Notes under the pieces: model-generated
Told to the model about the DNA's origin: nothing
Databases searched by the model: none
The model's input: the letters and a program-made list of their open reading frames with translations, nothing else
Assembly: GCA_001595385.3 (NCBI GenBank)
Contig: LVEI03000001.1
Location: 2,299,344 to 2,363,343, forward strand
Length of the DNA stretch: 64,000 nucleotides
Source: Deltaproteobacteria bacterium GWC2_55_46
GTDB lineage: Bacteria; Desulfobacterota; GWC2-55-46
Direction of reading: 5' to 3'
Made by a program: the position numbers and the translations under genes
Shown: piece by piece, positions 1-64,000 of the stretch
Position numbering within the stretch: position 1 is the stretch's first letter
How the letters are laid out: every line of letters starts with the position of its first letter

Positions 1-2
1 CC

Positions 3-611
3 CTCGGCGAGGGGCCCATCGAGCAGGCGTCTTCGGCCCTCGACCCGGCCGACAACCCGCTTCTTGTCCTCGTTGAAGAGCATAAGGTGATAAACAGGAA
101 GCTCGAGGAGGTGGAAGACCACCTCCGCAAAAGGGACATGGACGCTCTATGGGTCTCCACCAAGGAGCTTGAAAACGACCTGGTGCTCCATTCAGGCATA
201 AAGGAAGAGGAGGTCCTCTTCGGCCTCAGCAAAGGGCTGCTGCCCTTCGGCGAGACCCTTGTTGACATCATCAGGGAGGAGCACAGGGAGATAATCTCTT
301 TGCTCCATAACTTCAGGGTCGCGATGGAAATAAATGAGATCAACGACGGCATCATAGATTCCGTCATCGTGAGCTTGAGGGGGCATATAAGGAAAGAGGA
401 CCAGGAGTTCTTCGAGATAATCGACAAATGCCTCAATGACGAGCTAAGGCTCAAGATAGCCGATGGAATGAGGGTGGTCGATGCCAGCTTTGTGAGGGCG
501 GAGGCCGGGGTCCGCAAGGTGAACGTCAAGCGGGCCGCGGTCCAGGCAGAGTATGACGACCAGGTCTCCGTAATAAGGGAGGCCGGCTGCGATACCTGCT
601 GCGGCCACTAA
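3..611 (+). CDS. hemerythrin-like domain protein (5' end outside window)
   Basis: The reading frame is open from the window edge, so the gene starts upstream. A GTG at 87 can be read as a start but cuts into a conserved helix (Leu-Val-Glu-Glu-His-Lys), so it is probably internal. Two helical histidine motifs of the hemerythrin type are visible: EEHK...HSGIKEEE and REEHREI...LRGHIRKEDQEFF, in which His, His and Glu bind a di-iron centre. The protein ends in CDTCCGH, a cysteine-rich tail of unknown use. Family knowledge: such cytoplasmic proteins bind O2 or NO, or sense iron and redox state. The specific role is not known. A strong terminator follows. Confidence 0.75.
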   Translation, partial: LGEGPIEQASSALDPADNPLLVLVEEHKVINRKLEEVEDHLRKRDMDALWVSTKELENDLVLHSGIKEEEVLFGLSKGLLPFGETLVDIIREEHREIISLLHNFRVAMEINEINDGIIDSVIVSLRGHIRKEDQEFFEIIDKCLNDELRLKIADGMRVVDASFVRAEAGVRKVNVKRAAVQAEYDDQVSVIREAGCDTCCGH

Positions 612-640
612 GCCAGCAAAACAAAAAATGTTAGAATAAA

Positions 641-672
641 AAAAGCCGCGGGATCTTCCCGCGGCTTTTTTT
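641..672. terminator. bidirectional intrinsic terminator
   Basis: A 12-bp stem (AAAGCCGCGGGA with its complement around a TCT loop) is followed by a T-run on the plus strand and preceded by an A-run. It can stop both the hemerythrin-like gene and the convergent membrane-protein gene. Confidence 0.85.
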
Positions 673-693
673 ATTCCGGCTGCGTGCCTCGCG

Positions 694-1074
694 CTATAAC
701 GGGATATGTATGTATACGATATAGAGCCACATGCAGATAAGGCTGGCGCCGAGCCAGCTTACATATTTGTTTGCCCTGCGGCTCTTCGAACGGACTATCA
801 GCACCTTGGAGAGTATTATGAAAAAGCCGGCAGCCCAGCCCCCAAGCGACAAGAGGCTAAATCCGTAGCTTACGAACGACATCACTGCCAGTACTGCGAA
901 GATGCCGAAGGTGATGATGCCGTTGCCGCGGTGTATCTTCTTCTCCACAGGGCCTTTGCCCTTTACCATCTGGAGCCCGCTTATGAAGCTCGTCGTGGCG
1001 AGTATCATGCCGATGCTCGCAAGCAGCGTCGACAGGTTAGTGAATGCGTTCAGGAGCTCAAGTATGCCGGACAT
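694..1074 (-). CDS. small 4-TM membrane protein of unknown function
   Basis: A 126-residue protein with four hydrophobic segments, near residues 15-35, 50-73, 76-94 and 104-123. A conserved-looking loop GPVEKKIHRGNGIITFG contains the only internal histidine, and a basic stretch (RSKSRRANK) lies before the last helix. I do not recognise a family. It begins 3 bases after the stop of the NosD-like gene and is almost certainly co-transcribed with it, so the two may act together in the envelope. A heme- or metal-related role is possible from the H/RGN loop, but that is a guess. Confidence 0.6.
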   Translation of the reverse strand: MSGILELLNAFTNLSTLLASIGMILATTSFISGLQMVKGKGPVEKKIHRGNGIITFGIFAVLAVMSFVSYGFSLLSLGGWAAGFFIILSKVLIVRSKSRRANKYVSWLGASLICMWLYIVYIHIPL

Positions 1075-1077
1075 TTC

Positions 1078-1896
1078 CTATTCCTTGTAAAAGATCTTAA
1101 GTAGGTTCTTCTGCAGCAGATACGAGACTATCCCCAGGTAGATGAGCGCAATCGGAAGGATGATAAAGAGGTTTGGGATTGTCGTGTTCTCCGCCACCTC
1201 GTTGCCGTTCGACTCGCTTATGACTATGCCGTAAGTGTTCCTGAGGGTCCTGTTCCCGGTGAGGGTGTTCCCGTTCGAGGCGAAGACCATTATGCCGTCC
1301 CAGGAGTTGAGGTTGACGCTGTTGTTCACAATCTCGTTGTTGTCCGAGTAGCTTATGAAAAAGCCCTTGTCCTTATTGAGGGTGGCGCTGTTGAACTCGA
1401 CCCTGTTGTGTTGCGATTTCTCCATGTAAAGGCCGTACTGGGAATTAGAGCTGGAATCATTCCCTGTAACGCTGGAGTAGCTCACCCCTTGAAGGAATAT
1501 GCCTATCCCGTTGTTGGTGAGACTGTTCTTTGAGAGGACTACGTTCTTGGAATTGAAGACGAAGACCCCGGCAACGGTCGAGCCGGTAGCCGAAAGCCCT
1601 GTTATGGAGACGTCAGAGGTACCGGAGACCTTCAAGGCAGGCTTGTTCTGTATGGCCGCCTGCACCATGGTGGAGGCGGCCCCCTGGTTGGAGCGCAGTA
1701 TCAACGGCTTTTCTATCGTGACGTTCTCGATGTAAATGCCGCTGTTGATGACGATGACGTCAAAGGGGGTCGCGGCGTTGACGGCGTCCTGTATCGTCCT
1801 GTGCCGCTCCGGTACATAGAGGGTGGCGGCATTGGCGTCATATGAGGCCGATAACGAGGCTATTAAGAAAAAGATGGCGCAATAGGCCTTTAGCAT
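1078..1896 (-). CDS. NosD-like right-handed beta-helix protein, membrane anchored
   Basis: A 272-residue protein. Residues 1-23 form a signal peptide ending ANA. The body (about 25-235) has repeated turns of the type NxxGIxxxxSxxNxxxxN, for example NNGIGIFLQGVSYSSVTGN, which is typical of the parallel beta-helix seen in NosD and related carbohydrate-binding/sugar-hydrolase (CASH) proteins. A single C-terminal TM helix (about 241-262) with a basic tail anchors it. Family knowledge: NosD helps copper delivery to N2O reductase, but many NosD-like proteins occur without nos genes. No nosZ, nosF or nosY is in this window, so a copper role is only a possibility. Overlapping promoters with the nuo operon are possible because the genes are divergent. 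Confidence 0.65.
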   Translation of the reverse strand: MLKAYCAIFFLIASLSASYDANAATLYVPERHRTIQDAVNAATPFDVIVINSGIYIENVTIEKPLILRSNQGAASTMVQAAIQNKPALKVSGTSDVSITGLSATGSTVAGVFVFNSKNVVLSKNSLTNNGIGIFLQGVSYSSVTGNDSSSNSQYGLYMEKSQHNRVEFNSATLNKDKGFFISYSDNNEIVNNSVNLNSWDGIMVFASNGNTLTGNRTLRNTYGIVISESNGNEVAENTTIPNLFIILPIALIYLGIVSYLLQKNLLKIFYKE

Positions 1897-2055
1897 TCTG
1901 TTGTGTGCAAATGGCGCCGCCCTCGAACCAGGCGGGCTTTTGGCATAGTTAGGGTGATCTGTATCTTAAAATGATAGCAGAAAGCGTTCTTTAAGTCTAT
2001 TTTTTTGCGCTCCCCGGGTTTGGCGTACACACGTTTACGGCCCACTGTCCATGCC

Positions 2056-2087
2056 TTGACAATCCACCTTCGTGTGGTAGGTTTAAT
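2056..2087 (+). promoter_or_regulatory. possible promoter of the nuo operon
   Basis: TTGACA lies at 2056-2061. The best -10 options are TAGGTT at 2078 (16-bp spacing) or TTTAAT at 2082 (20-bp spacing). Neither is ideal, so only the -35 is convincing. It lies about 90 bases upstream of nuoA. Confidence 0.3.
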
Positions 2088-2174
2088 TCATGCGGGGCAT
2101 TCTGTATTCAAGATGACGGTGCCTCGAACCCCGCGATAAAAAACCTCGCCTTCCAGCCGGCCAAGGGAGCCTTC

Positions 2175-2588
2175 ATGCCTGCAGGATACTCGACGAACCT
2201 CTGGCCGCTTGCGGCATATTTTTTGGCAGTGGTACTGCTCGTGGCCTCCATGCTCATTCTCTCCTACTTCTTTGGGCAGCGGCACAGGGAAAGGTCGACC
2301 TTAGAGCCTTATGAATCAGGCATCGCCCCGACCGGCACGGCGCGTATCCGGTTTGATATCAAGTTCTACCTTGTAGCCATCCTCTTCGTCGTCTTCGATA
2401 TTGAGGCGGTATTCATCTTCGCCTGGGCCGTCTCCGCACGGGAGCTTGGCTGGACGGGCTATATAGAGGCGCTTCTGTTCATTTCCATACTTTTAGCGGC
2501 GCTCGTCTACTTATGGCGCATGGGTGCGCTCGATTGGGCGGCAAAGGGCAGAGCCGTCGCCGCAAAAAGGGCGGGAAAAGCGAGATGA
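2175..2588 (+). CDS. nuoA: NADH-quinone oxidoreductase subunit A
   Basis: A 137-residue inner-membrane subunit of complex I with three TM helices (about 8-32, 66-90, 96-115). The family motif [34 protein letters not shown] is seen as EPYESG followed by RFDIKFY and the acidic FDIEAVF in TM2. NuoA sits at the junction of the membrane and peripheral arms near the quinone site. It is the first gene of a 13-gene operon and overlaps nuoB by 4 bases. The C-terminal extension is Ala/Lys/Arg-rich and longer than in E. coli. The length is normal for the family. Confidence 0.93.
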
Positions 2589-3208
2589 GCGGGTCTGTCG
2601 AAAAAGCGGCTGTCACCAAAGACGACCCTGTTGAGGCGGCTGTAAGGAAGAGTGTTGTCCTGGCAAGCCTTCAGGGGCTGCTCGCGTGGGGGCGGAAGAA
2701 CTCGCTCTGGCCTCTTAACTTCGGCCTCTCGTGCTGCTATGTGGAGATGGCCGCGAGCTTCACGAGCAAGTACGATATCGCCCGCTTCGGCTCAGAGGTC
2801 ATACGCGCCAGCCCCAGGGAGGCGGACGTTATGATAGTCGCGGGCACCGTGTTCATCAAGGCCGCCCCTATGGTGAAAAGGCTCTATGAGCAGATGATGG
2901 AGCCGAGGTGGGTCATCTCCATGGGCTCTTGCGCCAACTCGGGAGGGATGTACGATATCTACAGCGTTGTCCAGGGGGTAGACTCCTTCCTTCCCGTCGA
3001 TGTCTATATACCGGGCTGCCCGCCACGGCCGGAGGCCGTTATGGAAGGCCTTTTGATGCTCCGTGAGCTTGTTGGAAAGGAAAGGCGGCCTCTTAGCTGG
3101 GCAGCCGGGAAGCAGGGTGTGGAGCGGCCGGAGCTTCCAGTGATGCGCGATCTTAAACGCCCGTCGAGGCAGGAGGCAAGGGAGCTGCGTTCACCTGACA
3201 AGAGCTGA
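2585..3208 (+). CDS. nuoB: NADH-quinone oxidoreductase subunit B
   Basis: A 207-residue peripheral-arm subunit carrying the N2 [4Fe-4S] cluster, the last electron donor to quinone. The four ligands are visible: the vicinal pair C50-C51 (GLSCCYVEM), C116 (GSCANSGG) and C145 (GCPPRPEA). The start is taken at the ATG at 2585, which overlaps the nuoA stop (ATGA). An upstream in-frame ATG at 2513 would extend the protein into nuoA coding sequence and is less likely. The C-terminal 40 residues are a basic, Pro/Arg-rich extension of no known role. Confidence 0.93.
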
Positions 3209-3247
3209 TATCTTCGCGTCCCTGCCTTCCAGATAAGGGTTTTAGAT

Positions 3248-4993
3248 ATGGGCGGCGATCAAATTACACGGGAGCTTCAAGGCAGGTTCGGCGAGGCCTC
3301 GTTCGTCACGCAGCATACAGATGACGGCATACCGACGGTCTGGGCCGGCAAGGAAAAGGCCCCGGACCTGCTATCCTATTTAAAGAAAGAGGCGCCAGGG
3401 CCATACCGGATGCTCTATGACCTTACGGCCATCGACGAGCGCCATCGCCAGAATAGAACCGGCCAGCCTGAGAGCGATTTCACGCTCGTCTATCACCTGC
3501 TCTCCTTCGAGCGCAACGAGGATATAAGGGTCAAGGTGCCTCTCGTTGGCGATTACCCATCTGCTCCGACCATGACGGGCCTATGGAAGTCGGCTAACTG
3601 GTACGAAAGGGAGGTGTTTGACATGTTCGGGGTCTTTATCGACGGCCACCCGAACCTTAAAAGGATACTTACCCCGCCCACCTGGAAGGGCCATCCGCTG
3701 CGGAAGGAATATCCGGCGAGGCGGACGGAATTCGGCAAGTTCGAGTTTCCGGAGGAAAGAGAGATCGCGGAGGAGAAGGCGCTTCAGTTCCGCCCCGGAG
3801 AGTGGGGCTTCTCAAATAGCCGTGACGGCACCGATTTCATGTTCCTCAATATGGGCCCGCACCATACCGGCACGCACGGGATAATGCGCGTCATGCTTGA
3901 GCTCGACGGCGAGGAGATAGTGGACTCCGTCCTCGATATCGGCTACCACCACAGGGGGGCCGAGAAGATGGGAGAGCGGCAGAGCTGGCATACCTATATC
4001 CCGTATACCGACCGCATAGACTATCTCTCAGGAGCGATGAACAACCTGCCGTATGTGCTCGCGGTCGAAAGGCTTGCCGGGATAGAGGCGCCGCAGAGGG
4101 CGGTCTTCATAAGGGTGATGCTTGCCGAGCTCTACCGCATCGCGAGCCACCTTGTCTGGCTCGGCACCTTCGCACAGGACCTGGGGCAGATATCCCCGGT
4201 TTTTTTCGCCTTCAACGACAGAGAGCGCATATACGCGATAACAGAGGCGATATGCGGCTTCCGCATGCACCCGGCATGGTCGCGGATCGGGGGCGTGGCC
4301 TCCGACCTGCCGCAGGGCTGGGAGGGCCTTGTGAAGGGCTTTATAGATTATTTTCCTGCGAGGCTCGTCGAATATGACAGGCTCATAATAGAGAACCCGA
4401 TAATAAAGGCGCGCACCATCGGGGTGGGCGTCCTTACGCTCGACGAGGCGATCGAATGGGGTGTTACAGGGCCGAACCTGAGGGCATGCGGCATTGAGTG
4501 GGACTTCAGGAAAAAAAGGCCATATTCAGGTTACGAAGGGTTTGACTTTGAGATACCTTCGGCTATGGAGGGGGACTGCTACGCGAGAGCCGTGGTCCGC
4601 ACCCTTGAGATGAGGCAGAGCCTGAGGATCATAGAGCAATGCCTTGAGCGGATGCCAGGCGGGCCATATAAGTCCGATCACCCGCTCACTACGCCGCCGG
4701 TAAAAGAGCGCGCCATGAAAGATATAGAGACCCTCATCGCCCATTTTCTGAACGTAAGTTGGGGCCCGGTCCTCCCGGCTGGAGAGGCGGCCTTCGGGGT
4801 CGAGGGCGCAAAGGGGAACAACACCTACTACCTTGTAAGCGACGGGAGCGCTTCATCGTATCGCACACGCATCCGCACCCCGTCTTTCCCGCACCTGCAG
4901 GTAGTCCCTGAGATGTGCAGGGGGCTCGCTGTGGCTGACTTGATCGCCATACTCGGGAGCATAGATTTCGTGATGGGCGATGTTGACCGTTGA
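3248..4993 (+). CDS. nuoCD: fused NADH-quinone oxidoreductase subunits C/D
   Basis: A 581-residue fusion. Residues about 1-170 are NuoC, with the signature [20 protein letters not shown]. Residues about 190-581 are NuoD, the 49-kDa quinone-site subunit related to the NiFe-hydrogenase large subunit. NuoD landmarks are GPHHTGTHG (quinone pocket His), [14 protein letters not shown] and the C-terminal end VMGDVDR. The NuoC-D fusion is known from E. coli and several other lineages and here has no gap or frameshift. It starts 39 bases after nuoB. All expected blocks are present, so the subunit should be functional. Confidence 0.93.
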
Positions 4994-5019
4994 TAAAAAA
5001 ACAGATACAGGAGCCTGTG

Positions 5020-5493
5020 ATGCTTACAGAAAAAGAGATGCTTGAGATAGAGGAGGAGGCTGGTAAATACGACTCAAGGCAGGCGGCCTCGATAGACGCT
5101 CTTATGATAATACAGCGCCACAGGGGCTGGGTCGACGACGACAGCTTAAAGGACGTGGCGGCGTACCTCGGCATGTCGCCTGATTACCTCGACGGCATAG
5201 CCACGTTCTATAACATGATATTCAGGAAGCCGGTCGGAAAGCACGTCATACTTATGTGTAACACGATAAGCTGCATGATGGCTGGCTATGAACCCAACCG
5301 TGAGCACCTGAGAAAACGCCTTGGTGTCGACCTTGGCGGGACCACCCCCGACGGGTTTTTTACGACGCTCCCGGTCGCGTGTCTTGGGGCGTGCGAGCGT
5401 TCTCCTTCGATGATGGTAGATGGAAGGCTTTATACAGGGCTTACGCCTGAACGGATAGACGCGATACTCGATGGGTTAAAGGAGAAGCGATGA
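5020..5493 (+). CDS. nuoE: NADH-quinone oxidoreductase subunit E
   Basis: A 157-residue thioredoxin-like [2Fe-2S] subunit of the NADH-dehydrogenase module. The cluster ligands are C80 and C85 (MCNTISC) and C121 and C125 (ACLGAC). The ATG at 5020 is chosen because AGGAG stands 6 bases upstream. A TTG at 4990, overlapping the nuoCD stop, would add 10 residues but has no Shine-Dalgarno sequence. The last codons overlap the nuoF start by 4 bases (ATGA), suggesting translational coupling. N1a-cluster proteins of this type receive electrons from the FMN of NuoF. Confidence 0.9.
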   Translation: MLTEKEMLEIEEEAGKYDSRQAASIDALMIIQRHRGWVDDDSLKDVAAYLGMSPDYLDGIATFYNMIFRKPVGKHVILMCNTISCMMAGYEPNREHLRKRLGVDLGGTTPDGFFTTLPVACLGACERSPSMMVDGRLYTGLTPERIDAILDGLKEKR

Positions 5494-6764
5494 CGGAGCG
5501 CCCGCTCACCGGCCGCATGCGCCCTGACGGAGAGGCGCTCGACATAGCCGGGTACGAGAAGGCGGGAGGCTATCAGGCGTTGAGAAGGGCGCTCAGGATG
5601 TCCCCGAAGGAGGTGCAGGATGCCGTATCTGCCTCCAACCTGAGAGGGCGCGGCGGGGCCGGCTTCAGTACCGGGATCAAGTGGAGCTTTGTGCCGATGG
5701 GGGCTTCAGCGCCCAGGCCAAAATACCTGGTCGCCAACGCTGACGAGATGGAGCCCGGCGCCTTTAAAGACAGGTACCTCCTCGAGGGTGACCCGCACCA
5801 GCTCATAGAGGGGATGATCATAAGCGCCTTCGCGATAGAGGCGGAGGCCGCGTATGTGTTCATAAGATGGGAGTATCAGCTTGGCGCGGAGCGCGTACAG
5901 AAGGCGATATCTGAGGCATATGAAAGGAAGTACCTGGGGAGCGATATACTGGGTTCCGGCTTCACCCTCGATATAAGGCTCCACACCGGGGCAGGCAGAT
6001 ATATATGCGGAGAGGAGACCGCCCTTCTGAACGCCCTTGAGGGCAGGCGCGCGATACCGAGGCAGAAGCCGCCGTTCCCGCAGACGTGCGGCCTGTGGGG
6101 CAGGCCCACGGTTGTTAATAACGTCGAAACGCTCTGTAACGTGCCGCATATCGTGCTCAACGGGGCTGAATGGTATAAAAAGCTCAGCCGCTCGACCGAC
6201 GGCGGGACGAAGCTCTACGGGGCGAGCGGGCGCGTGAAAAGGCCTGGGCTATGGGAGCTTCCCATGGGCACGACCATCCGGGAGATACTTGAAGAGCACG
6301 CCGGCGGCATGTGTGATGGCTACAGGTTGAGGGCCATTATGCCGGGTGGGGCCTCTACAGAGTTCCTAACGGCAGAGCGCCTGGACGTGAAGATGGACTT
6401 TGATTCGGTGGCGGCGGCCGGGAGCAGGCTTGGCACCGGCACGATGGTCGTGATGGACGATAGCGTTTGTCCGGTGAGGGCGCTCCATAACCTTGAGAGC
6501 TTCTTCAGCCGCGAATCATGTGGCTGGTGCACACCGTGCAGGGAGGGCCTGCCATGGGTCGAAAAGACCCTTGAAGCAATTGAAAAAGGCGAGGGCGAGC
6601 CGGAGGATCTCGAAATACTTGGAGAGCACGGAAGCTCGCTCTGGGTTGGCAGGACCTTCTGCGCTCTCGCCCCCGGGGCCATGGAGCCTCTAAGGAGCGC
6701 CCTTGCGCTCTTCAAGGACGACTTCGAGCGGCACATCAGCGAAAAACGCTGCCCCTACCGGTAG
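5490..6764 (+). CDS. nuoF: NADH-quinone oxidoreductase subunit F
   Basis: A 424-residue subunit that oxidises NADH with FMN and passes electrons to cluster N3. The glycine-rich FMN/NADH loop GRGGAGFSTGIKW lies near residue 52, the second nucleotide segment GAGRYICGEETAL near 167, and the N3 ligands in ESCGWCTPCREG with a fourth Cys in GRTFCALAPG. It overlaps nuoE by 4 bases and is followed 8 bases later by nuoG. The presence of E, F and G means this complex I should use NADH, not ferredoxin or F420 alone. Confidence 0.93.
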   Translation: MTERPLTGRMRPDGEALDIAGYEKAGGYQALRRALRMSPKEVQDAVSASNLRGRGGAGFSTGIKWSFVPMGASAPRPKYLVANADEMEPGAFKDRYLLEGDPHQLIEGMIISAFAIEAEAAYVFIRWEYQLGAERVQKAISEAYERKYLGSDILGSGFTLDIRLHTGAGRYICGEETALLNALEGRRAIPRQKPPFPQTCGLWGRPTVVNNVETLCNVPHIVLNGAEWYKKLSRSTDGGTKLYGASGRVKRPGLWELPMGTTIREILEEHAGGMCDGYRLRAIMPGGASTEFLTAERLDVKMDFDSVAAAGSRLGTGTMVVMDDSVCPVRALHNLESFFSRESCGWCTPCREGLPWVEKTLEAIEKGEGEPEDLEILGEHGSSLWVGRTFCALAPGAMEPLRSALALFKDDFERHISEKRCPYR

Positions 6765-6772
6765 GGAGATGA

Positions 6773-9466
6773 ATGGGAAAGATATATATCGAAAACAAGG
6801 CGTACGAGGTGAACAACGGGCAGAACCTCCTGCACGCCTGCCTTTCGCTGGGCCTCGACCTTCCGTACTTCTGCTGGCACCCTGCCATGCACTCCGTAGG
6901 CGCGTGCCGCCAGTGCGCGGTCAAGCAGTTCAAGGATGAGAGCGACACAAAAGGGCGTATTGTAATGGCCTGCATGACGCCTGCGGCATCTGGAGCGCGG
7001 ATCTCGATCGACGACCCGGAGGCGAAGGCCTTTAGAGCTAACGTCATAGAGTGGATGATGTGCAGCCACCCGCACGACTGCCCGGTCTGCGACGAGGGAG
7101 GAGAGTGCCATCTTCAGGACATGACACTCATGACAGGGCACGTAAGCCGGAGCTACAGGTTCAGGAAGCGCACGTACAGGAACCAGTACCTTGGCCCGTT
7201 CCTTAACCATGAGATGAACCGATGCATACAGTGCTACAGGTGCGTGCGCTTCTACCGCGATTACGCCGGAGGGACCGACCTTAACGTTTTCTCCTCCCAC
7301 GATAACGTATATTTCGGCAGGCATGAGGACGGGGTCCTTGAAAACGAGTTCAGCGGCAACCTGGCAGAGGTCTGCCCAACTGGTGTCTTTACCGATAAGA
7401 CGTTTAAAAGGCATTTTACGCGCAAGTGGGACCTGCAGAGCGCTCCTTCAGTCTGCGTCCATTGCGGGGTTGGGTGCAACACAATACCCGGCGAGAGATA
7501 CAATGAGCTCCGCCGTATCAGTAACCGCTATAACGGCGAGGTAAACCGCTACTTCCTCTGCGACAGGGGGCGCTATGGATATGAGTTCGTGAACGGCCAC
7601 AGACGCCTCCGTGAGCCTCGGCAAAGGGGCGATGGCGATGATAAGCGGTTGACCGCTAAAGAGGCTGTAATCGCCGCCGCGAGGCTCATCTCGTCGGGTA
7701 AAGGCGCGGCGGGTATAGGCTCGCCACGGGCCTCGCTTGAGGCCAACTTTGCTCTCCGCTCTCTTGTCGGCCCTGATAACTTCTATATGGGGGTATCAGG
7801 AAGGGATTTACGCGCGATCACCCTTGCCTCCGAAAACCTTCTTAACGGCCCGGCGCGCTCTCCATCGCTCCGTGAGATAGAAGGCTCTGACGCGGTCCTC
7901 CTTATCGGGGAGGATGTGACCAATACGGCACCGGTGCTTGCGCTCGCGTTGAGGCAGGCAGCGCGAAATGGACCTGTAACAGAGGCCTCGAAGCTCCGCA
8001 TCCCCTTCTGGGACGATGGAGCGGTACGGACCGCCACACAGGGGATGAAAGGCTCTTTTTATCTTTTGGCCCCATACGCCACGAAGCTTGACGATATCGC
8101 GAAGGAGCGATATTGCGCTTCGCCTGACGGCATGGCTCGGCTGGGCTTCGCCATCGCGCATGAAATAGACAAGGCCCTGCCCGGAGTTGACGACCTGCCA
8201 GAGGATGAACGAGAGCTTGCGGGAAGGATAGCCGATGGCCTTATGAAGGCGGAGCGTCCGGTAGTGGTCGCCGGGATGAGTCTTGGAAGCGAGCCTATTA
8301 TAAACGCCGCCGCGCGGGTGGCCTGGGCCCTCTGTAAAGCAGGCAAAGAAGCCGGGCTTCATTATTCCTTTCCTGAGTGCAATAGCCTTGGCGCGGCGAT
8401 GCTTGAGAGGAAATCCCTCGACGAGGCGTTTATTGCCGCCGGCAAAGGAAAGCATGAAATAGCGATAATACTCGAGAATGACCTGTCGCGCCGCTTGGGA
8501 CCTGGATATTTGGAGGCGATCAAAAGCTTCAGACAAATCATCGTTCTGGACAGTATCGTTACACCCGCGTCTACTGCCGCCGGACTGCTCCTCCCGTCGG
8601 CCTCTTTCGCCCAATCGGACGGGACGCTTGTAAATAGCGAGGGCAGGGCGCAGAGGCACTTCAAGGTATTCACTGCTGAAGCCCCTGTCATGGAAAGCTG
8701 GAGATGGATAAGCGATATCAAAAAAAAACTTGGCATCTTCGGTTGGGGGACCATCAATGATATCACAAGGGAACTGGCGAAAGAGCTTCCGGCCTTTGAA
8801 AGATTGCCTGACCGATGGGTCGGTATAAGCGGGATGAAGATAGCGCGCCAGACGCACAGGGCAAGCGGACGGACAGCCGTTACAGCAGAGAGGACCGTCT
8901 TTGAGCCAAAGCCGCCTGAAGACCCGGATGCCCCCTTTTTATTTTCAATGGAGGGCTTCCATGGGCAGCCCCCATCGCCCTTTATACCGCGATTCTGGGC
9001 CCCTGGCTGGAACTCGATACAGTCTGTGAATAAGTTTCAGTCGGAAGTCGGCCGTGCGCTCAGGGGCGGAGACCCGGGCTTGAGGCTTATCGAGCCTGGT
9101 CATAGTCTGAAAGAGCCTTCCTCACTCATTATCCCGCCGGCGTTCAAAAGGAGGAAGGGCGAATGGCTCCTTGTGCCCATCTACCATATATTCGGCTCAG
9201 AGGAGATGAGCGTCCTTTCGCCTTCAGTCGCAACGCTGGTACCCGATCCGTACCTGGGGCTTGGGGCTCGGGAGGCCGCCATTATCGGCGTAAGGGCTGG
9301 CGAGGAGCTATCCGTTAAGGTATCTGGAGCCGTCCTGAGACTCCCGGTAAGGATCATAAGCAGGCTGCCTGAGGGGTTGGCTGGCCTGCCTGTACTGCCG
9401 GATCTGCCGGTATTGCCCTTGCCAGGGTGGTGTGTCCTTTCGAAGGTAAAGCTCTCGGCGGCATAA
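6773..9466 (+). CDS. nuoG: NADH-quinone oxidoreductase subunit G
   Basis: An 897-residue Fe-S subunit. The N-terminal ferredoxin domain has [2Fe-2S] ligands C34, C45, C48 and C67. The His/Cys cluster follows at H99, C103, C106 and C112. A two-cluster ferredoxin-type segment with CIQCYRC comes next, then a 4Fe-4S motif of the molybdopterin-oxidoreductase kind (CVHCGVGCN...C). The rest (about 270-897) is a molybdopterin-enzyme-like fold with no sign of a bound cofactor, as usual in NuoG. The last 150 residues have a [13 protein letters not shown] segment and a molydopterin-binding-like domain, so this is one of the longer NuoG forms. Confidence 0.9.
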
Positions 9467-9482
9467 ACGCCGATGGAGGCGT

Positions 9483-10433
9483 ATGAAAGAGGTATTTGCG
9501 CCTTTGGCCTTGATAGCGGGGGTTATTTTTGTCCTTACGACAGTAAGCGCGGGGCTTATCTGGGTGGAAAGGAGGCTCCTCGCCCTATGGCAGGACAGGT
9601 ACGGCCCGAACAGGGTGGGCCCATTCGGCCTCCTGCAGGTCGTGGCGGACATGATAAAGATATTATCAAAGGAGGACTGGACCCCTCCGTTCTCTGACAG
9701 GGCCGTATTCATACTCGCACCGGCTATCGCAATGGCCGCGGCTCTCCTGTCCTTCGCTGTTATCCCGTTCGCGCCGGGCATATCCGTGGTGGACCTCAAC
9801 ATAGGCCTCCTTTTTGTGCTTGGCATATCTTCCTTAAGCGTCTACAGCATCGTGCTCGCCGGATGGGCGTCGAACAGCAAGTATTCGCTCCTCGGGGGTG
9901 TAAGAGGCGCCGCGCAGATGTTCTCCTATGAGGTCTTCATGGGCCTGTCTCTTATGGGGGTAGTGATGCTCTCAGGCTCCTTCGACCTAAGGGAGATAGT
10001 CGAGGCGCAAAGGGGGCTCTGGTACTGCGTGCCGCAGTTTCCAGGCCTTGTCATCTTCTTTATAGCAGGTCTTGCCGCCACGCACAGGCTTCCGTTCGAC
10101 CTGCCGGAGGCTGAAAACGAGCTTGTAGCCGGCTACCATACCGAGTACTCCGGCATGAAGTTCGGCATGTTCTTCGTTGGCGAATATCTTGGCATCACGC
10201 TCATCTGCTCGCTTATCACTACCCTTTTCTTCGGCGGTTGGCTGGGCCCGGTCCTGCCGCCCGTAGTCTGGTTCTTCATAAAGACCTTTTTCTTCATCTT
10301 TCTTTTTATCCTCCTGAGGGCCTCTCTTCCAAGGCCCAGGTTCGACCAGCTCATGAGTTTCGGGTGGAAGGTGATGCTGCCGCTCTCTCTCGCTAACGTG
10401 GCTGTGACCGGGGCCGTATTGCTCGCGCTTTGA
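9483..10433 (+). CDS. nuoH: NADH-quinone oxidoreductase subunit H
   Basis: A 316-residue, eight-helix membrane subunit that forms the entrance to the quinone chamber. Conserved blocks are visible: [19 protein letters not shown] near residue 30, [24 protein letters not shown] near 130 and [23 protein letters not shown] near 205, which contains the acidic residues of the family. The start ATG is preceded by GGAGGCGT. The order (after nuoG, before nuoI) and the length match a standard complex I operon. Confidence 0.93.
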
Positions 10434-10445
10434 ACGGAGGCTTTA

Positions 10446-10961
10446 TTGTACGCCCTTTTGATGGTCATATGGGATATCCTCGCGCACGCGTTCAGGCCAA
10501 GGGTGACGGTAGAGTACCCCGAGAAGAAGGCCTATATCCCGCCGAGATGGCGCGGCAGGATAATACTTTCGCGCGACCCGGACGGGGCGGAAAGGTGCGT
10601 GGCATGTTATCTGTGCGCGGTCGCCTGCCCGGTGGATTGTATAGCCCTTCAGGCAACAGAGGATGATACCGGCAGGCGGTATCCGGCATTTTTTCGCATC
10701 AACTTCTCGAGGTGCATATTCTGCGGCTACTGCGAGGAGGCGTGCCCAACGTACGCGATACAGCTTACGCCGGACTATGAGATGAGCGAGTACAGGCGCC
10801 CGTCGCTCGTCTACGAAAAAGAGGACCTCCTTATAAGCGGGACCGGCAAGTACCCCGGATATAACTACTACAGGGTCGCCGGGATAGCCATAGGAGGCAA
10901 GGGAAAGGGCGAGGCGGAAGGTGAGGAACAGCCGGTGGACGTAAGGAGCCTCATGCCATGA
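10446..10961 (+). CDS. nuoI: NADH-quinone oxidoreductase subunit I
   Basis: A 171-residue ferredoxin-like subunit holding clusters N6a and N6b. The two ligand sets are C51/C54/C57/C61 ([11 protein letters not shown]) and C90/C93/C96/C100 ([11 protein letters not shown]), each followed by Pro. The start is a TTG at 10446 with GGAGG 5 bases upstream. An internal ATG at 10461 is possible but lies too far from a ribosome site. It starts 12 bases after nuoH. The C-terminal tail is Gly/Glu-rich and variable. Confidence 0.9.
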
Positions 10962-10976
10962 TAAACCGGAGCTGAA

Positions 10977-11486
10977 ATGCATTCGCTATTTTATATCTCA
11001 TCAGGCGTCGCCATCCTTTCCACGGCCTTTGTAATCACCGGGGTAAATCCCGTGCGCGCCCTCCTTTATCTTATCGTCTCGCTTCTTGCGGCCTCGCTCG
11101 TCTTCTATTCGCTCGGCTCTCCGTTTGCCGCCGCGCTCGAGGTGATAATCTACGTTGGAGCGATAATGGTCCTCTTCGTCTTCGTGATGATGATGCTCAA
11201 TCCTGGGCCCATTCAGGAGCGGCAGGAAGAAGGGTTATTCAGCCCCGGCATCTGGATTGGCCCGTCGGTACTCTCTTTCGCGCTCCTTATTGAGCTTCTG
11301 CTGCTTCTAATGCCCTGGGGCGAGGTGGTCGAGACGGGTTACGCTCCCGCGGGGCCGAAGGCCGTCGGGTACTCTCTTTTCGGACCTTATCTCATCGGGG
11401 TCGAGCTCGCCTCTTTCCTATTATTGGCCGCTATCGTCGGCGCCTTCCATCTTGGCAGAAAAGATGTCGAGGGCGAGGGGGGCTGA
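10977..11486 (+). CDS. nuoJ: NADH-quinone oxidoreductase subunit J
   Basis: A 169-residue membrane subunit with five hydrophobic helices. The family motif VIIYVGAIMVLFVFVMMML is present around residue 60, containing the pi-bulge region of TM3 that is linked to coupling of quinone reduction and proton pumping. It begins 15 bases after nuoI and its stop is directly abutted by the nuoK start codon, so translation is probably coupled. Confidence 0.92.
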   Translation: MHSLFYISSGVAILSTAFVITGVNPVRALLYLIVSLLAASLVFYSLGSPFAAALEVIIYVGAIMVLFVFVMMMLNPGPIQERQEEGLFSPGIWIGPSVLSFALLIELLLLLMPWGEVVETGYAPAGPKAVGYSLFGPYLIGVELASFLLLAAIVGAFHLGRKDVEGEGG

Positions 11487-11795
11487 ATGGCCGGCATACC
11501 GGTTGAGCACGCGCTCATAGTTGCTTTCATATTGTTTTCTTTAGGCCTCGTCGGCGTGCTGGTGAGGCGTAACCTCGTTTTCATGCTCATGTCGATAGAG
11601 GTGATGCTCAATTCGGCGGGGCTCGCGTTCATCTCCGGCGGTTATCGCTGGGGGCAGCCCGACGGGCAGGTCATGTTCATGTTCATACTCGCCATGGCCG
11701 CCTCTGAGGCCGCCGTTGGCCTCGCGCTTATACTGAGGTTCTACAAGAGCTTTAAAACGCTCGACGCTGACCTCGCGAGCAGGATGAAGGGGTAG
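11487..11795 (+). CDS. nuoK: NADH-quinone oxidoreductase subunit K
   Basis: A 102-residue, three-helix subunit similar to MrpC of Na+/H+ antiporters. Conserved acidic residues lie in TM2 ([17 protein letters not shown], Glu near residue 37) and TM3 ([14 protein letters not shown], Glu near 72). Both are part of the proton path. The length is exactly typical. No gap separates it from nuoJ, and 2 bases separate it from nuoL. Confidence 0.93.
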
Positions 11796-11797
11796 AA

Positions 11798-13669
11798 ATG
11801 CTCGAACTCCTCTGGCTTATCCCGGCGCTTCCATTTACCGGCGCGGTCTTCCTGACGTTCGCCAATCCCCGCATGAACCCTGGGTGGGCAGCTGTCGCCG
11901 GGGTTACCTCGATAGGCCTTTCCGCCCTGCTTGCCATCGCCATAGCCGTTAGTTTCATAAGCTCCCCTCCGCCTGGCAACGCGTTTACGCAGACGCTATG
12001 GACCTGGATCTCTTCAGGCTGGTTCAGGCCAGAGGTCGCCTTCAGGCTCGACCCGCTCTCCCTTGTCATGGTCCTGGTCGTTACCATAGTCGGCTTTCTG
12101 ATACACCTGTACTCAGCGGAGTACATGTCCGGGGACGAAGGGTACAGGCGTTTTTTCTTGTACATGAACATATTCGTCGGCTCGATGCTGACCCTTGTGC
12201 TCGCCGATAACCTGCTCCTCCTTTACTTCGGGTGGGAGGGCGTGGGTGTGGCAAGCTATCTCCTTATCGGCTTCTGGTACGGCGTTCCCTATAACGGTTA
12301 CGCCGCGAGGAAGGCGTTCATAATCACGAGGGCAGGTGACACGGCGTTCATCATAGGCATTATCCTTCTGGCTACAACGCTCGGCACGCTCGATATACAG
12401 GAGGTCATGTCCAGGGCCTCTGCCCATTGGGCAGGCAGGGGGCTCGCGGTCATAGCCGCATCCCTTCTTCTTGCCGGGGCGCTCGGCAAATCAGCCCAGC
12501 TTCCCCTTCAGACCTGGCTCCCTGACGCGATGGCAGGCCCCACCCCTGTAAGCGCCCTCCTGCACGCTGCGACCATGGTGACCGCCGGGGTCTACCTTAT
12601 CGCCCGTACGCACGTTCTTTTCGAGCTTGCGCCTCCTGTCATGGGCCTTGTCGCCGCGATAGGCGCGGCGACCCTCATTATTTCAGCCTTCAGCGCGCTC
12701 GTCCAGACCGATATAAAACGTGTGCTGGCGTACTCGACCATAAGCCAGATAGGCTATATGTTCCTTGCCCTCGGAGTGGGCGCGTGGCCGGCGGCCATAT
12801 TCCATTTCATGACCCACGCGTTCTTCAAGGCCCTGCTCTTTCTCGGCGCCGGCGCTATCATTGTCGCCTTCAAGCACGAGCGTGATATCTTCAGCATGGG
12901 CGGGGCAAGGTCTGCCATGCCTCTCGCTTTCTGGACATTTCTAGCGGGGGCGGCCTCCCTGTCGGCCATTCCGTTCGCGACAGCCGGTTTCTACAGTAAA
13001 GACCTCATATTGTCAGGCGCGTGGTCTTCCGGCGGCTATATCCTCTGGGTTGCCGGTACTACAGGCGCATTCCTTACGGCTTTATACGCTTTCAGGGTCG
13101 TCTTCATCGTCTTCTTCGGCGAGAGAAAGGCAGCCCTTGCCCGCAAACCCGGGATGATGATCTCCATACCACTTGTCATCCTGGCCTTGTTTTCGCTCGC
13201 GGCTGGCTTCGTAGAAACGCCAGCCTTTCTTGGCGGCGTGAGTCTCTTTACAGGCTTTTTGCAGCCGGTCTTTTCCGGACCCACCCGCGACGCTGAGGAC
13301 CTTCTGCCGTTGTTTATTACCGCCCTTGTACCTGTGGCAGGGGTTTTAGCGGCGTATTTTATCTATTTAAAAAGATCCGCGCTTGCAGGACGCCTTGCGG
13401 GCTCTCCAGTGGCACAAGCTTTAAGAAGACTCTGGTTGGGAGGCTGGGGCTTTGACAGGCTCTATGACGTTTTATTCGTCAGGCCTTTTCTCTGGTTGGC
13501 GGACAAGGGGAGGGCGGACATCCTTGATCTCCCGTTCGCGGCGATCGCTCATTTGAGCGTAGTGATAAACAGGGCCCTTGCCATCACCCAGTCAGGAAGG
13601 CTCAGGTCCTACGCTGCCGGGCTCACCATCGGCGCGGTACTCGCCCTCTTTGCGGTATTCCTGTCATGA
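11798..13669 (+). CDS. nuoL: NADH-quinone oxidoreductase subunit L
   Basis: A 623-residue antiporter-like proton-pumping subunit with about 16 TM helices. Key blocks are visible: FGWEGVGVASYLLIGFW near residue 145 (Glu of TM5), GALGKSAQLPLQTWLPDAMAGPTPVSALLHAATMVTAG near 228 (Lys of TM7) and DIKRVLAYSTISQIGYM near 305. The long C-terminal lateral helix region (WGFDRLYD onward) is present, as needed to clamp the membrane arm. It overlaps nuoM by 4 bases. Confidence 0.93.
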   Translation: MLELLWLIPALPFTGAVFLTFANPRMNPGWAAVAGVTSIGLSALLAIAIAVSFISSPPPGNAFTQTLWTWISSGWFRPEVAFRLDPLSLVMVLVVTIVGFLIHLYSAEYMSGDEGYRRFFLYMNIFVGSMLTLVLADNLLLLYFGWEGVGVASYLLIGFWYGVPYNGYAARKAFIITRAGDTAFIIGIILLATTLGTLDIQEVMSRASAHWAGRGLAVIAASLLLAGALGKSAQLPLQTWLPDAMAGPTPVSALLHAATMVTAGVYLIARTHVLFELAPPVMGLVAAIGAATLIISAFSALVQTDIKRVLAYSTISQIGYMFLALGVGAWPAAIFHFMTHAFFKALLFLGAGAIIVAFKHERDIFSMGGARSAMPLAFWTFLAGAASLSAIPFATAGFYSKDLILSGAWSSGGYILWVAGTTGAFLTALYAFRVVFIVFFGERKAALARKPGMMISIPLVILALFSLAAGFVETPAFLGGVSLFTGFLQPVFSGPTRDAEDLLPLFITALVPVAGVLAAYFIYLKRSALAGRLAGSPVAQALRRLWLGGWGFDRLYDVLFVRPFLWLADKGRADILDLPFAAIAHLSVVINRALAITQSGRLRSYAAGLTIGAVLALFAVFLS

Positions 13670-15210
13670 TACTCGCGCTCCTCATAGCCATCCCCATTGC
13701 GTTCGGGGTTTTGGCCTGGTACTCGGACCGTATTAACGCTTCCCTGCCGAGGCGGTTGTCCTTCCTGGCCATGGCGATAGACCTTGGTCTCATCGTCTTG
13801 CTCTGGGCCGGGGCTGTCCCTCAAGAGGGCGTATGGATAGCTGAATTCAAGGTGAATTGGGTCCCACAGCTCGGCATATCGCTTCACTTCGCGATGGACG
13901 GGTTGAGCCTCGTCTTTACGGCCCTTACCGCAGCCTTGGGACTGGCTTCCATAGTGGCGTCATGGACGGAGGTAAAAGAACGCCCAGGCTTTTTCCACTT
14001 TAACCTTCTATGGGCGCTTGCCGGTATAATGGGCACATTTCTTTCAATGGACCTTTTTGTTTTTTATTTCTTCTGGGAGCTGATGCTATTCCCCATGTAC
14101 TTCATGATCTCTGTATGGGGACACCGGAAGAGGCATTACGCGTCGGTTAAATTTTTCATTTTCACGCAGGCCGGGGGCTTGCTCATGCTCGTATCGATCC
14201 TCGCCCTCTATTTCATCCACGGCAGCTCTACAGGCGATTACTCCTTCGATTTTACGGACCTCAGTAGAACGGAACTTTCGCCGGTGGTGGAGGTACTTCT
14301 GATGCTGGGCTTTTTAGCAGCCTTCGCGGTAAAGCTTCCAATACTCCCTCTCCATACGTGGCTTCCTGACGCTCATACCGAAGCCCCGGCAGCGGGGAGC
14401 GTTATATTGGCAGGCCTGCTCCTAAAGACCGGCGCCTACGGCTTTATCCGGTTCATGCTCCCTCTATTCCCCGGCGCGTCATCTCTCTTCGCGCCCCTGG
14501 CGCTCGTGCTCGGCGCGGCCGCTGTCATCTACGGGGCTCTCCTTGCCTTCGCGCAAAGGGATATCAAAAGGCTTGTGGCGTATACGAGCGTAAGCCACAT
14601 GGGCTTTGTGCTTATCGGCATTTTCGCTTTCAACGGCCTCGCCCTCAATGGGGCGCTTATGCTCGCTGTCTGCCACGGCTTTGCAACGGGCGCGCTCTTC
14701 ATGGTGGCCGGCTGGCTCCAGGAGCGCATGGATACACGCGAAATGCGCCTCATGGGGGGGCTGTGGGCCGCGGCTCCGATGATGGGCGCCGCAACGCTCT
14801 TCTTCGCTCTCGCTTCCCTGGGCGCCCCAGGGCTCGGCAACTTCGTCGGGGAATTTCTGGTGCTCCTCGGCGCATTCCGCGCTTACGAGGTAGTTGCCTC
14901 ATTCGCCGCAACCGGCCTTGTGCTCGCGGCCGTTTATTCGTTGTGGATAGTACAGCGTGTATTCCATGGGCCTTATGAAAGGAAGGCCGGGATCAAGGAC
15001 CTCAACGGCCGAGAACTATCCGCGATGGTTGTTATGGCGGCGATCATAATCTGGCTCGGGGTCTATCCACAGCCTGTCCTTGATCAGCTTGGGCGGATGG
15101 TGCTGGCTGAGGGTAATGGCCAAATAACAGCGCAATCGCCGGAAGATGACGTGTTCAGTGATTTCAGGATAGAGCCGGGGATCAAACATCCAGGCTTATT
15201 GGAGATATAG
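13666..15210 (+). CDS. nuoM: NADH-quinone oxidoreductase subunit M
   Basis: A 514-residue antiporter-like pump with about 14 helices. Signature segments are FFWELMLFPMYFMISVWG near residue 140 (TM5 Glu), AVKLPILPLHTWLPDAHTEAPAAGSVILAG near 222 (Lys) and FAQRDIKRLVAYTSVSHMGFV near 292. The start overlaps the nuoL stop (ATGA). A weakly conserved hydrophilic tail of about 35 residues follows the last helix. Confidence 0.93.
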   Translation: MILALLIAIPIAFGVLAWYSDRINASLPRRLSFLAMAIDLGLIVLLWAGAVPQEGVWIAEFKVNWVPQLGISLHFAMDGLSLVFTALTAALGLASIVASWTEVKERPGFFHFNLLWALAGIMGTFLSMDLFVFYFFWELMLFPMYFMISVWGHRKRHYASVKFFIFTQAGGLLMLVSILALYFIHGSSTGDYSFDFTDLSRTELSPVVEVLLMLGFLAAFAVKLPILPLHTWLPDAHTEAPAAGSVILAGLLLKTGAYGFIRFMLPLFPGASSLFAPLALVLGAAAVIYGALLAFAQRDIKRLVAYTSVSHMGFVLIGIFAFNGLALNGALMLAVCHGFATGALFMVAGWLQERMDTREMRLMGGLWAAAPMMGAATLFFALASLGAPGLGNFVGEFLVLLGAFRAYEVVASFAATGLVLAAVYSLWIVQRVFHGPYERKAGIKDLNGRELSAMVVMAAIIIWLGVYPQPVLDQLGRMVLAEGNGQITAQSPEDDVFSDFRIEPGIKHPGLLEI

Positions 15211-15212
15211 AG

Positions 15213-16646
15213 ATGAGCGTGCCGGAGCTTATAGCCCTTTTGCCTTTGATGCTGCTTGCCGCGTGCCCTGTGGCCCTGATGCTCACAATCGCCTTTTATC
15301 GCTCTCACGCGCTATCTGCCGCGGTCTGCTCCATCGGGCTCGGCATCTCTTTTGTCTCTCTTTTTATCGCTTCCGGCTTTGCTCCTGTCTTTGTGACCGA
15401 CCTCATCCTGATAGACGGCTACGCCCTTTTTTACATGGGGCTTATAATAGCCGCGGCCTTGCTCGTCAGCCTCATGTCGTTCGGCTGCAACATGGCGCGA
15501 CCAGGGCTCCGCGAGGAGTTTTATATCCTTGTTCTCCTCGCCGCCCTGGGAGCGTCCGGGATGGCGGCGAGCAGCCATTTCGCCTCTTTCTTTTTAAGCC
15601 TTGAGACTTTGAGCGTATCACTTTATGCGCTCATAGCCTTCGAGCGCAAGAGCGTGCGCGGCGTTGAGGCAGGGATAAAATACCTCGTCCTTGCCGGGGC
15701 CTCATCCGCTTTTCTGCTCTTCGGCATGGCGCTTGTATACTTCCAAACCGGCACGATGGGTTTTGCCGGTATCGCGGCGAGGGCAGGTGGGGTAGACTCT
15801 TTGGCGATGACAGCCGGGCTTGCCCTGATATTCGCAGGGGCCGCCTTTAAGCTCGCGCTTGTGCCGTTCCACATGTGGACGCCCGATGTCTACGAAGGAG
15901 CGAGCTCTCCTGTGGCCGCGCTCGTGGCAACGGTCTCCAAGGGGGCGGTCTTTGCCCTCCTCCTCCGGTTTTTCATTCTTGTAGACATATACTCGTACAG
16001 GCCCCTTTTCATCCTATTCGCTCTTATCGCGGTCTTATCCATGTTCGCCGGGAACCTGCTTGCGCTCTTTCAGGACAATATCAAACGCCTGCTCGCATAT
16101 TCGTCTATCGCGCACATGGGCTATCTGCTCGTCGCCATGCTATCAAGCGGCTCTCTTGCCTTGACCTCCGCGGGTTACTATCTGGCGGCGTATTTTATAT
16201 CCATGCTCGGCGCGTTCGGTTCTGTTACCGTACTCTCGGGAAGGGAGAATGAAAGGGAGATGATAGGCGAGTACAGGGGGCTTGCAAGGACAAACCCATG
16301 GCTCTCGGGGGTCTTCGCAGGCATGCTCCTTTCGCTTGCCGGGATACCCCTTACGGCCGGGTTTGTCGGGAAGTTCTTTCTTGTCGCCAGCGGCATTGGT
16401 TCCGCCCTCTGGCTGCTCGTCATCGCCCTGGCGGTCAACAGCGCCATAAGCATCTATTATTATCTGAGGATAATAGCCGCTCTTTACGCGCCCGCGCCTG
16501 TTGAAGGGGCGGTAGAGGCCGCGCCAGCCATCTCGCTTGCCGGAGGAGCGGTGATGGTTTTTCTTGCGATTTCACTTCTCTTGCTTGGCCTGTACCCCGC
16601 GCCTTTTATCCGCGTTGTGCAGATGACCCTGGGTATCCTGGTGTGA
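15213..16646 (+). CDS. nuoN: NADH-quinone oxidoreductase subunit N
   Basis: A 477-residue third antiporter-like pump, the last gene of the nuo operon. It carries FLSLETLSVSLYALIAF near residue 130, AGAAFKLALVPFHMWTPDVYEGASSPV near 209 with the pumping Lys, and FQDNIKRLLAYSSIAHMGYLLV near 285. It starts 2 bases after nuoM. No clear intrinsic terminator follows in the 138 bases before the next gene. Confidence 0.93.
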   Translation: MSVPELIALLPLMLLAACPVALMLTIAFYRSHALSAAVCSIGLGISFVSLFIASGFAPVFVTDLILIDGYALFYMGLIIAAALLVSLMSFGCNMARPGLREEFYILVLLAALGASGMAASSHFASFFLSLETLSVSLYALIAFERKSVRGVEAGIKYLVLAGASSAFLLFGMALVYFQTGTMGFAGIAARAGGVDSLAMTAGLALIFAGAAFKLALVPFHMWTPDVYEGASSPVAALVATVSKGAVFALLLRFFILVDIYSYRPLFILFALIAVLSMFAGNLLALFQDNIKRLLAYSSIAHMGYLLVAMLSSGSLALTSAGYYLAAYFISMLGAFGSVTVLSGRENEREMIGEYRGLARTNPWLSGVFAGMLLSLAGIPLTAGFVGKFFLVASGIGSALWLLVIALAVNSAISIYYYLRIIAALYAPAPVEGAVEAAPAISLAGGAVMVFLAISLLLLGLYPAPFIRVVQMTLGILV

Positions 16647-16784
16647 TCGGGATCGAGCGGAAAAAGATTTTTAAGCGACATATACATAGGGAGGAAAAAT
16701 GGGATTGACTGAGGCCATGGCGTAAGGCAATAATACAGGACGAGAAATATTTTTAAACACGTCTTCTGTAGGGATTCCAAGGAC

Positions 16785-17972
16785 ATGGCCGAAGATATCA
16801 CAAGGGAAACCAATAGCCGGATCGTAAGGTACGGCTGGCTCATAGCGCTTTCCGGCATATCCTTCCTGACCCTCGCGATCTACTCTGCGACATTTGCCTC
16901 CCCCTTCAGCTTCGATGATTTCATGTACATAACAGAGAATCCCTTTATAAGGGATTTATCCAATTTCTGGCCGCCTTCGGGAACAAGGTACGCTGGGTAT
17001 CTATCCTTTGCGCTCAATTACAGTTACGGCGGCCTGGATGTTACGGGCTTTCATATAGTAAATGTCATTGTCACCTATCTGAGGCTTCTTCTCCTTCCGG
17101 TAAACCAGAACTTCGACTACGAGTACCCGGTATTCGATTCCCTGTTCAGAGCGCAGGTGCTTGCCTCTTTCGTTTTCCTTCTGGCGCTCTTTATTTTCGC
17201 GGTCTATCTCTTGAGAAGACATTACGCGAACAGGAGCGCGTACCCGCTGGCCATCGCAACAGGGATCTTCTGGTTCTTTATCACCATTTCGGTGGAATCC
17301 TCGATCATACCCATACAGCACGTAATCTTTGAGCACAGGCTCTATCTGCCGAGCGCCGGGGCGGCCCTGGCCTTTGCCGCGGGGCTATTTTACGTTATCG
17401 ACCTCATCAGGCCAAATGTGAGCGCATGGGCGATCGTAGCAGCGGCAGCCATACTTGCCGTGGCGCCTTTAAGCGTTGCGAGTTTTCTCCGAAACCAACT
17501 CTGGAAAGACCCTGTTGCCCTTTACGCAGACCTCGTTCGAAAAAGCCCGAATAAACTCCCGGGCAGGGTATTCCTTGGGCACGCCTACCTTCAAAAGGGC
17601 GATGCCGACAGAGCGATAGGGGAGCTTACCGCTGCCTTAAGGATAGAGGCAAACGACCCGACCGCTCATTTTTTCCTTGGCAATGCCTGGAAGGAGAAGG
17701 GCTTTATAGAGAAGGCGGCTAAAGAGTACGCCGAGGCAGTACAGCTTAAGCCCGACCACTACGAGGCAAGGAACAACCTGGCTACCGCTTATTTCATCCT
17801 CGGCAGATTCGATGAAGCCCTTGCCGAGTACATCCTGGTGCTCGAATACAGGCCCGGCCACGCCGAGGCCCATTATAACCTTTCCCTTCTATATGAAAAA
17901 ATCGGGCAGGACAGAGAAGCCCATGAGCATTATCAAAAGTATCTGGAGCTCTCTGGCGGTCAGGGCAGATAG
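16785..17972 (+). CDS. membrane TPR protein, apparently internally deleted
   Basis: A 395-residue protein. The N-terminal half has a TM helix (about 15-35), the loop SPFSFDDFMYITENPFIRDL and further helices at about 120-145, 155-175 and 200-235. The C-terminal half (about 250-395) has four TPR repeats (for example GHAYLQKGDADRAIGELTAAL). It resembles the large TMTC-like membrane TPR proteins common in deltaproteobacteria. From memory of that family, the segment after LNYSYGGLDVTGFHIVNV normally continues for well over 100 residues before the block IVTYLRLLLLPVNQNFDYEYPV. Here the two are joined directly at about 17060, which points to an in-frame internal deletion. The function of the intact family is uncertain (possibly glycan-related). 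Confidence 0.7.
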   Translation: MAEDITRETNSRIVRYGWLIALSGISFLTLAIYSATFASPFSFDDFMYITENPFIRDLSNFWPPSGTRYAGYLSFALNYSYGGLDVTGFHIVNVIVTYLRLLLLPVNQNFDYEYPVFDSLFRAQVLASFVFLLALFIFAVYLLRRHYANRSAYPLAIATGIFWFFITISVESSIIPIQHVIFEHRLYLPSAGAALAFAAGLFYVIDLIRPNVSAWAIVAAAAILAVAPLSVASFLRNQLWKDPVALYADLVRKSPNKLPGRVFLGHAYLQKGDADRAIGELTAALRIEANDPTAHFFLGNAWKEKGFIEKAAKEYAEAVQLKPDHYEARNNLATAYFILGRFDEALAEYILVLEYRPGHAEAHYNLSLLYEKIGQDREAHEHYQKYLELSGGQGR

Positions 17973-18052
17973 CGAGCGTGCCGGATGGGCTTGCGTTTCG
18001 GATAAAGAGCTGGATCAAACGAGGCTGATCCTGAAAGGCGTTGCATGAATGA

Positions 18053-18090
18053 AAAGAGGGTTTAGCGGAAACGCTAAACCCTCTTTGATT
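18053..18090. terminator. intrinsic terminator-like hairpin
   Basis: A perfect 15-bp stem (AAAGAGGGTTTAGCG and its complement) closed by a GAAA tetraloop, followed by a T-rich stretch. It lies about 80 bases after the TPR gene and isolates it from merA. Confidence 0.75.
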
Positions 18091-18235
18091 TACATTTTTA
18101 TTTGCACCCTGAGTGGAACCTTTTGTGCCAATTCCAGATGGTGTAAATTGCCCCTGTCTCTTTTTCAAAGCAAGAGAGACGGTTCAGACTTGTCCTCCAT
18201 CCCCAACCTATACGAATATCTGTCATAATAATGGA

Positions 18236-19639
18236 ATGAAAACATACGACCTTGTAATACTCGGCGGCGGCTCTGCCGCCTTTGCAGCCGCCCTTAGGGC
18301 GACCGAGCTCGGGGCCGTGGTCGCGGTCTGTGAGGACCGGGTAATCGGAGGGACATGCCTCAACAGGGGATGCATCCCTTCAAAGAGCCTGCTCCGTGCC
18401 GCGGAGGTCTTTTATTATTCGCGGAGCCAGCCTTTCAGAGGCATTGAAATACCCCGTGGAAAGGTGGATTTCGCAAAGGTGATAGATGAAAAGGACGCCC
18501 TTGTAAAGGAGCTAAGGCAGGAAAAGTACCTCAACGTGCTCGAATATAATAAGAATATACATTACTACGAGGGAAGAGCGTCTTTTTTGTCCAGGGGCGA
18601 GGTGCGGGTTGGGGATACCGTTCTTAAAGGAAGGAAGTTCCTGATAGCGACCGGGGCCTCTCCGCAGGCCGTCCCGTTCAAGGGGTTAGAGCGAGTGGAA
18701 TTTCTTAACTCCACAACGGCCCTCGATTTAAAGGAGCTTCCCGCCTCCATGATAATCATTGGAGGAAGGTTCGTCGCGGTCGAGATGGCCCAGATATTCT
18801 CCAGGTTCGGCACAAAGGTCACGATACTGCAGCGGAGCACCAAATTGATACCGGAGGAAGAAGAGGAGATTGCCCTCGCCCTGAGGCGCTGCCTTGAGGA
18901 AGAAGGCATAGAAGTGCATACGGGAGTAAAGGTCCTCGAACTCTATCCCGTGGACGGATTGAACGCGGTAAAGGCCGGGATAGACGGCAAAGCCAGGGAG
19001 TTCAGAGGCGAGAGGATACTCATGGCTACAGGCATAACGCCAAATACCAAAAACCTTAATCTGGAAGCCGCTGGCGTTGAGGTCAATGACAGGGGCTTTG
19101 TTAAAACCGATGAAAACATGGCAACTGCCAACCCCGATGTCTTCGCTGCTGGAGACGTCGTCGGGGGGATCGAACTGGTTACCGTTGCTGCGCATGAAGG
19201 CGCCATAGCCGCCCATAACGCCATAGAAGGGTGCTGCGCCAGAAAGATCAATTACGATCATATCCCGCACGCTATATTTACCCATCCGAACGTCGCGAGC
19301 GTGGGCCTAACCGAAAGGAGGGCCGTGGAGAAGGGCATTCAGGTGAAATCAAGGACCCTGGAGATGCGCCATGTCCCGAAGGCAAGGGCAATAAGGGATA
19401 CGCGCGGACTTATTAAAATCGTCGCCGAAGAGGGTACGGAAAAGGTCATAGGCGTACACATACTCGGCCCTGAAGCGGCAGAGGTCATCCACCAGGCCGT
19501 TTTCATCATCAGGAGCGGGATGACCGTGAGGGAGATCACCGAAAAGATAGACGTATATCCCACCCTTTCAGAGATGGTAAAGCTCTGCGCGCAGAGTTTT
19601 TATAAGGACGTTAAGCAACTTTCCTGCTGCGCCGAGTGA
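18236..19639 (+). CDS. merA: mercuric reductase (MerA), without the N-terminal HMA domain
   Basis: A 467-residue cytoplasmic flavoprotein that reduces Hg(II) to Hg(0) with NADPH. The FAD loop GGGSAAFAAALRA is near residue 11, the redox pair is C41/C46 (GGTCLNRGCIPSK), the second dinucleotide fold is near 177 and the FAD motif AAGDV near 300. The vicinal C-terminal cysteines C464-C465 (LSCCAE), which mark true MerA, are intact. The heavy-metal-associated N-terminal domain found in many MerA is absent. The start is ATG 18236; a longer frame from 18113 lacks similarity to the family. No merR or merT is next to it, but a MerP-like gene lies 2.3 kb downstream. Confidence 0.85.
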   Translation: MKTYDLVILGGGSAAFAAALRATELGAVVAVCEDRVIGGTCLNRGCIPSKSLLRAAEVFYYSRSQPFRGIEIPRGKVDFAKVIDEKDALVKELRQEKYLNVLEYNKNIHYYEGRASFLSRGEVRVGDTVLKGRKFLIATGASPQAVPFKGLERVEFLNSTTALDLKELPASMIIIGGRFVAVEMAQIFSRFGTKVTILQRSTKLIPEEEEEIALALRRCLEEEGIEVHTGVKVLELYPVDGLNAVKAGIDGKAREFRGERILMATGITPNTKNLNLEAAGVEVNDRGFVKTDENMATANPDVFAAGDVVGGIELVTVAAHEGAIAAHNAIEGCCARKINYDHIPHAIFTHPNVASVGLTERRAVEKGIQVKSRTLEMRHVPKARAIRDTRGLIKIVAEEGTEKVIGVHILGPEAAEVIHQAVFIIRSGMTVREITEKIDVYPTLSEMVKLCAQSFYKDVKQLSCCAE

Positions 19640-19651
19640 GGGATATATTCC

Positions 19652-20863
19652 ATGGTAGAAAGGCGGAGGAGATTATTACGGATTGCGATTATCCTCGTGA
19701 TCCTCTTCTCAGCCCTGTACCTCCTGTACCGGGCTTTTATCTACTCACCCGTCATATTCGGGCTCAGGGATGACTTCAAGGAGGCGGTCCCTTTCCAGGC
19801 AGTACCGGCAGGCATAAAGGGGATAAGGGCCGCGGACTGCGCCGTCTGCCACAGGGAGATCTACGAGGAATGGAAGTCCTCTTATCACGCCAGGGCCTTC
19901 GTGGACCCCTTCTTCCAGGCCTTTTGGCGTAAGGACGAATTCATCTGGATATGCCTTAACTGCCACACCCCGCTCGTAAACCAACAGCCTTTTCTCATCA
20001 AGGGCCTTGAGGGGGGCAGCGTATCCAGGCCGATAAGAGAGCCGAATAAGGATTACGACGTGGAATTGCAGGGAGAGGGCATCACCTGCGCAGCCTGCCA
20101 CCTGCGCGACGGGGTGATCCTCGGCCCCTACGAAGACTCCGACGCCCCTCACCCGACGAGGTACGACCCACGATTCCGCACTACCGGGATATGCTACACC
20201 TGCCACCAGGTCCCGGGAGGCCCCTTCCAGTTCTACAACGGCGGCCCGTGCGCGACGTACTTCGAGTTCGAGGGGAACCCATGGGCGGAAAAGGGCTATG
20301 TCTGCCAGACATGCCACATGCCGGAAGTAGAGAGGGCGGTCGCAGCAGGAGGGACCATAAGGAAGGGCGGCAGGCACCTCTGGCAAGGGGGACACTCCCC
20401 GGAGATGGTAAGGAAGGCCTTGACAGTAGAGGTCGAGGGGGACAAGAAGAGCTACGATCCCGGTGAAACGGCCCGCTTCACCCTGACCCTTGAGAACAGC
20501 GGCGCCGGCCACAGGATACCCACCGGAGACCCGGACAGGTTTTTTACCGTCTCCTTCAAGGTGGTGGATGGAGCTGGCAGGGTGCTGAGGGAGAAGAAGC
20601 GCACCATAGGCCGCTGGATACTCTGGAAGCCAGTGATCGTCGAGGTATATGAGAACAGGCCAGCGCCGCTGGAAAGCCTCACTTATCGCTTCGACTATCA
20701 GATCTCCGCAGATTACGAGGGCCTCAGCCTTGTAGCCGAGGTCGCCTACAACATAATGAGCGAGAGGAGCCATGGAGTGCTCGAAACAAAGTACGGGCTC
20801 ACCGCTAAAGACCCTTACAGCTTTGTCATATTCAGCGAGACCATGCCGCTGAGAGGGCGCTGA
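19652..20863 (+). CDS. membrane-anchored pentaheme c-type cytochrome (cytochrome c554-like)
   Basis: A 403-residue protein with an uncleaved-type N-terminal TM helix (about 9-30) after a very basic start, so the body is outside the cytoplasmic membrane. There are five CxxCH heme sites: CAVCH (residue 63), CLNCH, CAACH, CYTCH and CQTCH. The last third (after GGRHLWQGGHSPEMV) looks like a beta-sandwich. It is clearly a paralogue of the protein at 27783-28931, with the same heme order and the same GRRHLxxGxHxPEMV segment. It starts 12 bases after merA and is probably in the same operon. A role in periplasmic electron transfer is inferred; the substrate is unknown. Confidence 0.8.
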   Translation: MVERRRRLLRIAIILVILFSALYLLYRAFIYSPVIFGLRDDFKEAVPFQAVPAGIKGIRAADCAVCHREIYEEWKSSYHARAFVDPFFQAFWRKDEFIWICLNCHTPLVNQQPFLIKGLEGGSVSRPIREPNKDYDVELQGEGITCAACHLRDGVILGPYEDSDAPHPTRYDPRFRTTGICYTCHQVPGGPFQFYNGGPCATYFEFEGNPWAEKGYVCQTCHMPEVERAVAAGGTIRKGGRHLWQGGHSPEMVRKALTVEVEGDKKSYDPGETARFTLTLENSGAGHRIPTGDPDRFFTVSFKVVDGAGRVLREKKRTIGRWILWKPVIVEVYENRPAPLESLTYRFDYQISADYEGLSLVAEVAYNIMSERSHGVLETKYGLTAKDPYSFVIFSETMPLRGR

Positions 20864-20894
20864 TTAGCGGGACCGTAAGAAAGGAGGCGGTAAT

Positions 20895-21152
20895 ATGTCG
20901 GGTATGATGGGGAATATGCAGGGCTGGGGCATGTGGGGGCCGGTGTCGATGCTCTTTTTCAGCCTCTTCTGGATAGCCATTCTCGTGTTGGTCATCGTTG
21001 GCATAGTTTTTCTGGTCCGTTACATGCGGGGTTATGGCATGGAAGGAAGAGGCGCTCAAGAAACCCCTCTTGACGTCTTGAAAAAGCGTTACGCCAGGGG
21101 CGAGATAGATAAAAAAGAATTTGCTGAGAAGAAAAAAGACCTCGCTGAATGA
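20895..21152 (+). CDS. small SHOCT-domain membrane protein
   Basis: An 85-residue protein. The start is Met/Gly-rich (MSGMMGNMQGWGMWGP). One TM helix spans about 19-43, and the C-terminal 28 residues form a SHOCT motif (PLDVLKKRYARGEIDKKEFAEKKKDL). It has a strong ribosome site (AGGAGGCGG). Proteins of this build are very common next to metal-resistance and redox genes. The SHOCT motif is thought to mediate oligomerisation. The function is not known. Confidence 0.75.
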   Translation: MSGMMGNMQGWGMWGPVSMLFFSLFWIAILVLVIVGIVFLVRYMRGYGMEGRGAQETPLDVLKKRYARGEIDKKEFAEKKKDLAE

Positions 21153-21177
21153 TCGTCATTAAAAGCAGGAGGCGACT

Positions 21178-21702
21178 ATGAAGGTACGAAGCCTGCTAAT
21201 TGCCGTGGTGACTTCGTTTATCCTCTGCACGGGTCCTTCTCTGGCAGCTGAAAAAAACGAGAGCATCCTTTTCCACCTCAAGACAAGCCTCAAGCACGAC
21301 GACGCCCAGATCTGCGTGGCCTACAATATGATATGGGCGGCCCTTGAAAGCGGGCTTGAGGTGAATGTCCTCATAGACGCCGATACCGCGAATACCTTCA
21401 AGACAGGCTGGTTCGGGCGTGATGACATAGAAAAGTTCCCCCTGCCGGAGCGGCTAAGGAAGTCCCTTTCCGAGCAATTCAATGTGCCATTAAAGGGCGT
21501 GCCGGTGAACTACGGGCGGTTCCTCGATATGCTCCATCAAAAGGGCGCCCGGTTCCATATCAATTCGGCTTTCTTAGTGCTCGCAAAGATAGAAAAAGAG
21601 ATGGGCAAGTTGGATAACATTTCCGCGAAGTTCTTCAAGCCTGTTACCTTGAAGGAGATGATAGAATTGAGGACAGGGGCGGATTACTACATGGCGTATT
21701 AG
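21178..21702 (+). CDS. exported DsrE-like protein
   Basis: A 174-residue protein with a signal peptide (about 1-23, ending SLAAE). The rest has the DsrE/DsrF-like fold pattern ILFHLKTSLKHDDAQICVAYNMIWAALESGLEVNVLID, with the alpha/beta core expected for sulfur-relay or sulfane-sulfur proteins. A single Cys (in AQICVAYN) is at the start of the first helix, not at the usual DsrE catalytic position, so sulfur carriage is uncertain. It has a good ribosome site (AGGAGGCGAC), 25 bases after the SHOCT gene. It probably acts in the periplasm. Confidence 0.6.
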   Translation: MKVRSLLIAVVTSFILCTGPSLAAEKNESILFHLKTSLKHDDAQICVAYNMIWAALESGLEVNVLIDADTANTFKTGWFGRDDIEKFPLPERLRKSLSEQFNVPLKGVPVNYGRFLDMLHQKGARFHINSAFLVLAKIEKEMGKLDNISAKFFKPVTLKEMIELRTGADYYMAY

Positions 21703-21740
21703 CTTCTTTTTTTTCTCCGTGCTCATTTCCGCTTCTTTTG

Positions 21741-21881
21741 ATGGTCGTCGGCAGGGTTGATGTGGAGGCAAAGGCGCGCCCTTTCGCCCTCGCGGCGGCG
21801 CTTTCGACGTGGGCGAGCGCATTTTTTCTTATGATAGGCGGCGTAATAGCCCTGGGCGGGGAGCTATACTGCCCATTATAG
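21741..21881 (+). CDS. possible 46-residue membrane peptide
   Basis: An open frame from ATG 21741 to TAG encodes about 46 residues with one hydrophobic stretch (FALAAALSTWASAFFLMIGG) and ends GGELYCPL. The frame stays open upstream to about 21699 without a better start, and no ribosome site is visible. It fills the gap between the DsrE-like and MerP-like genes. It could be a remnant of a membrane transporter gene such as merT, or not coding at all. Confidence 0.2.
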   Translation: MVVGRVDVEAKARPFALAAALSTWASAFFLMIGGVIALGGELYCPL

Positions 21882-21890
21882 GAGTTAATC

Positions 21891-22199
21891 ATGAAAAGGT
21901 TTCTATTTGCCGTTCTTATATCAGCTCTTATGCTTTCATCTCCTGCGCTGGCCGGTCCTCCCGCAAAGGTAATTATTCACGTAAAAGGCATCTCGTGCCC
22001 GTTTTGCGCCTACGGGCTTGAAAAGAAGCTCAAGGGCCTTGAAGGTGTAAAGGATTTCTCCATGGACCTCGAAGGAGGAAAGGCGGAGGTTTTTTTCAGC
22101 GACAGGGATTTTATTGAAATAAAGAAGATAGAGGAGGCGGTAAGGGATTCGGGCTTTACTCCGGGAAAGATCGAGGTGAAGGAGATTCAGGGTGAGTAG
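21891..22199 (+). CDS. exported heavy-metal-associated (MerP-like) protein
   Basis: A 102-residue protein with a signal peptide (1-21, ending ALAG) and one HMA domain. The metal motif is GISCPFCAYGLEKKL, with the Cys pair separated by Pro-Phe, not the usual Thr-Cys or Ala-Ala spacing residues. Family knowledge: periplasmic MerP hands Hg(II) to MerT, and related domains carry Cu or Cd. With merA nearby a mercury role is plausible, but no merT is recognised. The stop overlaps the frame of the next gene's possible upstream start. Confidence 0.75.
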   Translation: MKRFLFAVLISALMLSSPALAGPPAKVIIHVKGISCPFCAYGLEKKLKGLEGVKDFSMDLEGGKAEVFFSDRDFIEIKKIEEAVRDSGFTPGKIEVKEIQGE

Positions 22200-22236
22200 C
22201 CTTGAGGGGTGCTGTCAAAAAGTCCGTGGAGGAAGA

Positions 22237-23127
22237 ATGCTTGGAAGATGCGTAGCAGTATTTGTGGCGGCTTGCTGTATCCTCTTTTTGCCGCTGCCCG
22301 CCCATCCAGCGCCCATCACCTTCAATACGGCTCTACCGGTCAGCAAAGGTGAGGGCATCTTCCGGGCGCAGGCGAAATACTCCCTTTCAACCGGCGACCC
22401 CGCTTCCAGAGGCAGGGAGCTTGCGGTCTGGAGCGTCCCGCTGGTCCTTGTCTACGGCGTCACAAGGGATTTCACTCTCTTTGCCGTCACGGAGTATGTC
22501 GACAGGGAACTCGAAGAGGGAGGCTTAAAAAGGGGGGATGAGGGGCTCGGGGACTCGACCTTCATCGCCCGCTACACCGTATGGACAAAGGACCTCTCCG
22601 GCGAGACCCTGAGGCTCGCCCCCTTTGCGGCGATAAAGGCGCCCACCGGCAGGGATGACGCCACTGATTCACAGGGCACCCTCCCCAGGAACCTCCAGCC
22701 CGGCACAGGCTCATGGGACTATACAGCAGGTACGATATTCACATGGCAGACTCTCAAGAGGCAGGTGGACGCCTCTGCCTCGTATACATTAAATACCGAA
22801 GCCGGGGGTTTCAGGTTTGGAGACGTCGCAAGGCTCGACGCCTCATACCAGCACAGGCTCTTTCCAAAAAAGCTCGGGCCGGGGCTTCCGGCCTTTGTAT
22901 ACGGGGTTGTTGAATCGAGCCTTGTATGGCAGGACAAGAGCGAGATAGACGGGGTGGATGACGCAGACTCAGGAGGAGTTAAGCTCTTCGTAACCCCCGG
23001 CATACAATATGTCACCCTGAGGACGGTTACTGAGGCGGCGGTATCGGTCCCCGTATTCCAGGACCTCAACGGAAATGCCCTCGAAGACGACTATGCCGCC
23101 ATTTTGAGCTTCAGGGTGAACTTTTGA
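22237..23127 (+). CDS. outer-membrane beta-barrel protein, transporter-like
   Basis: About 296 residues from ATG 22237, which has GGAGG 4 bases upstream. A frame from GTG 22192 is longer but would overlap the MerP-like gene. The signal peptide ends near HPAPITF. The rest is made of alternating amphipathic strands (FRAQAKYSL, VDASASYTL, ARLDASYQHRL, TEAAVSVPVF) with a terminal aromatic-type strand ending RVNF, typical of outer-membrane barrels of the phenol-degradation MetA-like group. It is probably a channel for a small solute linked to the metal genes around it. The substrate is not known. Confidence 0.65.
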   Translation: MLGRCVAVFVAACCILFLPLPAHPAPITFNTALPVSKGEGIFRAQAKYSLSTGDPASRGRELAVWSVPLVLVYGVTRDFTLFAVTEYVDRELEEGGLKRGDEGLGDSTFIARYTVWTKDLSGETLRLAPFAAIKAPTGRDDATDSQGTLPRNLQPGTGSWDYTAGTIFTWQTLKRQVDASASYTLNTEAGGFRFGDVARLDASYQHRLFPKKLGPGLPAFVYGVVESSLVWQDKSEIDGVDDADSGGVKLFVTPGIQYVTLRTVTEAAVSVPVFQDLNGNALEDDYAAILSFRVNF

Positions 23128-23134
23128 GGGATAA

Positions 23135-23662
23135 GTGACAAAGCTAAAATTTCTCTGCCTTTTGTTCGTTTTTCTCACGGCGTCCTGCGCCGGTGAGAAG
23201 GCCTTTTCCTTTTCAGGCGGCTGGGGAGGGAAAGGCTCGGGCAAGGGAGAGTTCAATGAGCCTTATGACATAGAGGCCGACGGGGAGGGCTATCTCTATG
23301 TGACGGACGCGAGGAACGCGAGGGTGCAGAAGTTCACTGCCGAAGGAAGGTTCGTCCTCGAGTTCGGGAAGAAAGGAAAGGGGCCGGGGGAGTTCATAAA
23401 GCCCGTCGGGGTCGCCGTGGACAGGAATGGGTTCGTGTATGTGACCGACTACGACCTCGACAGGGTGCAGAAGTTTGCGCCTTCGGGAGAGTATGTTCTG
23501 GGGTGGGGAAGCCACGGAGGTGGCCCGGGTGACTTTGACGCGCCTTCCGACATCGCCGCGGGCCCTGATGGGAGCCTTTTTGTAATCGACCTCTATAACC
23601 ACAGGGTGCAGGTCTTTGACGAGAACGGCCGGTTCTTGAGGGAATGGGGCAGGAATGAATAG
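23135..23662 (+). CDS. NHL-repeat lipoprotein, N-terminal half (split gene)
   Basis: A 175-residue protein from a GTG start (GAGGG 4 bases upstream). The signal peptide ends in a lipobox-like LTASC. Three NHL repeats follow, of the type GEFNEPYDIEADGEGYLYV..NARVQKF. It stops at TAG 23660-23662 just after REWG, where the next repeat should begin. The following frame carries exactly three more repeats, so the two together would make a six-bladed propeller. This suggests a frameshift in a single ancestral gene, or two halves translated in a coupled way (overlap ATGAATAG). Confidence 0.7.
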   Translation: MTKLKFLCLLFVFLTASCAGEKAFSFSGGWGGKGSGKGEFNEPYDIEADGEGYLYVTDARNARVQKFTAEGRFVLEFGKKGKGPGEFIKPVGVAVDRNGFVYVTDYDLDRVQKFAPSGEYVLGWGSHGGGPGDFDAPSDIAAGPDGSLFVIDLYNHRVQVFDENGRFLREWGRNE

Positions 23663-24038
23663 CGAGTTCTACTACCCGGCGAAGCTGACCTTCGGCAACG
23701 GCAGGGTCTATGTGTCTGATTCGTACAATAATAGAATTCAGGCCTTCACCCATCAAGGGGAGTTTCTCTTCCAGTTCGGCGGCATGGGTTTTTGGAGGGG
23801 GACCTTCCGCGTGGCCTCGGGCGTTGCCGTTGGGCCGGATGGGCTTTTGTACGCAGCCGACTACTACAACGACCGTGTACAGGTATTTGACCCCGAAGGT
23901 AAGTTCATCACATCATTTGGGGGAGAAGGCACAGGCAATGGGGAATTCAAAGGCCCGACCGGCGTTGCCGTATCCGAAGACAAGATTTACGCGGTGGACT
24001 GGGGAAACCACAGGGTTCAGGAGTTTATCAGAAGATAG
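23655..24038 (+). CDS. NHL-repeat protein, C-terminal half (split gene)
   Basis: A 127-residue open frame with three NHL repeats: SEFYYPAKLTFGNGRVYV, then a repeat with GPDGLLYAADYYNDRVQVF, then GEFKGPTGVAV..WGNHRVQEF. It has no signal peptide of its own, so alone it would stay in the cytoplasm, unlike the upstream lipoprotein half. It is probably the displaced C-terminal part of the same six-bladed propeller. NHL proteins usually serve as binding scaffolds; no enzyme residues can be assigned. Confidence 0.6.
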   Translation: MNSEFYYPAKLTFGNGRVYVSDSYNNRIQAFTHQGEFLFQFGGMGFWRGTFRVASGVAVGPDGLLYAADYYNDRVQVFDPEGKFITSFGGEGTGNGEFKGPTGVAVSEDKIYAVDWGNHRVQEFIRR

Positions 24039-24125
24039 CTCTCACGCGATACGCCAGCTACTTGACCATCCTGAGAATCGGGTTATGCTTTAATTATGCA
24101 AAACTTTGCGGAAAGGAGACCATAT

Positions 24126-24566
24126 ATGCGTAGAAAATTGCTCGTAAATATATTGATAGCTGTTTTCTTCTCTCTTTTTCTCGTTGAGGCCCACGCGGCT
24201 GTCCAGAAGAGCAGCCTGAGAGGCGAGAAGGACTTCAAGAAGGCCCAGGGCGAGGTGACTGTAAGCGACGCTGGCGCTGACCAAAAGCAGATATCGGTCA
24301 GCGCCAGCGGCCTGAAACCGAACTCCATATATACCTTCTGGTTCGTGAACGAGAAGCCACGGATGGACATGGCAGGCGTCGGCACCGGGAATTACTCCTT
24401 CAGGAGCGATGCCCAGGGGAACGCCCAATATACGGCAGCTGTGTCTCAAGAGGAACTGAGGAGGTGGAACCTCTTTGAGGTTGCGTACCACCCCGATCAA
24501 AACCCTCAGAACATGGAGAATATACAGATCGCGCTCAAAGGCGAGGTGCCGGGGACGGCGCGGTAA
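24126..24566 (+). CDS. secreted protein of unknown function
   Basis: 146 residues from ATG 24126 (AGGAG 8 bases upstream; an earlier ATG at 24096 lacks a ribosome site). The signal peptide ends AHAA. The mature part looks like a single beta-sandwich: ISVSASGLKPNSIYTFWFVNEKP, then GTGNYSFRSDAQGNAQYTAAV, then FEVAYHPDQNPQNMENIQIALKGEV. It has no cysteines. The pattern resembles small extracellular CHRD- or superoxide-dismutase-like sandwich domains, but no metal ligands are apparent. A hairpin follows the gene. Confidence 0.55.
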   Translation: MRRKLLVNILIAVFFSLFLVEAHAAVQKSSLRGEKDFKKAQGEVTVSDAGADQKQISVSASGLKPNSIYTFWFVNEKPRMDMAGVGTGNYSFRSDAQGNAQYTAAVSQEELRRWNLFEVAYHPDQNPQNMENIQIALKGEVPGTAR

Positions 24567-24597
24567 AAACAGGTATCTACCCTGAGTTCTAATTGTG

Positions 24598-24625
24598 CTG
24601 GGGGGCGCTGAAAAGCGCCCCCCAG
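24598..24625 (+). terminator. GC-rich hairpin, probable terminator
   Basis: A perfect 12-bp stem CTGGGGGGCGCT with a GAAA loop. There is no T-run, so it may act with Rho or as an mRNA 3' end stabiliser. Confidence 0.45.
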
Positions 24626-24827
24626 CTCGCGATATCGCAAGAGATGATGGAGCAAGTCTCGTGCGGCCATAAGATTGAAAATTCCGCGTCCTGCCCGAAT
24701 TTTAATCCTCGACAATCCTTCTTGCTTTCATAACACCGAAATTAAATAGAAGAGCGCGCGATAGAAAAATGAAACCGTTTGCAACCTGTTAGGGAATATA
24801 ATTTCGAATTTCGAGTCATTCGACAAT

Positions 24828-25493
24828 CTATTTTCCCTTGCCGCGCCATATAAACATCAACCTTTTAACGGTTCCGTTAAAATCCGGTCTCCCGATGATA
24901 CGTCGACGGATAAGCTTAAAGACGACGATGGCGGCGATTGTGGAGAGTACAAGAACAACAAGGCCGTTTCTGATCCTTTCAAAAACAGGCAGCAAATCTA
25001 AAATGCCTTCTTTGAAGGTAAATCCCAGCAAAAGGAATGCAGCCGCCCATAAAGCGGCGCCAACAAGGTCAAGCGCGAGAAATCTCATGTAGCCGAACCT
25101 TAGCGCCCCGGTGAGCGGAGCCGAGAGGGTCCTGACGCCGAAGACGAACCTGGCCATGGGTATGGTTATATGCCCGAACCTCTTGAAAAAGGACTCTGCC
25201 CTGTCCGTGTAGTTGCACGTGCAAAGCGTGCAGTTGATATAAGTGTCTATGAGCCTTCTGCCTCCCCATCTTCCTATGAGATACGCAAGGCTGTCGCCGA
25301 TGACGGCCCCGGCTACAGCCACAAGGAGGCTTGGCGCAAGGTCCATTCCGGTAGCCGCGAGCGCCCCGGCCAGAAGAAGAAAAAGCTCGCCTGGCACCGG
25401 GAGCCCGGCGTTATCGAGCATTACCCCGAAAAAAATTATCAGGTAGCCGTAAGAGTTAAAGAGGCTTAAAATATCGCCTGGATTATCGCTCAA
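24828..25493 (-). CDS. DedA family membrane protein
   Basis: About 221 residues from a TTG start (complement of 25491-25493), which has GAGGG 7 bases upstream. The frame continues further upstream without a ribosome site and would run toward the regulator's promoter. Family features are visible: FGVMLDNAGLPVPGELFLLLAG near residue 20, the conserved Glu/Pro loop, then GDSLAYLIGRWGGRR and FGHITIPMARFVFGVRTLSAPLTG. An unusual CTLCTC pair of cysteines lies in the loop around residue 93. DedA proteins help maintain the proton motive force and recycle polyprenyl or phospholipid carriers. It is divergent from the Crp/Fnr gene. Confidence 0.8.
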   Translation of the reverse strand: MSDNPGDILSLFNSYGYLIIFFGVMLDNAGLPVPGELFLLLAGALAATGMDLAPSLLVAVAGAVIGDSLAYLIGRWGGRRLIDTYINCTLCTCNYTDRAESFFKRFGHITIPMARFVFGVRTLSAPLTGALRFGYMRFLALDLVGAALWAAAFLLLGFTFKEGILDLLPVFERIRNGLVVLVLSTIAAIVVFKLIRRRIIGRPDFNGTVKRLMFIWRGKGK

Positions 25494-25614
25494 GTTCTGT
25501 CCCTCATCACTGGAAATCTTAGAGCGGTCCCGAGGTTGTTGCGCAATTTCGCATGAGAACGAGCTGAGAAGGTTTTGAAAAAGCCCGGAGGTAGGAATTA
25601 TTGCCGACTTTAGA

Positions 25615-25620
25615 TATAAT
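25615..25620 (+). promoter_or_regulatory. -10 element upstream of the Crp/Fnr gene
   Basis: A perfect TATAAT lies about 100 bases before the regulator start codon. No matching -35 is visible at 17 bases, so activator-dependent use or autoregulation is possible. Confidence 0.4.
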
Positions 25621-25718
25621 ACTATAGCAGGTTGCAGAAAAAGTTCATCTGCTTCGTTGTCATCGTTGCTTCTGCTACGGCGTACCAAATCCTGCAAGTT
25701 TATTTTATGAGGACAGGA

Positions 25719-26390
25719 ATGGATAAGAACAAGCTCTGGTACATAAACACCAATAAGATATTCTCCGGGCTTTCTGAAAAGGAAAAGGGCGAGATAGCGT
25801 CCAAAATTACGGAGTTGAACGTCAAGAAAAGAGGAGTTGTCTATAGCTCAGGGGACAGGGCGGAGACCGTCTATATACTCAAGGAAGGCAGGATCAAGGT
25901 AACACGGTTTTCCGAGGAGGGAAGAGAACTGACGGTCGATATCCTGGAACCCGGCGACGTATTGGGCGAACTAAGCCTTGCCGGAGAGCGAGAGCGTGAA
26001 ACGGACGCCGTGGCGATGGAAGATTCCTTCCTGTGCGTAGTTAAACGCAAGGACTTTGAGGATTTTATCGGCAAGATGCCGGGGCTGTCCTTCACCATAA
26101 CGAAGTGGATAGGCCTCCGGTTAAGAAGAATCGAGAACCGTTTTGAAAATATGCTCTTTAAAGACGTGCGCACAAGGCTCCTCGCCGTATTCATGGACCT
26201 GGCGCAAAAGCATGGCGTGAGCGCCGATAATGGTATAAAGATAGCGATCCGTCTGTCGCACAAGGACATAGCCGGCCTTGTAGGGGCCACGCGGGAGACG
26301 GTCACCCTTGAATTGAACAACCTTAAGAGAAACGGTGACATCATGATGGACGGGAAATATTTCGTCCTGGCCTCAAGGCATCTCTCCTGA
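25719..26390 (+). CDS. Crp/Fnr family transcription regulator
   Basis: 223 residues from ATG 25719 (GAGGACAGGA just upstream); a longer frame from 25632 has no ribosome site. The cyclic-nucleotide-like domain spans about 15-130 (SSGDRAETVYILKEGRIKVTRFSEEGRELTVDILEPGDVLGELSL). The winged helix-turn-helix is near 175-215, with recognition region LSHKDIAGLVGATRETVTLELNNL. The N-terminal part lacks the four-Cys [4Fe-4S] set of true FNR, so oxygen sensing by an Fe-S cluster is unlikely. Likely targets include the downstream operon, where a symmetric box lies at 26403-26418. Confidence 0.85.
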   Translation: MDKNKLWYINTNKIFSGLSEKEKGEIASKITELNVKKRGVVYSSGDRAETVYILKEGRIKVTRFSEEGRELTVDILEPGDVLGELSLAGERERETDAVAMEDSFLCVVKRKDFEDFIGKMPGLSFTITKWIGLRLRRIENRFENMLFKDVRTRLLAVFMDLAQKHGVSADNGIKIAIRLSHKDIAGLVGATRETVTLELNNLKRNGDIMMDGKYFVLASRHLS

Positions 26391-26402
26391 TTTTTCTCAA
26401 TT

Positions 26403-26445
26403 TGTAAGCCGCCTTACATTTTCCCTCCGGTTTTTCTGATATAGT
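26403..26445 (+). promoter_or_regulatory. promoter with Crp/Fnr-type palindrome for the dsrE-secC operon
   Basis: TGTAAG-N4-CTTACA is centred at 26410.5. An extended -10 TG-A-TATAGT lies at 26437-26445. The expected transcription start is near 26452, which puts the palindrome at about -41.5, the class II activator position for Crp/Fnr proteins. No good -35 is present, as expected for an activated promoter. Confidence 0.55.
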
Positions 26446-26451
26446 TCATCC

Positions 26452-26625
26452 ATGAAAATAAAAGACGCGGCTTCCTCGAAATCTGGCAGAGCCCGCAAGG
26501 GAGGGAAGGACGCATGTATAACCCTTAAAAAAGATGAACGCGTCATCTTGAAGAAAGCAGGCTTGTCCTCCAGGGATTCCTCCATAAAGAAATTCAATAA
26601 AATAAAAGGAGGCGAGCATGCCTAA
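26452..26625 (+). CDS. possible 57-residue basic leader protein
   Basis: An open frame ATG 26452 to TAA 26625, too short to be listed by most gene callers. It encodes a Lys/Arg/Ser-rich peptide (begins MKIKDAASSKSGRARKGGK) with one Cys. There is no ribosome site, but the predicted transcription start falls on or next to the ATG, so leaderless translation is possible. It overlaps the first 8 bases of the DsrE gene, which would couple their translation. It may also be untranslated leader. Confidence 0.3.
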   Translation: MKIKDAASSKSGRARKGGKDACITLKKDERVILKKAGLSSRDSSIKKFNKIKGGEHA

Positions 26626-26983
26626 GATAGCTATCATACTGCATGCCGAGCCTGGCACGCACGATGCCATGGGGCGGGCCGCCCATGCCCTGCTTTACTC
26701 CAGGGACCTGTTAGAGGCTGGCATGGAGGTGAAGCTCGTCTTTGACGGAGGAGGGACAAGATGGGTAACGGAGCTCTCCAGGGAGGATAATCCGCTTAAC
26801 GCGCTGTACAAGGAAATCAGGGAGGCTGGAGTTATCTCCGGCGTTTGCCAGTTCTGCATCGGGGCCTTCGGAGGAGACGTGGAGGTTGTGAAAAACCTGG
26901 GTCTCCCCGTGGCAGGGGAGTACATGGGGCATCCGAGCATATCGGCCTTGATACGGGATGGTTATCAGATTATTACGCTCTGA
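26618..26983 (+). CDS. cytoplasmic DsrE family protein
   Basis: A 121-residue protein with strong ribosome site (AAAGGAGGCGAGC). The DsrE-like alpha/beta fold is seen in KIAIILHAEPGTHDAMGRAAHALLYSRDLLEAGMEVKLVFDG. A CxxC pair (GVCQFCIGAFG, near residues 76-79) lies where DsrE/TusD proteins carry their active cysteine, so persulfide handling is plausible. The end (EYMGHPSISALIRDGYQIITL) matches the family's usual close. It is the first strong gene of an operon with the SEC-C miniprotein and two cytochromes, suggesting a sulfur- or redox-related role. Confidence 0.75.
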   Translation: MPKIAIILHAEPGTHDAMGRAAHALLYSRDLLEAGMEVKLVFDGGGTRWVTELSREDNPLNALYKEIREAGVISGVCQFCIGAFGGDVEVVKNLGLPVAGEYMGHPSISALIRDGYQIITL

Positions 26984-27023
26984 TCGATCGCTTACGCTGA
27001 ATCTCGGTAAAAGGAGGAAAAAA

Positions 27024-27167
27024 ATGGCTAAGGATCTTAACGAGGCGTGTCCTTGCGGCTCAGGAAAGAAATATGGCGAGTGTTGCGGAAAAGACGAGTC
27101 CTGTTCCTGCGGCTCAGGCAAAAAGGCCTCTGAATGCTGCTACAGTGCGACCGGCAAATGCTGCTGA
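27024..27167 (+). CDS. tandem SEC-C motif miniprotein
   Basis: A 47-residue protein from ATG 27024 with ribosome site AAAGGAGGAAA. It consists of almost nothing but two SEC-C zinc motifs: CPCGSGKKYGECC and CSCGSGKKASECC, then a CC end (11 Cys in 47 residues). In SecA one such motif binds zinc and SecB or ribosomes. A free-standing double motif is a probable small zinc protein, perhaps a metal buffer or adaptor. It sits between a DsrE gene and a cytochrome gene. Confidence 0.75.
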   Translation: MAKDLNEACPCGSGKKYGECCGKDESCSCGSGKKASECCYSATGKCC

Positions 27168-27229
27168 GGCCGTTTTAGGAGAGAACGGCTCTTGAGCCTT
27201 CTCAAAAACTCAAAAATGGAGGAGTAGAT

Positions 27230-27778
27230 ATGCTTAAGCCTTTCTTAAAGCAGTTTGCAAAGGCCTTTCTGGTGCTTTCAATATTTTTGATCCCAGGTCT
27301 GCCAGCGGACTCGTTCGCGAAGGACATGAACCCATGCTCGAAGATCTCCAAGAACCCGTGCGCCGCCAAGAATATCCCAGTCAGAACGAATCCTGTAAAG
27401 GATTCCGCGAAGCTTAAAGGGATGAGTGAAAAGCTCTGGGCCTCTGCCGCGCTCGGCGCCTCCGGCAATTCATGCGCCACTTGCCATCCGAACGGCGCGG
27501 CGCTGAAAAAGGAGCCCTACCCGAAGTACATCAAGATGGCCGACGACATACTGACCATGGACCAGATGATAAACTTCTGCATGACGAACCCGATGAAGGG
27601 CAAGCCCCTTGCCTGGAACTCTCAGGAGATGACAGCCCTTGCGGCCTATGTGCTGGCCAACTCAAAAGAGAGCGCGGCGCCGATGAACCCTTGCAATATG
27701 AAAAATCCATGCGCCATGAAGAACCCGTGCGCAAAAAAGAATCCCTGCTCGATGAAGAACCCCTGCGGAGCCAAATAG
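27230..27778 (+). CDS. monoheme c-type cytochrome with NPC-repeat tail
   Basis: A 182-residue protein with a signal peptide (about 1-30, SFAKD). The cytochrome c domain has heme motif CATCH followed by PNGAALKKE, and the distal Met is probably in NPMKGKPLAW or the preceding MDQMINFCMTNPM. The C-terminal 35 residues are an array of the repeat NPCxxK (six copies), and two further NPC units flank the signal peptide (MNPCSK, KNPCAAK). It lies in the DsrE operon and is followed 4 bases later by a pentaheme cytochrome. It is probably a periplasmic electron carrier. The cysteine tail may bind metal or anchor the protein. Confidence 0.8.
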   Translation: MLKPFLKQFAKAFLVLSIFLIPGLPADSFAKDMNPCSKISKNPCAAKNIPVRTNPVKDSAKLKGMSEKLWASAALGASGNSCATCHPNGAALKKEPYPKYIKMADDILTMDQMINFCMTNPMKGKPLAWNSQEMTALAAYVLANSKESAAPMNPCNMKNPCAMKNPCAKKNPCSMKNPCGAK

Positions 27779-27782
27779 ACCG

Positions 27783-28931
27783 GTGCTGCGTAGTATTGCA
27801 ATCATGCTGTTTTTGACGCTGGCTTCTCCTCCTGTCGTATCCGGAGGAGAAGCGTCGCTGTCAGTCCATTGGCAGAGGCCTGTGAAGACAGGGTCATACG
27901 GCGCCGTGGAAGCCCTCTACCCAGAGAGTTGTGCTGTGTGCCACCGGGCGCAGTACGATGACTGGAAGGGGGCGCTGCACAGTAAAAGCATTGGGCCGGG
28001 GCTCCTTGCGCAATTGGACCCTGAGAAAGGCCCTGAGACGGCGCTTTCCTGCTATTACTGCCATGCGCCTCTCGTGTTACAGAACGAAGTCATATCCGGT
28101 GGTGAAAGCGGCTCGACATATTTTCCAAACCGTTCCTTTGACGAAAGACTCAAGTCGTCGGGCGTAGGCTGTGCCGCTTGCCATGTAAGGGAAGCCGGGG
28201 TTTTAGGTCCGCCTGGGACGAAAGGCGTTAAGGGCTCTCCCGAGGCAAATCACGCCTCAACCCGAAGTGATTTTTTTGAGAGGGCGGAATTCTGCGCCGC
28301 GTGCCATCAGCTCGACGAGGGTTATGAGCTCAACGGGAAACTCCTCGTAAATACCTTTAATGAATGGAAGGAGAGCGAGTACGGCAGGAATAACATCCCC
28401 TGCCAGGGCTGCCACATGCCGGGAAGAAGGCACCTCTTTAGAGGCATCCACGACCCGGAGATGGTCAAAAAGGGCGTTAAGTTCGAGGTGGAAAGGGCGG
28501 ACGCCGGGTCTCGCATAGGCGCGAAGCTCAGGATTACCAACTCGGGCGTGGGCCATTATTTCCCGACGTACGTCACCCCGCTTGTTGTTGTCAAAGGCTT
28601 TCTGATCGACGCGAAAGGGAAGGTGCTGAAAGGCACTGTTAAGGAAACGATGATAGGCAGGAAAGTAAGCCTCGACCTGGCAAGGGAGCTTTTCGATACG
28701 AGGATACCGCCTTTCGGAAGCTTTGAGTTCGATTACGATGTCAGGCGACCGGCCAAAGCCGACAGGATAGTCTTTGAGGTATGGGTCTTCCCGGACGAGT
28801 TTTACAATCGCTTTTTCGAAAATTCACTTAAGATGCGGGACCCGGCAATGAAGATGGAAGAGCTTAAGGAAGCGCTAAAGACGACATCAGGTTCAGGCTA
28901 TATTTTGTTCAAGAGGGAGATATTTATATGA
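27783..28931 (+). CDS. exported pentaheme c-type cytochrome (cytochrome c554-like)
   Basis: A 382-residue protein from a GTG start, with a cleavable signal (ending VVSGG). Heme motifs in order are CAVCH, CYYCH, CAACH, CAACH and CQGCH. The segment GRRHLFRGIHDPEMV and a following beta-rich domain match the paralogue at 19652-20863, but this copy has a signal peptide and not a TM anchor. It probably receives electrons from, or gives them to, the monoheme protein encoded just upstream. The substrate is unknown. An internal ATG at 27804 is an alternative start. Confidence 0.8.
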   Translation: MLRSIAIMLFLTLASPPVVSGGEASLSVHWQRPVKTGSYGAVEALYPESCAVCHRAQYDDWKGALHSKSIGPGLLAQLDPEKGPETALSCYYCHAPLVLQNEVISGGESGSTYFPNRSFDERLKSSGVGCAACHVREAGVLGPPGTKGVKGSPEANHASTRSDFFERAEFCAACHQLDEGYELNGKLLVNTFNEWKESEYGRNNIPCQGCHMPGRRHLFRGIHDPEMVKKGVKFEVERADAGSRIGAKLRITNSGVGHYFPTYVTPLVVVKGFLIDAKGKVLKGTVKETMIGRKVSLDLARELFDTRIPPFGSFEFDYDVRRPAKADRIVFEVWVFPDEFYNRFFENSLKMRDPAMKMEELKEALKTTSGSGYILFKREIFI

Positions 28932-28940
28932 CCTCTGGGT

Positions 28941-28969
28941 TTGCGGTAGGCGCAAAGCCGTGTTATATA
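28941..28969 (+). promoter_or_regulatory. promoter of the PiT-arsM-arsS operon
   Basis: TTGCGG at 28941-28946, 17-bp spacing, TATATA at 28964-28969. It is placed about 125 bases before the PiT gene, leaving a long leader. No ArsR-type operator could be identified. Confidence 0.5.
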
Positions 28970-29093
28970 TAAGCTTAGCCAGTACATCGCATTTCACTCA
29001 TCCGCTTAAGACCAATTCGCACTGTCAGGATTTTTCTCATCCGGGCTTCAGAGGCTTTAAGAAGATTACAGACTTGGAGGAGTGACTCCCTCT

Positions 29094-30206
29094 ATGGACT
29101 CCACCCTGTTATTACTTGTACTAATAATGGCGTTCTATAACGGGGCCAATGACGTCTCCAAGGGGGTGGCTACCCTTTGCGGCAGCGGCCTCAGCGCCTA
29201 CAGGGGCGCGCTCATTTGGGGCGCCGTCTGGACCGTTGCCGGAGCGATTACCGCCTTTTTCCTGGCCTCCGGCCTTTTCAAGGTATTCAGCAACGGGATA
29301 GTCTCCGCTGATCTTGATCTGACGGTCAACTTCCCTATGGCAGTTGCCATAGGGGTCTCAACATGGGTACTGTTCGCAACAAAGGCCGGGATGCCTGTAT
29401 CCACTACTCATTCGATCATAGGCTCGGTCTGCGGCCCGGTACTCTTCTCATTTGGCCCCTCAATGATATTGTGGGGGAGCCTCGGGTATAAGATATTAAT
29501 CCCCCTCATTTTAAGCCCCGTTGTAGCGTTCTTGATCGCCGCGGTCATCTACAAAAGAGGCTACGGCCTCCTTTCAAGGTCTTCAAGATACTGCCTGTGC
29601 GTTGAAACGAGAGAGAATGTCTGCTGCGATACCTCTGGAGATGGACAGGCAGCGGCTTACAGTTCACAGGTTCCTCTGGCAAAAGCCGGCACTGTGAAGG
29701 ACTGCGCCGAGGACATGGGCTCTTTCCTTGGGATGGACCTTAACGACATGATCCATTGGATCTCCAGCGCGCTCATTACATTCGCGAGGGCCTTGAACGA
29801 TACGCCAAAGATCGTGGCGGTCCTCTTCGCGTCAGCGGCTTTCGGGGAAGGCTACCTGAGGTTCGTATTTCTTCTCACGGCCTTGCTCATGGGGCTCGGA
29901 AGCTTCCTTGGGGGGGCAAGGGTGACTGAGACGTTAGCGAACAAGATAACCGTCATGGACAGGCACGACGGCGTCATCGCGAACCTTTGCACGGCCTTTC
30001 TTGTGGTCTTCGCGTCCAAGTTCGGGATGCCGGTGTCGACAACGCACGTCTCCAGCGGTTCGATCATAGGAATGGGGCTGAGGCGGAGCTATAGCATGGT
30101 TAATAAAAAGCTGATCTGCGAAATGCTCCTTGCCTGGATAATAACGCTTCCGGCTGCCGGTGCCCTGTCGGGGCTTGCTTATATTGCTCTGAATAAACTT
30201 GCTTAG
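29094..30206 (+). CDS. PiT family inorganic phosphate/arsenate transporter
   Basis: 370 residues from ATG 29094. A GTG at 29082 is also in frame, and the GGAGG at 29076 fits neither ideally (1 and 13 bases). About ten TM helices are arranged as two inverted halves, each with the PiT signature: FYNGANDVSKGVATLCGSG and GMPVSTTHSIIGSV in the first half, ARALNDTPKIVAVLFAS and GMPVSTTHVSSGSIIG in the second. A central hydrophilic loop with CLCVETRENVCC is Cys-rich. The family imports phosphate with H+ or Na+. Placement ahead of arsM and arsS suggests a link with arsenic handling. Confidence 0.85.
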   Translation: MDSTLLLLVLIMAFYNGANDVSKGVATLCGSGLSAYRGALIWGAVWTVAGAITAFFLASGLFKVFSNGIVSADLDLTVNFPMAVAIGVSTWVLFATKAGMPVSTTHSIIGSVCGPVLFSFGPSMILWGSLGYKILIPLILSPVVAFLIAAVIYKRGYGLLSRSSRYCLCVETRENVCCDTSGDGQAAAYSSQVPLAKAGTVKDCAEDMGSFLGMDLNDMIHWISSALITFARALNDTPKIVAVLFASAAFGEGYLRFVFLLTALLMGLGSFLGGARVTETLANKITVMDRHDGVIANLCTAFLVVFASKFGMPVSTTHVSSGSIIGMGLRRSYSMVNKKLICEMLLAWIITLPAAGALSGLAYIALNKLA

Positions 30207-30219
30207 AAAAGGAGAAGTC

Positions 30220-31167
30220 ATGCGAAAGGGCATAAGGGATTCGGTCAACGAGTTTTACTCAGCCGCCGCTATCAAGCCGTCTGAGTCTCTTTGCTGTGCC
30301 GCAAGCTACAGTAAAGATGATGTATCCCACATACCAAAGGATGTCCTTGATATTTCCTACGGGTGCGGAAGCCCTGTTACGCTCGCAGATATAAGAGAAG
30401 GCGAGAGTCTTGTGGACCTCGGCTCCGGCGGCGGCATAGACTGCTTTATAGCCGCGAAGTTTGTGGGAAGGAAAGGGAGGGTCTACGGGGTCGACATGAC
30501 GGAAGAGATGCTCCTTAAGGCAAAGGAGGCCTCTTCAAAGGTCGCCCTTAACCTCGGCTACGATATCGTCGAGTTCAAAAAAGGTTACCTGGAGGAAATA
30601 CCGGTTGAAGATGAGAAGGCAGACGTCGTAACCTCGAATTGCGTCATAAACCTCTCGCATGACAAGGGTAAGGTCCTGGAAGAGATCTGCCGGGTCCTCA
30701 AACACAACGGCCGGTTCTGCATATCTGACATAGTATCGGACAAAGAGGTGCCAGAGTACATGACGGCCGACAAGAAACTCTGGGGCGAATGCATCTCCGG
30801 CGCGATGAAGGAGGATGAGTTCGTAAAGGCTGCCAGGGGCGCTGGGTTTTACGGGCTGCAGATCCTGTCAAAGACTCTCTACAGGGAGATCGAAGGCATA
30901 AGGTTCTATTCGATAACTCTCAGGGGTTACAAGTTCAGGAAAGGGAAGGAGTGCGTATACGCCGGCCACTTCGCCGTCTACAATGGGCCTTATAAATCTG
31001 TTTTGGATGACGACGGGCACGAGTACCCGGCGGGGGAGCCTGTCGAGGTCTGCACCGATACGGTTGAAAAAATCAGGAGGCGGCCGTATGGCGGTCATTT
31101 TACGATAATAGGCCCGAAGGATAGCCTTGAAAATACGGCGGGATGCACCCCGGGAAAATGCTGTTAG
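30220..31167 (+). CDS. arsM: arsenite S-adenosylmethionine methyltransferase
   Basis: 315 residues from ATG 30220 (AGGAGAAGTC upstream). The SAM-binding motif DLGSGGGIDC is near residue 66. The three cysteines needed to bind and methylate As(III) are present: C49 (SYGCGSP), C141 (SNCVINL) and C191 (GECISGA), plus a CC pair at 25-26 and a C-terminal GKCC. The C-terminal 90 residues form an extension often seen in the longer ArsM proteins. The product would be methylated arsenicals. The gene lies between PiT and arsS, 13 bases after the former. Confidence 0.9.
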   Translation: MRKGIRDSVNEFYSAAAIKPSESLCCAASYSKDDVSHIPKDVLDISYGCGSPVTLADIREGESLVDLGSGGGIDCFIAAKFVGRKGRVYGVDMTEEMLLKAKEASSKVALNLGYDIVEFKKGYLEEIPVEDEKADVVTSNCVINLSHDKGKVLEEICRVLKHNGRFCISDIVSDKEVPEYMTADKKLWGECISGAMKEDEFVKAARGAGFYGLQILSKTLYREIEGIRFYSITLRGYKFRKGKECVYAGHFAVYNGPYKSVLDDDGHEYPAGEPVEVCTDTVEKIRRRPYGGHFTIIGPKDSLENTAGCTPGKCC

Positions 31168-31185
31168 GATGACAGGAAGGAAAAT

Positions 31186-32190
31186 ATGACTGTTGAAGCA
31201 ATGAAAGCCGCAAGTGCGTCGGAAGACGTGTTACTCAATAAAGGATTTGATGACTCACTCAAGGCAACGGGCCAGTTCCCGCTTACATCCTCTGGCATCT
31301 CGGTATTGCAGGTAAATATGGGCAAGCTCTGCAACCAGTCATGCCGCCATTGCCATGTGGACGCGGGCCCTGAGAGGACCGAGGTGATGTCAAGGCAGAC
31401 GATGGAGCTCTGCCTTGAAGTCTTGAAAAGGGAAAAATATCCCACCGTGGATATAACCGGCGGCGCGCCTGAGATGAACCCCCTTTACCGGTGGTTTGTG
31501 AAAAGCTGTGTCGGTCTGGGATGTCATGTCAAGACCCGCACGAACCTGACTATATTGCTCGAAGAAGGCTACGAAGACCTTTCGGCGTTCCTGGCAGAAA
31601 ACAGGGTGGAGGTAATCGCCTCCCTGCCATGCTATCTCCCCGACACCGTCGAGAGACAGCGCGGTAAAGGGACCTTCTACAAGTCGATAGACGCGCTAAG
31701 GAAACTCAACTCCCTCGGTTACGGCTTTGATGGAGGACTTGCGCTTAATCTCGTCTATAACCCGGGAGGGGCCTTCTTCCCGCCCGCCCAACATGCGATA
31801 GAGGCGGATTTCAGGAGGGAACTGAAAAAACGATACGGAGTGACCTTCACCAGTCTTTTTACGATAACGAATATGCCCATCGGCAGGTTTGTAAGATTTT
31901 TGGAGGACTCCGGCGATCTTGAAAAATACATGGGACGGCTGCGGGACGCGTACAACCCTTCAGCCGCGGCAAATGCCATGTGCAGGCATACGCTTTCAGT
32001 CGGTTGGGACGGCTCACTTTATGACTGCGATTTCAACCAGATGCTCTCCTTGAGGTGCGACCACGGCGCCCCCTGGCATCTTAAGGATTTTGATAGTGAT
32101 AGACTTAATAGAAGAATGATAGTTGTCGGGGCGCATTGCTACGGCTGTACGGCTGGCGCTGGCTCAAGCTGCACCGGCACTGTGGCTTGA
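31186..32190 (+). CDS. arsS: arsenosugar-type radical SAM protein ArsS
   Basis: A 334-residue radical SAM enzyme. The 4Fe-4S motif is C49xxxC53xxC56 (KLCNQSCRHCHVDAGPERTE), followed by DITGGAPEMNP as the SAM-binding GGxP-type block. The C-terminal domain has further cysteines (DCDFNQML, HCYGCTAGAGSSCTG) typical of the ArsS/TIGR04167 group. Family knowledge: ArsM plus ArsS can make arsenosugar precursors by adding an adenosyl group to methylated arsenic. The direct adjacency to arsM (18 bases) strongly supports this call. Confidence 0.88.
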   Translation: MTVEAMKAASASEDVLLNKGFDDSLKATGQFPLTSSGISVLQVNMGKLCNQSCRHCHVDAGPERTEVMSRQTMELCLEVLKREKYPTVDITGGAPEMNPLYRWFVKSCVGLGCHVKTRTNLTILLEEGYEDLSAFLAENRVEVIASLPCYLPDTVERQRGKGTFYKSIDALRKLNSLGYGFDGGLALNLVYNPGGAFFPPAQHAIEADFRRELKKRYGVTFTSLFTITNMPIGRFVRFLEDSGDLEKYMGRLRDAYNPSAAANAMCRHTLSVGWDGSLYDCDFNQMLSLRCDHGAPWHLKDFDSDRLNRRMIVVGAHCYGCTAGAGSSCTGTVA

Positions 32191-32261
32191 CGGAATCCCT
32201 GGCTGCTTTAATCAGGATCACCTTTAAGCGCCCTTCGCGGCGGAGGGGTTGAGGTGTTGCC

Positions 32262-33695
32262 ATGAAAAGATATGACCTTGTCATAATAGGCGGAGGGGTC
32301 GCGGGGCTGGTCTCGGCGAGCGGGGCTGCACAGCTCGGGGCGCGAGTGGCGCTCGTGGAGAGGGAATCGCTCGGAGGGGACTGTCTTAGGACAGGGTGCG
32401 TCCCAACGAAGCGCCTGGTCCATTCGGCAAAGGTAGCTTTCCTCATGAGAAGGGCAGGCGAGTTCGGTCTTGTTGGAGAGCCGTTAAAGGTCAACTTCGG
32501 CAACGTCATGCGAGGCATGAGGGAGGTGAGGGCCGAGATAGGAAAGAACGACGACCCGGAACGCTTCCGCAAGATGGGTGTCGATGTCATATTCGGGGAT
32601 GGGAGCTTCAAAGGCCCCAATGAATTCGAGATAAAGGGAGAGAGGCTCTGGGGGCGCAGGTTCATCATCGCCACGGGCTCAAGGCCTGTGATGCTTCCAA
32701 TACCCGGCTTAAAAGAGTCCGGGGCCCTCACCAACGAGACAGCCCTTGAGCTCGACCGCTTGCCCGGCTCGATAGCCATACTTGGCGCAGGCCCCATAGG
32801 GATGGAGTTCGCGCAGGTATTCAGCCGCCTCGGTTCGAAGGTAACCGTAATAGAGAAGATGGGACAGATACTGCCCAGGGAGGACAAGGAGATCTCGGAT
32901 ACGCTCTTCAAGATACTTTCCGCCGAGGGGATAAGGATAGACGTATGCACGGAGGTAAAGGAGGTCAGGCGAAACGGAGAGGTTAAGACGTTAAGCGCCC
33001 ACTGCCCGACAGGGGACAAGGTATATGAAGCCGATGAGGTCATGATCGCCATAGGCCGCGCGCCCAATGTGGAGGGCCTCAACCTTGAGGTCGCGGGCGT
33101 TGAGTACGACGGGAGAAAAGGCATCAAGGCGGACGATACCCTGAGGACGAGCCGCAAGCATATATACGCCTGCGGGGACGTCATAGGGCAGTACGCCTTC
33201 ACCCACGTCGCTGAATATCATGCGGGCATTGCGTTATCCAACGCCCTCTTCCCTTTCATAAAAAGGAAGGTGGACTACCGCGTGGTGCCGTGGACAACAT
33301 TTACGGACCCGGAGCTTGCGAGGGCGGGGCTTACCGAAGACGAGGCAAGGGAGAAGCACGGCTCAAAGGACGTACATGTCTACCGCTTCCAATTCAAGGA
33401 CGTGGACAGGGCCGTCATTGAAGGCGAGGGGCACGGCCTCATAAAGCTTGTTTGCGACAATAAGGCCCGTATCCTCGGTGCGCACATCCTAGGCCCTCAC
33501 GCCGGGGAGCTGATCCACGAATATGTGCTCGCCATGCGGGAAAACCTGCCTGTAACGAAGATCTCCAGGGCAATACACGTCTACCCGACCGATTCGCAGG
33601 GGGTAAAGCGGGCAGCCGACCAGTATTACAGGGAAAAACTCTTTACCGGATGGTTCCCGAAGCTGGCGAAATGGCTGATACGCCGGGGCTCTTAA
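32262..33695 (+). CDS. FAD-dependent pyridine nucleotide-disulfide oxidoreductase
   Basis: A 477-residue protein with FAD loop GGGVAGLVSASGAA near residue 10, redox disulfide C41/C46 (GGDCLRTGCVPTKR), an NAD(P) fold near 170 (GAGPIGMEFAQVF), the YACGDVIG FAD motif near 305 and the HxxPT-type His-Glu pair (HVYPTDSQG) near 445. It lacks the C-terminal cysteine pair of MerA. Such enzymes often sit beside TVP38/VTT proteins and arsenic or sulfur genes. Possible roles are reduction of an arsenical, a disulfide or mercury. The substrate is unresolved. Confidence 0.8.
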   Translation: MKRYDLVIIGGGVAGLVSASGAAQLGARVALVERESLGGDCLRTGCVPTKRLVHSAKVAFLMRRAGEFGLVGEPLKVNFGNVMRGMREVRAEIGKNDDPERFRKMGVDVIFGDGSFKGPNEFEIKGERLWGRRFIIATGSRPVMLPIPGLKESGALTNETALELDRLPGSIAILGAGPIGMEFAQVFSRLGSKVTVIEKMGQILPREDKEISDTLFKILSAEGIRIDVCTEVKEVRRNGEVKTLSAHCPTGDKVYEADEVMIAIGRAPNVEGLNLEVAGVEYDGRKGIKADDTLRTSRKHIYACGDVIGQYAFTHVAEYHAGIALSNALFPFIKRKVDYRVVPWTTFTDPELARAGLTEDEAREKHGSKDVHVYRFQFKDVDRAVIEGEGHGLIKLVCDNKARILGAHILGPHAGELIHEYVLAMRENLPVTKISRAIHVYPTDSQGVKRAADQYYREKLFTGWFPKLAKWLIRRGS

Positions 33696-33711
33696 GGCGC
33701 GAAGGGATCAG

Positions 33712-34374
33712 ATGAACCGCAAAAATCTGAAATTCATATTTCTAATAGCTTTCATCATCTCCGCTTTTTTTCTGGCCAGGTGGTATGGCCTCTCCGATTA
33801 TCTCGACCAGGATAAGATGAGGAGCTGGATAGACGGCTTTGGGCTCTGGGGGCCTCTTGTCTACATGCTCATCTACGCCATAGCTCCGAGCTTCATGATG
33901 CCGGGGCTTCCGCTTACTGTCATAGGCGGCATACTCTTTGGCCCTTTATGGGGCACGATATACGTCCTCATCGGCGCGACCATCGGCGCTTCCATCGCCT
34001 TTCTGATAGCGAGGTACATGGGTAGAGCCTGGGTGGAGGGTTTCGTAAGAGGAGGCAGGCTTAAGGAGCTTGATGAGAAAGTCCAGAAACAGGGCTGGAA
34101 GATAGTGGCGTTTACAAGGCTCATTCCGGTCTTCCCCTACAATTTCCTGAACTACGCCTTCGGACTCACAAAGGTCAGGTTCAGCCATTATCTGATAGCC
34201 ACATTCATATTCATGGCCCCTGGGGCGGCTGCTTACGTGATATTTTCAAGCTCCATCTTGGATATCTTCAAGGGCAGGATATCAAAGGAGTTCATAATAG
34301 GTGTCGTCCTCGTGATATCCGTCTCCCTTTTGCCGATACTTTATAAAAAATTCAAGGCAAAGGGCAGGGTCTGA
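33712..34374 (+). CDS. TVP38/TMEM64 (VTT domain) membrane protein
   Basis: A 220-residue protein with about six hydrophobic segments. The VTT core is seen in APSFMMPGLPLTVIGGILFGPLWGTIYVLIGATIGASIAFLIARYMGR and in the later block KIVAFTRLIPVFPYNFLNYAFGLTKV. It begins 16 bases after the flavin reductase gene and is probably co-transcribed. The partnership of these two families is widespread (fused in some bacteria), and in the presence of arsM and arsS suggests transport or lipid-side handling of an organoarsenical. That last point is inference. Confidence 0.8.
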   Translation: MNRKNLKFIFLIAFIISAFFLARWYGLSDYLDQDKMRSWIDGFGLWGPLVYMLIYAIAPSFMMPGLPLTVIGGILFGPLWGTIYVLIGATIGASIAFLIARYMGRAWVEGFVRGGRLKELDEKVQKQGWKIVAFTRLIPVFPYNFLNYAFGLTKVRFSHYLIATFIFMAPGAAAYVIFSSSILDIFKGRISKEFIIGVVLVISVSLLPILYKKFKAKGRV

Positions 34375-34389
34375 TTAAGAGGAGTGATC

Positions 34390-34795
34390 GTGGTACGTAA
34401 GCTTGAGATACAGGAAAACATACTGGCAGGACAGCGCGCGCTCGTAACCGGTGCGAGTTCAGGGATTGGAAGGGCGATAGCGCTTTCACTGCAGAGGCAG
34501 GCGCGAAGGTTGCTGTAAACTACCTCCGTGGCGACGATAAGGCGGAAGAGGTCGTTGAGGAGATAAAGAAAAAGGGTGGAGAGGCTTTCGCGGTAAAGGC
34601 CGATGTAGCCAGGGAAGATGAAGTTAAAAAGATGTTCGCTCGCATGTACGACGCCTATGGCAGCATCGACATACTGGTCAATAACGCCGGAGTGCAAAAA
34701 GACTCCCCTGTGCATAAGATGAGCGTTGAGGACTGGAACCTTGTGCTTTCGGTCAACCTGACCGGGCAGTTTTTGTGCTCGCGCGAAGCTGCGAA
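34390..34795 (+). pseudogene. short-chain dehydrogenase/reductase, frameshifted and truncated
   Basis: From a GTG with GAGGAG 5 bases upstream, the frame starts like a glucose-dehydrogenase/FabG-type SDR with the NAD loop TGASSGIGRAIAL. It shifts frame at about 34490, where one G seems lost (CACTGCAGAG for CACTGGCAGAG), and continues in another frame with NYLRGDDKAEE, ADVAREDEVKKMF, the family NNAGV and SVNLTGQFLCSREAA. SDR similarity stops at about 34795, before the catalytic Tyr-x-x-x-Lys, where integrase sequence begins. Both defects would destroy the enzyme. Confidence 0.75.
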
Positions 34796-35124
34796 CGGTG
34801 GCGTTCGGTATGTGTTCCATAATGAGGCCGGCAGGAAAATCGGGAGGAGAAACCTGATGAGGGGCTTTAGAGAAGGCAGTAGGGCGAGCCGGGCTTGATG
34901 ACTTCACGTTTCACGACCTGAGACACACGTTCGCTACGAGGCTTGCTAAGATTGGAGTTGACCTTTATATCATCTCCAAGCTGCTGGGGCACAAAGACAT
35001 GAAGGCGACACAGCGGTATTCTCATCATTGTACTGAAAGTTTGAGGCGAGGCGTAGAGGCGATGGAGAGGATTAGCACAATTTTAGCACAGTCAAATGAA
35101 AAGAGGTTACAGCATTCGCCGTAA
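34796..35124 (+). pseudogene. tyrosine recombinase (integrase), C-terminal remnant 1
   Basis: Sequence beginning near NGGVRYVFHNEAGRKIG runs into the catalytic part FTFHDLRHTFATRL, then LLGHKDMKATQRYSHH and a tail ending QSNEKRLQHSP. The HxxR box (HDLRHT), the second His (LLGHKD) and the Tyr (QRYSHH) are all present. The N-terminal two thirds are missing, and one extra G near 34872 (GAAGGCAGTAGGG) breaks the frame. It is joined to the SDR pseudogene, so it is a decayed chimera and not a working gene. It ends just before the tRNA fragment, as tRNA-targeting integrases do. Confidence 0.8.
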
Positions 35125-35137
35125 CCTCTTTGATTTT
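35100..35137 (+). terminator. terminator of integrase remnant 1
   Basis: A stem AAGAGGTTAC/GTAACCTCTT followed by TTGATTTT. The same arrangement (hairpin, then tRNA 3' end) recurs at 45370-45400. Confidence 0.65.
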
Positions 35138-35139
35138 CC

Positions 35140-35184
35140 TGGTGGAGCAGAGGGGGATCTAACCCCTGACCTCAAGACTGCCAG
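35140..35184 (-). repeat. attachment site copy: 3' part of tRNA-Ala(GGC)
   Basis: 45 bases match 45407-45451 with one mismatch (T for G at 35160, in the T-loop region). It covers CCA to the anticodon loop only; the rest of the tRNA is absent, so it is not a gene. It is the left copy of the target-site repeat left by integration. Confidence 0.85.
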
Positions 35185-35640
35185 TATGAAACGGCAAAAA
35201 ACCATAACCCCTTGATTCCGGTCTGACTTTCCCGTTTTGACTTGAAAATCAAGGGGGTTAATTCTTGTCCCTTGATTCCCTCTGTTTCCCTTGAGTCCCG
35301 CTATTCCCTCCCTGTCTACAACAGTGCGTCAGCCTTCCCCTCGATTATAGCTTCATAACCGGTCGCGTGATTCCTTGCGCAGGTTAATCCGCTTGCAGCT
35401 ATAGGTTGAATATCATCACGAATATGATATCAACTTCAGAATAAGATGGGATACCGTAACGTGGATGAAGGAACCTTTAAAATAGTGATGAAAAATTTTC
35501 CGTGAAGTGTGTTGATACCGGAGGACACAAACACAGCAGCTTATGACCGGGGGATCGGAATAAATACGATATTTTACTTTGAAGGCAGGGTTGGATTGAT
35601 ATTAAAAGCGAATGACTTTACGCCTGAGGTTTTTATTGTG
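35185..35640. other. non-coding left end of the element, with short repeats
   Basis: No convincing gene is seen. Near the attachment site are four copies of a CCCTTGATTCC-like word: 35208-35219 (+), 35247-35256 (inverted), 35269-35280 (+) and 35288-35299 (+, one change). Their place beside the attachment repeat fits integrase arm-type or accessory-factor sites, but this is inference. The remainder is AT-rich with only short open frames. Confidence 0.45.
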
Positions 35641-35642
35641 AT

Positions 35643-35678
35643 AGAGAGGCAGACCCGAAGAATCGGGCCTGCCTCTCT
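35643..35678 (-). terminator. terminator of the cold-shock gene
   Basis: A stem AGAGAGGCAG/CTGCCTCTCT plus an inner CCCGA/TCGGG around AGAA, directly downstream of the csp stop on the minus strand. Confidence 0.7.
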
Positions 35679-35684
35679 TCGAGC

Positions 35685-35885
35685 TTAGAGCTTTACTACA
35701 TTTGTCGCCTTGGGACCCTTGGGTCCGTCGGCTACATCAAAACTCACCGCCTGACCTTCGGCAAGGGACTTGAATCCCTGGTCCTGAATGTCAGCATAGT
35801 GCACAAACACGTCTCCGCCGTCTTCTTTGCTGATGAATCCGAAGCCCTTGGACTCATTGAACCACTTAACAGTTCCGTTCGCCAT
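35685..35885 (-). CDS. cold shock protein (CspA family)
   Basis: A 66-residue single CSD protein. The RNP1 motif KGFGFIS and RNP2 motif VFVHY are intact, and the protein begins [14 protein letters not shown], standard for the family. The start is the ATG (complement of 35883-35885) with AGGAGG 9 bases upstream; a longer frame reaching 35996 has no similarity. Csp proteins bind single-stranded RNA/DNA and melt RNA structure. It lies inside the tRNA-Ala element, but codon use is like the host. Its own 5' leader contains a terminator-like hairpin. Confidence 0.93.
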
Positions 35886-35935
35886 GATGATATACCTCCT
35901 TTTTGAGTATTTGAAGCTTTCGGAGGGCAAGTCAT

Positions 35936-35965
35936 AAAAAAACCGCAAAGAGAAGGTCTTTGCGG
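35936..35965 (-). promoter_or_regulatory. terminator-like hairpin in the csp leader
   Basis: On the minus strand, a perfect 9-bp stem CCGCAAAGA/TCTTTGCGG with a 5-base loop is followed by seven T. It sits between the csp promoter and start codon, so it could act as an attenuator that Csp itself melts. Confidence 0.55.
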
Positions 35966-36003
35966 CTACAACCAACAAGGACTTCCGGAACTTCATTTAT
36001 CAT

Positions 36004-36032
36004 ATAATCTCACATAATCTCAAAGAGGTCAA
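36004..36032 (-). promoter_or_regulatory. promoter of the csp gene
   Basis: On the minus strand, TTGACC (36027-36032), 17-bp spacing and GATTAT (36004-36009). A second ATAATC copy lies 10 bases away at 36014-36019. The predicted leader is about 110 bases, long as is usual for csp genes. Confidence 0.55.
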
Positions 36033-36039
36033 GGCTTAT

Positions 36040-36404
36040 TATTCATACGCCGTTACCTGCGATAAATATCTACACTAAAGCCCATGCGTATAATCGAGGT
36101 CTGCGGTTGCCTTGAAGTCTGCCGGTCAGACAGTAGCCAGCAACGCATTTTAGCGTCCATTTTTATTAGAGCGGTCAGCTAACTTCTAGGAATTTTCATT
36201 ATATTCCGTAATAAATGCATGAATATGGTATGTTATGTGAAGAAATAGCCAGTGTTTTAATACTCCTTGCCAACCGCCTGGTTCAACTTCGGCCAGCAAA
36301 TTACCAAGGGCCTTCGACCTAACTATCCAAGTGGAACACTAACCGGGGGGCAAGTTACTTGTTCGGCGTCGACTCATTACCCGAGTTCGAGCGAGGAGAA
36401 TGTC
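36040..36404. other. non-coding region upstream of the glucan synthase gene
   Basis: About 365 bases without a supported gene. A TATAAT occurs at 36089-36094 without a -35, and the stretch 36190-36245 is AT-rich. The large frame to the right is open from 36267, but the part before 36405 shows no family similarity. Confidence 0.4.
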
Positions 36405-39400
36405 ATGGTCATCAAAGAGCTGGGATTTTCGGCTCGCACCCGGAATGCGCTGCTTAACGACCGGGATACTGAGTTGCTGCGTTCGGAGTTGTTCAGCCTC
36501 GAGCAATTGAAGCGTCACGCAGTAACGCTGGCCGGTCAGCATAGAATCGATTCGCGTCCTGGGCTGGACAAGTTGCTGCCACGGCTGGCGGACAATGCGC
36601 GCGTTCTGCTGGCGGCATATGACGTCGTGACAGCCGCAGCCACGCCGGGACAACGGATCGTGCCGGCGGAGGCCTGGTTGCTCGATAATTTCTATCTCAT
36701 CGAGCAGCAGATCGGTCTGGCACGTCGGCATCTGCCGCGCGGGTACAGCCGGCAGTTGCCGCAATTAACTAATGGCCTGTCAGCCGGTTTCCCCCGCATC
36801 TATGATTTGGCGTTGGAGTTGATCTCTCACATGGACGGTCGTGTCGACAGCGACAACGCCACCCAATTCGTCACCGCGTACCAGACCGCTGAACCGTTAA
36901 AGTTGGGCGAATTGTGGGCATTCCCGATCATGCTGCAGTTGGCGCTGCTGGAAAACCTTCGACGCGTTGCGTTGCGTATCGCCCGCCGGCGCGAGGAGCG
37001 CGATGTGGCCATCACATGGGCAGACCGCATGCTCGCGACGGCCGAAAAAGAGCCGAAAAAGCTTATCCAGTTGCTAGCCGACTTTGCCAATGCAGATGTG
37101 CCTCTGACCGCGCCGTTTGTGGAGGAATTTTACGCAAGACTCCAGGCACAGGGGCCTGCTATGGCCTTCGTTCAAACCTGGGTCGAGCAAAAACTGCTCG
37201 AACAAGGGTCGACCGCAACGCAGTTGTCGGAGGCAGCCGGACGAACGGCAGCTGCCAACCAGATCTCCATCGCAAATAGTATTGGTAGTCTGCGTTTTAT
37301 CGACACTATGGATTGGAGGAATTACGTAGAGTCGCTCAGTGTCGTCGAGCTGACATTGCGCGAAGACCCGACAGGGATGCACGCCAGCCAGGATTTTGTC
37401 ACCCGCGACCGGTACCGGCATGTCATCGAAGACGTGGCGAGGGGCAGTTCGCGCAGTGAGTTGGCTGTGGCCCGCGAGGCCATTATTCTCGCGCAGACTG
37501 CTGCAGAGCGATTGGGTGCCAAGGACCGCACCGCGCATGTCGGATACTATCTTGTCGATCACGGACGGCAAGTACTGGAGCGTGCGGTCGGATGCAGTTT
37601 GTCTTGGAAATTGCTGGTCAGCCGAGCGAGCCGGCATTTCTGCCTGTTCCTTTACCTCGGCCCCATCATCTTGCTCACCGCACTGGCGACATCGGTCGTG
37701 CTTTTCCCTTTCGGCGGGTTCGAGCCGGGTGATTGGCGGTACTGGTTTTTCGCGATCACCGGCATAATCGGCGCATCGGCGCTGGCCGTCCCGCTCGTGA
37801 ATCTGTTGTCCACGCTCGTCTTGCCGCCTCGCGCGCTACCACGATTGGATTTTTCGCAGGGCATTCCATCCGTTTACCGCACCATGGTGGTTGTCCCCAC
37901 CTTGCTGAGCAGGCCGCAAGATGTTGATGATCTTATCGAAGCCATGGAGATACGCTATCTCGGTAATCGCGATCCTAACCTGTTCTTTGCCTTGCTGACG
38001 GATTTCCGCGACGCACCAGAACGCACTCTGCCAGACGATGACGCGTTGCTCGCCCACGCGCGCGCAGCCGTTCAGGCGCTCAACGAGACCTACCGCGAGG
38101 ACCGCCCGTGTATCTTCTATCTGTTTCACCGGCCTCGGGTATGGAATCCATACGAACGGGTGTGGATGGGATATGAGCGCAAGCGCGGCAAGCTGGAGCA
38201 GTTCAATGCCCTGCTGCGGGGCGGGGAGCAGGCTGCATTCTCGGATATTGTGGGCGATTTGTCCATCCTCTCCTCGGTCAAGTACGTCATTACCCTGGAT
38301 TCCGACACCCAGCTGCCCCGCGACGCTGCACGCACGCTTATTGGAAACATCGCTCATCCTCTCAATCGGCCGGTCTACGATGCCGGCAAGAGACGCATTG
38401 TCGAAGGTTACGCGATCCTGCAACCGCGCGCTTCGATCAGCCTGACAAGCGCAGGCCAGTCACGGTTTTCGAAACTGTTCGCCGGTGAATCAGGCATCGA
38501 TCCCTATACGCGCGAGGTATCGGATGTCTACCAGGATATTTTTGGAGAGGGGTCTTTCATCGGCAAGGGCATCTACGACGTGGACGCATTCCGTCAAGTC
38601 GTCGATGGACGCTTTCCGGAGAATCTCATTCTCAGTCACGACTTGCTGGAAAGCGGGTATGCCCGTTCGGCGCTGGTGTCCGATGTCGACCTTATTGAAG
38701 ATCATCCGGCCGGTTACGCCATAGAGGCCAGCCGGCGGCACCGCTGGATACGCGGCGACTGGCAGCTTGCCGGCTGGCTGCTCCCGCGCGTGCCCGGACC
38801 GCATGGGTCAAATGGACCGAAAACGAAGCGTCAACCGAACCCGCTTACAGCCTTGTCGCTCTGGAAAATTTTCGATAACCTTCGACGCAGCCTCGTGCCG
38901 CCATCGCTGTTTGGCTTGCTGGCAGGCGGTTGGCTGTTTGGTCCGGGTTCCCCGTGGTTCTGGACCCTGCTGGCCGCTGGCGTGGTGTTCCTGCCAGCCT
39001 TGCTGGGAGCCGCGATCGATCTCATGCGTAAGCCTGAAGATCGCTATTGGCTGGCGCACCTGACCCTGACAGGCAAATCCTCTGGCCGTTCAATAGTGCT
39101 CGCCTTGCTGACATTGGTCTTTTTGCCATACGACATGTTGATTTGTCTGGATGCGATCCTGCGCTCGGGTGTGCGGATGCTGTTCACTCGACGCGGTTTG
39201 TTGCTCTGGCATATGCGATCATATGCAAGCCGCAACGCGCGCCGTACGCTGGCCGATTTTTTCATGGAGATGTGGGCCGCGCCTGCCCTGGCGGCGGCGC
39301 TGGCCTTCTCATTGGTGGTCAGCCGGTCGTCGGAGCTGCTCTTCTTTGCGCCCGTCTTGTTCCTCTGGCTGGTGTCGCCAGCCGTCGGCTGGTGGATCAG

Positions 39401-42400
39401 CATGCCGCTTGTGTCCAAAGCGCCGGGGTTGACTGGTGACCAGCGGGCATTTCTGCGGGCGTCGGCCCGGCGGACGTGGCGCTTTTTCGCTGATTTCGTC
39501 GGTCCGCAGGACAACTGGCTCCCGCCAGATAATTTCCAGGAATATCCGGCTCCGGCCAGCGCCTCGCGCACATCGCCCACGAACATAGGGATGTCGCTTC
39601 TGGCGAACCTGGCTGCGTACGATTTTGGTTACATTTCCGCGGGAGAATTCCTGCGGCTTACCGGGAACACGCTGGCTACGATGGAAAAGCTGGAACGCTA
39701 CCGCGGCCATTTTTACAACTGGTACGACACGCGCACGCTGAGGCCGCTCCATCCGCGGTACGTCTCTTCGGTGGACAGCGGCAACCTGGCCGGCAGCTTG
39801 CTGACATTGCAGGCGGGACTGGCCGAGTTGAAAGATCAGCCTGTGCTGTCTTCGTGCGCGTTTCAGGGGCTACAGGACACCTTGCAGGTGCTTGTTCAAC
39901 ACATGCCTTCGTCGCCAGCCCGGGATTTTGCAAAGAAGATCGAGTTTCTGCAGGACACATTTCACTCGCTCACGCTGAAAGGGCCGCCACAGACGCTTGC
40001 CGCCGCCGATACCTTGCTGGATGAGATTCATCGTGCCGGCGGGGGGTTGGTTGCATTGCTGCCAGCGGATATTGATATCGATGGCGAACTGTATTACTGG
40101 GGGCAGGCATTCGACCGGCAAGCCCGCGCACTTCGGGATGATATTGGATTCCTCGTGCCCGGACCTCGCCGCTTCGGGAACATCCCGACACTGGCGGAAT
40201 TGGCCGGACTTAGAGAGGTTGGCACTGAGGCTCTGTCGTCAGCCGGGGCAGCCGCAGCGGCTGTGTCTTCATATACTGGCGCGGTGGAACGGCTCAGAAT
40301 TATCGACGACCTGGTGGACCGCTGCCGCGAACTGGCGGTTATGGATTTTGAATTTCTCTACGATACATCACGCGGCTTGCTGACCATAGGTTACGACGTG
40401 GGTGAACGGCGCCGCGATCCGTCCTGCTACGACTTGCTGGCATCAGAAGCGCGCCTGGCCAGTTTCCTGCTCATCGCGCAGGGACAGGTACCGCAGAAAC
40501 ATTGGTTCGCACTCGGCCGCCAGCTGACGTCTCATGGCGGCGAAATGAGCTTGATTTCGTGGAGCGGCTCAATGTTCGAGTACCTGATGCCGCAGCTGAT
40601 AATGCCGAGTTTCGTGAACACCTTGTTGGAGCAGACCTGTAAGGCCGCGGTGTCGCGCCAGATCGAATACGGCCGACAGCGCGCTGTGCCCTGGGGTATT
40701 TCCGAGTCCTGCTATAACGCCACCGACATGCACCACGTCTATCAATATCGGGCGTTCGGTGTGCCCGGGCTGGGCTTCAAGCGCGGGCTGGGAGACGACC
40801 TGGTTGTCGCTCCTTACGCCAGCGCACTGGCGCTGACGGTGATGCCGCGGGAAGCGTGTCGCAATTTGCAGGCGCTGGCCGCCAAAGGTTTCCTCGGCGT
40901 TTATGGGTTCTACGAGGCGGTCGATTACACGCCATCGCGTGTGCCGCTGGGTAAGAATCACGCCATCGTGCGTACATTCATGGCGCATCATCAAGGCATG
41001 AGTCTGTTAGCCTTTGAGCATGCGTTGCTAAACAGGCCTATGCAGCGCCGGTTCATGTCTGCCCCCCTTGTGCGGGCGACGGAATTGCTGCTGCAAGAGC
41101 GTGTGCCGAAAAAGGGTGCTACGCTGCACCCGCACGCTGCTGAAGTGAATGCCACCGCCCGCCTCCCGGTTGCTGAGGCAGGCGCGATCATGCGCGTATT
41201 TACCGACCCGAACACGCCGACACCTGAAGTTCACCTCTTGTCCAACGGCAGGTACCATGTCATGGCGACCAATGCTGGAGGGGGTTACAGCCGCTGGCGA
41301 GACTTAGCCGTCACCCGTTGGCGAGAGGACGCCACTTCCGATTGCTGGGGCACGTTTATTTACTTGCGCGACCGCGACACGGGGCGTTATTGGTCAACCG
41401 CGTATCAACCGACACTGCGCAAGGCCGATCACTATGAGGCGATTTTCGTGCAGGCGCGCGCTGAATACCGGCGGCGCGATCAGTCGATCGAAGCGCATAC
41501 CGAGATCGGCGTTTCACCTGAAGACGATGTCGAGATCCGCCGTGTCACGCTCACCAACCTGGCATCCCGTACCCGTCAAATCGAGGTGACGAGTTACGCG
41601 GAGGTCGTGTTTGCGCCGTTGAATGCCGACCTGGCCCATCGCACTTTCAGCAACCTTTTTGTGCAAACCGAAATCCTTTCCGACCGGCAGGCGATCCTCT
41701 GCACGAGGCGCCCACGCACACCGGGGGAGCAGGTCCCGTGGATGTTTCACCTGTTGGCAGCGCCTGGCGCGATTGCCGACGAGCCGTCTTACGAGACTGA
41801 CCGCGCCAAATTCATCGGGCGGGGTCGTACGGCGGTCAACCCGGTGGTACTGGATAGCCCTGGCAGCCCGTTGACGTTGTCGAACACTGATGGTTCGGTG
41901 CTCGATCCAATCGTGGCGATCCGGTGTTCCATCATCTTGTCAGCTGACGAGTCAGCGACCGTGCAGATCATCTCCGGTGTCGCGGAAACGCGCGAGGCGG
42001 CATTGGCTTTACTTGATAAGTATTGTGACCGGCACTTCGTTGAGCGTGCCTTTGAAATGGCATGGTTCCAAAGTCAGGAGGTGCTGCGCCACCTCAACGC
42101 GACCGAAGTCGATGCACAGGTCTACGGCCGCCTGGCCGCCTCCGTCATTTACGGTAATGCCTTGCGCCGCGCCGCGCCCAGCGTTATTGCCCGCAACCAG
42201 CTTGGTCAGTCCGGGCTTTGGCGTTTTGGCGTCTCGGGCGATCTGCCGATCATCCTGATACGAATCGGCGACCTGAGCCGCATCGAGTTGCTAAAACAGG
42301 TGCTGCAAGCCCATGCCTATTGGCGGATGAAGGGCTTGACGGCGGATTTGGTGATCGTGAACGAGGATTTTTCGGGGTACCGGGCGGTCCTGCAAGACCA

Positions 42401-45089
42401 GATAATGGGGTTGATCAACTCGGGTCCCGAAGCGCAAATTTTCGACAAACCGGGTGGGGTCTTCGTGCGCCGCGCCGAAGAGCTTTCCGAGGAGGACCGG
42501 GTCCTGTTCCAGACTGTAGCTCGCATTGTGTTCAACGATACCGTCGAGACATTGGCCGAGCAGGTGGAACGCCGGGTTCCGGCAGAGCGTGTGCCGGGCC
42601 GTCTGGAGCCATTGCAGCAACCGGCAGCCGAACCGGCAAATCCGCTCTCGGCGCGCGAACGCATTTTCTACAACGGACTGGGGGGATTCACGCCCGATGG
42701 ACGCGAATACGTCATCACCCTCGATCCTGGTCAGAGCACGCCTGCGCCGTGGGTCAATGTCATCGCCAGCCCGTACATTGGCACGGTAGTCAGTGAGAGC
42801 GGGAGCGCGTATACCTGGGTGGAAAACGCTCACGAGTTCAGGCTGACCACCTGGCACAATGACCCGCTTAGCGACAGCAGCGGCGAGGCGCTATACATCC
42901 GTGACGAGGAAACGGGTGCGTTCTGGTCGCCAACCCCGCTGCCCGCCCGCGGCCGGTCCGGGTATGTGTGCCGGCACGGGTTTGGGTACAGCGTGTTCGA
43001 GCATTACGAAGCTGGCATCTCCTCGGAACTGTTTACCTACGTCGCAATGGACGCACCTGTAAAGTTCGCTGTGGTAAAGCTGCGAAACCATTCGCGGCGC
43101 CCGCGTCGATTGTCGCTGACCGGGTATTGGGAACTGGTGCTCGGTGAGTGGCGGCACTCCAATCTGATGAACATTGTTACCGAAACTGATTTGCACAGCG
43201 GGGCGCTGTTTGCCCGCAATGCTTATGGCCGCGAATGCGCCAATCGGGTCTTCTTTCTGCAGGTCAGCGAGGTAGAGCGTACGGTGACCGGAAACCGTAC
43301 AGAGTTCATTGGCCGCAACGGCTCGCTGTCCAGCCCGGCGGCTATGCGCCGCAAGGGTTTGTCGGGCAGGAAAGGTGCGGGCCTTGATCCGTGCGCCGCG
43401 ATACAGACTCAGATCGAACTGGCCGACGGGCAAGAGCGCGAAATAGTGTTTGTATTCGGTGCGGCCCGCAGCACCGACGAAGCGCAGCATCTCATCCAGC
43501 GATTCGGCGGGTCGGTTGGCGCACGGGAAGCATTGGAAGCGGTGTGGGGACACTGGAACCGAACCCTGGGCGCGGTGCACGTGGAGACGCCGGACCCGGC
43601 GTTGGACGTGTTGACCAACGGCTGGTTGGTCTACCAGACACTGTCCTGCAGGCTCTGGGGCCGCAGTGGGTATTATCAGTCCGGCGGTGCCTACGGTTTC
43701 CGTGATCAATTGCAGGACACCATGGCGCTTATCCATGCGGCACCATGGCTCGCCCGCGAGCAGTTGATCCGTTGCGCCGAGCGCCAGTTCCTTCAGGGTG
43801 ACGTGCAACACTGGTGGCATCCGCCCAATGGACAAGGCGTGCGCACACATTTCTCCGATGATTATCTGTGGTTACCGTATGCAACCTGTCGTTATGTGCT
43901 GGCGACCGGCGATACTGGAGTGCTCGATGAGTCAGTACATTTCCTGGAGGGCCGCGAGTTGAATCCGGGAGAGGAGGCTTACTACGACCAGCCGCAACGT
44001 TCGCATGAAGTGGCAAGCCTTTATGAACATTGTGTGCGTTCAATCAAGCATGGTTTACGGTTTGGCGGGCATCAATTACCGCTGATGGGCTGCGGCGACT
44101 GGAACGATGGCATGAATCTCGTCGGTCGTGATGGCAAGGGCGAGAGCGTTTGGCTGGCTTGGTTCCTGTACGAGAACCTTCAGCTGTTTACAGGACTGGC
44201 CCGCGCCCGAAACGACGAGGCCTTTGCCGAAGTTTGCACCAGGCAGGCTTCGTTGCTGCGCAGCAACATTGAGGCTAGTGCCTGGGACGGCAGCTGGTAT
44301 CGGCGGGCTTATTTCGATGATGGCACACCCTTGGGCTCGTCAGAAAATGACGAATGCCAAATTGATTCGATCAGCCAGAGTTGGGCGGTCATTTCGGGCG
44401 GCGGCGATGCCATGCGAGCCCGCCAGGCGATGGCGGCGGTGGATAAACGCCTGGTGCGACGCGATATGCAGTTAATCCAACTGTTCGCCCCGCCCTTTGA
44501 TAAATCAGACCTTGAGCCCGGTTATATCAAGGGTTACGTGCCCGGCGTCCGAGAGAACGGTGGCCAATATACCCATGCCGCGATTTGGACCACGATGGCG
44601 TTTGCCATGATGGGTGACAGGGAACGAGCATGGGAATTGTACGCCATGCTCAATCCCATCAATCACGGTAGTCGGCCGGAGGAGATCGAACGCTACACGG
44701 TCGAGCCGTACGTCATGTGCGCGGATATTTACGGTGCGCCGCCACACACAAGCCGGGGCGGCTGGACCTGGTACACCGGGGCGGCGGGCTGGATGTACCG
44801 GCTGACCGTGGAAACGCTACTGGGCCTGCAACTGGAAGTGGACCATCTGCGCATTGCACCGTGTATCCCGGCTCATTGGGCATCGTACAAAATCCACTAC
44901 CGCTATCGCGAGACCTTCTACCACATCACAGTCAAGCGCGTCGGTGAACAGTCGGAGCATGTGATCCGCGTTACGGTGGACGGTGCCGTGGTAAATGGAG
45001 CTTGCGTAGATGGGACAGGGCGACCGCAAGGCATGATCCCCCTTATGGACGACCGCCGGGAGCACCACGTCGAGGTGGACTTGAGCTAA
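36405..45089 (+). CDS. cyclic beta-1,2-glucan synthase (NdvB/ChvB/Cgs type)
   Basis: 2894 residues from ATG 36405 (AGGAG 6 bases upstream). It is full length for this giant inner-membrane enzyme, which primes, extends and cyclises beta-1,2-glucan from UDP-glucose. The N-terminal region and first TM helices (about 415-475) are followed by a GT84 domain with VVPTLLSRPQDVDDL and the acidic TLDSDTQLP (near 631). More TM helices lie at about 840-1010, a glucoamylase-like domain at about 1300-1560 (GSMFEYLMPQL, HHQGMSLLAFEH) and two GH94-type phosphorylase regions to the end, with GDWNDGMN holding the catalytic Asp (near 2565). Arg CGC/CGT and Leu CTG dominate, unlike the AGG-rich host genes, which points to transfer from a proteobacterium. 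It is the main cargo of the element. Confidence 0.9.
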   Translation: MVIKELGFSARTRNALLNDRDTELLRSELFSLEQLKRHAVTLAGQHRIDSRPGLDKLLPRLADNARVLLAAYDVVTAAATPGQRIVPAEAWLLDNFYLIEQQIGLARRHLPRGYSRQLPQLTNGLSAGFPRIYDLALELISHMDGRVDSDNATQFVTAYQTAEPLKLGELWAFPIMLQLALLENLRRVALRIARRREERDVAITWADRMLATAEKEPKKLIQLLADFANADVPLTAPFVEEFYARLQAQGPAMAFVQTWVEQKLLEQGSTATQLSEAAGRTAAANQISIANSIGSLRFIDTMDWRNYVESLSVVELTLREDPTGMHASQDFVTRDRYRHVIEDVARGSSRSELAVAREAIILAQTAAERLGAKDRTAHVGYYLVDHGRQVLERAVGCSLSWKLLVSRASRHFCLFLYLGPIILLTALATSVVLFPFGGFEPGDWRYWFFAITGIIGASALAVPLVNLLSTLVLPPRALPRLDFSQGIPSVYRTMVVVPTLLSRPQDVDDLIEAMEIRYLGNRDPNLFFALLTDFRDAPERTLPDDDALLAHARAAVQALNETYREDRPCIFYLFHRPRVWNPYERVWMGYERKRGKLEQFNALLRGGEQAAFSDIVGDLSILSSVKYVITLDSDTQLPRDAARTLIGNIAHPLNRPVYDAGKRRIVEGYAILQPRASISLTSAGQSRFSKLFAGESGIDPYTREVSDVYQDIFGEGSFIGKGIYDVDAFRQVVDGRFPENLILSHDLLESGYARSALVSDVDLIEDHPAGYAIEASRRHRWIRGDWQLAGWLLPRVPGPHGSNGPKTKRQPNPLTALSLWKIFDNLRRSLVPPSLFGLLAGGWLFGPGSPWFWTLLAAGVVFLPALLGAAIDLMRKPEDRYWLAHLTLTGKSSGRSIVLALLTLVFLPYDMLICLDAILRSGVRMLFTRRGLLLWHMRSYASRNARRTLADFFMEMWAAPALAAALAFSLVVSRSSELLFFAPVLFLWLVSPAVGWWISMPLVSKAPGLTGDQRAFLRASARRTWRFFADFVGPQDNWLPPDNFQEYPAPASASRTSPTNIGMSLLANLAAYDFGYISAGEFLRLTGNTLATMEKLERYRGHFYNWYDTRTLRPLHPRYVSSVDSGNLAGSLLTLQAGLAELKDQPVLSSCAFQGLQDTLQVLVQHMPSSPARDFAKKIEFLQDTFHSLTLKGPPQTLAAADTLLDEIHRAGGGLVALLPADIDIDGELYYWGQAFDRQARALRDDIGFLVPGPRRFGNIPTLAELAGLREVGTEALSSAGAAAAAVSSYTGAVERLRIIDDLVDRCRELAVMDFEFLYDTSRGLLTIGYDVGERRRDPSCYDLLASEARLASFLLIAQGQVPQKHWFALGRQLTSHGGEMSLISWSGSMFEYLMPQLIMPSFVNTLLEQTCKAAVSRQIEYGRQRAVPWGISESCYNATDMHHVYQYRAFGVPGLGFKRGLGDDLVVAPYASALALTVMPREACRNLQALAAKGFLGVYGFYEAVDYTPSRVPLGKNHAIVRTFMAHHQGMSLLAFEHALLNRPMQRRFMSAPLVRATELLLQERVPKKGATLHPHAAEVNATARLPVAEAGAIMRVFTDPNTPTPEVHLLSNGRYHVMATNAGGGYSRWRDLAVTRWREDATSDCWGTFIYLRDRDTGRYWSTAYQPTLRKADHYEAIFVQARAEYRRRDQSIEAHTEIGVSPEDDVEIRRVTLTNLASRTRQIEVTSYAEVVFAPLNADLAHRTFSNLFVQTEILSDRQAILCTRRPRTPGEQVPWMFHLLAAPGAIADEPSYETDRAKFIGRGRTAVNPVVLDSPGSPLTLSNTDGSVLDPIVAIRCSIILSADESATVQIISGVAETREAALALLDKYCDRHFVERAFEMAWFQSQEVLRHLNATEVDAQVYGRLAASVIYGNALRRAAPSVIARNQLGQSGLWRFGVSGDLPIILIRIGDLSRIELLKQVLQAHAYWRMKGLTADLVIVNEDFSGYRAVLQDQIMGLINSGPEAQIFDKPGGVFVRRAEELSEEDRVLFQTVARIVFNDTVETLAEQVERRVPAERVPGRLEPLQQPAAEPANPLSARERIFYNGLGGFTPDGREYVITLDPGQSTPAPWVNVIASPYIGTVVSESGSAYTWVENAHEFRLTTWHNDPLSDSSGEALYIRDEETGAFWSPTPLPARGRSGYVCRHGFGYSVFEHYEAGISSELFTYVAMDAPVKFAVVKLRNHSRRPRRLSLTGYWELVLGEWRHSNLMNIVTETDLHSGALFARNAYGRECANRVFFLQVSEVERTVTGNRTEFIGRNGSLSSPAAMRRKGLSGRKGAGLDPCAAIQTQIELADGQEREIVFVFGAARSTDEAQHLIQRFGGSVGAREALEAVWGHWNRTLGAVHVETPDPALDVLTNGWLVYQTLSCRLWGRSGYYQSGGAYGFRDQLQDTMALIHAAPWLAREQLIRCAERQFLQGDVQHWWHPPNGQGVRTHFSDDYLWLPYATCRYVLATGDTGVLDESVHFLEGRELNPGEEAYYDQPQRSHEVASLYEHCVRSIKHGLRFGGHQLPLMGCGDWNDGMNLVGRDGKGESVWLAWFLYENLQLFTGLARARNDEAFAEVCTRQASLLRSNIEASAWDGSWYRRAYFDDGTPLGSSENDECQIDSISQSWAVISGGGDAMRARQAMAAVDKRLVRRDMQLIQLFAPPFDKSDLEPGYIKGYVPGVRENGGQYTHAAIWTTMAFAMMGDRERAWELYAMLNPINHGSRPEEIERYTVEPYVMCADIYGAPPHTSRGGWTWYTGAAGWMYRLTVETLLGLQLEVDHLRIAPCIPAHWASYKIHYRYRETFYHITVKRVGEQSEHVIRVTVDGAVVNGACVDGTGRPQGMIPLMDDRREHHVEVDLS

Positions 45090-45270
45090 AGGGATTTTGA
45101 ATTGCGTGTATCTCTGCCCTTGTGCCCTCTGGGTATTGCGGGAATGGCGGTTGCTGTAATGAATATCTGTCATGAATTACGTAAAGGTCAATAGATCGTC
45201 AATTGAGGATAAGTACAGCAATAGTATGTTCATCTGCAAGAGAGCGAAGCTTCTGGACATTAGGATATCA
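45090..45270. other. non-coding segment after the glucan synthase gene
   Basis: About 180 bases with no supported gene or clear terminator. The join to integrase-like sequence occurs at about 45272, just after an AT-rich stretch. Confidence 0.4.
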
Positions 45271-45271
45271 A

Positions 45272-45370
45272 AATGACACAGCGGTACGCGCACCATTGTA
45301 CCGCGAGTTTGAGGCGAGGCTTAGAGGCGATGGATAGGATTAGCACAAATTTAGCACAGTCCAACGAAAA
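45272..45370 (+). pseudogene. tyrosine recombinase, C-terminal remnant 2
   Basis: Only the last 33 or so codons survive: TQRYAHHCTASLRRGLEAM followed by DRISTNLAQSNEKG. They match the end of remnant 1 at 35004-35100 closely (the catalytic Tyr of QRYAHH is included) and lie in the same position relative to a hairpin and the tRNA. All upstream catalytic sequence is missing, so this integrase was deleted separately from the first. Confidence 0.75.
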
Positions 45371-45400
45371 AGGGGCTTGGCAAATCGCCAAACCCCTTGT
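45370..45400 (+). terminator. hairpin after integrase remnant 2
   Basis: A stem AAGGGG-C-TTGGC/GCCAA-A-CCCCTT with one mismatch and loop AAATC. It is positioned exactly as the hairpin after remnant 1. Confidence 0.55.
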
Positions 45401-45406
45401 GTTTAC

Positions 45407-45482
45407 TGGTGGAGCAGAGGGGGATCGAACCCCTGACCTCAAGACTGCCAGCCTTGCGCTCTCCCAACTGAGCTACTGCCCC
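45407..45482 (-). tRNA. tRNA-Ala (anticodon GGC)
   Basis: A complete cloverleaf on the minus strand, with CCA encoded. The acceptor stem is GGGGCAG/CTGCTCC including the G3-U70 pair that defines tRNA-Ala. The D-stem is GCTC/GAGC, the anticodon loop CTGGCAG (anticodon GGC) and the T-arm GGTTCGATCC. Its 3' part is duplicated at 35140-35184, so this gene is the integration target and remains functional. Confidence 0.95.
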
Positions 45483-45637
45483 TGAATGTGGTGCCCCACG
45501 GACGTGAGATATATATTATTAACACTCTCATAATTGCGTGTCAATCTAAAATTAAAAAACAATCGAGGCCCCGATTCCTCGCTCCATGCGGGCCAAACGT
45601 CAAGTTTCGCTATGGTTACATTTTTTATTTTTTTCGC

Positions 45638-45666
45638 TTGCAATGGGTTTGAAAAAAATGTATGAA
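45638..45666 (+). promoter_or_regulatory. promoter of the HU gene
   Basis: TTGCAA (45638-45643), 17-bp spacing and TATGAA (45661-45666). The expected start is near 45673, giving a leader of about 85 bases. Confidence 0.5.
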
Positions 45667-45691
45667 TAACTTAACCCGCATGAGATTTGCC

Positions 45692-45722
45692 CCGCTGCAG
45701 CACGCTGCGCGGAGTTTTTTTT
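45692..45722 (+). promoter_or_regulatory. terminator-like hairpin in the HU leader
   Basis: A GC-rich stem (CCGC-T-GCAG, loop CACG, CTGC-GCGG) followed by AG and eight T, between the promoter and the HU start. It may attenuate transcription. The only alternative is that it terminates something upstream, but no gene upstream points this way. Confidence 0.5.
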
Positions 45723-45757
45723 AAAAAAATATTCCAAAACAAAAGAGGGAGGTTCAG

Positions 45758-46045
45758 ATGGGAAAGCCGTTAACCAAGTCACAGATCGCTGATTCAATCG
45801 CCAACAAGACCGGTGTGACCAAGAAGCTCGCAGGTGAGATCATAAACCACCTTGCGCAGCTCTCATACAAAGAGGCCAAGAACACGTTCACCATACCTGG
45901 CATCGGGAAGCTTGTGCTTGTGAAGAGGAAGGCCCGTACAGGCAGGAACCCCCAGACCGGCGCGGCGATAAAGATCCCCGCCAAGAAGGTCGTGAAGTTC
46001 AGGGTCGCGAAGGCCTGCAAGGACGCGGTCCTCGGCACCAAGTAA
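45758..46045 (+). CDS. HU-family DNA-binding protein
   Basis: A 95-residue histone-like protein. The helical body begins MGKPLTKSQIADSIANKTGVTKKLAGEIINHL, and the DNA-binding beta-arm carries RKARTGRNPQTGAAIKIPAKKVVKF with the intercalating Pro of the RNPxTG motif. The length is typical. AAAGAGGGAGG lies just upstream of the ATG. HU or IHF-like proteins compact DNA and are also used by integrases. The gene sits next to the tRNA-Ala site but belongs to the host backbone by codon use. Confidence 0.93.
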   Translation: MGKPLTKSQIADSIANKTGVTKKLAGEIINHLAQLSYKEAKNTFTIPGIGKLVLVKRKARTGRNPQTGAAIKIPAKKVVKFRVAKACKDAVLGTK

Positions 46046-46070
46046 CTTTGATCTGATTCTCCCGTAACTT

Positions 46071-46101
46071 AAAGCCCCCGTCCCCGCGGGGGCTTTTTTT
46101 T
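46071..46101 (+). terminator. intrinsic terminator of the HU gene
   Basis: A stem AAAGCCCCCG/CGGGGGCTTT followed by eight or more T. Confidence 0.85.
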
Positions 46102-46141
46102 GACCTGCCTGAGCTTGTTTCAGCCTCCCCCCATTTACCCC

Positions 46142-46170
46142 TTGTCTTCCAATGTTTTCTTCTGTTATTA
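46142..46170 (+). promoter_or_regulatory. promoter of the nrdR-rib operon
   Basis: TTGTCT (46142-46147), 17-bp spacing and TTATTA (46165-46170). The predicted start is within 1-4 bases of the nrdR ATG, and no ribosome site is visible, so the transcript may be leaderless. Confidence 0.4.
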
Positions 46171-46179
46171 TTTCCACTT

Positions 46180-46644
46180 ATGAAATGCCCATTTTGCGGT
46201 TACCTTGAGGACAAGGTCATAGATTCAAGGCTGTCTCAGGACGGCAGCACTACCCGGAGGCGGAGGGAATGCTTGAGCTGCGCCAAGCGATTCACCACCT
46301 ACGAGAGGGTCGAGGAGGCGCTCCCGCTCGTCGTTAAAAAGGACGGCAGGCGTGAGACCTTCGACAGGACGAAGATATTGAACGGCATGATCAGGGCCTG
46401 CGAGAAAAGGCCCGTGGGCCTTGAGGAGATAGAGAGGTCGGTCGCCAGGCTTGAGACCAGGTTCATCGATTCAGGCGAAAGGGAGATCCCCAGCTCTGTC
46501 ATAGGCGAGGCGGTCATGGAAGAGCTCAAGGGCCTTGACGAGGTAGCTTACGTGCGCTTCGCCTCGGTCTACAGGGAGTTCAGGGATATAAACGAGTTCA
46601 TGAGCGAGCTCAAGGACCTCCTGGAAGTCAAGAAAAGGACATAA
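46180..46644 (+). CDS. nrdR: transcriptional repressor NrdR
   Basis: A 154-residue protein. The N-terminal zinc ribbon uses C3, C6, C31 and C34 ([20 protein letters not shown]). The ATP-cone domain (about 50-140) begins [17 protein letters not shown]. NrdR senses ATP/dATP and represses ribonucleotide reductase genes by binding NrdR boxes. No such box pair is seen in this window. It is followed 2 bases later by ribD, a common arrangement of nrdR with riboflavin genes and nusB. Confidence 0.95.
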
Positions 46645-46646
46645 GT

Positions 46647-47747
46647 ATGCCGCATGAAGAGTTCATGCGCGCGGCCCTGAGGCTCGCCATAAAAGGGCTC
46701 GGGAGGACCAGCCCAAACCCCGCCGTAGGCGCGGTAATCGTCAAGAACGGTCAGATCGCCTCAACCGGCTATCACAGGAAGGCCGGGGGTCCGCACGCCG
46801 AAATAGAGGCCCTTGCCGGGGCAGGCAGGTTGAAGGGCGCGACGGTCTACGTTACGCTTGAGCCATGCTGCCATTTCGGGAGGACGCCCCCATGCACAGA
46901 GGCGTTGATCCGTTCCGGGGTCAAAAGGGTCGTGGTCGGCGCTTCAGACCCAAACCCCCGTGTTAGCGGAAAGGGGATAAGGGCCTTGAGGAGAGCCGGT
47001 ATAGAAGTCATAGCCGGTATCCTTCGTGATGAGTGCGCGGCCCTGAACGAGCCTTATAATACTTACATCCGCCGCAGGACCCCGTTCGTTACATTGAAGC
47101 TCGCCTCGTCCCTCGACGGAAGGATAGCTACCTCAAGCGGAAGCTCTAAATGGATAACCGGCGTCGAGGCGAGAAAGAGCGTCCACAGGCTGCGCTCCCT
47201 CAATGACGCCGTAATGGTCGGCAGGAATACCGTCAAGAACGACGACCCTGAGCTTACGGTCAGGCTTGTCCGCGGGAGTAGCCCCGTAAGGGTCGTGCTC
47301 GACAGCCTCCTTGAGACGGCGCCGGTGGCAAAGGTCTTTAACGGCGTAAAGGAAGGGAAGGCTCGCTTACTTATTTTCGCCTCTAAAGAAGTAAAGGCCT
47401 CAAGGGTAAGAAAGGCCGAGGGGCTTGGCGCGGAGGTCATACTTGTCCAGGCTACCGGTAGCGGCCTGTCGCTTGGAACAGTTATGAGAGAGCTGGGCAA
47501 AAGGGAGATAACGAGCGTGCTCGTTGAAGGCGGAAGCGAGCTTGCGGCCTCTTTCATAAGCGCTGGCCTGGTGGATAAATACGTCTTCTTTTACGGCCCG
47601 ATGCTCATAGGCGGGGACGGACTGCCGATGATAGCCGGGTTGAAGGTAAAAGGCCTTGTTAACGCGCCCAGGCTTGAAAGGGTGAAGGCAACTACCGTAG
47701 GGAGCTGCCTCGCTATCGTTGGATATCCCGCGAAAAGGAAGGGGTAA
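46647..47747 (+). CDS. ribD: bifunctional riboflavin deaminase/reductase RibD
   Basis: A 366-residue enzyme catalysing the second and third steps of riboflavin synthesis. The N-terminal deaminase has the zinc set H50-A-E (GGPHAEIEAL), PCCHFGRTPPC (C74/C75, C83). The C-terminal reductase (about 145-366) begins PFVTLKLASSLDGRIAT and uses NADPH. The length is normal. It is 2 bases after nrdR and 6 before ribE. No FMN riboswitch could be recognised upstream. Confidence 0.95.
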   Translation: MPHEEFMRAALRLAIKGLGRTSPNPAVGAVIVKNGQIASTGYHRKAGGPHAEIEALAGAGRLKGATVYVTLEPCCHFGRTPPCTEALIRSGVKRVVVGASDPNPRVSGKGIRALRRAGIEVIAGILRDECAALNEPYNTYIRRRTPFVTLKLASSLDGRIATSSGSSKWITGVEARKSVHRLRSLNDAVMVGRNTVKNDDPELTVRLVRGSSPVRVVLDSLLETAPVAKVFNGVKEGKARLLIFASKEVKASRVRKAEGLGAEVILVQATGSGLSLGTVMRELGKREITSVLVEGGSELAASFISAGLVDKYVFFYGPMLIGGDGLPMIAGLKVKGLVNAPRLERVKATTVGSCLAIVGYPAKRKG

Positions 47748-47753
47748 AGGGCC

Positions 47754-48398
47754 ATGTTCACCGGCATTGTAGAGGGCGTAGGGACGGTTAAACATATTGA
47801 AAAAAAAGGGACTTTTGGTAAAATAACAGTTGAAACATCCATCGTGCTCGCCAACGTCAAGGTGGGGGATTCCATCTCCGTGGATGGCGCCTGCCTCACC
47901 GCTACAGCCATAAACGGAAGCTCCTTCACCGCCGATGTGAGCGGCGAAACACTAAAGGTCACCACCCTTGGTGAGCTTGCCGCTGGCAGCAGGGTCAATA
48001 TAGAGCTGGCTTTAACGCTTTCAAAGCCGCTCGGAGGGCACCTCGTCACAGGGCATATCGACGGGGTAGGGGTAATAAAGAAGATGGTATCGGCAGGCGA
48101 TAACATGGAGCTTCAAGTCTCCGTGCCTGCGGGGCTCATGGCTCAGATAGTCAGGAAGGGCTCGATCACTATCGACGGCATAAGCCTTACCGTGGCGGAG
48201 GCAGGCCACGATAGCGTAAAGATAGCGGTGATCCCGCATACCTTGAACAACACCGGATTGCTTTCAAAAAAAGCCGGGTCAAGGGTCAACGTCGAAACAG
48301 ACCTCATAGGCAAGTACGTGGAGAAGTTCTTTAAAAAGGAAGAGGGCCGCATATCCGAGGACTTCCTCTCGGAGCACGGTTTCATAAGGAAGGGATAG
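47754..48398 (+). CDS. ribE: riboflavin synthase alpha chain
   Basis: A 214-residue protein with two lumazine-binding repeats, the first starting MFTGIVEGVGTV and the second near HLVTGHIDGVGVI (about residue 97). It carries out the final dismutation of 6,7-dimethyl-8-ribityllumazine. Key residues for folding of each barrel (VDGACLT and IDGISLTV) are present. It is tightly packed with ribD and ribBA. Confidence 0.95.
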   Translation: MFTGIVEGVGTVKHIEKKGTFGKITVETSIVLANVKVGDSISVDGACLTATAINGSSFTADVSGETLKVTTLGELAAGSRVNIELALTLSKPLGGHLVTGHIDGVGVIKKMVSAGDNMELQVSVPAGLMAQIVRKGSITIDGISLTVAEAGHDSVKIAVIPHTLNNTGLLSKKAGSRVNVETDLIGKYVEKFFKKEEGRISEDFLSEHGFIRKG

Positions 48399-48401
48399 CA
48401 G

Positions 48402-49643
48402 ATGTCCATAAAGAGGATCGAAGAGGCGTTAAGTCTCATCAGGGAAGGCAAGATCGTCATCCTTGTCGACGACGAAGACAGGGAGAACGAGGGAGACCTC
48501 TGCATGGCGGCTGAAAAGGCCACGCCAGAGGCGATAAACTTCATGGCCAAGTACGGCAGGGGCCTTATATGCGTAACCCTTACAGAGGGCAGGGCCGACG
48601 AGCTCAACCTCCCCAACATGGTCGATGACAACACCTCGCTTTTCAGGACAGCCTTCACCATCTCCGTTGACGCGAAAGAGGGTGTTACCACGGGCATCTC
48701 GGCCTCTGACAGGGCAAAGACCATCCTCACCTGCGTTGACGATAGCGCCAGGCCGGAAGACCTTGTAAGGCCCGGCCATATATTCCCCTTAAGGGCCCGC
48801 ACAGGCGGGGTGCTCGTGCGCACAGGCCAGACCGAAGGCTCTGTAGACCTATCGAGGCTCGCCGGCCTCAAGCCGGCCGGGATAATCTGCGAGATAATGA
48901 ACGATGACGGCTCCATGGCACGGATGAAGGACCTGGAGTCCTTCGCCAAGGAGCACGGCCTCACGATAGTCACCATAGCCGATATAATCGAATACAGGCT
49001 CAAGAAGGACAGGCTTGTAAGGAGGGCCGCCGAGGCGGCCCTCCCGTCAAGGTACGGTGGCGAGTTCAGGGCAGTGGCCTATACCAATGACGTCGACTCT
49101 CACGAGCACCTGGCCCTCGTCAAGGGCGAGATAGACCCCGAGGAGCCGATACTGGTAAGGGTCCATTCCGAGTGCCTTACCGGGGATGTCCTCGGGAGCG
49201 AACGGTGCGACTGCGGAGAGCAGTTGAAGGGCGCGATGAAGATGATAGAGAAGGAAGGCAAGGGCATACTCGTTTACATGCACCAGGAGGGCAGGGGGAT
49301 AGGCCTGGTCAATAAAATAAAGGCATACGCCCTTCAGGACAAGGGGCTTGATACGGTAGAGGCAAACGAGGAGCTCGGCTTCAAGGCGGACCTGAGGGAG
49401 TACGGCATAGGCGCGCAGATACTCCTGGACCTTGGGGTAAAAAAGATGCGGATAATGACCAATAACCCCAAGAAGATAAAGGGGCTTGAGGGCTACGGCC
49501 TCGAGATAGTCGCGAGGGTCCCCATCGAGAGCACCCCGCACAGCAGGAACGTCAAGTACCTCAAGGTCAAAAAAGACAAGATGGGCCACCTGATAACCAA
49601 CCTCGACTCATTCGAGGCCGGTCCCGTTGACAAGAAAAAATAG
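48402..49643 (+). CDS. ribBA: bifunctional DHBP synthase/GTP cyclohydrolase II
   Basis: A 413-residue fusion. Residues 1-205 are 3,4-dihydroxy-2-butanone-4-phosphate synthase with the acidic [12 protein letters not shown] loop and RPGHIFPL. Residues 206-413 are GTP cyclohydrolase II with the zinc cysteines in [21 protein letters not shown] and the motif HQEGRGIGL. It makes both precursors of the pathway. It is 3 bases after ribE. Confidence 0.95.
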
Positions 49644-49710
49644 GAATTGATACCGGGGCATGCTCCGGTGTATATTGGCTGTCCTGTAGAAAACCCCTGA
49701 AGGAGGGTCT

Positions 49711-50187
49711 ATGCCGAGGATAATAGAGGGCGATCTTAGCGCCAAAGGGCTCAAGGTAGCCATAGTCCTGGGAAGGTTCAACGACTTCATAAGCGAAAGG
49801 CTGCTTGACGGCGCGGTAGACACGCTCCTGCGTAGCGGGGCCTCAGACGGCGACATCGACGTCGTAAAGGTCCCTGGCTCTTTTGAGATACCTGTTGTCG
49901 CCAAAAGCCTCGCGTCGAGCAGGCGCTACGACGCGATCCTCTGCCTCGGCTGCGTAATAAGGGGGGCTACCCCGCACTTCGACTACGTGGCCGGCGAAGC
50001 CGCCAAGGGCATCGCCAGGGTGGCCCTCGATTTTGATACCCCCGTCTCCTTCGGCATCGTCACCGCCGACAACCTCGAGCAGGCTATAGAGCGGGCAGGC
50101 ACCAAGTCCGGCAACAAGGGCAGGGACGCAGCCCTTACGGCCATCGAGATGGCCAGCCTCCTTAAGACCCTCGGAAAGAAGAGATAA
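49711..50187 (+). CDS. ribH: 6,7-dimethyl-8-ribityllumazine synthase
   Basis: A 158-residue protein. Family blocks are visible: [19 protein letters not shown]-like start, [36 protein letters not shown] and [17 protein letters not shown], with the catalytic His in the TPHFDYV loop. It assembles as a 60-mer in many bacteria. It is separated by 67 bases from ribBA with GGAGG in front, and 11 bases from nusB. Confidence 0.95.
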
Positions 50188-50198
50188 CGGCCCACCTG

Positions 50199-50612
50199 AT
50201 GAGCTTGAGACGCAAGGCGAGGGAGACCGCCCTCCAGATACTCTACAAGATCGATATGTCGGAAGGCGCCCCGTCCGTGGAAGGGCTTGACGGAGGCCCT
50301 CTGGCGCCAGGGACCGAGGCCAGGAGATATTGCGACGAGCTGGTCGCGGGCGTCACATCGAGGCTCGATGAGATAAACAGGACCATCGAGGCCCATTCCG
50401 AGAACTGGACCATCGAGCGCATGGCTATCGTCGACCGGAACATATTAAGGATAGCCGTCTACGAGCTGCTCTATTCCAAGGACGTCCCGTATAAGGTCGT
50501 AATAGACGAGGCCGTAGAGCTCGCGAAGAGATACGGAACCGAGGAATCCGGCGCGTTCGTAAATGGCATTATAGACAAGGTCAGGAAGAAGACCGGTAGT
50601 CAAGGCGCTTAA
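50199..50612 (+). CDS. nusB: transcription antitermination factor NusB
   Basis: A 137-residue all-helical protein. The signature RRKARETALQILYKIDMSE starts the protein, and VVIDEAVELAKRYGTEESGAFVNGIIDKV ends it. NusB with NusE binds boxA RNA to prevent Rho termination in rRNA operons. Its place after ribH is a very common gene order. Confidence 0.95.
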   Translation: MSLRRKARETALQILYKIDMSEGAPSVEGLDGGPLAPGTEARRYCDELVAGVTSRLDEINRTIEAHSENWTIERMAIVDRNILRIAVYELLYSKDVPYKVVIDEAVELAKRYGTEESGAFVNGIIDKVRKKTGSQGA

Positions 50613-50671
50613 AGCGTCGATGCCGGGTTTGAAGTCTATGGAATTGTAATCCTTTATCAGGAGCTCTTTTC

Positions 50672-51799
50672 GTGAAAGTTCAGCTATTAGACCTTGCCTC
50701 CCAGTACCGGAAGATCAGGAAAGAGGTATTGAAAGAGGTCAAGACCGTCTGCGATTCGCAGCACTACGTCCTTGGAAAGAACGTCTCCGGCCTTGAAGGA
50801 GAGATAGCCGCCTACTGCGGAGCGAAGTTCGCTGTAGGGGTGGCCTCTGGCACTGACGCTATACTGCTCGCCCTTATGGCCGCCGGGGTCAAGGCGGGAG
50901 ATAAGGTCGTTACAACGCCCTTTACCTTCTTCGCTACCGCGGGGTCGATTGCGAGGCTCGGTGCGGTCCCGCTCTTCGTGGACATCGACCCGGAGACTTA
51001 TAATATCGACCCGGTCAAGCTCGAAAATCTCCTCAGGAAGAAGGGCAAAGGGGTAAAGGCCATAATCCCGGTCCATTTGTACGGTCAGTGCGCGGACATG
51101 GACCCCATAATGAAGGCCGCCCGGAGGCACAGGGTGCCTGTAATAGAGGACGCGGCCCAATCCATAGGGGCGAAGTACAAGGGCAGAAGGGCAGGCTCCA
51201 TAGGCGACCTGGGCTGCCTCTCGTTCTATCCCACCAAGAACCTTGGCTGCTTCGGCGACGGCGGCATGGTCACGACCAATAGCCCTAAGCTCGCGGAAAG
51301 GCTCAAGATGCTGAGGGTCCATGGCAGCCGCGTAAGGTATTATCATGACGAGGTCGGGCTCAACAGCAGGCTTGACGAGTTGCAGGCCGCGATTCTTCGT
51401 GTAAAATTGAAGTACCTTGACGCATGGGCAGCCGGAAGGGAAAAGAACGCCGGAAGGTACGACAGCCTTTTCAAACGGGCGAATATAGGCGGGGTGCTGA
51501 GCATACCGCGCATACAGGACGGAAATCGCTCGGTATACAACCAGTACGTCATAAGGGTCGAGAAGAGGGACGCGTTGAGGGGCCACCTGACGGGTCTTGG
51601 GGTGGGCTCGGAGGTCTATTATCCGCTCCCGCTCCATATGCAGAAGTGCTTCAAGGGGCTCGGGTACAAGAAGGGGGACTTTCCGGTCTCCGAGGCCGCG
51701 GCAAGGGAAGTTCTGGCTCTGCCCATATACCCTGAGCTCACCTCAACCCAGCAGAAGCACGTTGTGCTAAGCATAGCCGGCTTTTACGGAAAGCCCTGA
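50672..51799 (+). CDS. DegT/DnrJ/EryC1/StrS sugar aminotransferase
   Basis: A 375-residue PLP-dependent enzyme from a GTG start. The PLP lysine is in FYPTKNLGCFGDGGM (near residue 188), and the pyrimidine or phosphate loop is GVASGTDAILLAL near 52. The family aminates keto-sugar nucleotides for surface polysaccharides or uses them in antibiotic sugars. With a UDP-glucuronate decarboxylase directly downstream, the probable pathway is a UDP-amino sugar for lipopolysaccharide. The exact substrate is not determinable. Confidence 0.88.
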   Translation: MKVQLLDLASQYRKIRKEVLKEVKTVCDSQHYVLGKNVSGLEGEIAAYCGAKFAVGVASGTDAILLALMAAGVKAGDKVVTTPFTFFATAGSIARLGAVPLFVDIDPETYNIDPVKLENLLRKKGKGVKAIIPVHLYGQCADMDPIMKAARRHRVPVIEDAAQSIGAKYKGRRAGSIGDLGCLSFYPTKNLGCFGDGGMVTTNSPKLAERLKMLRVHGSRVRYYHDEVGLNSRLDELQAAILRVKLKYLDAWAAGREKNAGRYDSLFKRANIGGVLSIPRIQDGNRSVYNQYVIRVEKRDALRGHLTGLGVGSEVYYPLPLHMQKCFKGLGYKKGDFPVSEAAAREVLALPIYPELTSTQQKHVVLSIAGFYGKP

Positions 51800-51876
51800 A
51801 ATCTCCCAGGGGCCTCTCAGTGGGTTAAGAGGCAATGGCGGGCCTCATTGTAATTCGAATCAGCAGGAGGGAATCC

Positions 51877-52833
51877 TTGAAAAGGATACTTGTGACCGGA
51901 GGCGCCGGTTTTATCGGCTCTCATCTGTGTGAAAGGCTCCTCAAAGACGGCAACGAGGTCATCTGCCTCGATAACTTTTTCACAGGCAGGAAAGAGAACA
52001 TAGCCCACCTGCTGGAGGACCCCGGCTTCGAGATAATAAGGCATGACGTCATAGAGCCGGTGCTCCTCGAGGTCGACCAGATATACAACCTCGCCTGCCC
52101 GGCCTCTCCTGTCCATTACCAGTACAACCCTGTCAAGACCATAAAGACCAATATAATGGGCGCCCTCAACATGCTGGGCCTTGCCAAGAGGGTGAGGGCA
52201 AGGATACTCCAGGCGTCCACGTCAGAGGTATACGGCGACCCGAAGGTGCACCCGCAGGTCGAGAGCTACTGGGGGCACGCCAACCCGATCGGCCCCAGGG
52301 CCTGCTATGACGAGGGCAAGAGGTGCGCCGAGTCCCTCATGTTCGCCTATCACAGGCAAAACGGCGTGGACATAAGGGTCGTCAGGATATTCAATACCTA
52401 CGGCCCAAGGATGCTCGAGGACGACGGCAGGGTCGTGAGCAACTTTATCGTACAGGCTCTGAGGGGCGAGGATATCACCGTCTACGGCGAAGGCTCGCAG
52501 ACCCGCTCCTTCTGCTACGTTGACGACATGGTCGAAGGGATCATGAAGATGATGAACAACGACGACCTCGTAGGACCGGTGAACCTCGGCAACCCCGGGG
52601 AATTCACGGTGCTTGAGCTCGCGAACATGGTCAAAAAGCTCACCTCCAGCAGCTCAAAGATAGTGCACAAGCCCTTGCCGCAGGACGACCCCGTGCAGAG
52701 GAGGCCCGATATCACTATCGCGAAGGACTCGCTCGGCTGGAGGCCCCTCATCGGGCTTGAGGACGGCCTTTTAAGGTCGATAGAGTACTTTAGCTCCAGG
52801 ATAAACCAGTCATCCGGGCTTACGCCCCTTTAA
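51877..52833 (+). CDS. UDP-glucuronate decarboxylase-type NAD-dependent epimerase/dehydratase
   Basis: 318 residues from a TTG start at 51877, preceded by AGGAGG 6 bases away. The ATG at 51835 would add 14 unlike residues. NAD loop [10 protein letters not shown] is near residue 8. The Ser/Thr and YxxxK catalytic set is in STSEVYGDP and [12 protein letters not shown] (near 145). [11 protein letters not shown] is present as [10 protein letters not shown]. These match UXS enzymes, which make UDP-xylose from UDP-glucuronate, and the [14 protein letters not shown] segment is typical of them. Confidence 0.85.
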
Positions 52834-53282
52834 TCGGGCTCCTTTTCACCTCGCATCTCAAAGGGCCTGCGAGGGCCCTCGCACCGCGAATGTCCGCACC
52901 TTAATACGCCGCGTCTGACTACACGCCGAAAAAAAGTCTTTCCAGGTTGACTAACGCTTCTGGTTTCGCATCCGTGATTGCCAAAACAATGGTGAACAGA
53001 TGGATGCCTCTCCAGCAGCTATTTTTGTCTTCACCGGTGAAGCCAACGGCAAAACGCTGGTGATGGCCAGAAGGTGGGCAGCCATGCCGCCTTGCCGGTC
53101 TTTCGTGGGCCTCCCGGATGCAGGTCTTGAGACTTATTCCATCAGATACGCGCCGGTTTCCAATGGCGTTCGCGCCGCGCCTGCTGGCGCAGTCCAGGCG
53201 CTTTACATGAACGGCAAAAGATACAGCCTTGGATGACGCCCTTCCTTGACAGCCAGGGGAAGGGTGCTACACTTTTATCGTA
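52834..53282. other. intergenic region without a supported gene
   Basis: A 14-base perfect palindrome GCGAGGGCCCTCGC lies at 52869-52882. An open frame of 78 codons at 53000-53236 has no family pattern and low support. A promoter-like TTGACA-N16-TACACT lies at 53246-53273 just before the next gene. Confidence 0.4.
53246..53273 (+). promoter_or_regulatory. promoter of the small membrane protein gene
   Basis: TTGACA (53246-53251), 16-bp spacing and TACACT (53268-53273). The predicted start is about 53280, only a few bases before ATG 53283, which favours a leaderless mRNA or the internal start at 53319. Confidence 0.45.
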
Positions 53283-53690
53283 ATGCAGATAGAACTCCAC
53301 AGCAGGTACGGTGCGCCTATGGCCGGCAAGCATAACATGATGTTCGGGGTCATATATCTGTTTCTTGCCATGGGCCTCGGCCTCTTCCTCCCGGAAGGGG
53401 TCGTCGCTAAAAACCTGTCTACCGCCTTCATCCAGGCGAATATAGACTCGGCGCTTAATATAGTAGCCGGGTATCTCATCTACCGCCTTCCCTTCATGGG
53501 TTGGGTCTCAAAGACGGTCTCCATCCTTATGATAGCCGGGGCGCTCCTTCATTCGGGCGCGCTTTACCTCGCCGCCTTCGGGGTGCTTCCATCCGCGTCG
53601 ATGGCGATGCCCCTTGGTGTCGTCATACTCGCATCCGTCATGCTCTTCATGGGGATCGGCGCCCTCAGTATCAAGGTCACATCAAGGTAA
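53283..53690 (+). CDS. small 4-TM membrane protein of unknown function
   Basis: A 135-residue protein with four hydrophobic helices (about 20-40, 54-68, 75-98, 106-130). The loop PEGVVAKNLSTAFIQANIDSALNIVAGYLIY separates the first two. It ends at a stop 70 bases before a terminator. No family is recognised. The start could also be ATG 53319, removing 12 residues of little conservation. Confidence 0.6.
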   Translation: MQIELHSRYGAPMAGKHNMMFGVIYLFLAMGLGLFLPEGVVAKNLSTAFIQANIDSALNIVAGYLIYRLPFMGWVSKTVSILMIAGALLHSGALYLAAFGVLPSASMAMPLGVVILASVMLFMGIGALSIKVTSR

Positions 53691-53762
53691 TAAGTAGGTC
53701 GAAAGACCCGCAGGTTTATCTAACAGCCTGAACGTGATTTTGAGTTTTTCAGCAACCTCCTA

Positions 53763-53791
53763 AAAGGCCTTCGAAAGAAAGGCCTTTTTTT
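53763..53791 (+). terminator. intrinsic terminator
   Basis: A stem AAAGGCCT/AGGCCTTT followed by a T-run. Confidence 0.8.
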
Positions 53792-53862
53792 ATTCGCCAG
53801 GCCGCATTATCACCTTGAGCTTCCCCCTTTAGAAATTGGGAACGATGGTATAGACTCATATC

Positions 53863-54221
53863 ATGCTCAAGACCAAGTGCGTATACGAACAGAAAGAGGA
53901 CTCCGACGGCCTACGGGTGCTTGTGACGAGGTATTGGCCGAGAGGGGCGTTAAAAAGGAGAAGGCCGACCGTTGGCTGAAGGAGCTGGGGCCGTCCCCGG
54001 CTCTGATAAAGGAGTGGAAGGCCGGAAAGATAAGCTGGGGCGAGTTTAAAAAAAGGTACGAAGCAGAGTGGACAGAATATGATAAAGGGGCGCTCCTTGA
54101 TGAGCTTGGCGTGATGAACAAAGAGGCGGGAAGAAAAAACGTGACACTTCTTTGCACCTGCAGGGAAGAGGCGGAGTGTCACAGGGTCATAGTGTTGGCA
54201 AAGCTTCAGGCTGCCAGGTAG
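53863..54221 (+). pseudogene. DUF488 family protein, frameshifted
   Basis: ATG 53863 opens MLKTKCVYEQKED and DGLRVLVTRYWPRG, the normal start of DUF488 proteins. At the GGGG run 53943-53946 the frame shifts, and the next frame carries VKKEKADRWLKELGPSPALIKEWKAG and the closing CREEAECHRVIVLAKL with the family's Cys-x-x-(x)-Cys-His. One base lost or gained would repair the frame, so this may be a recent mutation or a sequencing error. The family's function is not established. Confidence 0.7.
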
Positions 54222-54371
54222 AGGGCATGGTTTTTTTTCACCAGCCACAAACACGTAACGTTAAGATCGTTATGAAAGAGATGGAAAAAGACAATATTAT
54301 TCGAAAAGAGTGAGGCAAATCGTGTATTTTTCAATATAAAGTATAAAGATTAACAAGTCTTAATTTTTCTC

Positions 54372-54400
54372 TTGACACTCTGTAGAATTAAAAATATAAT
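54372..54400 (+). promoter_or_regulatory. consensus sigma-70 promoter of the cytochrome leader RNA
   Basis: A perfect TTGACA (54372-54377), 17-bp spacing and a perfect TATAAT (54395-54400). The predicted start is about 54407, more than 500 bases before the cytochrome start codon. It is the best promoter match in the window. Confidence 0.85.
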
Positions 54401-54419
54401 AAGTGTAACTTTAAAATAG

Positions 54420-54510
54420 CTGGAATGAAAGTCCCTGATGACTTTCGGTCCAGACAAGCCTTGATGCCTTGTATCACCATTACGATGTGGTCTGACAAGG
54501 CTTTTTTTAG
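54420..54510 (+). promoter_or_regulatory. two-hairpin antiterminator overlapping an intrinsic terminator (leader unit 1)
   Basis: Hairpin 1 (54420-54453) has stem CTGGA..TCCAG and GAAAGTC/GACTTTC closing a 6-base loop CCTGAT. Hairpin 2 (54454-54472) has ACAAGC with a bulged complement closing a 6-base loop CTTGAT. The terminator stem AAGCCTTG (54456-54463) with CAAGGCTT (54496-54503) and a T-run reuses the 5' arm of hairpin 2, so the two cannot form together. This is the layout of RNA targets of ANTAR proteins (two hexaloop hairpins, second one excluding the terminator). The loops share G at position 4 but have C and not the usual A at position 1. Confidence 0.6.
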
Positions 54511-54541
54511 ACTTACATGTTTTACGTTACGTAGAATATCT

Positions 54542-54637
54542 GGGCCTGGATATTTTCTATCAGGTCCTGAAGCAAGCCAAGATGAGCTTGCGCCGCTTTT
54601 GAAGTCAAACCCATCTATCATGGCCCCGCAGCCATGA
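54542..54637 (+). repeat. structured leader unit 2
   Basis: Hairpins at 54542-54567 (GGGCCTG/CAGGTCC), 54572-54591 (GCAAGC/GCTTGC) and 54618-54637 (TCATGGC/GCCATGA, loop CCCGCA). The second and third are near copies of those in unit 3. There is no T-run after this unit. Confidence 0.55.
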
Positions 54638-54646
54638 AGTTCGTAG

Positions 54647-54753
54647 CCGGATGAGAGCTCATGAAGGGGCTCAATCATCCGGATGCAAGCCTTGACAGGC
54701 CTTGCAGCTCTACCCGGCGAAGACGCCAACCTATCATGGCCTCGAAGCCATGA
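54647..54753 (+). repeat. structured leader unit 3
   Basis: Hairpins at 54647-54682 (CCGGATGA/TCATCCGG with an inner GAGC/GCTC and a 6-base ATGAAG loop), 54685-54705 (GCAAG..CTTGC with inner CC/GG) and 54734-54753 (TCATGGC/GCCATGA, loop CTCGAA). The last two copy unit 2 at the same spacing (46 and 49 bases between starts), so the unit has been duplicated. Confidence 0.55.
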
Positions 54754-54923
54754 AAAAAAAAGCAAAATCGGCGGGAAGTAAAGCTCACGCAGGGCTTACT
54801 ATCCTGAAAACATGCCACGACGCTTTAGCGACATCAAACTGTCGGAGGTTGGCTTATTCAGGGCACGTGGTGCTCAATTACAGCCTCCCCATAATGACAT
54901 GGAATTTTGAAAGGGGAAGAGCA

Positions 54924-55835
54924 ATGAAGAGATTCCTCACACTCGCAATCGCGACAGCTTCAATCGGTTTCATAGCGGCAGGCACGGCGTCCGCTACGAC
55001 TGTATCCAACTACACCGCAGGTTCTGCCGCCACCGGCATCGCCCAGTCAAGGCACAATCTCGGCGCATTCGGCGCGCATCTTACATCAAACGGCACGACC
55101 GAGATATGCGTATTCTGTCACACGCCTCACCATACCAGCAGCACCGGGGCCGGACCGTTATGGAACAGGGGCGCGTCTGTCACCGCTTTTACCGCCTATA
55201 CCAGCACCATCGCCGGCACCACACCTGGCGCGCCTGGCGCGGGCTCGCTTGCATGCCTCAGCTGCCATGACGGTACTACCACTCTCGATAACATAGCCAA
55301 CAAGCCTGGCAAGGCCGGTCTTGGCTCCGCGGGTATCGGCTCCTCCAGCGATGCTGGCTGGTACTTCTTCGAAGACGGCATGATTGAAGATGACACGTTG
55401 GAGATGATGGATGACAGCAGGTTGGCGATCGGCATGGACGCGGACCTCTCGAACGACCACCCGATCGGCGTGACCTACTACGGCGGCACGAAGGCCTCTC
55501 TCAGGCAGACCTCGCTTACCATCGCTGGCATCAGCGTAAGCGCTGACCTCGCCTCGAGCGCCTCGTCCTACGATAGCAACAACCTTACCCAGAACCGTTG
55601 GGCTGTAAACGGGTTCGTCTCCTCGACAGCGTCCATCGCTGACCTCTTGAGGGATAACAAAGTAGAGTGCACCAGCTGCCACGACCCGCACTTCAGCAAC
55701 AAGTCGTGGACCGAGATCGACGCTACATATTCCACAGACCCTATGGAGCAAGAGATGATGTCTGACGGAATGTTCTTGAGAAGGGTCGGCGGAAACGCAG
55801 GTTCCGGCGTTTGCAGAACCTGTCACGAGAAGTAA
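54924..55835 (+). CDS. exported tetraheme c-type cytochrome
   Basis: 303 residues from ATG 54924 (AAGGGGAAGAGCA upstream); an in-frame extension to 54702 is leader RNA. The signal peptide ends TASATT. Four heme motifs are CVFCH, CLSCH, CTSCH and CRTCH, the first in the doubled-CXXCH style EICVFCHTPHH, where the extra His can ligate a neighbouring heme. An acidic Met-rich loop (EDGMIEDDTLEMMDDSRLAIGMDADL) lies between hemes 2 and 3. The general plan matches extracellular or outer-surface tetraheme cytochromes of metal-reducing bacteria (OmcE-like), but that assignment is tentative. A terminator follows, and an ANTAR gene lies next. Confidence 0.8.
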   Translation: MKRFLTLAIATASIGFIAAGTASATTVSNYTAGSAATGIAQSRHNLGAFGAHLTSNGTTEICVFCHTPHHTSSTGAGPLWNRGASVTAFTAYTSTIAGTTPGAPGAGSLACLSCHDGTTTLDNIANKPGKAGLGSAGIGSSSDAGWYFFEDGMIEDDTLEMMDDSRLAIGMDADLSNDHPIGVTYYGGTKASLRQTSLTIAGISVSADLASSASSYDSNNLTQNRWAVNGFVSSTASIADLLRDNKVECTSCHDPHFSNKSWTEIDATYSTDPMEQEMMSDGMFLRRVGGNAGSGVCRTCHEK

Positions 55836-55843
55836 GCTTACCT

Positions 55844-55881
55844 GCCGGGAAAGTGGCCCCGCCCACTTTCCCGGCTCTTTT
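55844..55881 (+). terminator. intrinsic terminator of the cytochrome gene
   Basis: A perfect 13-bp stem GCCGGGAAAGTGG and its complement around a 6-base loop, then TCTTTT. It separates the cytochrome from the ANTAR gene, although read-through would express both. Confidence 0.8.
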
Positions 55882-55903
55882 ATAAGAGCAACTGAGGCCA
55901 CAT

Positions 55904-56278
55904 ATGATACGGGACGGAGCCAAAAGCGCCATATTAAAAAGACAGGGTGTCAAAATGGTATCCAGAGCCAAAAAAAGAGATACACCGACGTTAAAACCAG
56001 CGCTTACTGATTGTCTGAGCTGTAAGGTCCTCATGGCTGAGGTAGAGGAGCTGAAGGCCAGGCTCGAAGAGCGGAAGGTCATCGAACAGGGCAAATGGAT
56101 ACTGGTCAAGCAAAAGGGGATAAGCGAAGAGGAGGCTCTCAACCTGTTGCGAGTCTCCGCGCGACGTCAGCAGAAGACGATTTGTGAGATAGCGAAGGTC
56201 CTGATAGCTGGAGAAAGGATATTGAGTGGCTCCTTTCCGGCAGGGCCGGGGGCGGCGCCGGATGAGCCAAAAAAATAA
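55904..56278 (+). CDS. stand-alone ANTAR domain RNA-binding protein
   Basis: A 124-residue protein from ATG 55904 (GAGG 6 bases upstream). The N-terminal third is basic with a CLSC pair (CxxC near residues 37-40) and a coiled-coil stretch EVEELKARLEERK. The ANTAR core follows (about 57-108): KVIEQGKWILVKQKGISEEEALNLLRVSARRQQKTICEIAKVLI, matching the family's IeqAKgiLm, eAf..LR..A and vA..i positions. There is no receiver domain. ANTAR proteins bind two-hairpin RNA and prevent termination. The leader of the cytochrome gene just upstream is the obvious candidate target. The CxxC might sense redox or metal. Confidence 0.8.
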   Translation: MIRDGAKSAILKRQGVKMVSRAKKRDTPTLKPALTDCLSCKVLMAEVEELKARLEERKVIEQGKWILVKQKGISEEEALNLLRVSARRQQKTICEIAKVLIAGERILSGSFPAGPGAAPDEPKK

Positions 56279-56477
56279 TTACAGGCTACCTCTAAAAATT
56301 GTTCTTTCCCCTGACCTCTGCGTAGCGCCAGAATAAAAATGCTCACATTATTAGCTTAGATGCTGCGCTTTTTCTTTCCGCTTTGTAACGCAGGCGTTTT
56401 TTTGCGGTCCGTTCAGCTTCTGCCGGGCGGATCATAACGGCAACGCAAAAAGCATAACATTAAAAAAACCTTCGCCC

Positions 56478-56978
56478 CTATCCCACCAGCACAAACTTTT
56501 CCGGTCTCACTCCGCAGACGAAGCATGGCTCCTTTGGCCTTCCGAACTCGACGTGTCCGCAGACAGGGCAGAGATAGAACTCGGTCTCTGTAAGGTCAGC
56601 CCCGTTCTTGACGGCATCGAGCGCGAGCTTGTAGAGGCGCGCGTGCACCTGCTCGACCTGTAACGCGTAGCCTATCATGCGCTTGCCCTTGTGCCCTTCA
56701 GCCTCGGCCTGCTTTAGCATCGGAGGGTACATCTCGGTATATTCGTAGGTCTCTCCGCCTATCGCAGCCTCAAGGTTCTCCATGGTCGATTTAACGCCTT
56801 CAAGGGCGTTTATATGCCCTTCGGCATGTATCTTTTCGGCCTCGGCCGTGGTGCGGAAAAGCCTTGCTATATTCGGGAAGCCGTCCTGCTCGGCCTTTTT
56901 GGCGAAAGCGCGGTATTTCTGATTGGCCTGGCTTTCCCCGGCAAACGCTTCTTTCAGATCGTCTTTTGTATTCGACAT
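56478..56978 (-). CDS. rubrerythrin
   Basis: A 166-residue protein. The N-terminal ferritin-like domain (about 1-130) carries the di-iron Glu/His set in AFAGESQANQKYRAFA, AEAEKIHAEGHINAL and ALQVEQVHARLY. The C-terminal rubredoxin domain has LCPVCGHVEF and CFVCGV. Rubrerythrin reduces hydrogen peroxide in anaerobes. It is its own transcription unit with a plausible promoter upstream. Confidence 0.95.
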   Translation of the reverse strand: MSNTKDDLKEAFAGESQANQKYRAFAKKAEQDGFPNIARLFRTTAEAEKIHAEGHINALEGVKSTMENLEAAIGGETYEYTEMYPPMLKQAEAEGHKGKRMIGYALQVEQVHARLYKLALDAVKNGADLTETEFYLCPVCGHVEFGRPKEPCFVCGVRPEKFVLVG

Positions 56979-57024
56979 AGAGCCCCCTGTTTTCTAAAAT
57001 AATTTATATGAACGCTACCAGACA

Positions 57025-57094
57025 AATATACCAAGTTTCAGGGAAGATTTAAACCTGTTAGCAGGCTCACAGGTGCAGGGTAAACCGTTTTACG
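57025..57094 (-). promoter_or_regulatory. possible promoter and palindrome upstream of rubrerythrin
   Basis: On the minus strand, TATATT (57025-57030) and TTTAAA (57048-57053) are separated by 17 bases, with a start near 57018. An inverted repeat GTAAA-N4-TTTAC lies at 57080-57093, sharing the GTAA-N6-TTAC core with the box at 26403-26418. Confidence 0.35.
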
Positions 57095-57116
57095 GCTCAA
57101 CCTTTGTTTAAACGCG

Positions 57117-57144
57117 AAAACCCGGGCCTTTGACCCGGGTTTTT
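57117..57144. terminator. bidirectional terminator between Hsp20 and rubrerythrin regions
   Basis: A stem AAAACCCGGG/CCCGGGTTTT with a 7-base loop and T/A runs on both sides. It most likely terminates hsp20. Confidence 0.8.
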
Positions 57145-57187
57145 GTTTAAGAGATAAGGTGGATTTGAATTTGACCGTTGACCGTTG

Positions 57188-57676
57188 TCAAGCGGCCTTT
57201 TTGCCATCTCCCATCACCTCGACCTTTATCTTCCTCGGAAGGGCCTCAGCTTTTGCGGGCATCGTTATCTCGATGACGCCATTGCTGCAGCTCGCGTGCA
57301 CCTTGGTCGTGTCAACGCCCTCAGGCAGCGTTACCGTCCTCTCGAAGGCGCCGAAAGAGGTCTCGTGGAAGAGATAGCCCTCTTTCTTCTCCTCAACCGT
57401 GGACTTCCTCTCGCCCCTGATGGTGAGGAGATTGCCGGTAACAGAGATCTCTACGTCCTTGGGGTCAACGCCAGGCAGGTCGGCGCGGACAACGAACTGG
57501 TTCTCTTTCATGAAGCTGTCGACGAGCGGATACCACTCGCCCCTGAACTCCCTCCTCAAAAGCCCGGTGGGCAATATCGTGGATAGCCCCCCGAATGCCC
57601 TCCTGAACATATCCTCCATCTCCTTCTCGATAGTTGCCAACTCCCTTAACGGCTCCCATTTCCTCAGGTCTGCCAT
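57188..57676 (-). CDS. small heat shock protein (Hsp20/alpha-crystallin family)
   Basis: 162 residues from ATG (complement of 57674-57676) with GGAGGT 6 bases upstream; an earlier start adds only 5 residues. The alpha-crystallin domain (about 55-150) includes VRADLPGVDPKDVEISVTGNLLTIRGER, FGAFERTVTLPEGVD and the GVIEITMPA strand. It is an ATP-independent holdase chaperone. It has a near-consensus promoter. Confidence 0.95.
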   Translation of the reverse strand: MADLRKWEPLRELATIEKEMEDMFRRAFGGLSTILPTGLLRREFRGEWYPLVDSFMKENQFVVRADLPGVDPKDVEISVTGNLLTIRGERKSTVEEKKEGYLFHETSFGAFERTVTLPEGVDTTKVHASCSNGVIEITMPAKAEALPRKIKVEVMGDGKKAA

Positions 57677-57727
57677 AAGCTTACCTCCCAAACTGACTCC
57701 ACCTTACCGTGCCTTATCTCTAATTCA

Positions 57728-57756
57728 AATATAGTCCTTTCGTTCAGGTCTGTCAA
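57728..57756 (-). promoter_or_regulatory. promoter of the hsp20 gene
   Basis: On the minus strand, TTGACA (57751-57756), 17-bp spacing and TATATT (57728-57733). The transcript would start about 45 bases before the start codon. No CIRCE or heat-shock-sigma pattern is seen. Confidence 0.7.
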
Positions 57757-57786
57757 GTCGGGGCAAGGCAGAAATAATGAGGAAAA

Positions 57787-58947
57787 TCAAATGGTTGGTT
57801 TTGGACGGATATGCGGGGCAGGGGTATTTTTGGCTGCGGGGACCGTCTGGGGGGTAGCCTGTGTCACTTTGTTTTTACCGGTTAGTTTTGAGGCGTACAT
57901 GGCAGAGTCGGCCTCTTTTATGAGCGCGTCCCTTACCTCATTGAGCCCTGCGCCGCGCGGGGATGATAGGGCGGCTACCCCTATCGAGCTTGTTATCACG
58001 CCCTTTATCCTGATGGCCTTTTCGCCCCCGGGGTACCTTGCCTTTATGAAGACAAAGTCCTGTATGGTCTTCCTCAGCCTTTCGGCGAAGGCCATGCCTT
58101 CAGCCGGCGCCGTATCCGGCAGAATGACGATGAACTCGTCGCCTCCGTACCTCGCGGCCGTGGCCCTGGGGGAGGGCAGAATGGAGGCGATGACGACCCC
58201 AAGCTCGGCTAAGACCCTGCTGCCGGCGAGATGGCCGTAGTTGTCGTTCACCTCCTTGAACCTGTCGAGGTCGAGGAAGATGAGGCAGAGGTCTTTTTTT
58301 GAGCGCAAGGCGCTGCGCACGTCCTTCGTGAGCCTGTCGTAGAAGTACCTGTCGTTGTGCAATCCGGTGAGGTTGTCCCTTATCGAGAGCTCGCCGAACC
58401 TCTTGGCGTCGAGAGAGTTCTGTATGAGGGTCGATGTGTATTCGGCGAATATCTTGAGAAGCGTCAGATCGTCCGGGCCGTAGTCGATGCCGTTTTGCCT
58501 GTTGATGAGCTCGATTACCCCGATGGTAGTCCCCTTTATGCCTATAGGGGCGCAGATGATGGACTTGGTCTGGAAGTTGGTCTTCTGGTCTATCTTGGAG
58601 TAGAAGTTCCTGTCGTGCTCTACCTTCTTGCTGATATAGGGCTTGCCGGTAGTATAGGCGCTTCCGGCTATCCCCAGTGTGGCCGGAAGTGTTGTCCCGG
58701 TGAGGGCAGCCGAGCCCTTGCCGAAGCAGGCCACGAAGTAAAGGAGCCCCTGCTTCTGCCGGTCAGGGGTAAGGGTAGGGTCGTCAAGTAGTATGGAGCC
58801 GGACTCGGACGGGACGAACCTGTTCGCCCATTTGAGTATCTCCCTGAGCATCCTTTTGAGGTCGACGTCCTCGGGCCTGTACTCGTCCCTTCTCTTTCTT
58901 TCGAGTATCTTGTCGAGGACGCCCTTTTCGGTCACATTTATCAGCAT
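57787..58947 (-). CDS. GAF-GGDEF diguanylate cyclase
   Basis: 386 residues from ATG 58947 (minus strand). The predicted transcript starts near 58988, which excludes the longer frame from 58992. A GAF sensor domain spans about 30-180 (FVACFGKGSAALTGTTLPA, SIICAPIGIKGTTIGVIELINR). The GGDEF domain spans about 195-360, with RDNLTGLHNDRYFYDRL and an intact active site RYGGDEFIVILP. No RxxD inhibitory site precedes GGDEF. A basic Pro-rich tail follows. It makes the second messenger c-di-GMP in response to a small molecule bound by GAF. Confidence 0.88.
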   Translation of the reverse strand: MLINVTEKGVLDKILERKRRDEYRPEDVDLKRMLREILKWANRFVPSESGSILLDDPTLTPDRQKQGLLYFVACFGKGSAALTGTTLPATLGIAGSAYTTGKPYISKKVEHDRNFYSKIDQKTNFQTKSIICAPIGIKGTTIGVIELINRQNGIDYGPDDLTLLKIFAEYTSTLIQNSLDAKRFGELSIRDNLTGLHNDRYFYDRLTKDVRSALRSKKDLCLIFLDLDRFKEVNDNYGHLAGSRVLAELGVVIASILPSPRATAARYGGDEFIVILPDTAPAEGMAFAERLRKTIQDFVFIKARYPGGEKAIRIKGVITSSIGVAALSSPRGAGLNEVRDALIKEADSAMYASKLTGKNKVTQATPQTVPAAKNTPAPHIRPKPTI

Positions 58948-58994
58948 GGAAGCGGGAATACTCCTGCCTTGCGGGGATAAGGGTGCTCTCAATC

Positions 58995-59059
58995 TATATA
59001 CAACAGGAAGAGAACCCTGACAAGCGGTTTATTTTTTATGATATGTGACCGTGGTCACA
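58995..59059 (-). promoter_or_regulatory. promoter with CRP-type site for the diguanylate cyclase gene
   Basis: On the minus strand, TTGTCA (59018-59023), 17-bp spacing and TATATA (58995-59000). The perfect palindrome TGTGACCGTGGTCACA lies at 59044-59059 and contains TGTGA-N6-TCACA. Its centre is about 63 bases upstream of the predicted start, near the class I CRP position (-61.5). Confidence 0.6.
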
Positions 59060-59083
59060 GGTATTTGGCTGGCGTAAAGGCAC

Positions 59084-59109
59084 TAAGCGCCCATCGGCGG
59101 GGGCGCTTA
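59084..59109 (-). terminator. hairpin after the hydrogenase operon
   Basis: A 9-bp stem TAAGCGCCC/GGGCGCTTA with an 8-base loop, directly downstream of the large-subunit stop. It has no T-run on the minus strand, so termination may be partial. Confidence 0.4.
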
Positions 59110-59113
59110 AAGA

Positions 59114-60406
59114 TTATTCTATGAAGCTCACGTCCATGATATGGGTAGAGCATGAGATGCAGGGGTCGTATGCCCTGACGAGCGTTTCTACACTCCGTGC
59201 GATCTCCGCCTTGGGCCTGTGAAGGACTGTGGGGACAAAGGCCCTCAGGTCGTCCTCGATGGAGCGAAGGTTCTGGGCCGTAGGGATGATGCACTCGGCG
59301 TTCTCAATAAGGCCGTCCTTGCCGATCTCGTACTCGTGATAGAGAGTCCCCCTGGGCGCCTCCACCATGCCAACGCCCCTGCCGTAGCCCCTTGGCCTTG
59401 CGAGCGGCTCCTGTACAGGGCCGATATCAAGGAGCTCGTCTATAAGCCCGATGGCCTCTTCCGTGGCGTGGAAGCACTCGATGAGCTGGGCCATGTTGTT
59501 CATGAACGGGTTATGGCAGGGGAATTTCATCCCGGAGGCCTTGAGGGCCTCTTTTGCCTTTGGGTTGAGTTGCCTGAAGTTGTTGTTGAGCCTTGAGAGC
59601 GCGCCGACCATGAATGTGCCCTTTGATGAGCGGGCGTGCTTGGCGGTGGAATGCTCTACTACGTATTCCTTTACCTCGCCGGTGTAGCTCCTGGGGTCTA
59701 TCTCCTTGCCGTAGCTCGAAACCGGCTCGCCGGCGTAGAACGCGTACTCGCCCCTGGACTTAAGCGAGACGAACTCCCTTTCGAGCGAAAAATCCGGGAC
59801 CGGGGCCTTCACGAGAAAATCGAGCGTGGCCTCAAGGCCGGAAAACGTTCCGGCAAGCTCATTTTTAAGCCTTCTTAAGTCCTGTGCCCTGGGCGTGAAG
59901 ACCACGCCTCCCGGGAAGAGCGATATCGGGTGTATGTGACGGCCTCCGACCACCTCGCATATTTCGTTGGCGAGCCTTTTGAGCTCAAGCCCGGTCTTTG
60001 CCATCTCAGGGTGAGAGCTTAGAAGGGGCACTATCGAGCCAGCGCCCACAAGGTCCGGGAGCACCAGGAAGAATACGTGCAGGATATGGCTCTGAAGGGT
60101 CTCTCCGTCGAATGCGAGTTTTCTCAAGAGGGTCGCCTGCCTGGATATCTTTATATCCATGGCGTCCTCTATGGCCCGGAGAGAGGCAGAGGTATGGCTC
60201 ACGGCGCAGATGCCGCAGATGCGGGCCATTATGTGCTGTGCCTCGTCATAGCGCCTGCCCTTGAGCATCATCTCGAAGAACCTTGGGGATTCTATTATCT
60301 CGAGCTTCAGCTCCTTAATGCGCCCCTTTTTGATATCTATGACGATATTCCCATGGCCTTCGACCCTGGTTATCTCATGTATCCTGATATTGAGGTCTTT
60401 TTTCAT
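59114..60406 (-). CDS. [NiFe]-hydrogenase large subunit, group 3 type
   Basis: A 430-residue catalytic subunit. The N-terminal nickel motif is ARICGICAVSHTSAS (L1, RxCGxCxxxH) near residue 60. The C-terminal motif is DPCISCSTHIMDV (L2) with a short IMDVSFIE tail. It resembles the alpha subunits of cytoplasmic sulfhydrogenase-type (group 3b) or F420-type enzymes: short, without TAT signal partner. Nickel insertion genes (hyp) are not in the window. The gene is 26 bases downstream of its small subunit. Confidence 0.85.
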   Translation of the reverse strand: MKKDLNIRIHEITRVEGHGNIVIDIKKGRIKELKLEIIESPRFFEMMLKGRRYDEAQHIMARICGICAVSHTSASLRAIEDAMDIKISRQATLLRKLAFDGETLQSHILHVFFLVLPDLVGAGSIVPLLSSHPEMAKTGLELKRLANEICEVVGGRHIHPISLFPGGVVFTPRAQDLRRLKNELAGTFSGLEATLDFLVKAPVPDFSLEREFVSLKSRGEYAFYAGEPVSSYGKEIDPRSYTGEVKEYVVEHSTAKHARSSKGTFMVGALSRLNNNFRQLNPKAKEALKASGMKFPCHNPFMNNMAQLIECFHATEEAIGLIDELLDIGPVQEPLARPRGYGRGVGMVEAPRGTLYHEYEIGKDGLIENAECIIPTAQNLRSIEDDLRAFVPTVLHRPKAEIARSVETLVRAYDPCISCSTHIMDVSFIE

Positions 60407-60431
60407 CAGAGTCTATTTCCCTTTTGATTTC

Positions 60432-61205
60432 TCAGGGTAGAGGGCACTTCTTCCCGGTCTTGCATTGCCCGTAGAGCGCGAACTTCCTTATGACCGCCTC
60501 AGCCGTGAGGCCGTATCTTTCGAGCGTTTCCTCGTGCGAATCGATATTGGGGTTGTCGACAGTGCCTCTGCACCCCCAGCACCATGTGCCGTAGGTGACG
60601 CAGATGGCGTCGCAGCCAGCCCTTGAGACCGGCCCCATGCAGGTCATCCCCTTCTCAAAGACGCAGATATTCCCGGCGAGCTTGCAGTCCACGCAGACCG
60701 GGTAGTTAGCTACCTCCGGCTTCTTTCCCATAAGAAGGGCGGTCAGGAAGGAGAGAAACTCCTTTTTGGATATGGGACAGCCGTGCAGGTAATAGTCGAC
60801 GTCCACAACGGCGTCTACAGGCCTTGCAGGGATGGTGTCTATTAGCTTAAAGCTCCTGGCCGCTTTCTTCCCGTATACCTTCTCCTTTACCTCTTCCATG
60901 GGGTAGCGGTTCTTGAGGCAGTTGAGCCCGCCGGTCGACGAGCACGCGCCGAGGGCGACCAATACCTTCGCTTGCTTCCGTATCTTTTTGAGCTTCCTGA
61001 TCTCGTCTTTTCTGCTTATCGAGCCCTCGACAAAGGCTATGTCGTAATCATTGGACTTCTCGGTCATGGCCTCCCTGAAGTTCACTATCTTTATCTGGCT
61101 CAGGATATCCGGCAGCTCCCGCTCGCAGCTCAAGACCATGAGCTGACAGCCTTCACAGCATGTGAACGAGAAGAACGCGACCTTTGGTTTTTCCTGTGCT
61201 TCCAT
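60432..61205 (-). CDS. [NiFe]-hydrogenase small subunit, group 3 type
   Basis: A 257-residue Fe-S subunit without a TAT signal, so it is cytoplasmic. The proximal-cluster cysteines are in FTCCEGCQL, GACSSTGG and HGCPISKKE. Additional cysteines (VCVDCKLAGNICVF, TCMGP, GTWCWGCRG) bind the outer clusters, as in the delta subunit of sulfhydrogenases. Upstream diaphorase subunits normally paired with it (FAD/NAD and Fe-S subunits) are absent: the next gene upstream is an unrelated transporter. Electron partner unknown. Confidence 0.85.
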   Translation of the reverse strand: MEAQEKPKVAFFSFTCCEGCQLMVLSCERELPDILSQIKIVNFREAMTEKSNDYDIAFVEGSISRKDEIRKLKKIRKQAKVLVALGACSSTGGLNCLKNRYPMEEVKEKVYGKKAARSFKLIDTIPARPVDAVVDVDYYLHGCPISKKEFLSFLTALLMGKKPEVANYPVCVDCKLAGNICVFEKGMTCMGPVSRAGCDAICVTYGTWCWGCRGTVDNPNIDSHEETLERYGLTAEAVIRKFALYGQCKTGKKCPLP

Positions 61206-61245
61206 GGGTCCTTCCTTGATTGTAAGTGCTTGAGTTTTCTATAAA

Positions 61246-61274
61246 ATAATATCATAAAAGGTCGGTCTTGTAAA
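61246..61274 (-). promoter_or_regulatory. promoter of the hydrogenase operon
   Basis: On the minus strand, TTTACA (61269-61274), 17-bp spacing and TATTAT (61246-61251). The start would be about 34 bases before the small-subunit ATG. It supports the two-gene operon beginning here and not further upstream. Confidence 0.6.
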
Positions 61275-61382
61275 CCTTGCGAATCATCTTTAAGATTTCA
61301 ATAGAGGTATTCAGGATTTCTTGATATTTCCGGATGTTTTAAGAACGGGGTCCGGCATTGGGCTTTTTCTTAAGGCGCTCTC

Positions 61383-62261
61383 CTACATTATCCAGAGCAG
61401 GAGAAGCGGTGTCGTGAATATGCTTGCGAAGGTCGATAGGGCCACGGTCGAGGCGACGAGGTCGCTATCCACCTTGTACCTGTGGCTCACCACGAAGTTT
61501 ATGACAGCCGCAGGCATGCCTGAGGAAAGGAGTATCACTTTCTGGTTCAGCCCCTCGATGCCGAAGAGCGTTACCACCCCCCAGGCTATCGCCACGCCTC
61601 CGCCTATCCTTATGGCTGTCCCGGCAAGCGAGATGCCGTGGAAGGCCAGGCGGGCGGAGTAGAGCCTGTAGCCGAGGCTTACCTGCATTATCGGGATGGT
61701 GGCCGCACCCAGCATGTCAAAGGTGGTTATGACAGGCTCCGGGAGGGGTATTTCAGCAAGGTTCAAACTTATGCCGATCACCGCGGCGTAGATAAGCGGC
61801 AGCCGGAGCATCTCGGAGAGGCCGCCATGTCCCTTCGCGATGTATATGCCGAGAGAATATACGAGAAGGCTTATGGCTACGTAGTAAAGGACCGCGACCG
61901 TGAGCCCTTCGGGGCCGAAGGCCAGGAGGGCGAGCGGGAAGGACATGTTCCCCGAGTTCATGAACATCGTCGGCAGATAAAAGCCACGCAGGTCCTGCCT
62001 GCCTATCGCCTTGAGGAAGATGAATGAGAGCGCGCCGGTCCCGGCTACGACGATGACGGCGGAGAGGGCTACTATGGCCAAGTCGCCTGTTACGAGCTTT
62101 TTGTGCGACAGGGAAGAGAGTACGAGCGCCGGGATAGTCAGGTAAAGGAGCACCTCGATTATGGGCTCCAGGCTTATCTTTTTAAACCTCGCGAAGAGGT
62201 ATCCCAGGCCGATTATGCAGAAGACCGGGAAGACGACTGAGAGTACTTTGATTATGGGCAT
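61383..62261 (-). CDS. AEC family transporter
   Basis: A 292-residue protein with ten predicted TM helices in two halves. Family blocks are visible: GYLFARFKKISLEPIIEVLLYLTIPALVLSSL near residue 19 and NSGNMSFPLALLAFGPEG near 101, and the second half contains LSSGMPAAVINFVVSHRYKVD (near 245). AEC proteins export or exchange auxin-like or C4 organic acids (malate permeases). Its location next to a carboxylase for pyruvate/oxaloacetate suggests a C4-acid link. It lies downstream of that gene on the same strand. Confidence 0.8.
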   Translation of the reverse strand: MPIIKVLSVVFPVFCIIGLGYLFARFKKISLEPIIEVLLYLTIPALVLSSLSHKKLVTGDLAIVALSAVIVVAGTGALSFIFLKAIGRQDLRGFYLPTMFMNSGNMSFPLALLAFGPEGLTVAVLYYVAISLLVYSLGIYIAKGHGGLSEMLRLPLIYAAVIGISLNLAEIPLPEPVITTFDMLGAATIPIMQVSLGYRLYSARLAFHGISLAGTAIRIGGGVAIAWGVVTLFGIEGLNQKVILLSSGMPAAVINFVVSHRYKVDSDLVASTVALSTFASIFTTPLLLLWIM

Positions 62262-62266
62262 AGGTT

Positions 62267-62307
62267 AAAAAAAAGCGGGCGGCGGTATAACCGCCCCCGC
62301 CTTTTTT
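62267..62307 (-). terminator. terminator between the carboxylase and AEC genes
   Basis: A GC-rich stem (GCGGGCGGCGGT/ACCGCCCCCGC, with one mismatch) flanked by runs of A and T, so it can act in both directions. It lies just downstream of the carboxylase stop. Confidence 0.7.
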
Positions 62308-62330
62308 GCGTTAAGAGGACCTGCCCGGCC

Positions 62331-64000
62331 TTATTCCTTTTCTACCTCTATGAGAGTCTCATCCGGGTTTACCGAGTCACCTATCCTGACCAGTATCTTT
62401 TTGACGGTGCCGCTTATTGGGGTGTGCACCTCGTTCTCCATCTTCATGGCCTCGACCGTAAGGACGGTGTCGCCCTCAGAGACCTTGCCCCCTACGCTAA
62501 CCTTTATCGAGGTGACCTTGCCGGGGATGGGGGTCGTGACATCCCCTTCTTTCCTGGCCTTGGGCCTGATCGATTGCGTTATAGAGGGCCTTTCTATCTC
62601 GCCGGCGGTGGTCGGTATGACCTCTGTGAGGGACTCTATCATCACCTCTTCGAGCTTGCCGTCTATGGAGATGAAAAACGGCCTCTTGCCTTCGACCTTA
62701 TGTCCCGCTCCGGCGACCTTTATCTTGTAATTCTCCCCGTGCACAGTGACGTTGAACTCGCTTGGCGCGAGGTGAAGGGCCGTGTGCTCGGCGGGCGCCG
62801 ACATCTCCTCCTCAAGCGGTTCCGGTTCGAGCCTGCCGGAGTCCCTCTGCTCGAAGAACTCGAGCGCGACTATGGGGAAGAGGGTATACGACAGCACGTC
62901 ATCTATCGATTTCGCCTTGCCGTCTATGTCCCTCATCGCCTTGTCCAGCTCAGGCTCAAGGAGGTCGGCTGGCCTGCAGCTAATGGGCTTCTCGTCCCCG
63001 ACGGCGAGCTTCCTCGCGGTCTCGTCGATGGGGCCGGGGGGCTTGCCATAGAGCCCCTTGAAGTAGTTCCTCGTCTCGCTCGTTATGACCTTGTACCTCT
63101 CGCCCATGAGGACGTTAAGGGTCGCCTGCGTGCCGACGACCTGGCTCGTTGGCGTCACCAGGGGAGGGTAGCCCATGTCCTTCCTGACCTTTGGTATCTC
63201 GTCGAAGACCTCGTTCATCTTATCGAGGGCGTTCTGCTCTCTAAGCTGGTTGACGAGGTTCGATATCATGCCGCCGGGTATCTGCACCATGAGCGTTTTG
63301 GGGTTTATCGCGGTGTACTCGCTTTCAAACCTCTTGTACTTTTTCCTTATCTCCCTGAACCTGTCGGCTATCTCGGCGAGCAGGCCCAGGTCAAGCCCCG
63401 TTGAATAGGGCGAATCGTTGAGCGCCGCCACCATGGACTCTGTCGGGGGCTGGGAGGTGCCGGAGGCGAGGCTTGAAAGGGCGGTATCGACTATGTCCGC
63501 TCCGGCCTCAATGGCCTTCAAATAGCTCATCGCCGCCAGTCCCGAGGAGTCGTGCGAATGTATGTGTATGGGGAGCGCTATCTTCTCCCTGAGCTTTCCT
63601 ACCAGGTCAAAGGCCGCAAAAGGCGTCAAGAGGCCCGCCATGTCCTTTACGCATATGGTGTCAGCGCCCATCTTCACAAGCTTCTGGGCGAGCTCGACGA
63701 AGCCCTCATGCGTATGGACCGGGCTCGTGGTATAGCAGATGGTCGCCTCGACGATGGCCTTCGCCTCTTTGGCGGCCCTTACAGCCACCTCTATGTTCCT
63801 GAGATCGTTGAGGGCGTCGAATATCCTGAAGACGTCGACCCCGTTCCTGGCGGCCCTTTCGACGAATTTTTTCACAACGTCGTCTGAGTAGTGCCTGTAG
63901 CCGACCAGGTTCTGCCCGCGGAGCAGCATCTGGAGCCTTGTGTTCGGTATGGCCTTCCTCAAGACCTTGAGCCTCTCCCATGGGTCTTCCTTGAGGAACC
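62331..64000 (-). CDS. pyruvate carboxylase subunit B / oxaloacetate decarboxylase alpha (5' end outside window)
   Basis: At least 556 residues; the frame is open to the window edge, so the TTG at 63962 is not the start. The carboxyltransferase domain of the HMGL type includes LLRGQNLVGYRHYSDDVV and FRIFDALNDLRN, the catalytic Lys of CVKDMAGLL, HIHSHDSSGLA and AVGDEKPISCRPADLLEPEL. A conserved carboxylase middle domain follows. The C-terminal biotin carrier has EAMKMENEV with the biotinylated Lys near the end. It transfers CO2 between biotin and pyruvate/oxaloacetate. PycB and OadA cannot be told apart without neighbours. Confidence 0.9.
   Translation of the reverse strand, partial: FLKEDPWERLKVLRKAIPNTRLQMLLRGQNLVGYRHYSDDVVKKFVERAARNGVDVFRIFDALNDLRNIEVAVRAAKEAKAIVEATICYTTSPVHTHEGFVELAQKLVKMGADTICVKDMAGLLTPFAAFDLVGKLREKIALPIHIHSHDSSGLAAMSYLKAIEAGADIVDTALSSLASGTSQPPTESMVAALNDSPYSTGLDLGLLAEIADRFREIRKKYKRFESEYTAINPKTLMVQIPGGMISNLVNQLREQNALDKMNEVFDEIPKVRKDMGYPPLVTPTSQVVGTQATLNVLMGERYKVITSETRNYFKGLYGKPPGPIDETARKLAVGDEKPISCRPADLLEPELDKAMRDIDGKAKSIDDVLSYTLFPIVALEFFEQRDSGRLEPEPLEEEMSAPAEHTALHLAPSEFNVTVHGENYKIKVAGAGHKVEGKRPFFISIDGKLEEVMIESLTEVIPTTAGEIERPSITQSIRPKARKEGDVTTPIPGKVTSIKVSVGGKVSEGDTVLTVEAMKMENEVHTPISGTVKKILVRIGDSVNPDETLIEVEKE

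Follow-up and report, generated by a model that had tools for sequence, protein, structure and literature searches.

A conserved leader RNA family upstream of OmcE-like cytochrome genes is a likely variant of the ANTAR-type antitermination switch

Among the known ANTAR systems, regulator dimers bind the loops of two small leader hairpins and keep the second hairpin (P2) closed (PMC3369931, PMC8934654). In the published targets, loop position 1 is A and position 4 is G (PMC3369931, PMC8164766), and the eut consensus AGCAANGRRGCUY has A not only at position 1 but also at position 2 (PMC3369931). ANTAR targets are mainly nitrogen-related. Except in Geobacter and Shewanella, little is known about how bacteria control the multiheme cytochromes of their outer surface. 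In a 64,000-nt stretch of the genome of Deltaproteobacteria bacterium GWC2_55_46 (the whole analysed stretch, hereafter the window), a multiheme cytochrome gene is preceded by a long leader with two hairpins whose 6-nt loops both begin with C, and is followed by a gene for a lone ANTAR protein. The question raised by this locus is whether the leader is an ANTAR-type antitermination switch, as the original prediction proposed from sequence alone. We conclude that it probably is, as one member of a leader family with its own loop code. The features of the locus are as follows.

54372-54400, forward strand: sigma-70 promoter TTGACA-17-TATAAT, 12/12 consensus matches
54420-54453, forward strand: P1, the first (recruitment) hairpin, loop CCTGAT at 54434-54439; identified by folding, stem covarying in relatives
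54454-54472, forward strand: P2, the antiterminator hairpin, loop CTTGAT at 54460-54465; identified by sequence, homologous pairs kept in relatives
54466-54508, forward strand: intrinsic terminator GCCTTGT...ACAAGGC-T7; identified by folding, stem covarying in relatives
54572-54591, forward strand: extra hairpin GCAAGC-CAAGATGA-GCTTGC with an A-N-G-R loop core, downstream of the terminator
54655-54672, forward strand: extra P1-like hairpin GAGCTC-ATGAAG-GGGCTC, downstream of the terminator, fitting the P1 consensus of relatives
54924-55835, forward strand: OmcE-like tetraheme c-type cytochrome with a signal-like N-terminus (Pfam Cytochrome_C7 and Paired_CXXCH; four CXXCH)
55844-55881, forward strand: intrinsic terminator between the cytochrome and ANTAR genes (stem-loop 55844-55875; 13-bp stem, 6-nt loop, T tail)
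55904-56278, forward strand: lone ANTAR protein (PF03861), 124 aa, without a receiver domain, Cys37/Cys40 before the coiled coil

The window leader contains two tandem stem-loops with 6-nt loops: P1 is built as CTGGA...TCCAG around GAAAGTC-CCTGAT-GACTTTC, and P2 as ACAAG-C-CTTGAT-G(C)-CTTGT. The terminator arms are GCCTTGT (54466-54472) and ACAAGGC (54495-54501), followed by T7 at 54502-54508. Since 54466-54472 is both the 3' arm of P2 and the 5' arm of the terminator, the two structures are mutually exclusive; the terminator is far stabler (about -16 vs -4 kcal/mol). The first 109 nt of the leader fold at -34.1 kcal/mol (z = -4.2 vs shuffles) and the whole leader reaches z = -5.2 vs shuffles. 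From the terminator to the cytochrome start codon there are 416 nt. Thus the perfect promoter, the two 6-base loops and the competition of the second hairpin with the terminator for one strand, all claimed in the original prediction, were confirmed, as was the lone ANTAR gene after the cytochrome, albeit with an intrinsic terminator between the two genes. The terminator start had been put at 54456 and is corrected here to 54466, where the stable stem begins; the earlier figure may be due to another GCCTTG at 54458. The copied units reported further downstream are indeed repeats (two 29-nt copies at 54610-54638 and 54726-54754, 86% identical, forming a CATGGC-loop-GCCATG hairpin). No further copy was found elsewhere in the window's genome, and being unique to this locus they were excluded from the conserved element. 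A role for the CCCGCA and CTCGAA hairpins is likewise not supported, as these hairpins are not conserved.

The window belongs to an uncultured deltaproteobacterial lineage whose relatives include assemblies labelled GWA2_55_10, GWB2_55_19 and UBA5799. A covariance model (R1) was built from 33 leaders that had been found by their layout upstream of cytochromes; their recovery by R1 is by construction, while its other copies and its non-cytochrome target genes are not. In these 33 leaders, the P1 and terminator stems are paired in 85% of cells, compared with 74% in shuffles and 31-51% with the partners slid. The covariation score for the two stems is 0.41 vs 0.23 shuffled, a value reached by 0/500 shuffles, and double-changed cells number 74 vs 33. 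Double-sided changes occur in 6/8 pairs of the aligned P1 stem. The homologous GGY...GCC pairs of P2 are kept in 97% of cells, and its nearly invariant core shows little covariation of its own. Pairing in the P2 flanks is in modest excess over shuffled flanks (1/200 shuffles as low, 23/500 after thinning). Independent support for P2 is therefore weak, as its core barely varies. The terminator is stabler than P2 in 75/78 leader rows, and the GCC arm is shared by the two structures in essentially all leaders. Most homologous leaders also have a TATAAT at a similar place upstream.

R1 matched about 110 leaders, spread over 39 of the 63 class genomes, and the 34 genomes from other classes gave no match; in a phylum-wide sample 10/395 genomes were matched, one of them outside the class. 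That sole out-of-class match is G144:C9:3093-3207 (E 1e-5). The hairpins were thus conserved in relatives as predicted, with strong covariation and a family of homologous leaders across the class, and the predicted ANTAR neighbour was kept as well, in 7 genomes of two genera. Because loops of 5 or 7 nt predominate among the relatives, a strict search requiring two G4-bearing hexaloops plus an overlapping terminator was convincing at just one locus besides the window. Rfam searches of the leader and its relatives at gathering and relaxed thresholds gave only chance-level matches, to no riboswitch or other family.

About two thirds of the 78 distinct leaders stand before OmcE-like cytochromes: 49 have a downstream gene encoding two or more CXXCH motifs and 3 are followed by cytochromes truncated by contig ends. 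About 15 leaders precede a gene for a PocR-GAF-GGDEF protein, usually followed by one for an ATPase with a HATPase domain. In the window's genome, R1 strongly matches the PocR operon and one further cytochrome paralog besides the window locus. The leader at L139 (G000:C1:1779090) and its equivalents elsewhere stand before a PocR-GAF-GGDEF gene and a gene for a large ATPase (C-terminal HATPase), which together make up a conserved operon. This operon is a likely sensor arm of the regulon. At two places (L043:2605-2696 and L094:3504-3604) a leader copy lies before a secreted-protein gene directly after a cytochrome. In the window, a GAF-GGDEF diguanylate cyclase is encoded at 57787-58992 on the reverse strand, about 1.5 kb past the ANTAR gene; it has no known link to the switch.

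The window cytochrome matches PDB 7tfs (E 2.9e-14; N-terminal homology), which we take to be the OmcE filament of Geobacter sulfurreducens, and 9yuq (E 9e-14). By its CXXCH motifs and homology it is OmcE-like; there are no data on filament formation, and the AlphaFold model (mean pLDDT 48) is too poor to judge the OmcE fold. The lineage has many paralogs, and this leader layout recurs in most of them. The two nearest paralogs have leaders (L064:1900-2190 and the L041/L074 leaders) containing 2-3 hairpins whose core is CTGATGGCGG or a close variant such as TTGAACTGATGGCGGTTCAA, showing the same A-N-G-R loop core without a clear adjoining terminator. These leaders may be an array form of the element.

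The loops carry the main departure from the published ANTAR targets. In 75 distinct leaders the P1 loops read C(69)-A(70)-N-G(75)-R(74), with the number of leaders in brackets, and the P2 loops read x-A(73)-N-G-R, with G4 kept throughout and G, A, T or C at position 1. The A1 of the published targets is missing: C stands there in 69/75 P1 loops and in both window loops. By size, P1 loops have 5 nt if the C-G pair forms, and P2 loops have 6 or 7 nt. The window loops are outliers within the family, keeping G4 and lacking the A two bases before it. The family does share other traits of dual-hexaloop targets, namely tandem stem-loops with a linker of about 2-25 nt, G4, and a second hairpin that excludes an intrinsic terminator. 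Since the A1 criterion fails, we file the leader as a variant and not as a plain dual-hexaloop member. The guess of a different loop code in the original prediction was right in substance, as G4 is invariant and A1 absent in the family. Dual hexaloops also occur in six of the same genomes, where every one of the twelve loops bears A1, A2 and G4; they lie upstream of outer-membrane-protein/amt genes and adjoin another receiver-ANTAR gene, and in each of the six, a terminator-like hairpin follows or overlaps the second hexaloop. As A1 and non-A1 loops occur in the same genomes, two codes coexist in one genome, and they differ mainly at position 1.

There are three sorts of ANTAR proteins in these genomes, i.e., the amt-adjoining receiver-ANTAR, an orphan receiver-ANTAR and the lone ANTARs. 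The orphan, found in nearly all these genomes and located in G000 at about C1:1663500, is encoded beside a radical-SAM gene and a thiG-like gene (neighbours named by eye, which we take to be hydG-like and thiG-like). ANTAR genes are present in 38/39 class genomes with the leader and 23/24 without it, so that co-occurrence says little, ANTAR being nearly universal in the class. The window ANTAR scores 54.2 bits against PF03861 (E 1.2e-14; curated cut-off 27.3) and 45.7 bits against EutV 6wsh (E 6e-11); a search of genome contigs with this protein gave no match. The original prediction had called for a search for the leader next to ANTAR and cytochrome genes, and each of the 12 intact lone ANTARs (7 genomes, two genera) has an OmcE-like cytochrome gene as its neighbour; receiver-less ANTARs were found nowhere else. 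A Cys immediately before the coiled coil is present in 12/12 lone ANTARs vs 0/33 other aligned ANTARs (EutV, NasR, Rv1626 and AmiR included), and most lone ANTARs have a second Cys 3 or 4 residues earlier. Among the EutV RNA contacts, Arg142, Lys143, Lys149 and Glu160 are kept in the window ANTAR, while Lys147 is replaced by Gln and Tyr164 by Leu; Lys149 and Glu160 are kept throughout the lone ANTARs. In the EutV-RNA structure the aromatic residue 164 stacks on G4 (PMC8934654); no aromatic stands at this position in the window ANTAR or in most of the lone ANTARs, and AmiR, a working regulator, has His there. At several loci, L068 13000-15600 (G001), L072 (G002), L076 (G004) and L083 (G019), a single cytochrome gene is flanked by 2-3 different lone ANTAR genes, of which some lie downstream and others upstream in divergent orientation; the proteins of such loci might form heterodimers.

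Possession of a lone ANTAR goes with the first base of the P2 loop, which is C in 5/5 leaders with a lone ANTAR vs 0/38 without (Fisher p 1e-6, uncorrected for kinship). On a tree of 62 cytochromes, lone-ANTAR possession requires three changes, all on supported branches, and C at P2 position 1 also requires three, at the same places. Two further lone-ANTAR leaders, off the tree, have C at this position, as does one weak match without a cytochrome. Within one genome, near-identical cytochromes differ in the same way: L083 (lone ANTAR) has C and L084 (no lone ANTAR) has G. Three independent pairs cannot be significant (sign test p 0.25), so the link is only suggestive. Joint movement of leader and ANTAR as one cassette is an alternative, and it too would be compatible with a functional unit.

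We propose that the leader is probably an ANTAR-type antitermination switch on OmcE-like cytochromes. Its structure, conservation, covariation, shared arm, target genes and neighbours are shown above; binding of the loops by ANTAR proteins, readthrough, the assignment of each ANTAR to its leaders and the signal are inferred, without binding or transcription data. On the same terms, the ANTAR-antitermination reading of the original prediction is largely supported by family conservation and covariation. RNA polymerase starting from 54372-54400 would make P1 and then a sequence that folds as either P2 or the terminator. Without a regulator, the stabler terminator would win and transcription would stop at about 54508. 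An active ANTAR dimer would bind the P1 loop, then P2, and keep P2 closed, so that polymerase would read into the cytochrome gene. The code read in this clade would be x-A-N-G-R, with C at P1 position 1, replacing the canonical A-x-x-G. At most loci the regulator would probably be the orphan receiver-ANTAR protein, while at the window and six other examined loci the local receiver-less ANTAR would probably work on its own leader.

Some observations count against an ANTAR reading as such: EutV requires A1, which the family does not have; the window loops also lack the A two bases before G4; and the G4-stacking aromatic of EutV (Tyr164) has no counterpart in the window ANTAR or in most of the lone ANTARs. 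In one rival explanation, the orphan receiver-ANTAR alone controls the leader, and the lone ANTARs are decaying copies or dampers acting through unproductive dimers. It is favoured by the far wider spread of the leader family than of the lone ANTARs, by their lack of a receiver and mostly of the aromatic contact to G4, and by the terminators between the window ANTAR and cytochrome genes. However, Lys149, Glu160 and the invariant Cys are kept in the lone ANTARs, which suggests selection and not decay; C opens the P2 loop in every one of their leaders, as expected if lone ANTARs read them; and AmiR works with His at the Tyr164 position. We regard this rival as possible but clearly less likely than not.

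It is unlikely that another regulator, e.g. CsrA binding GGA in the loop, or a small molecule acts on the leader, the ANTAR neighbours being coincidental. GGA is present in some P2 loops and no protein has been shown to bind, but many P2 loops and the majority of P1 loops contain no GGA, Rfam contains no matching riboswitch or other family, and the layout and A-N-G-R loops fit those of these genomes' canonical ANTAR elements. CsrA as loop binder was set aside on the lack of GGA in most P1 loops. That the leader is an ordinary attenuator or constitutive terminator without a dedicated regulator is very unlikely: stable terminators are common in leaders, but the loop letters are conserved at least as well as the stems (P1 G4 in 75/75), which is unexpected for a plain terminator.

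A bolder version of the proposed ANTAR switch is possible, in which the receiver-less ANTARs would be one-component redox or metal sensors without a kinase. The invariant Cys (in most, a CxxC or CxxxC pair) would link or unlink the dimer, and a private code (C1 in both loops) would tie extracellular cytochrome transcription to the intracellular thiol or metal state; sensing by Cys is inferred. Two lone ANTARs at one locus might then form heterodimers. No paper tying ANTAR control to extracellular cytochromes was found in the open-access literature, subscription papers being outside the search; what is likely new is an ANTAR-type antitermination variant on nanowire-type cytochromes, with binding and readthrough inferred. 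If true, one RNA switch on many cytochromes and the PocR-GAF-GGDEF operon would form a regulon in which extracellular electron transfer is coupled to c-di-GMP signalling, and ANTAR control would extend well past its mainly nitrogen-related targets. Two codes per genome, together with matching changes at ANTAR-bearing loci, offer a natural experiment on ANTAR-RNA discrimination, which is still unresolved.

Compared with known systems, the cytochrome itself resembles the OmcE nanowire (7tfs) in its four CXXCH motifs and N-terminal homology, and differs in length (303 aa vs 232). The predicted nitrogenase ANTAR regulon of Pelobacter carbinolicus (PMC3369931) is likewise a multi-operon regulon of a deltaproteobacterium; its targets are nitrogenase genes, however, and its loops have A1 and G4. 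The amt-operon ANTAR elements of the same genomes share dual hairpins, terminator overlap and the A2-N-G4 core with the cytochrome leaders, but have A1 in both loops of all six (AANGNN) where the cytochrome leaders have C1 in P1, and adjoin a different receiver-ANTAR gene. The EutV/EutW eut switch of Enterococcus faecalis (PMC3369931, PMC8934654) also has two small hairpins, the second overlapping the 5' arm of the terminator, with G4 conserved in both loops and several target operons per genome. The window family differs from it in the absence of A1 (C in P1), in the many loops of 5 or 7 nt by strict pairing, in its targets (OmcE-like cytochromes and PocR-GGDEF), and, at the window locus, in an ANTAR protein without a receiver.
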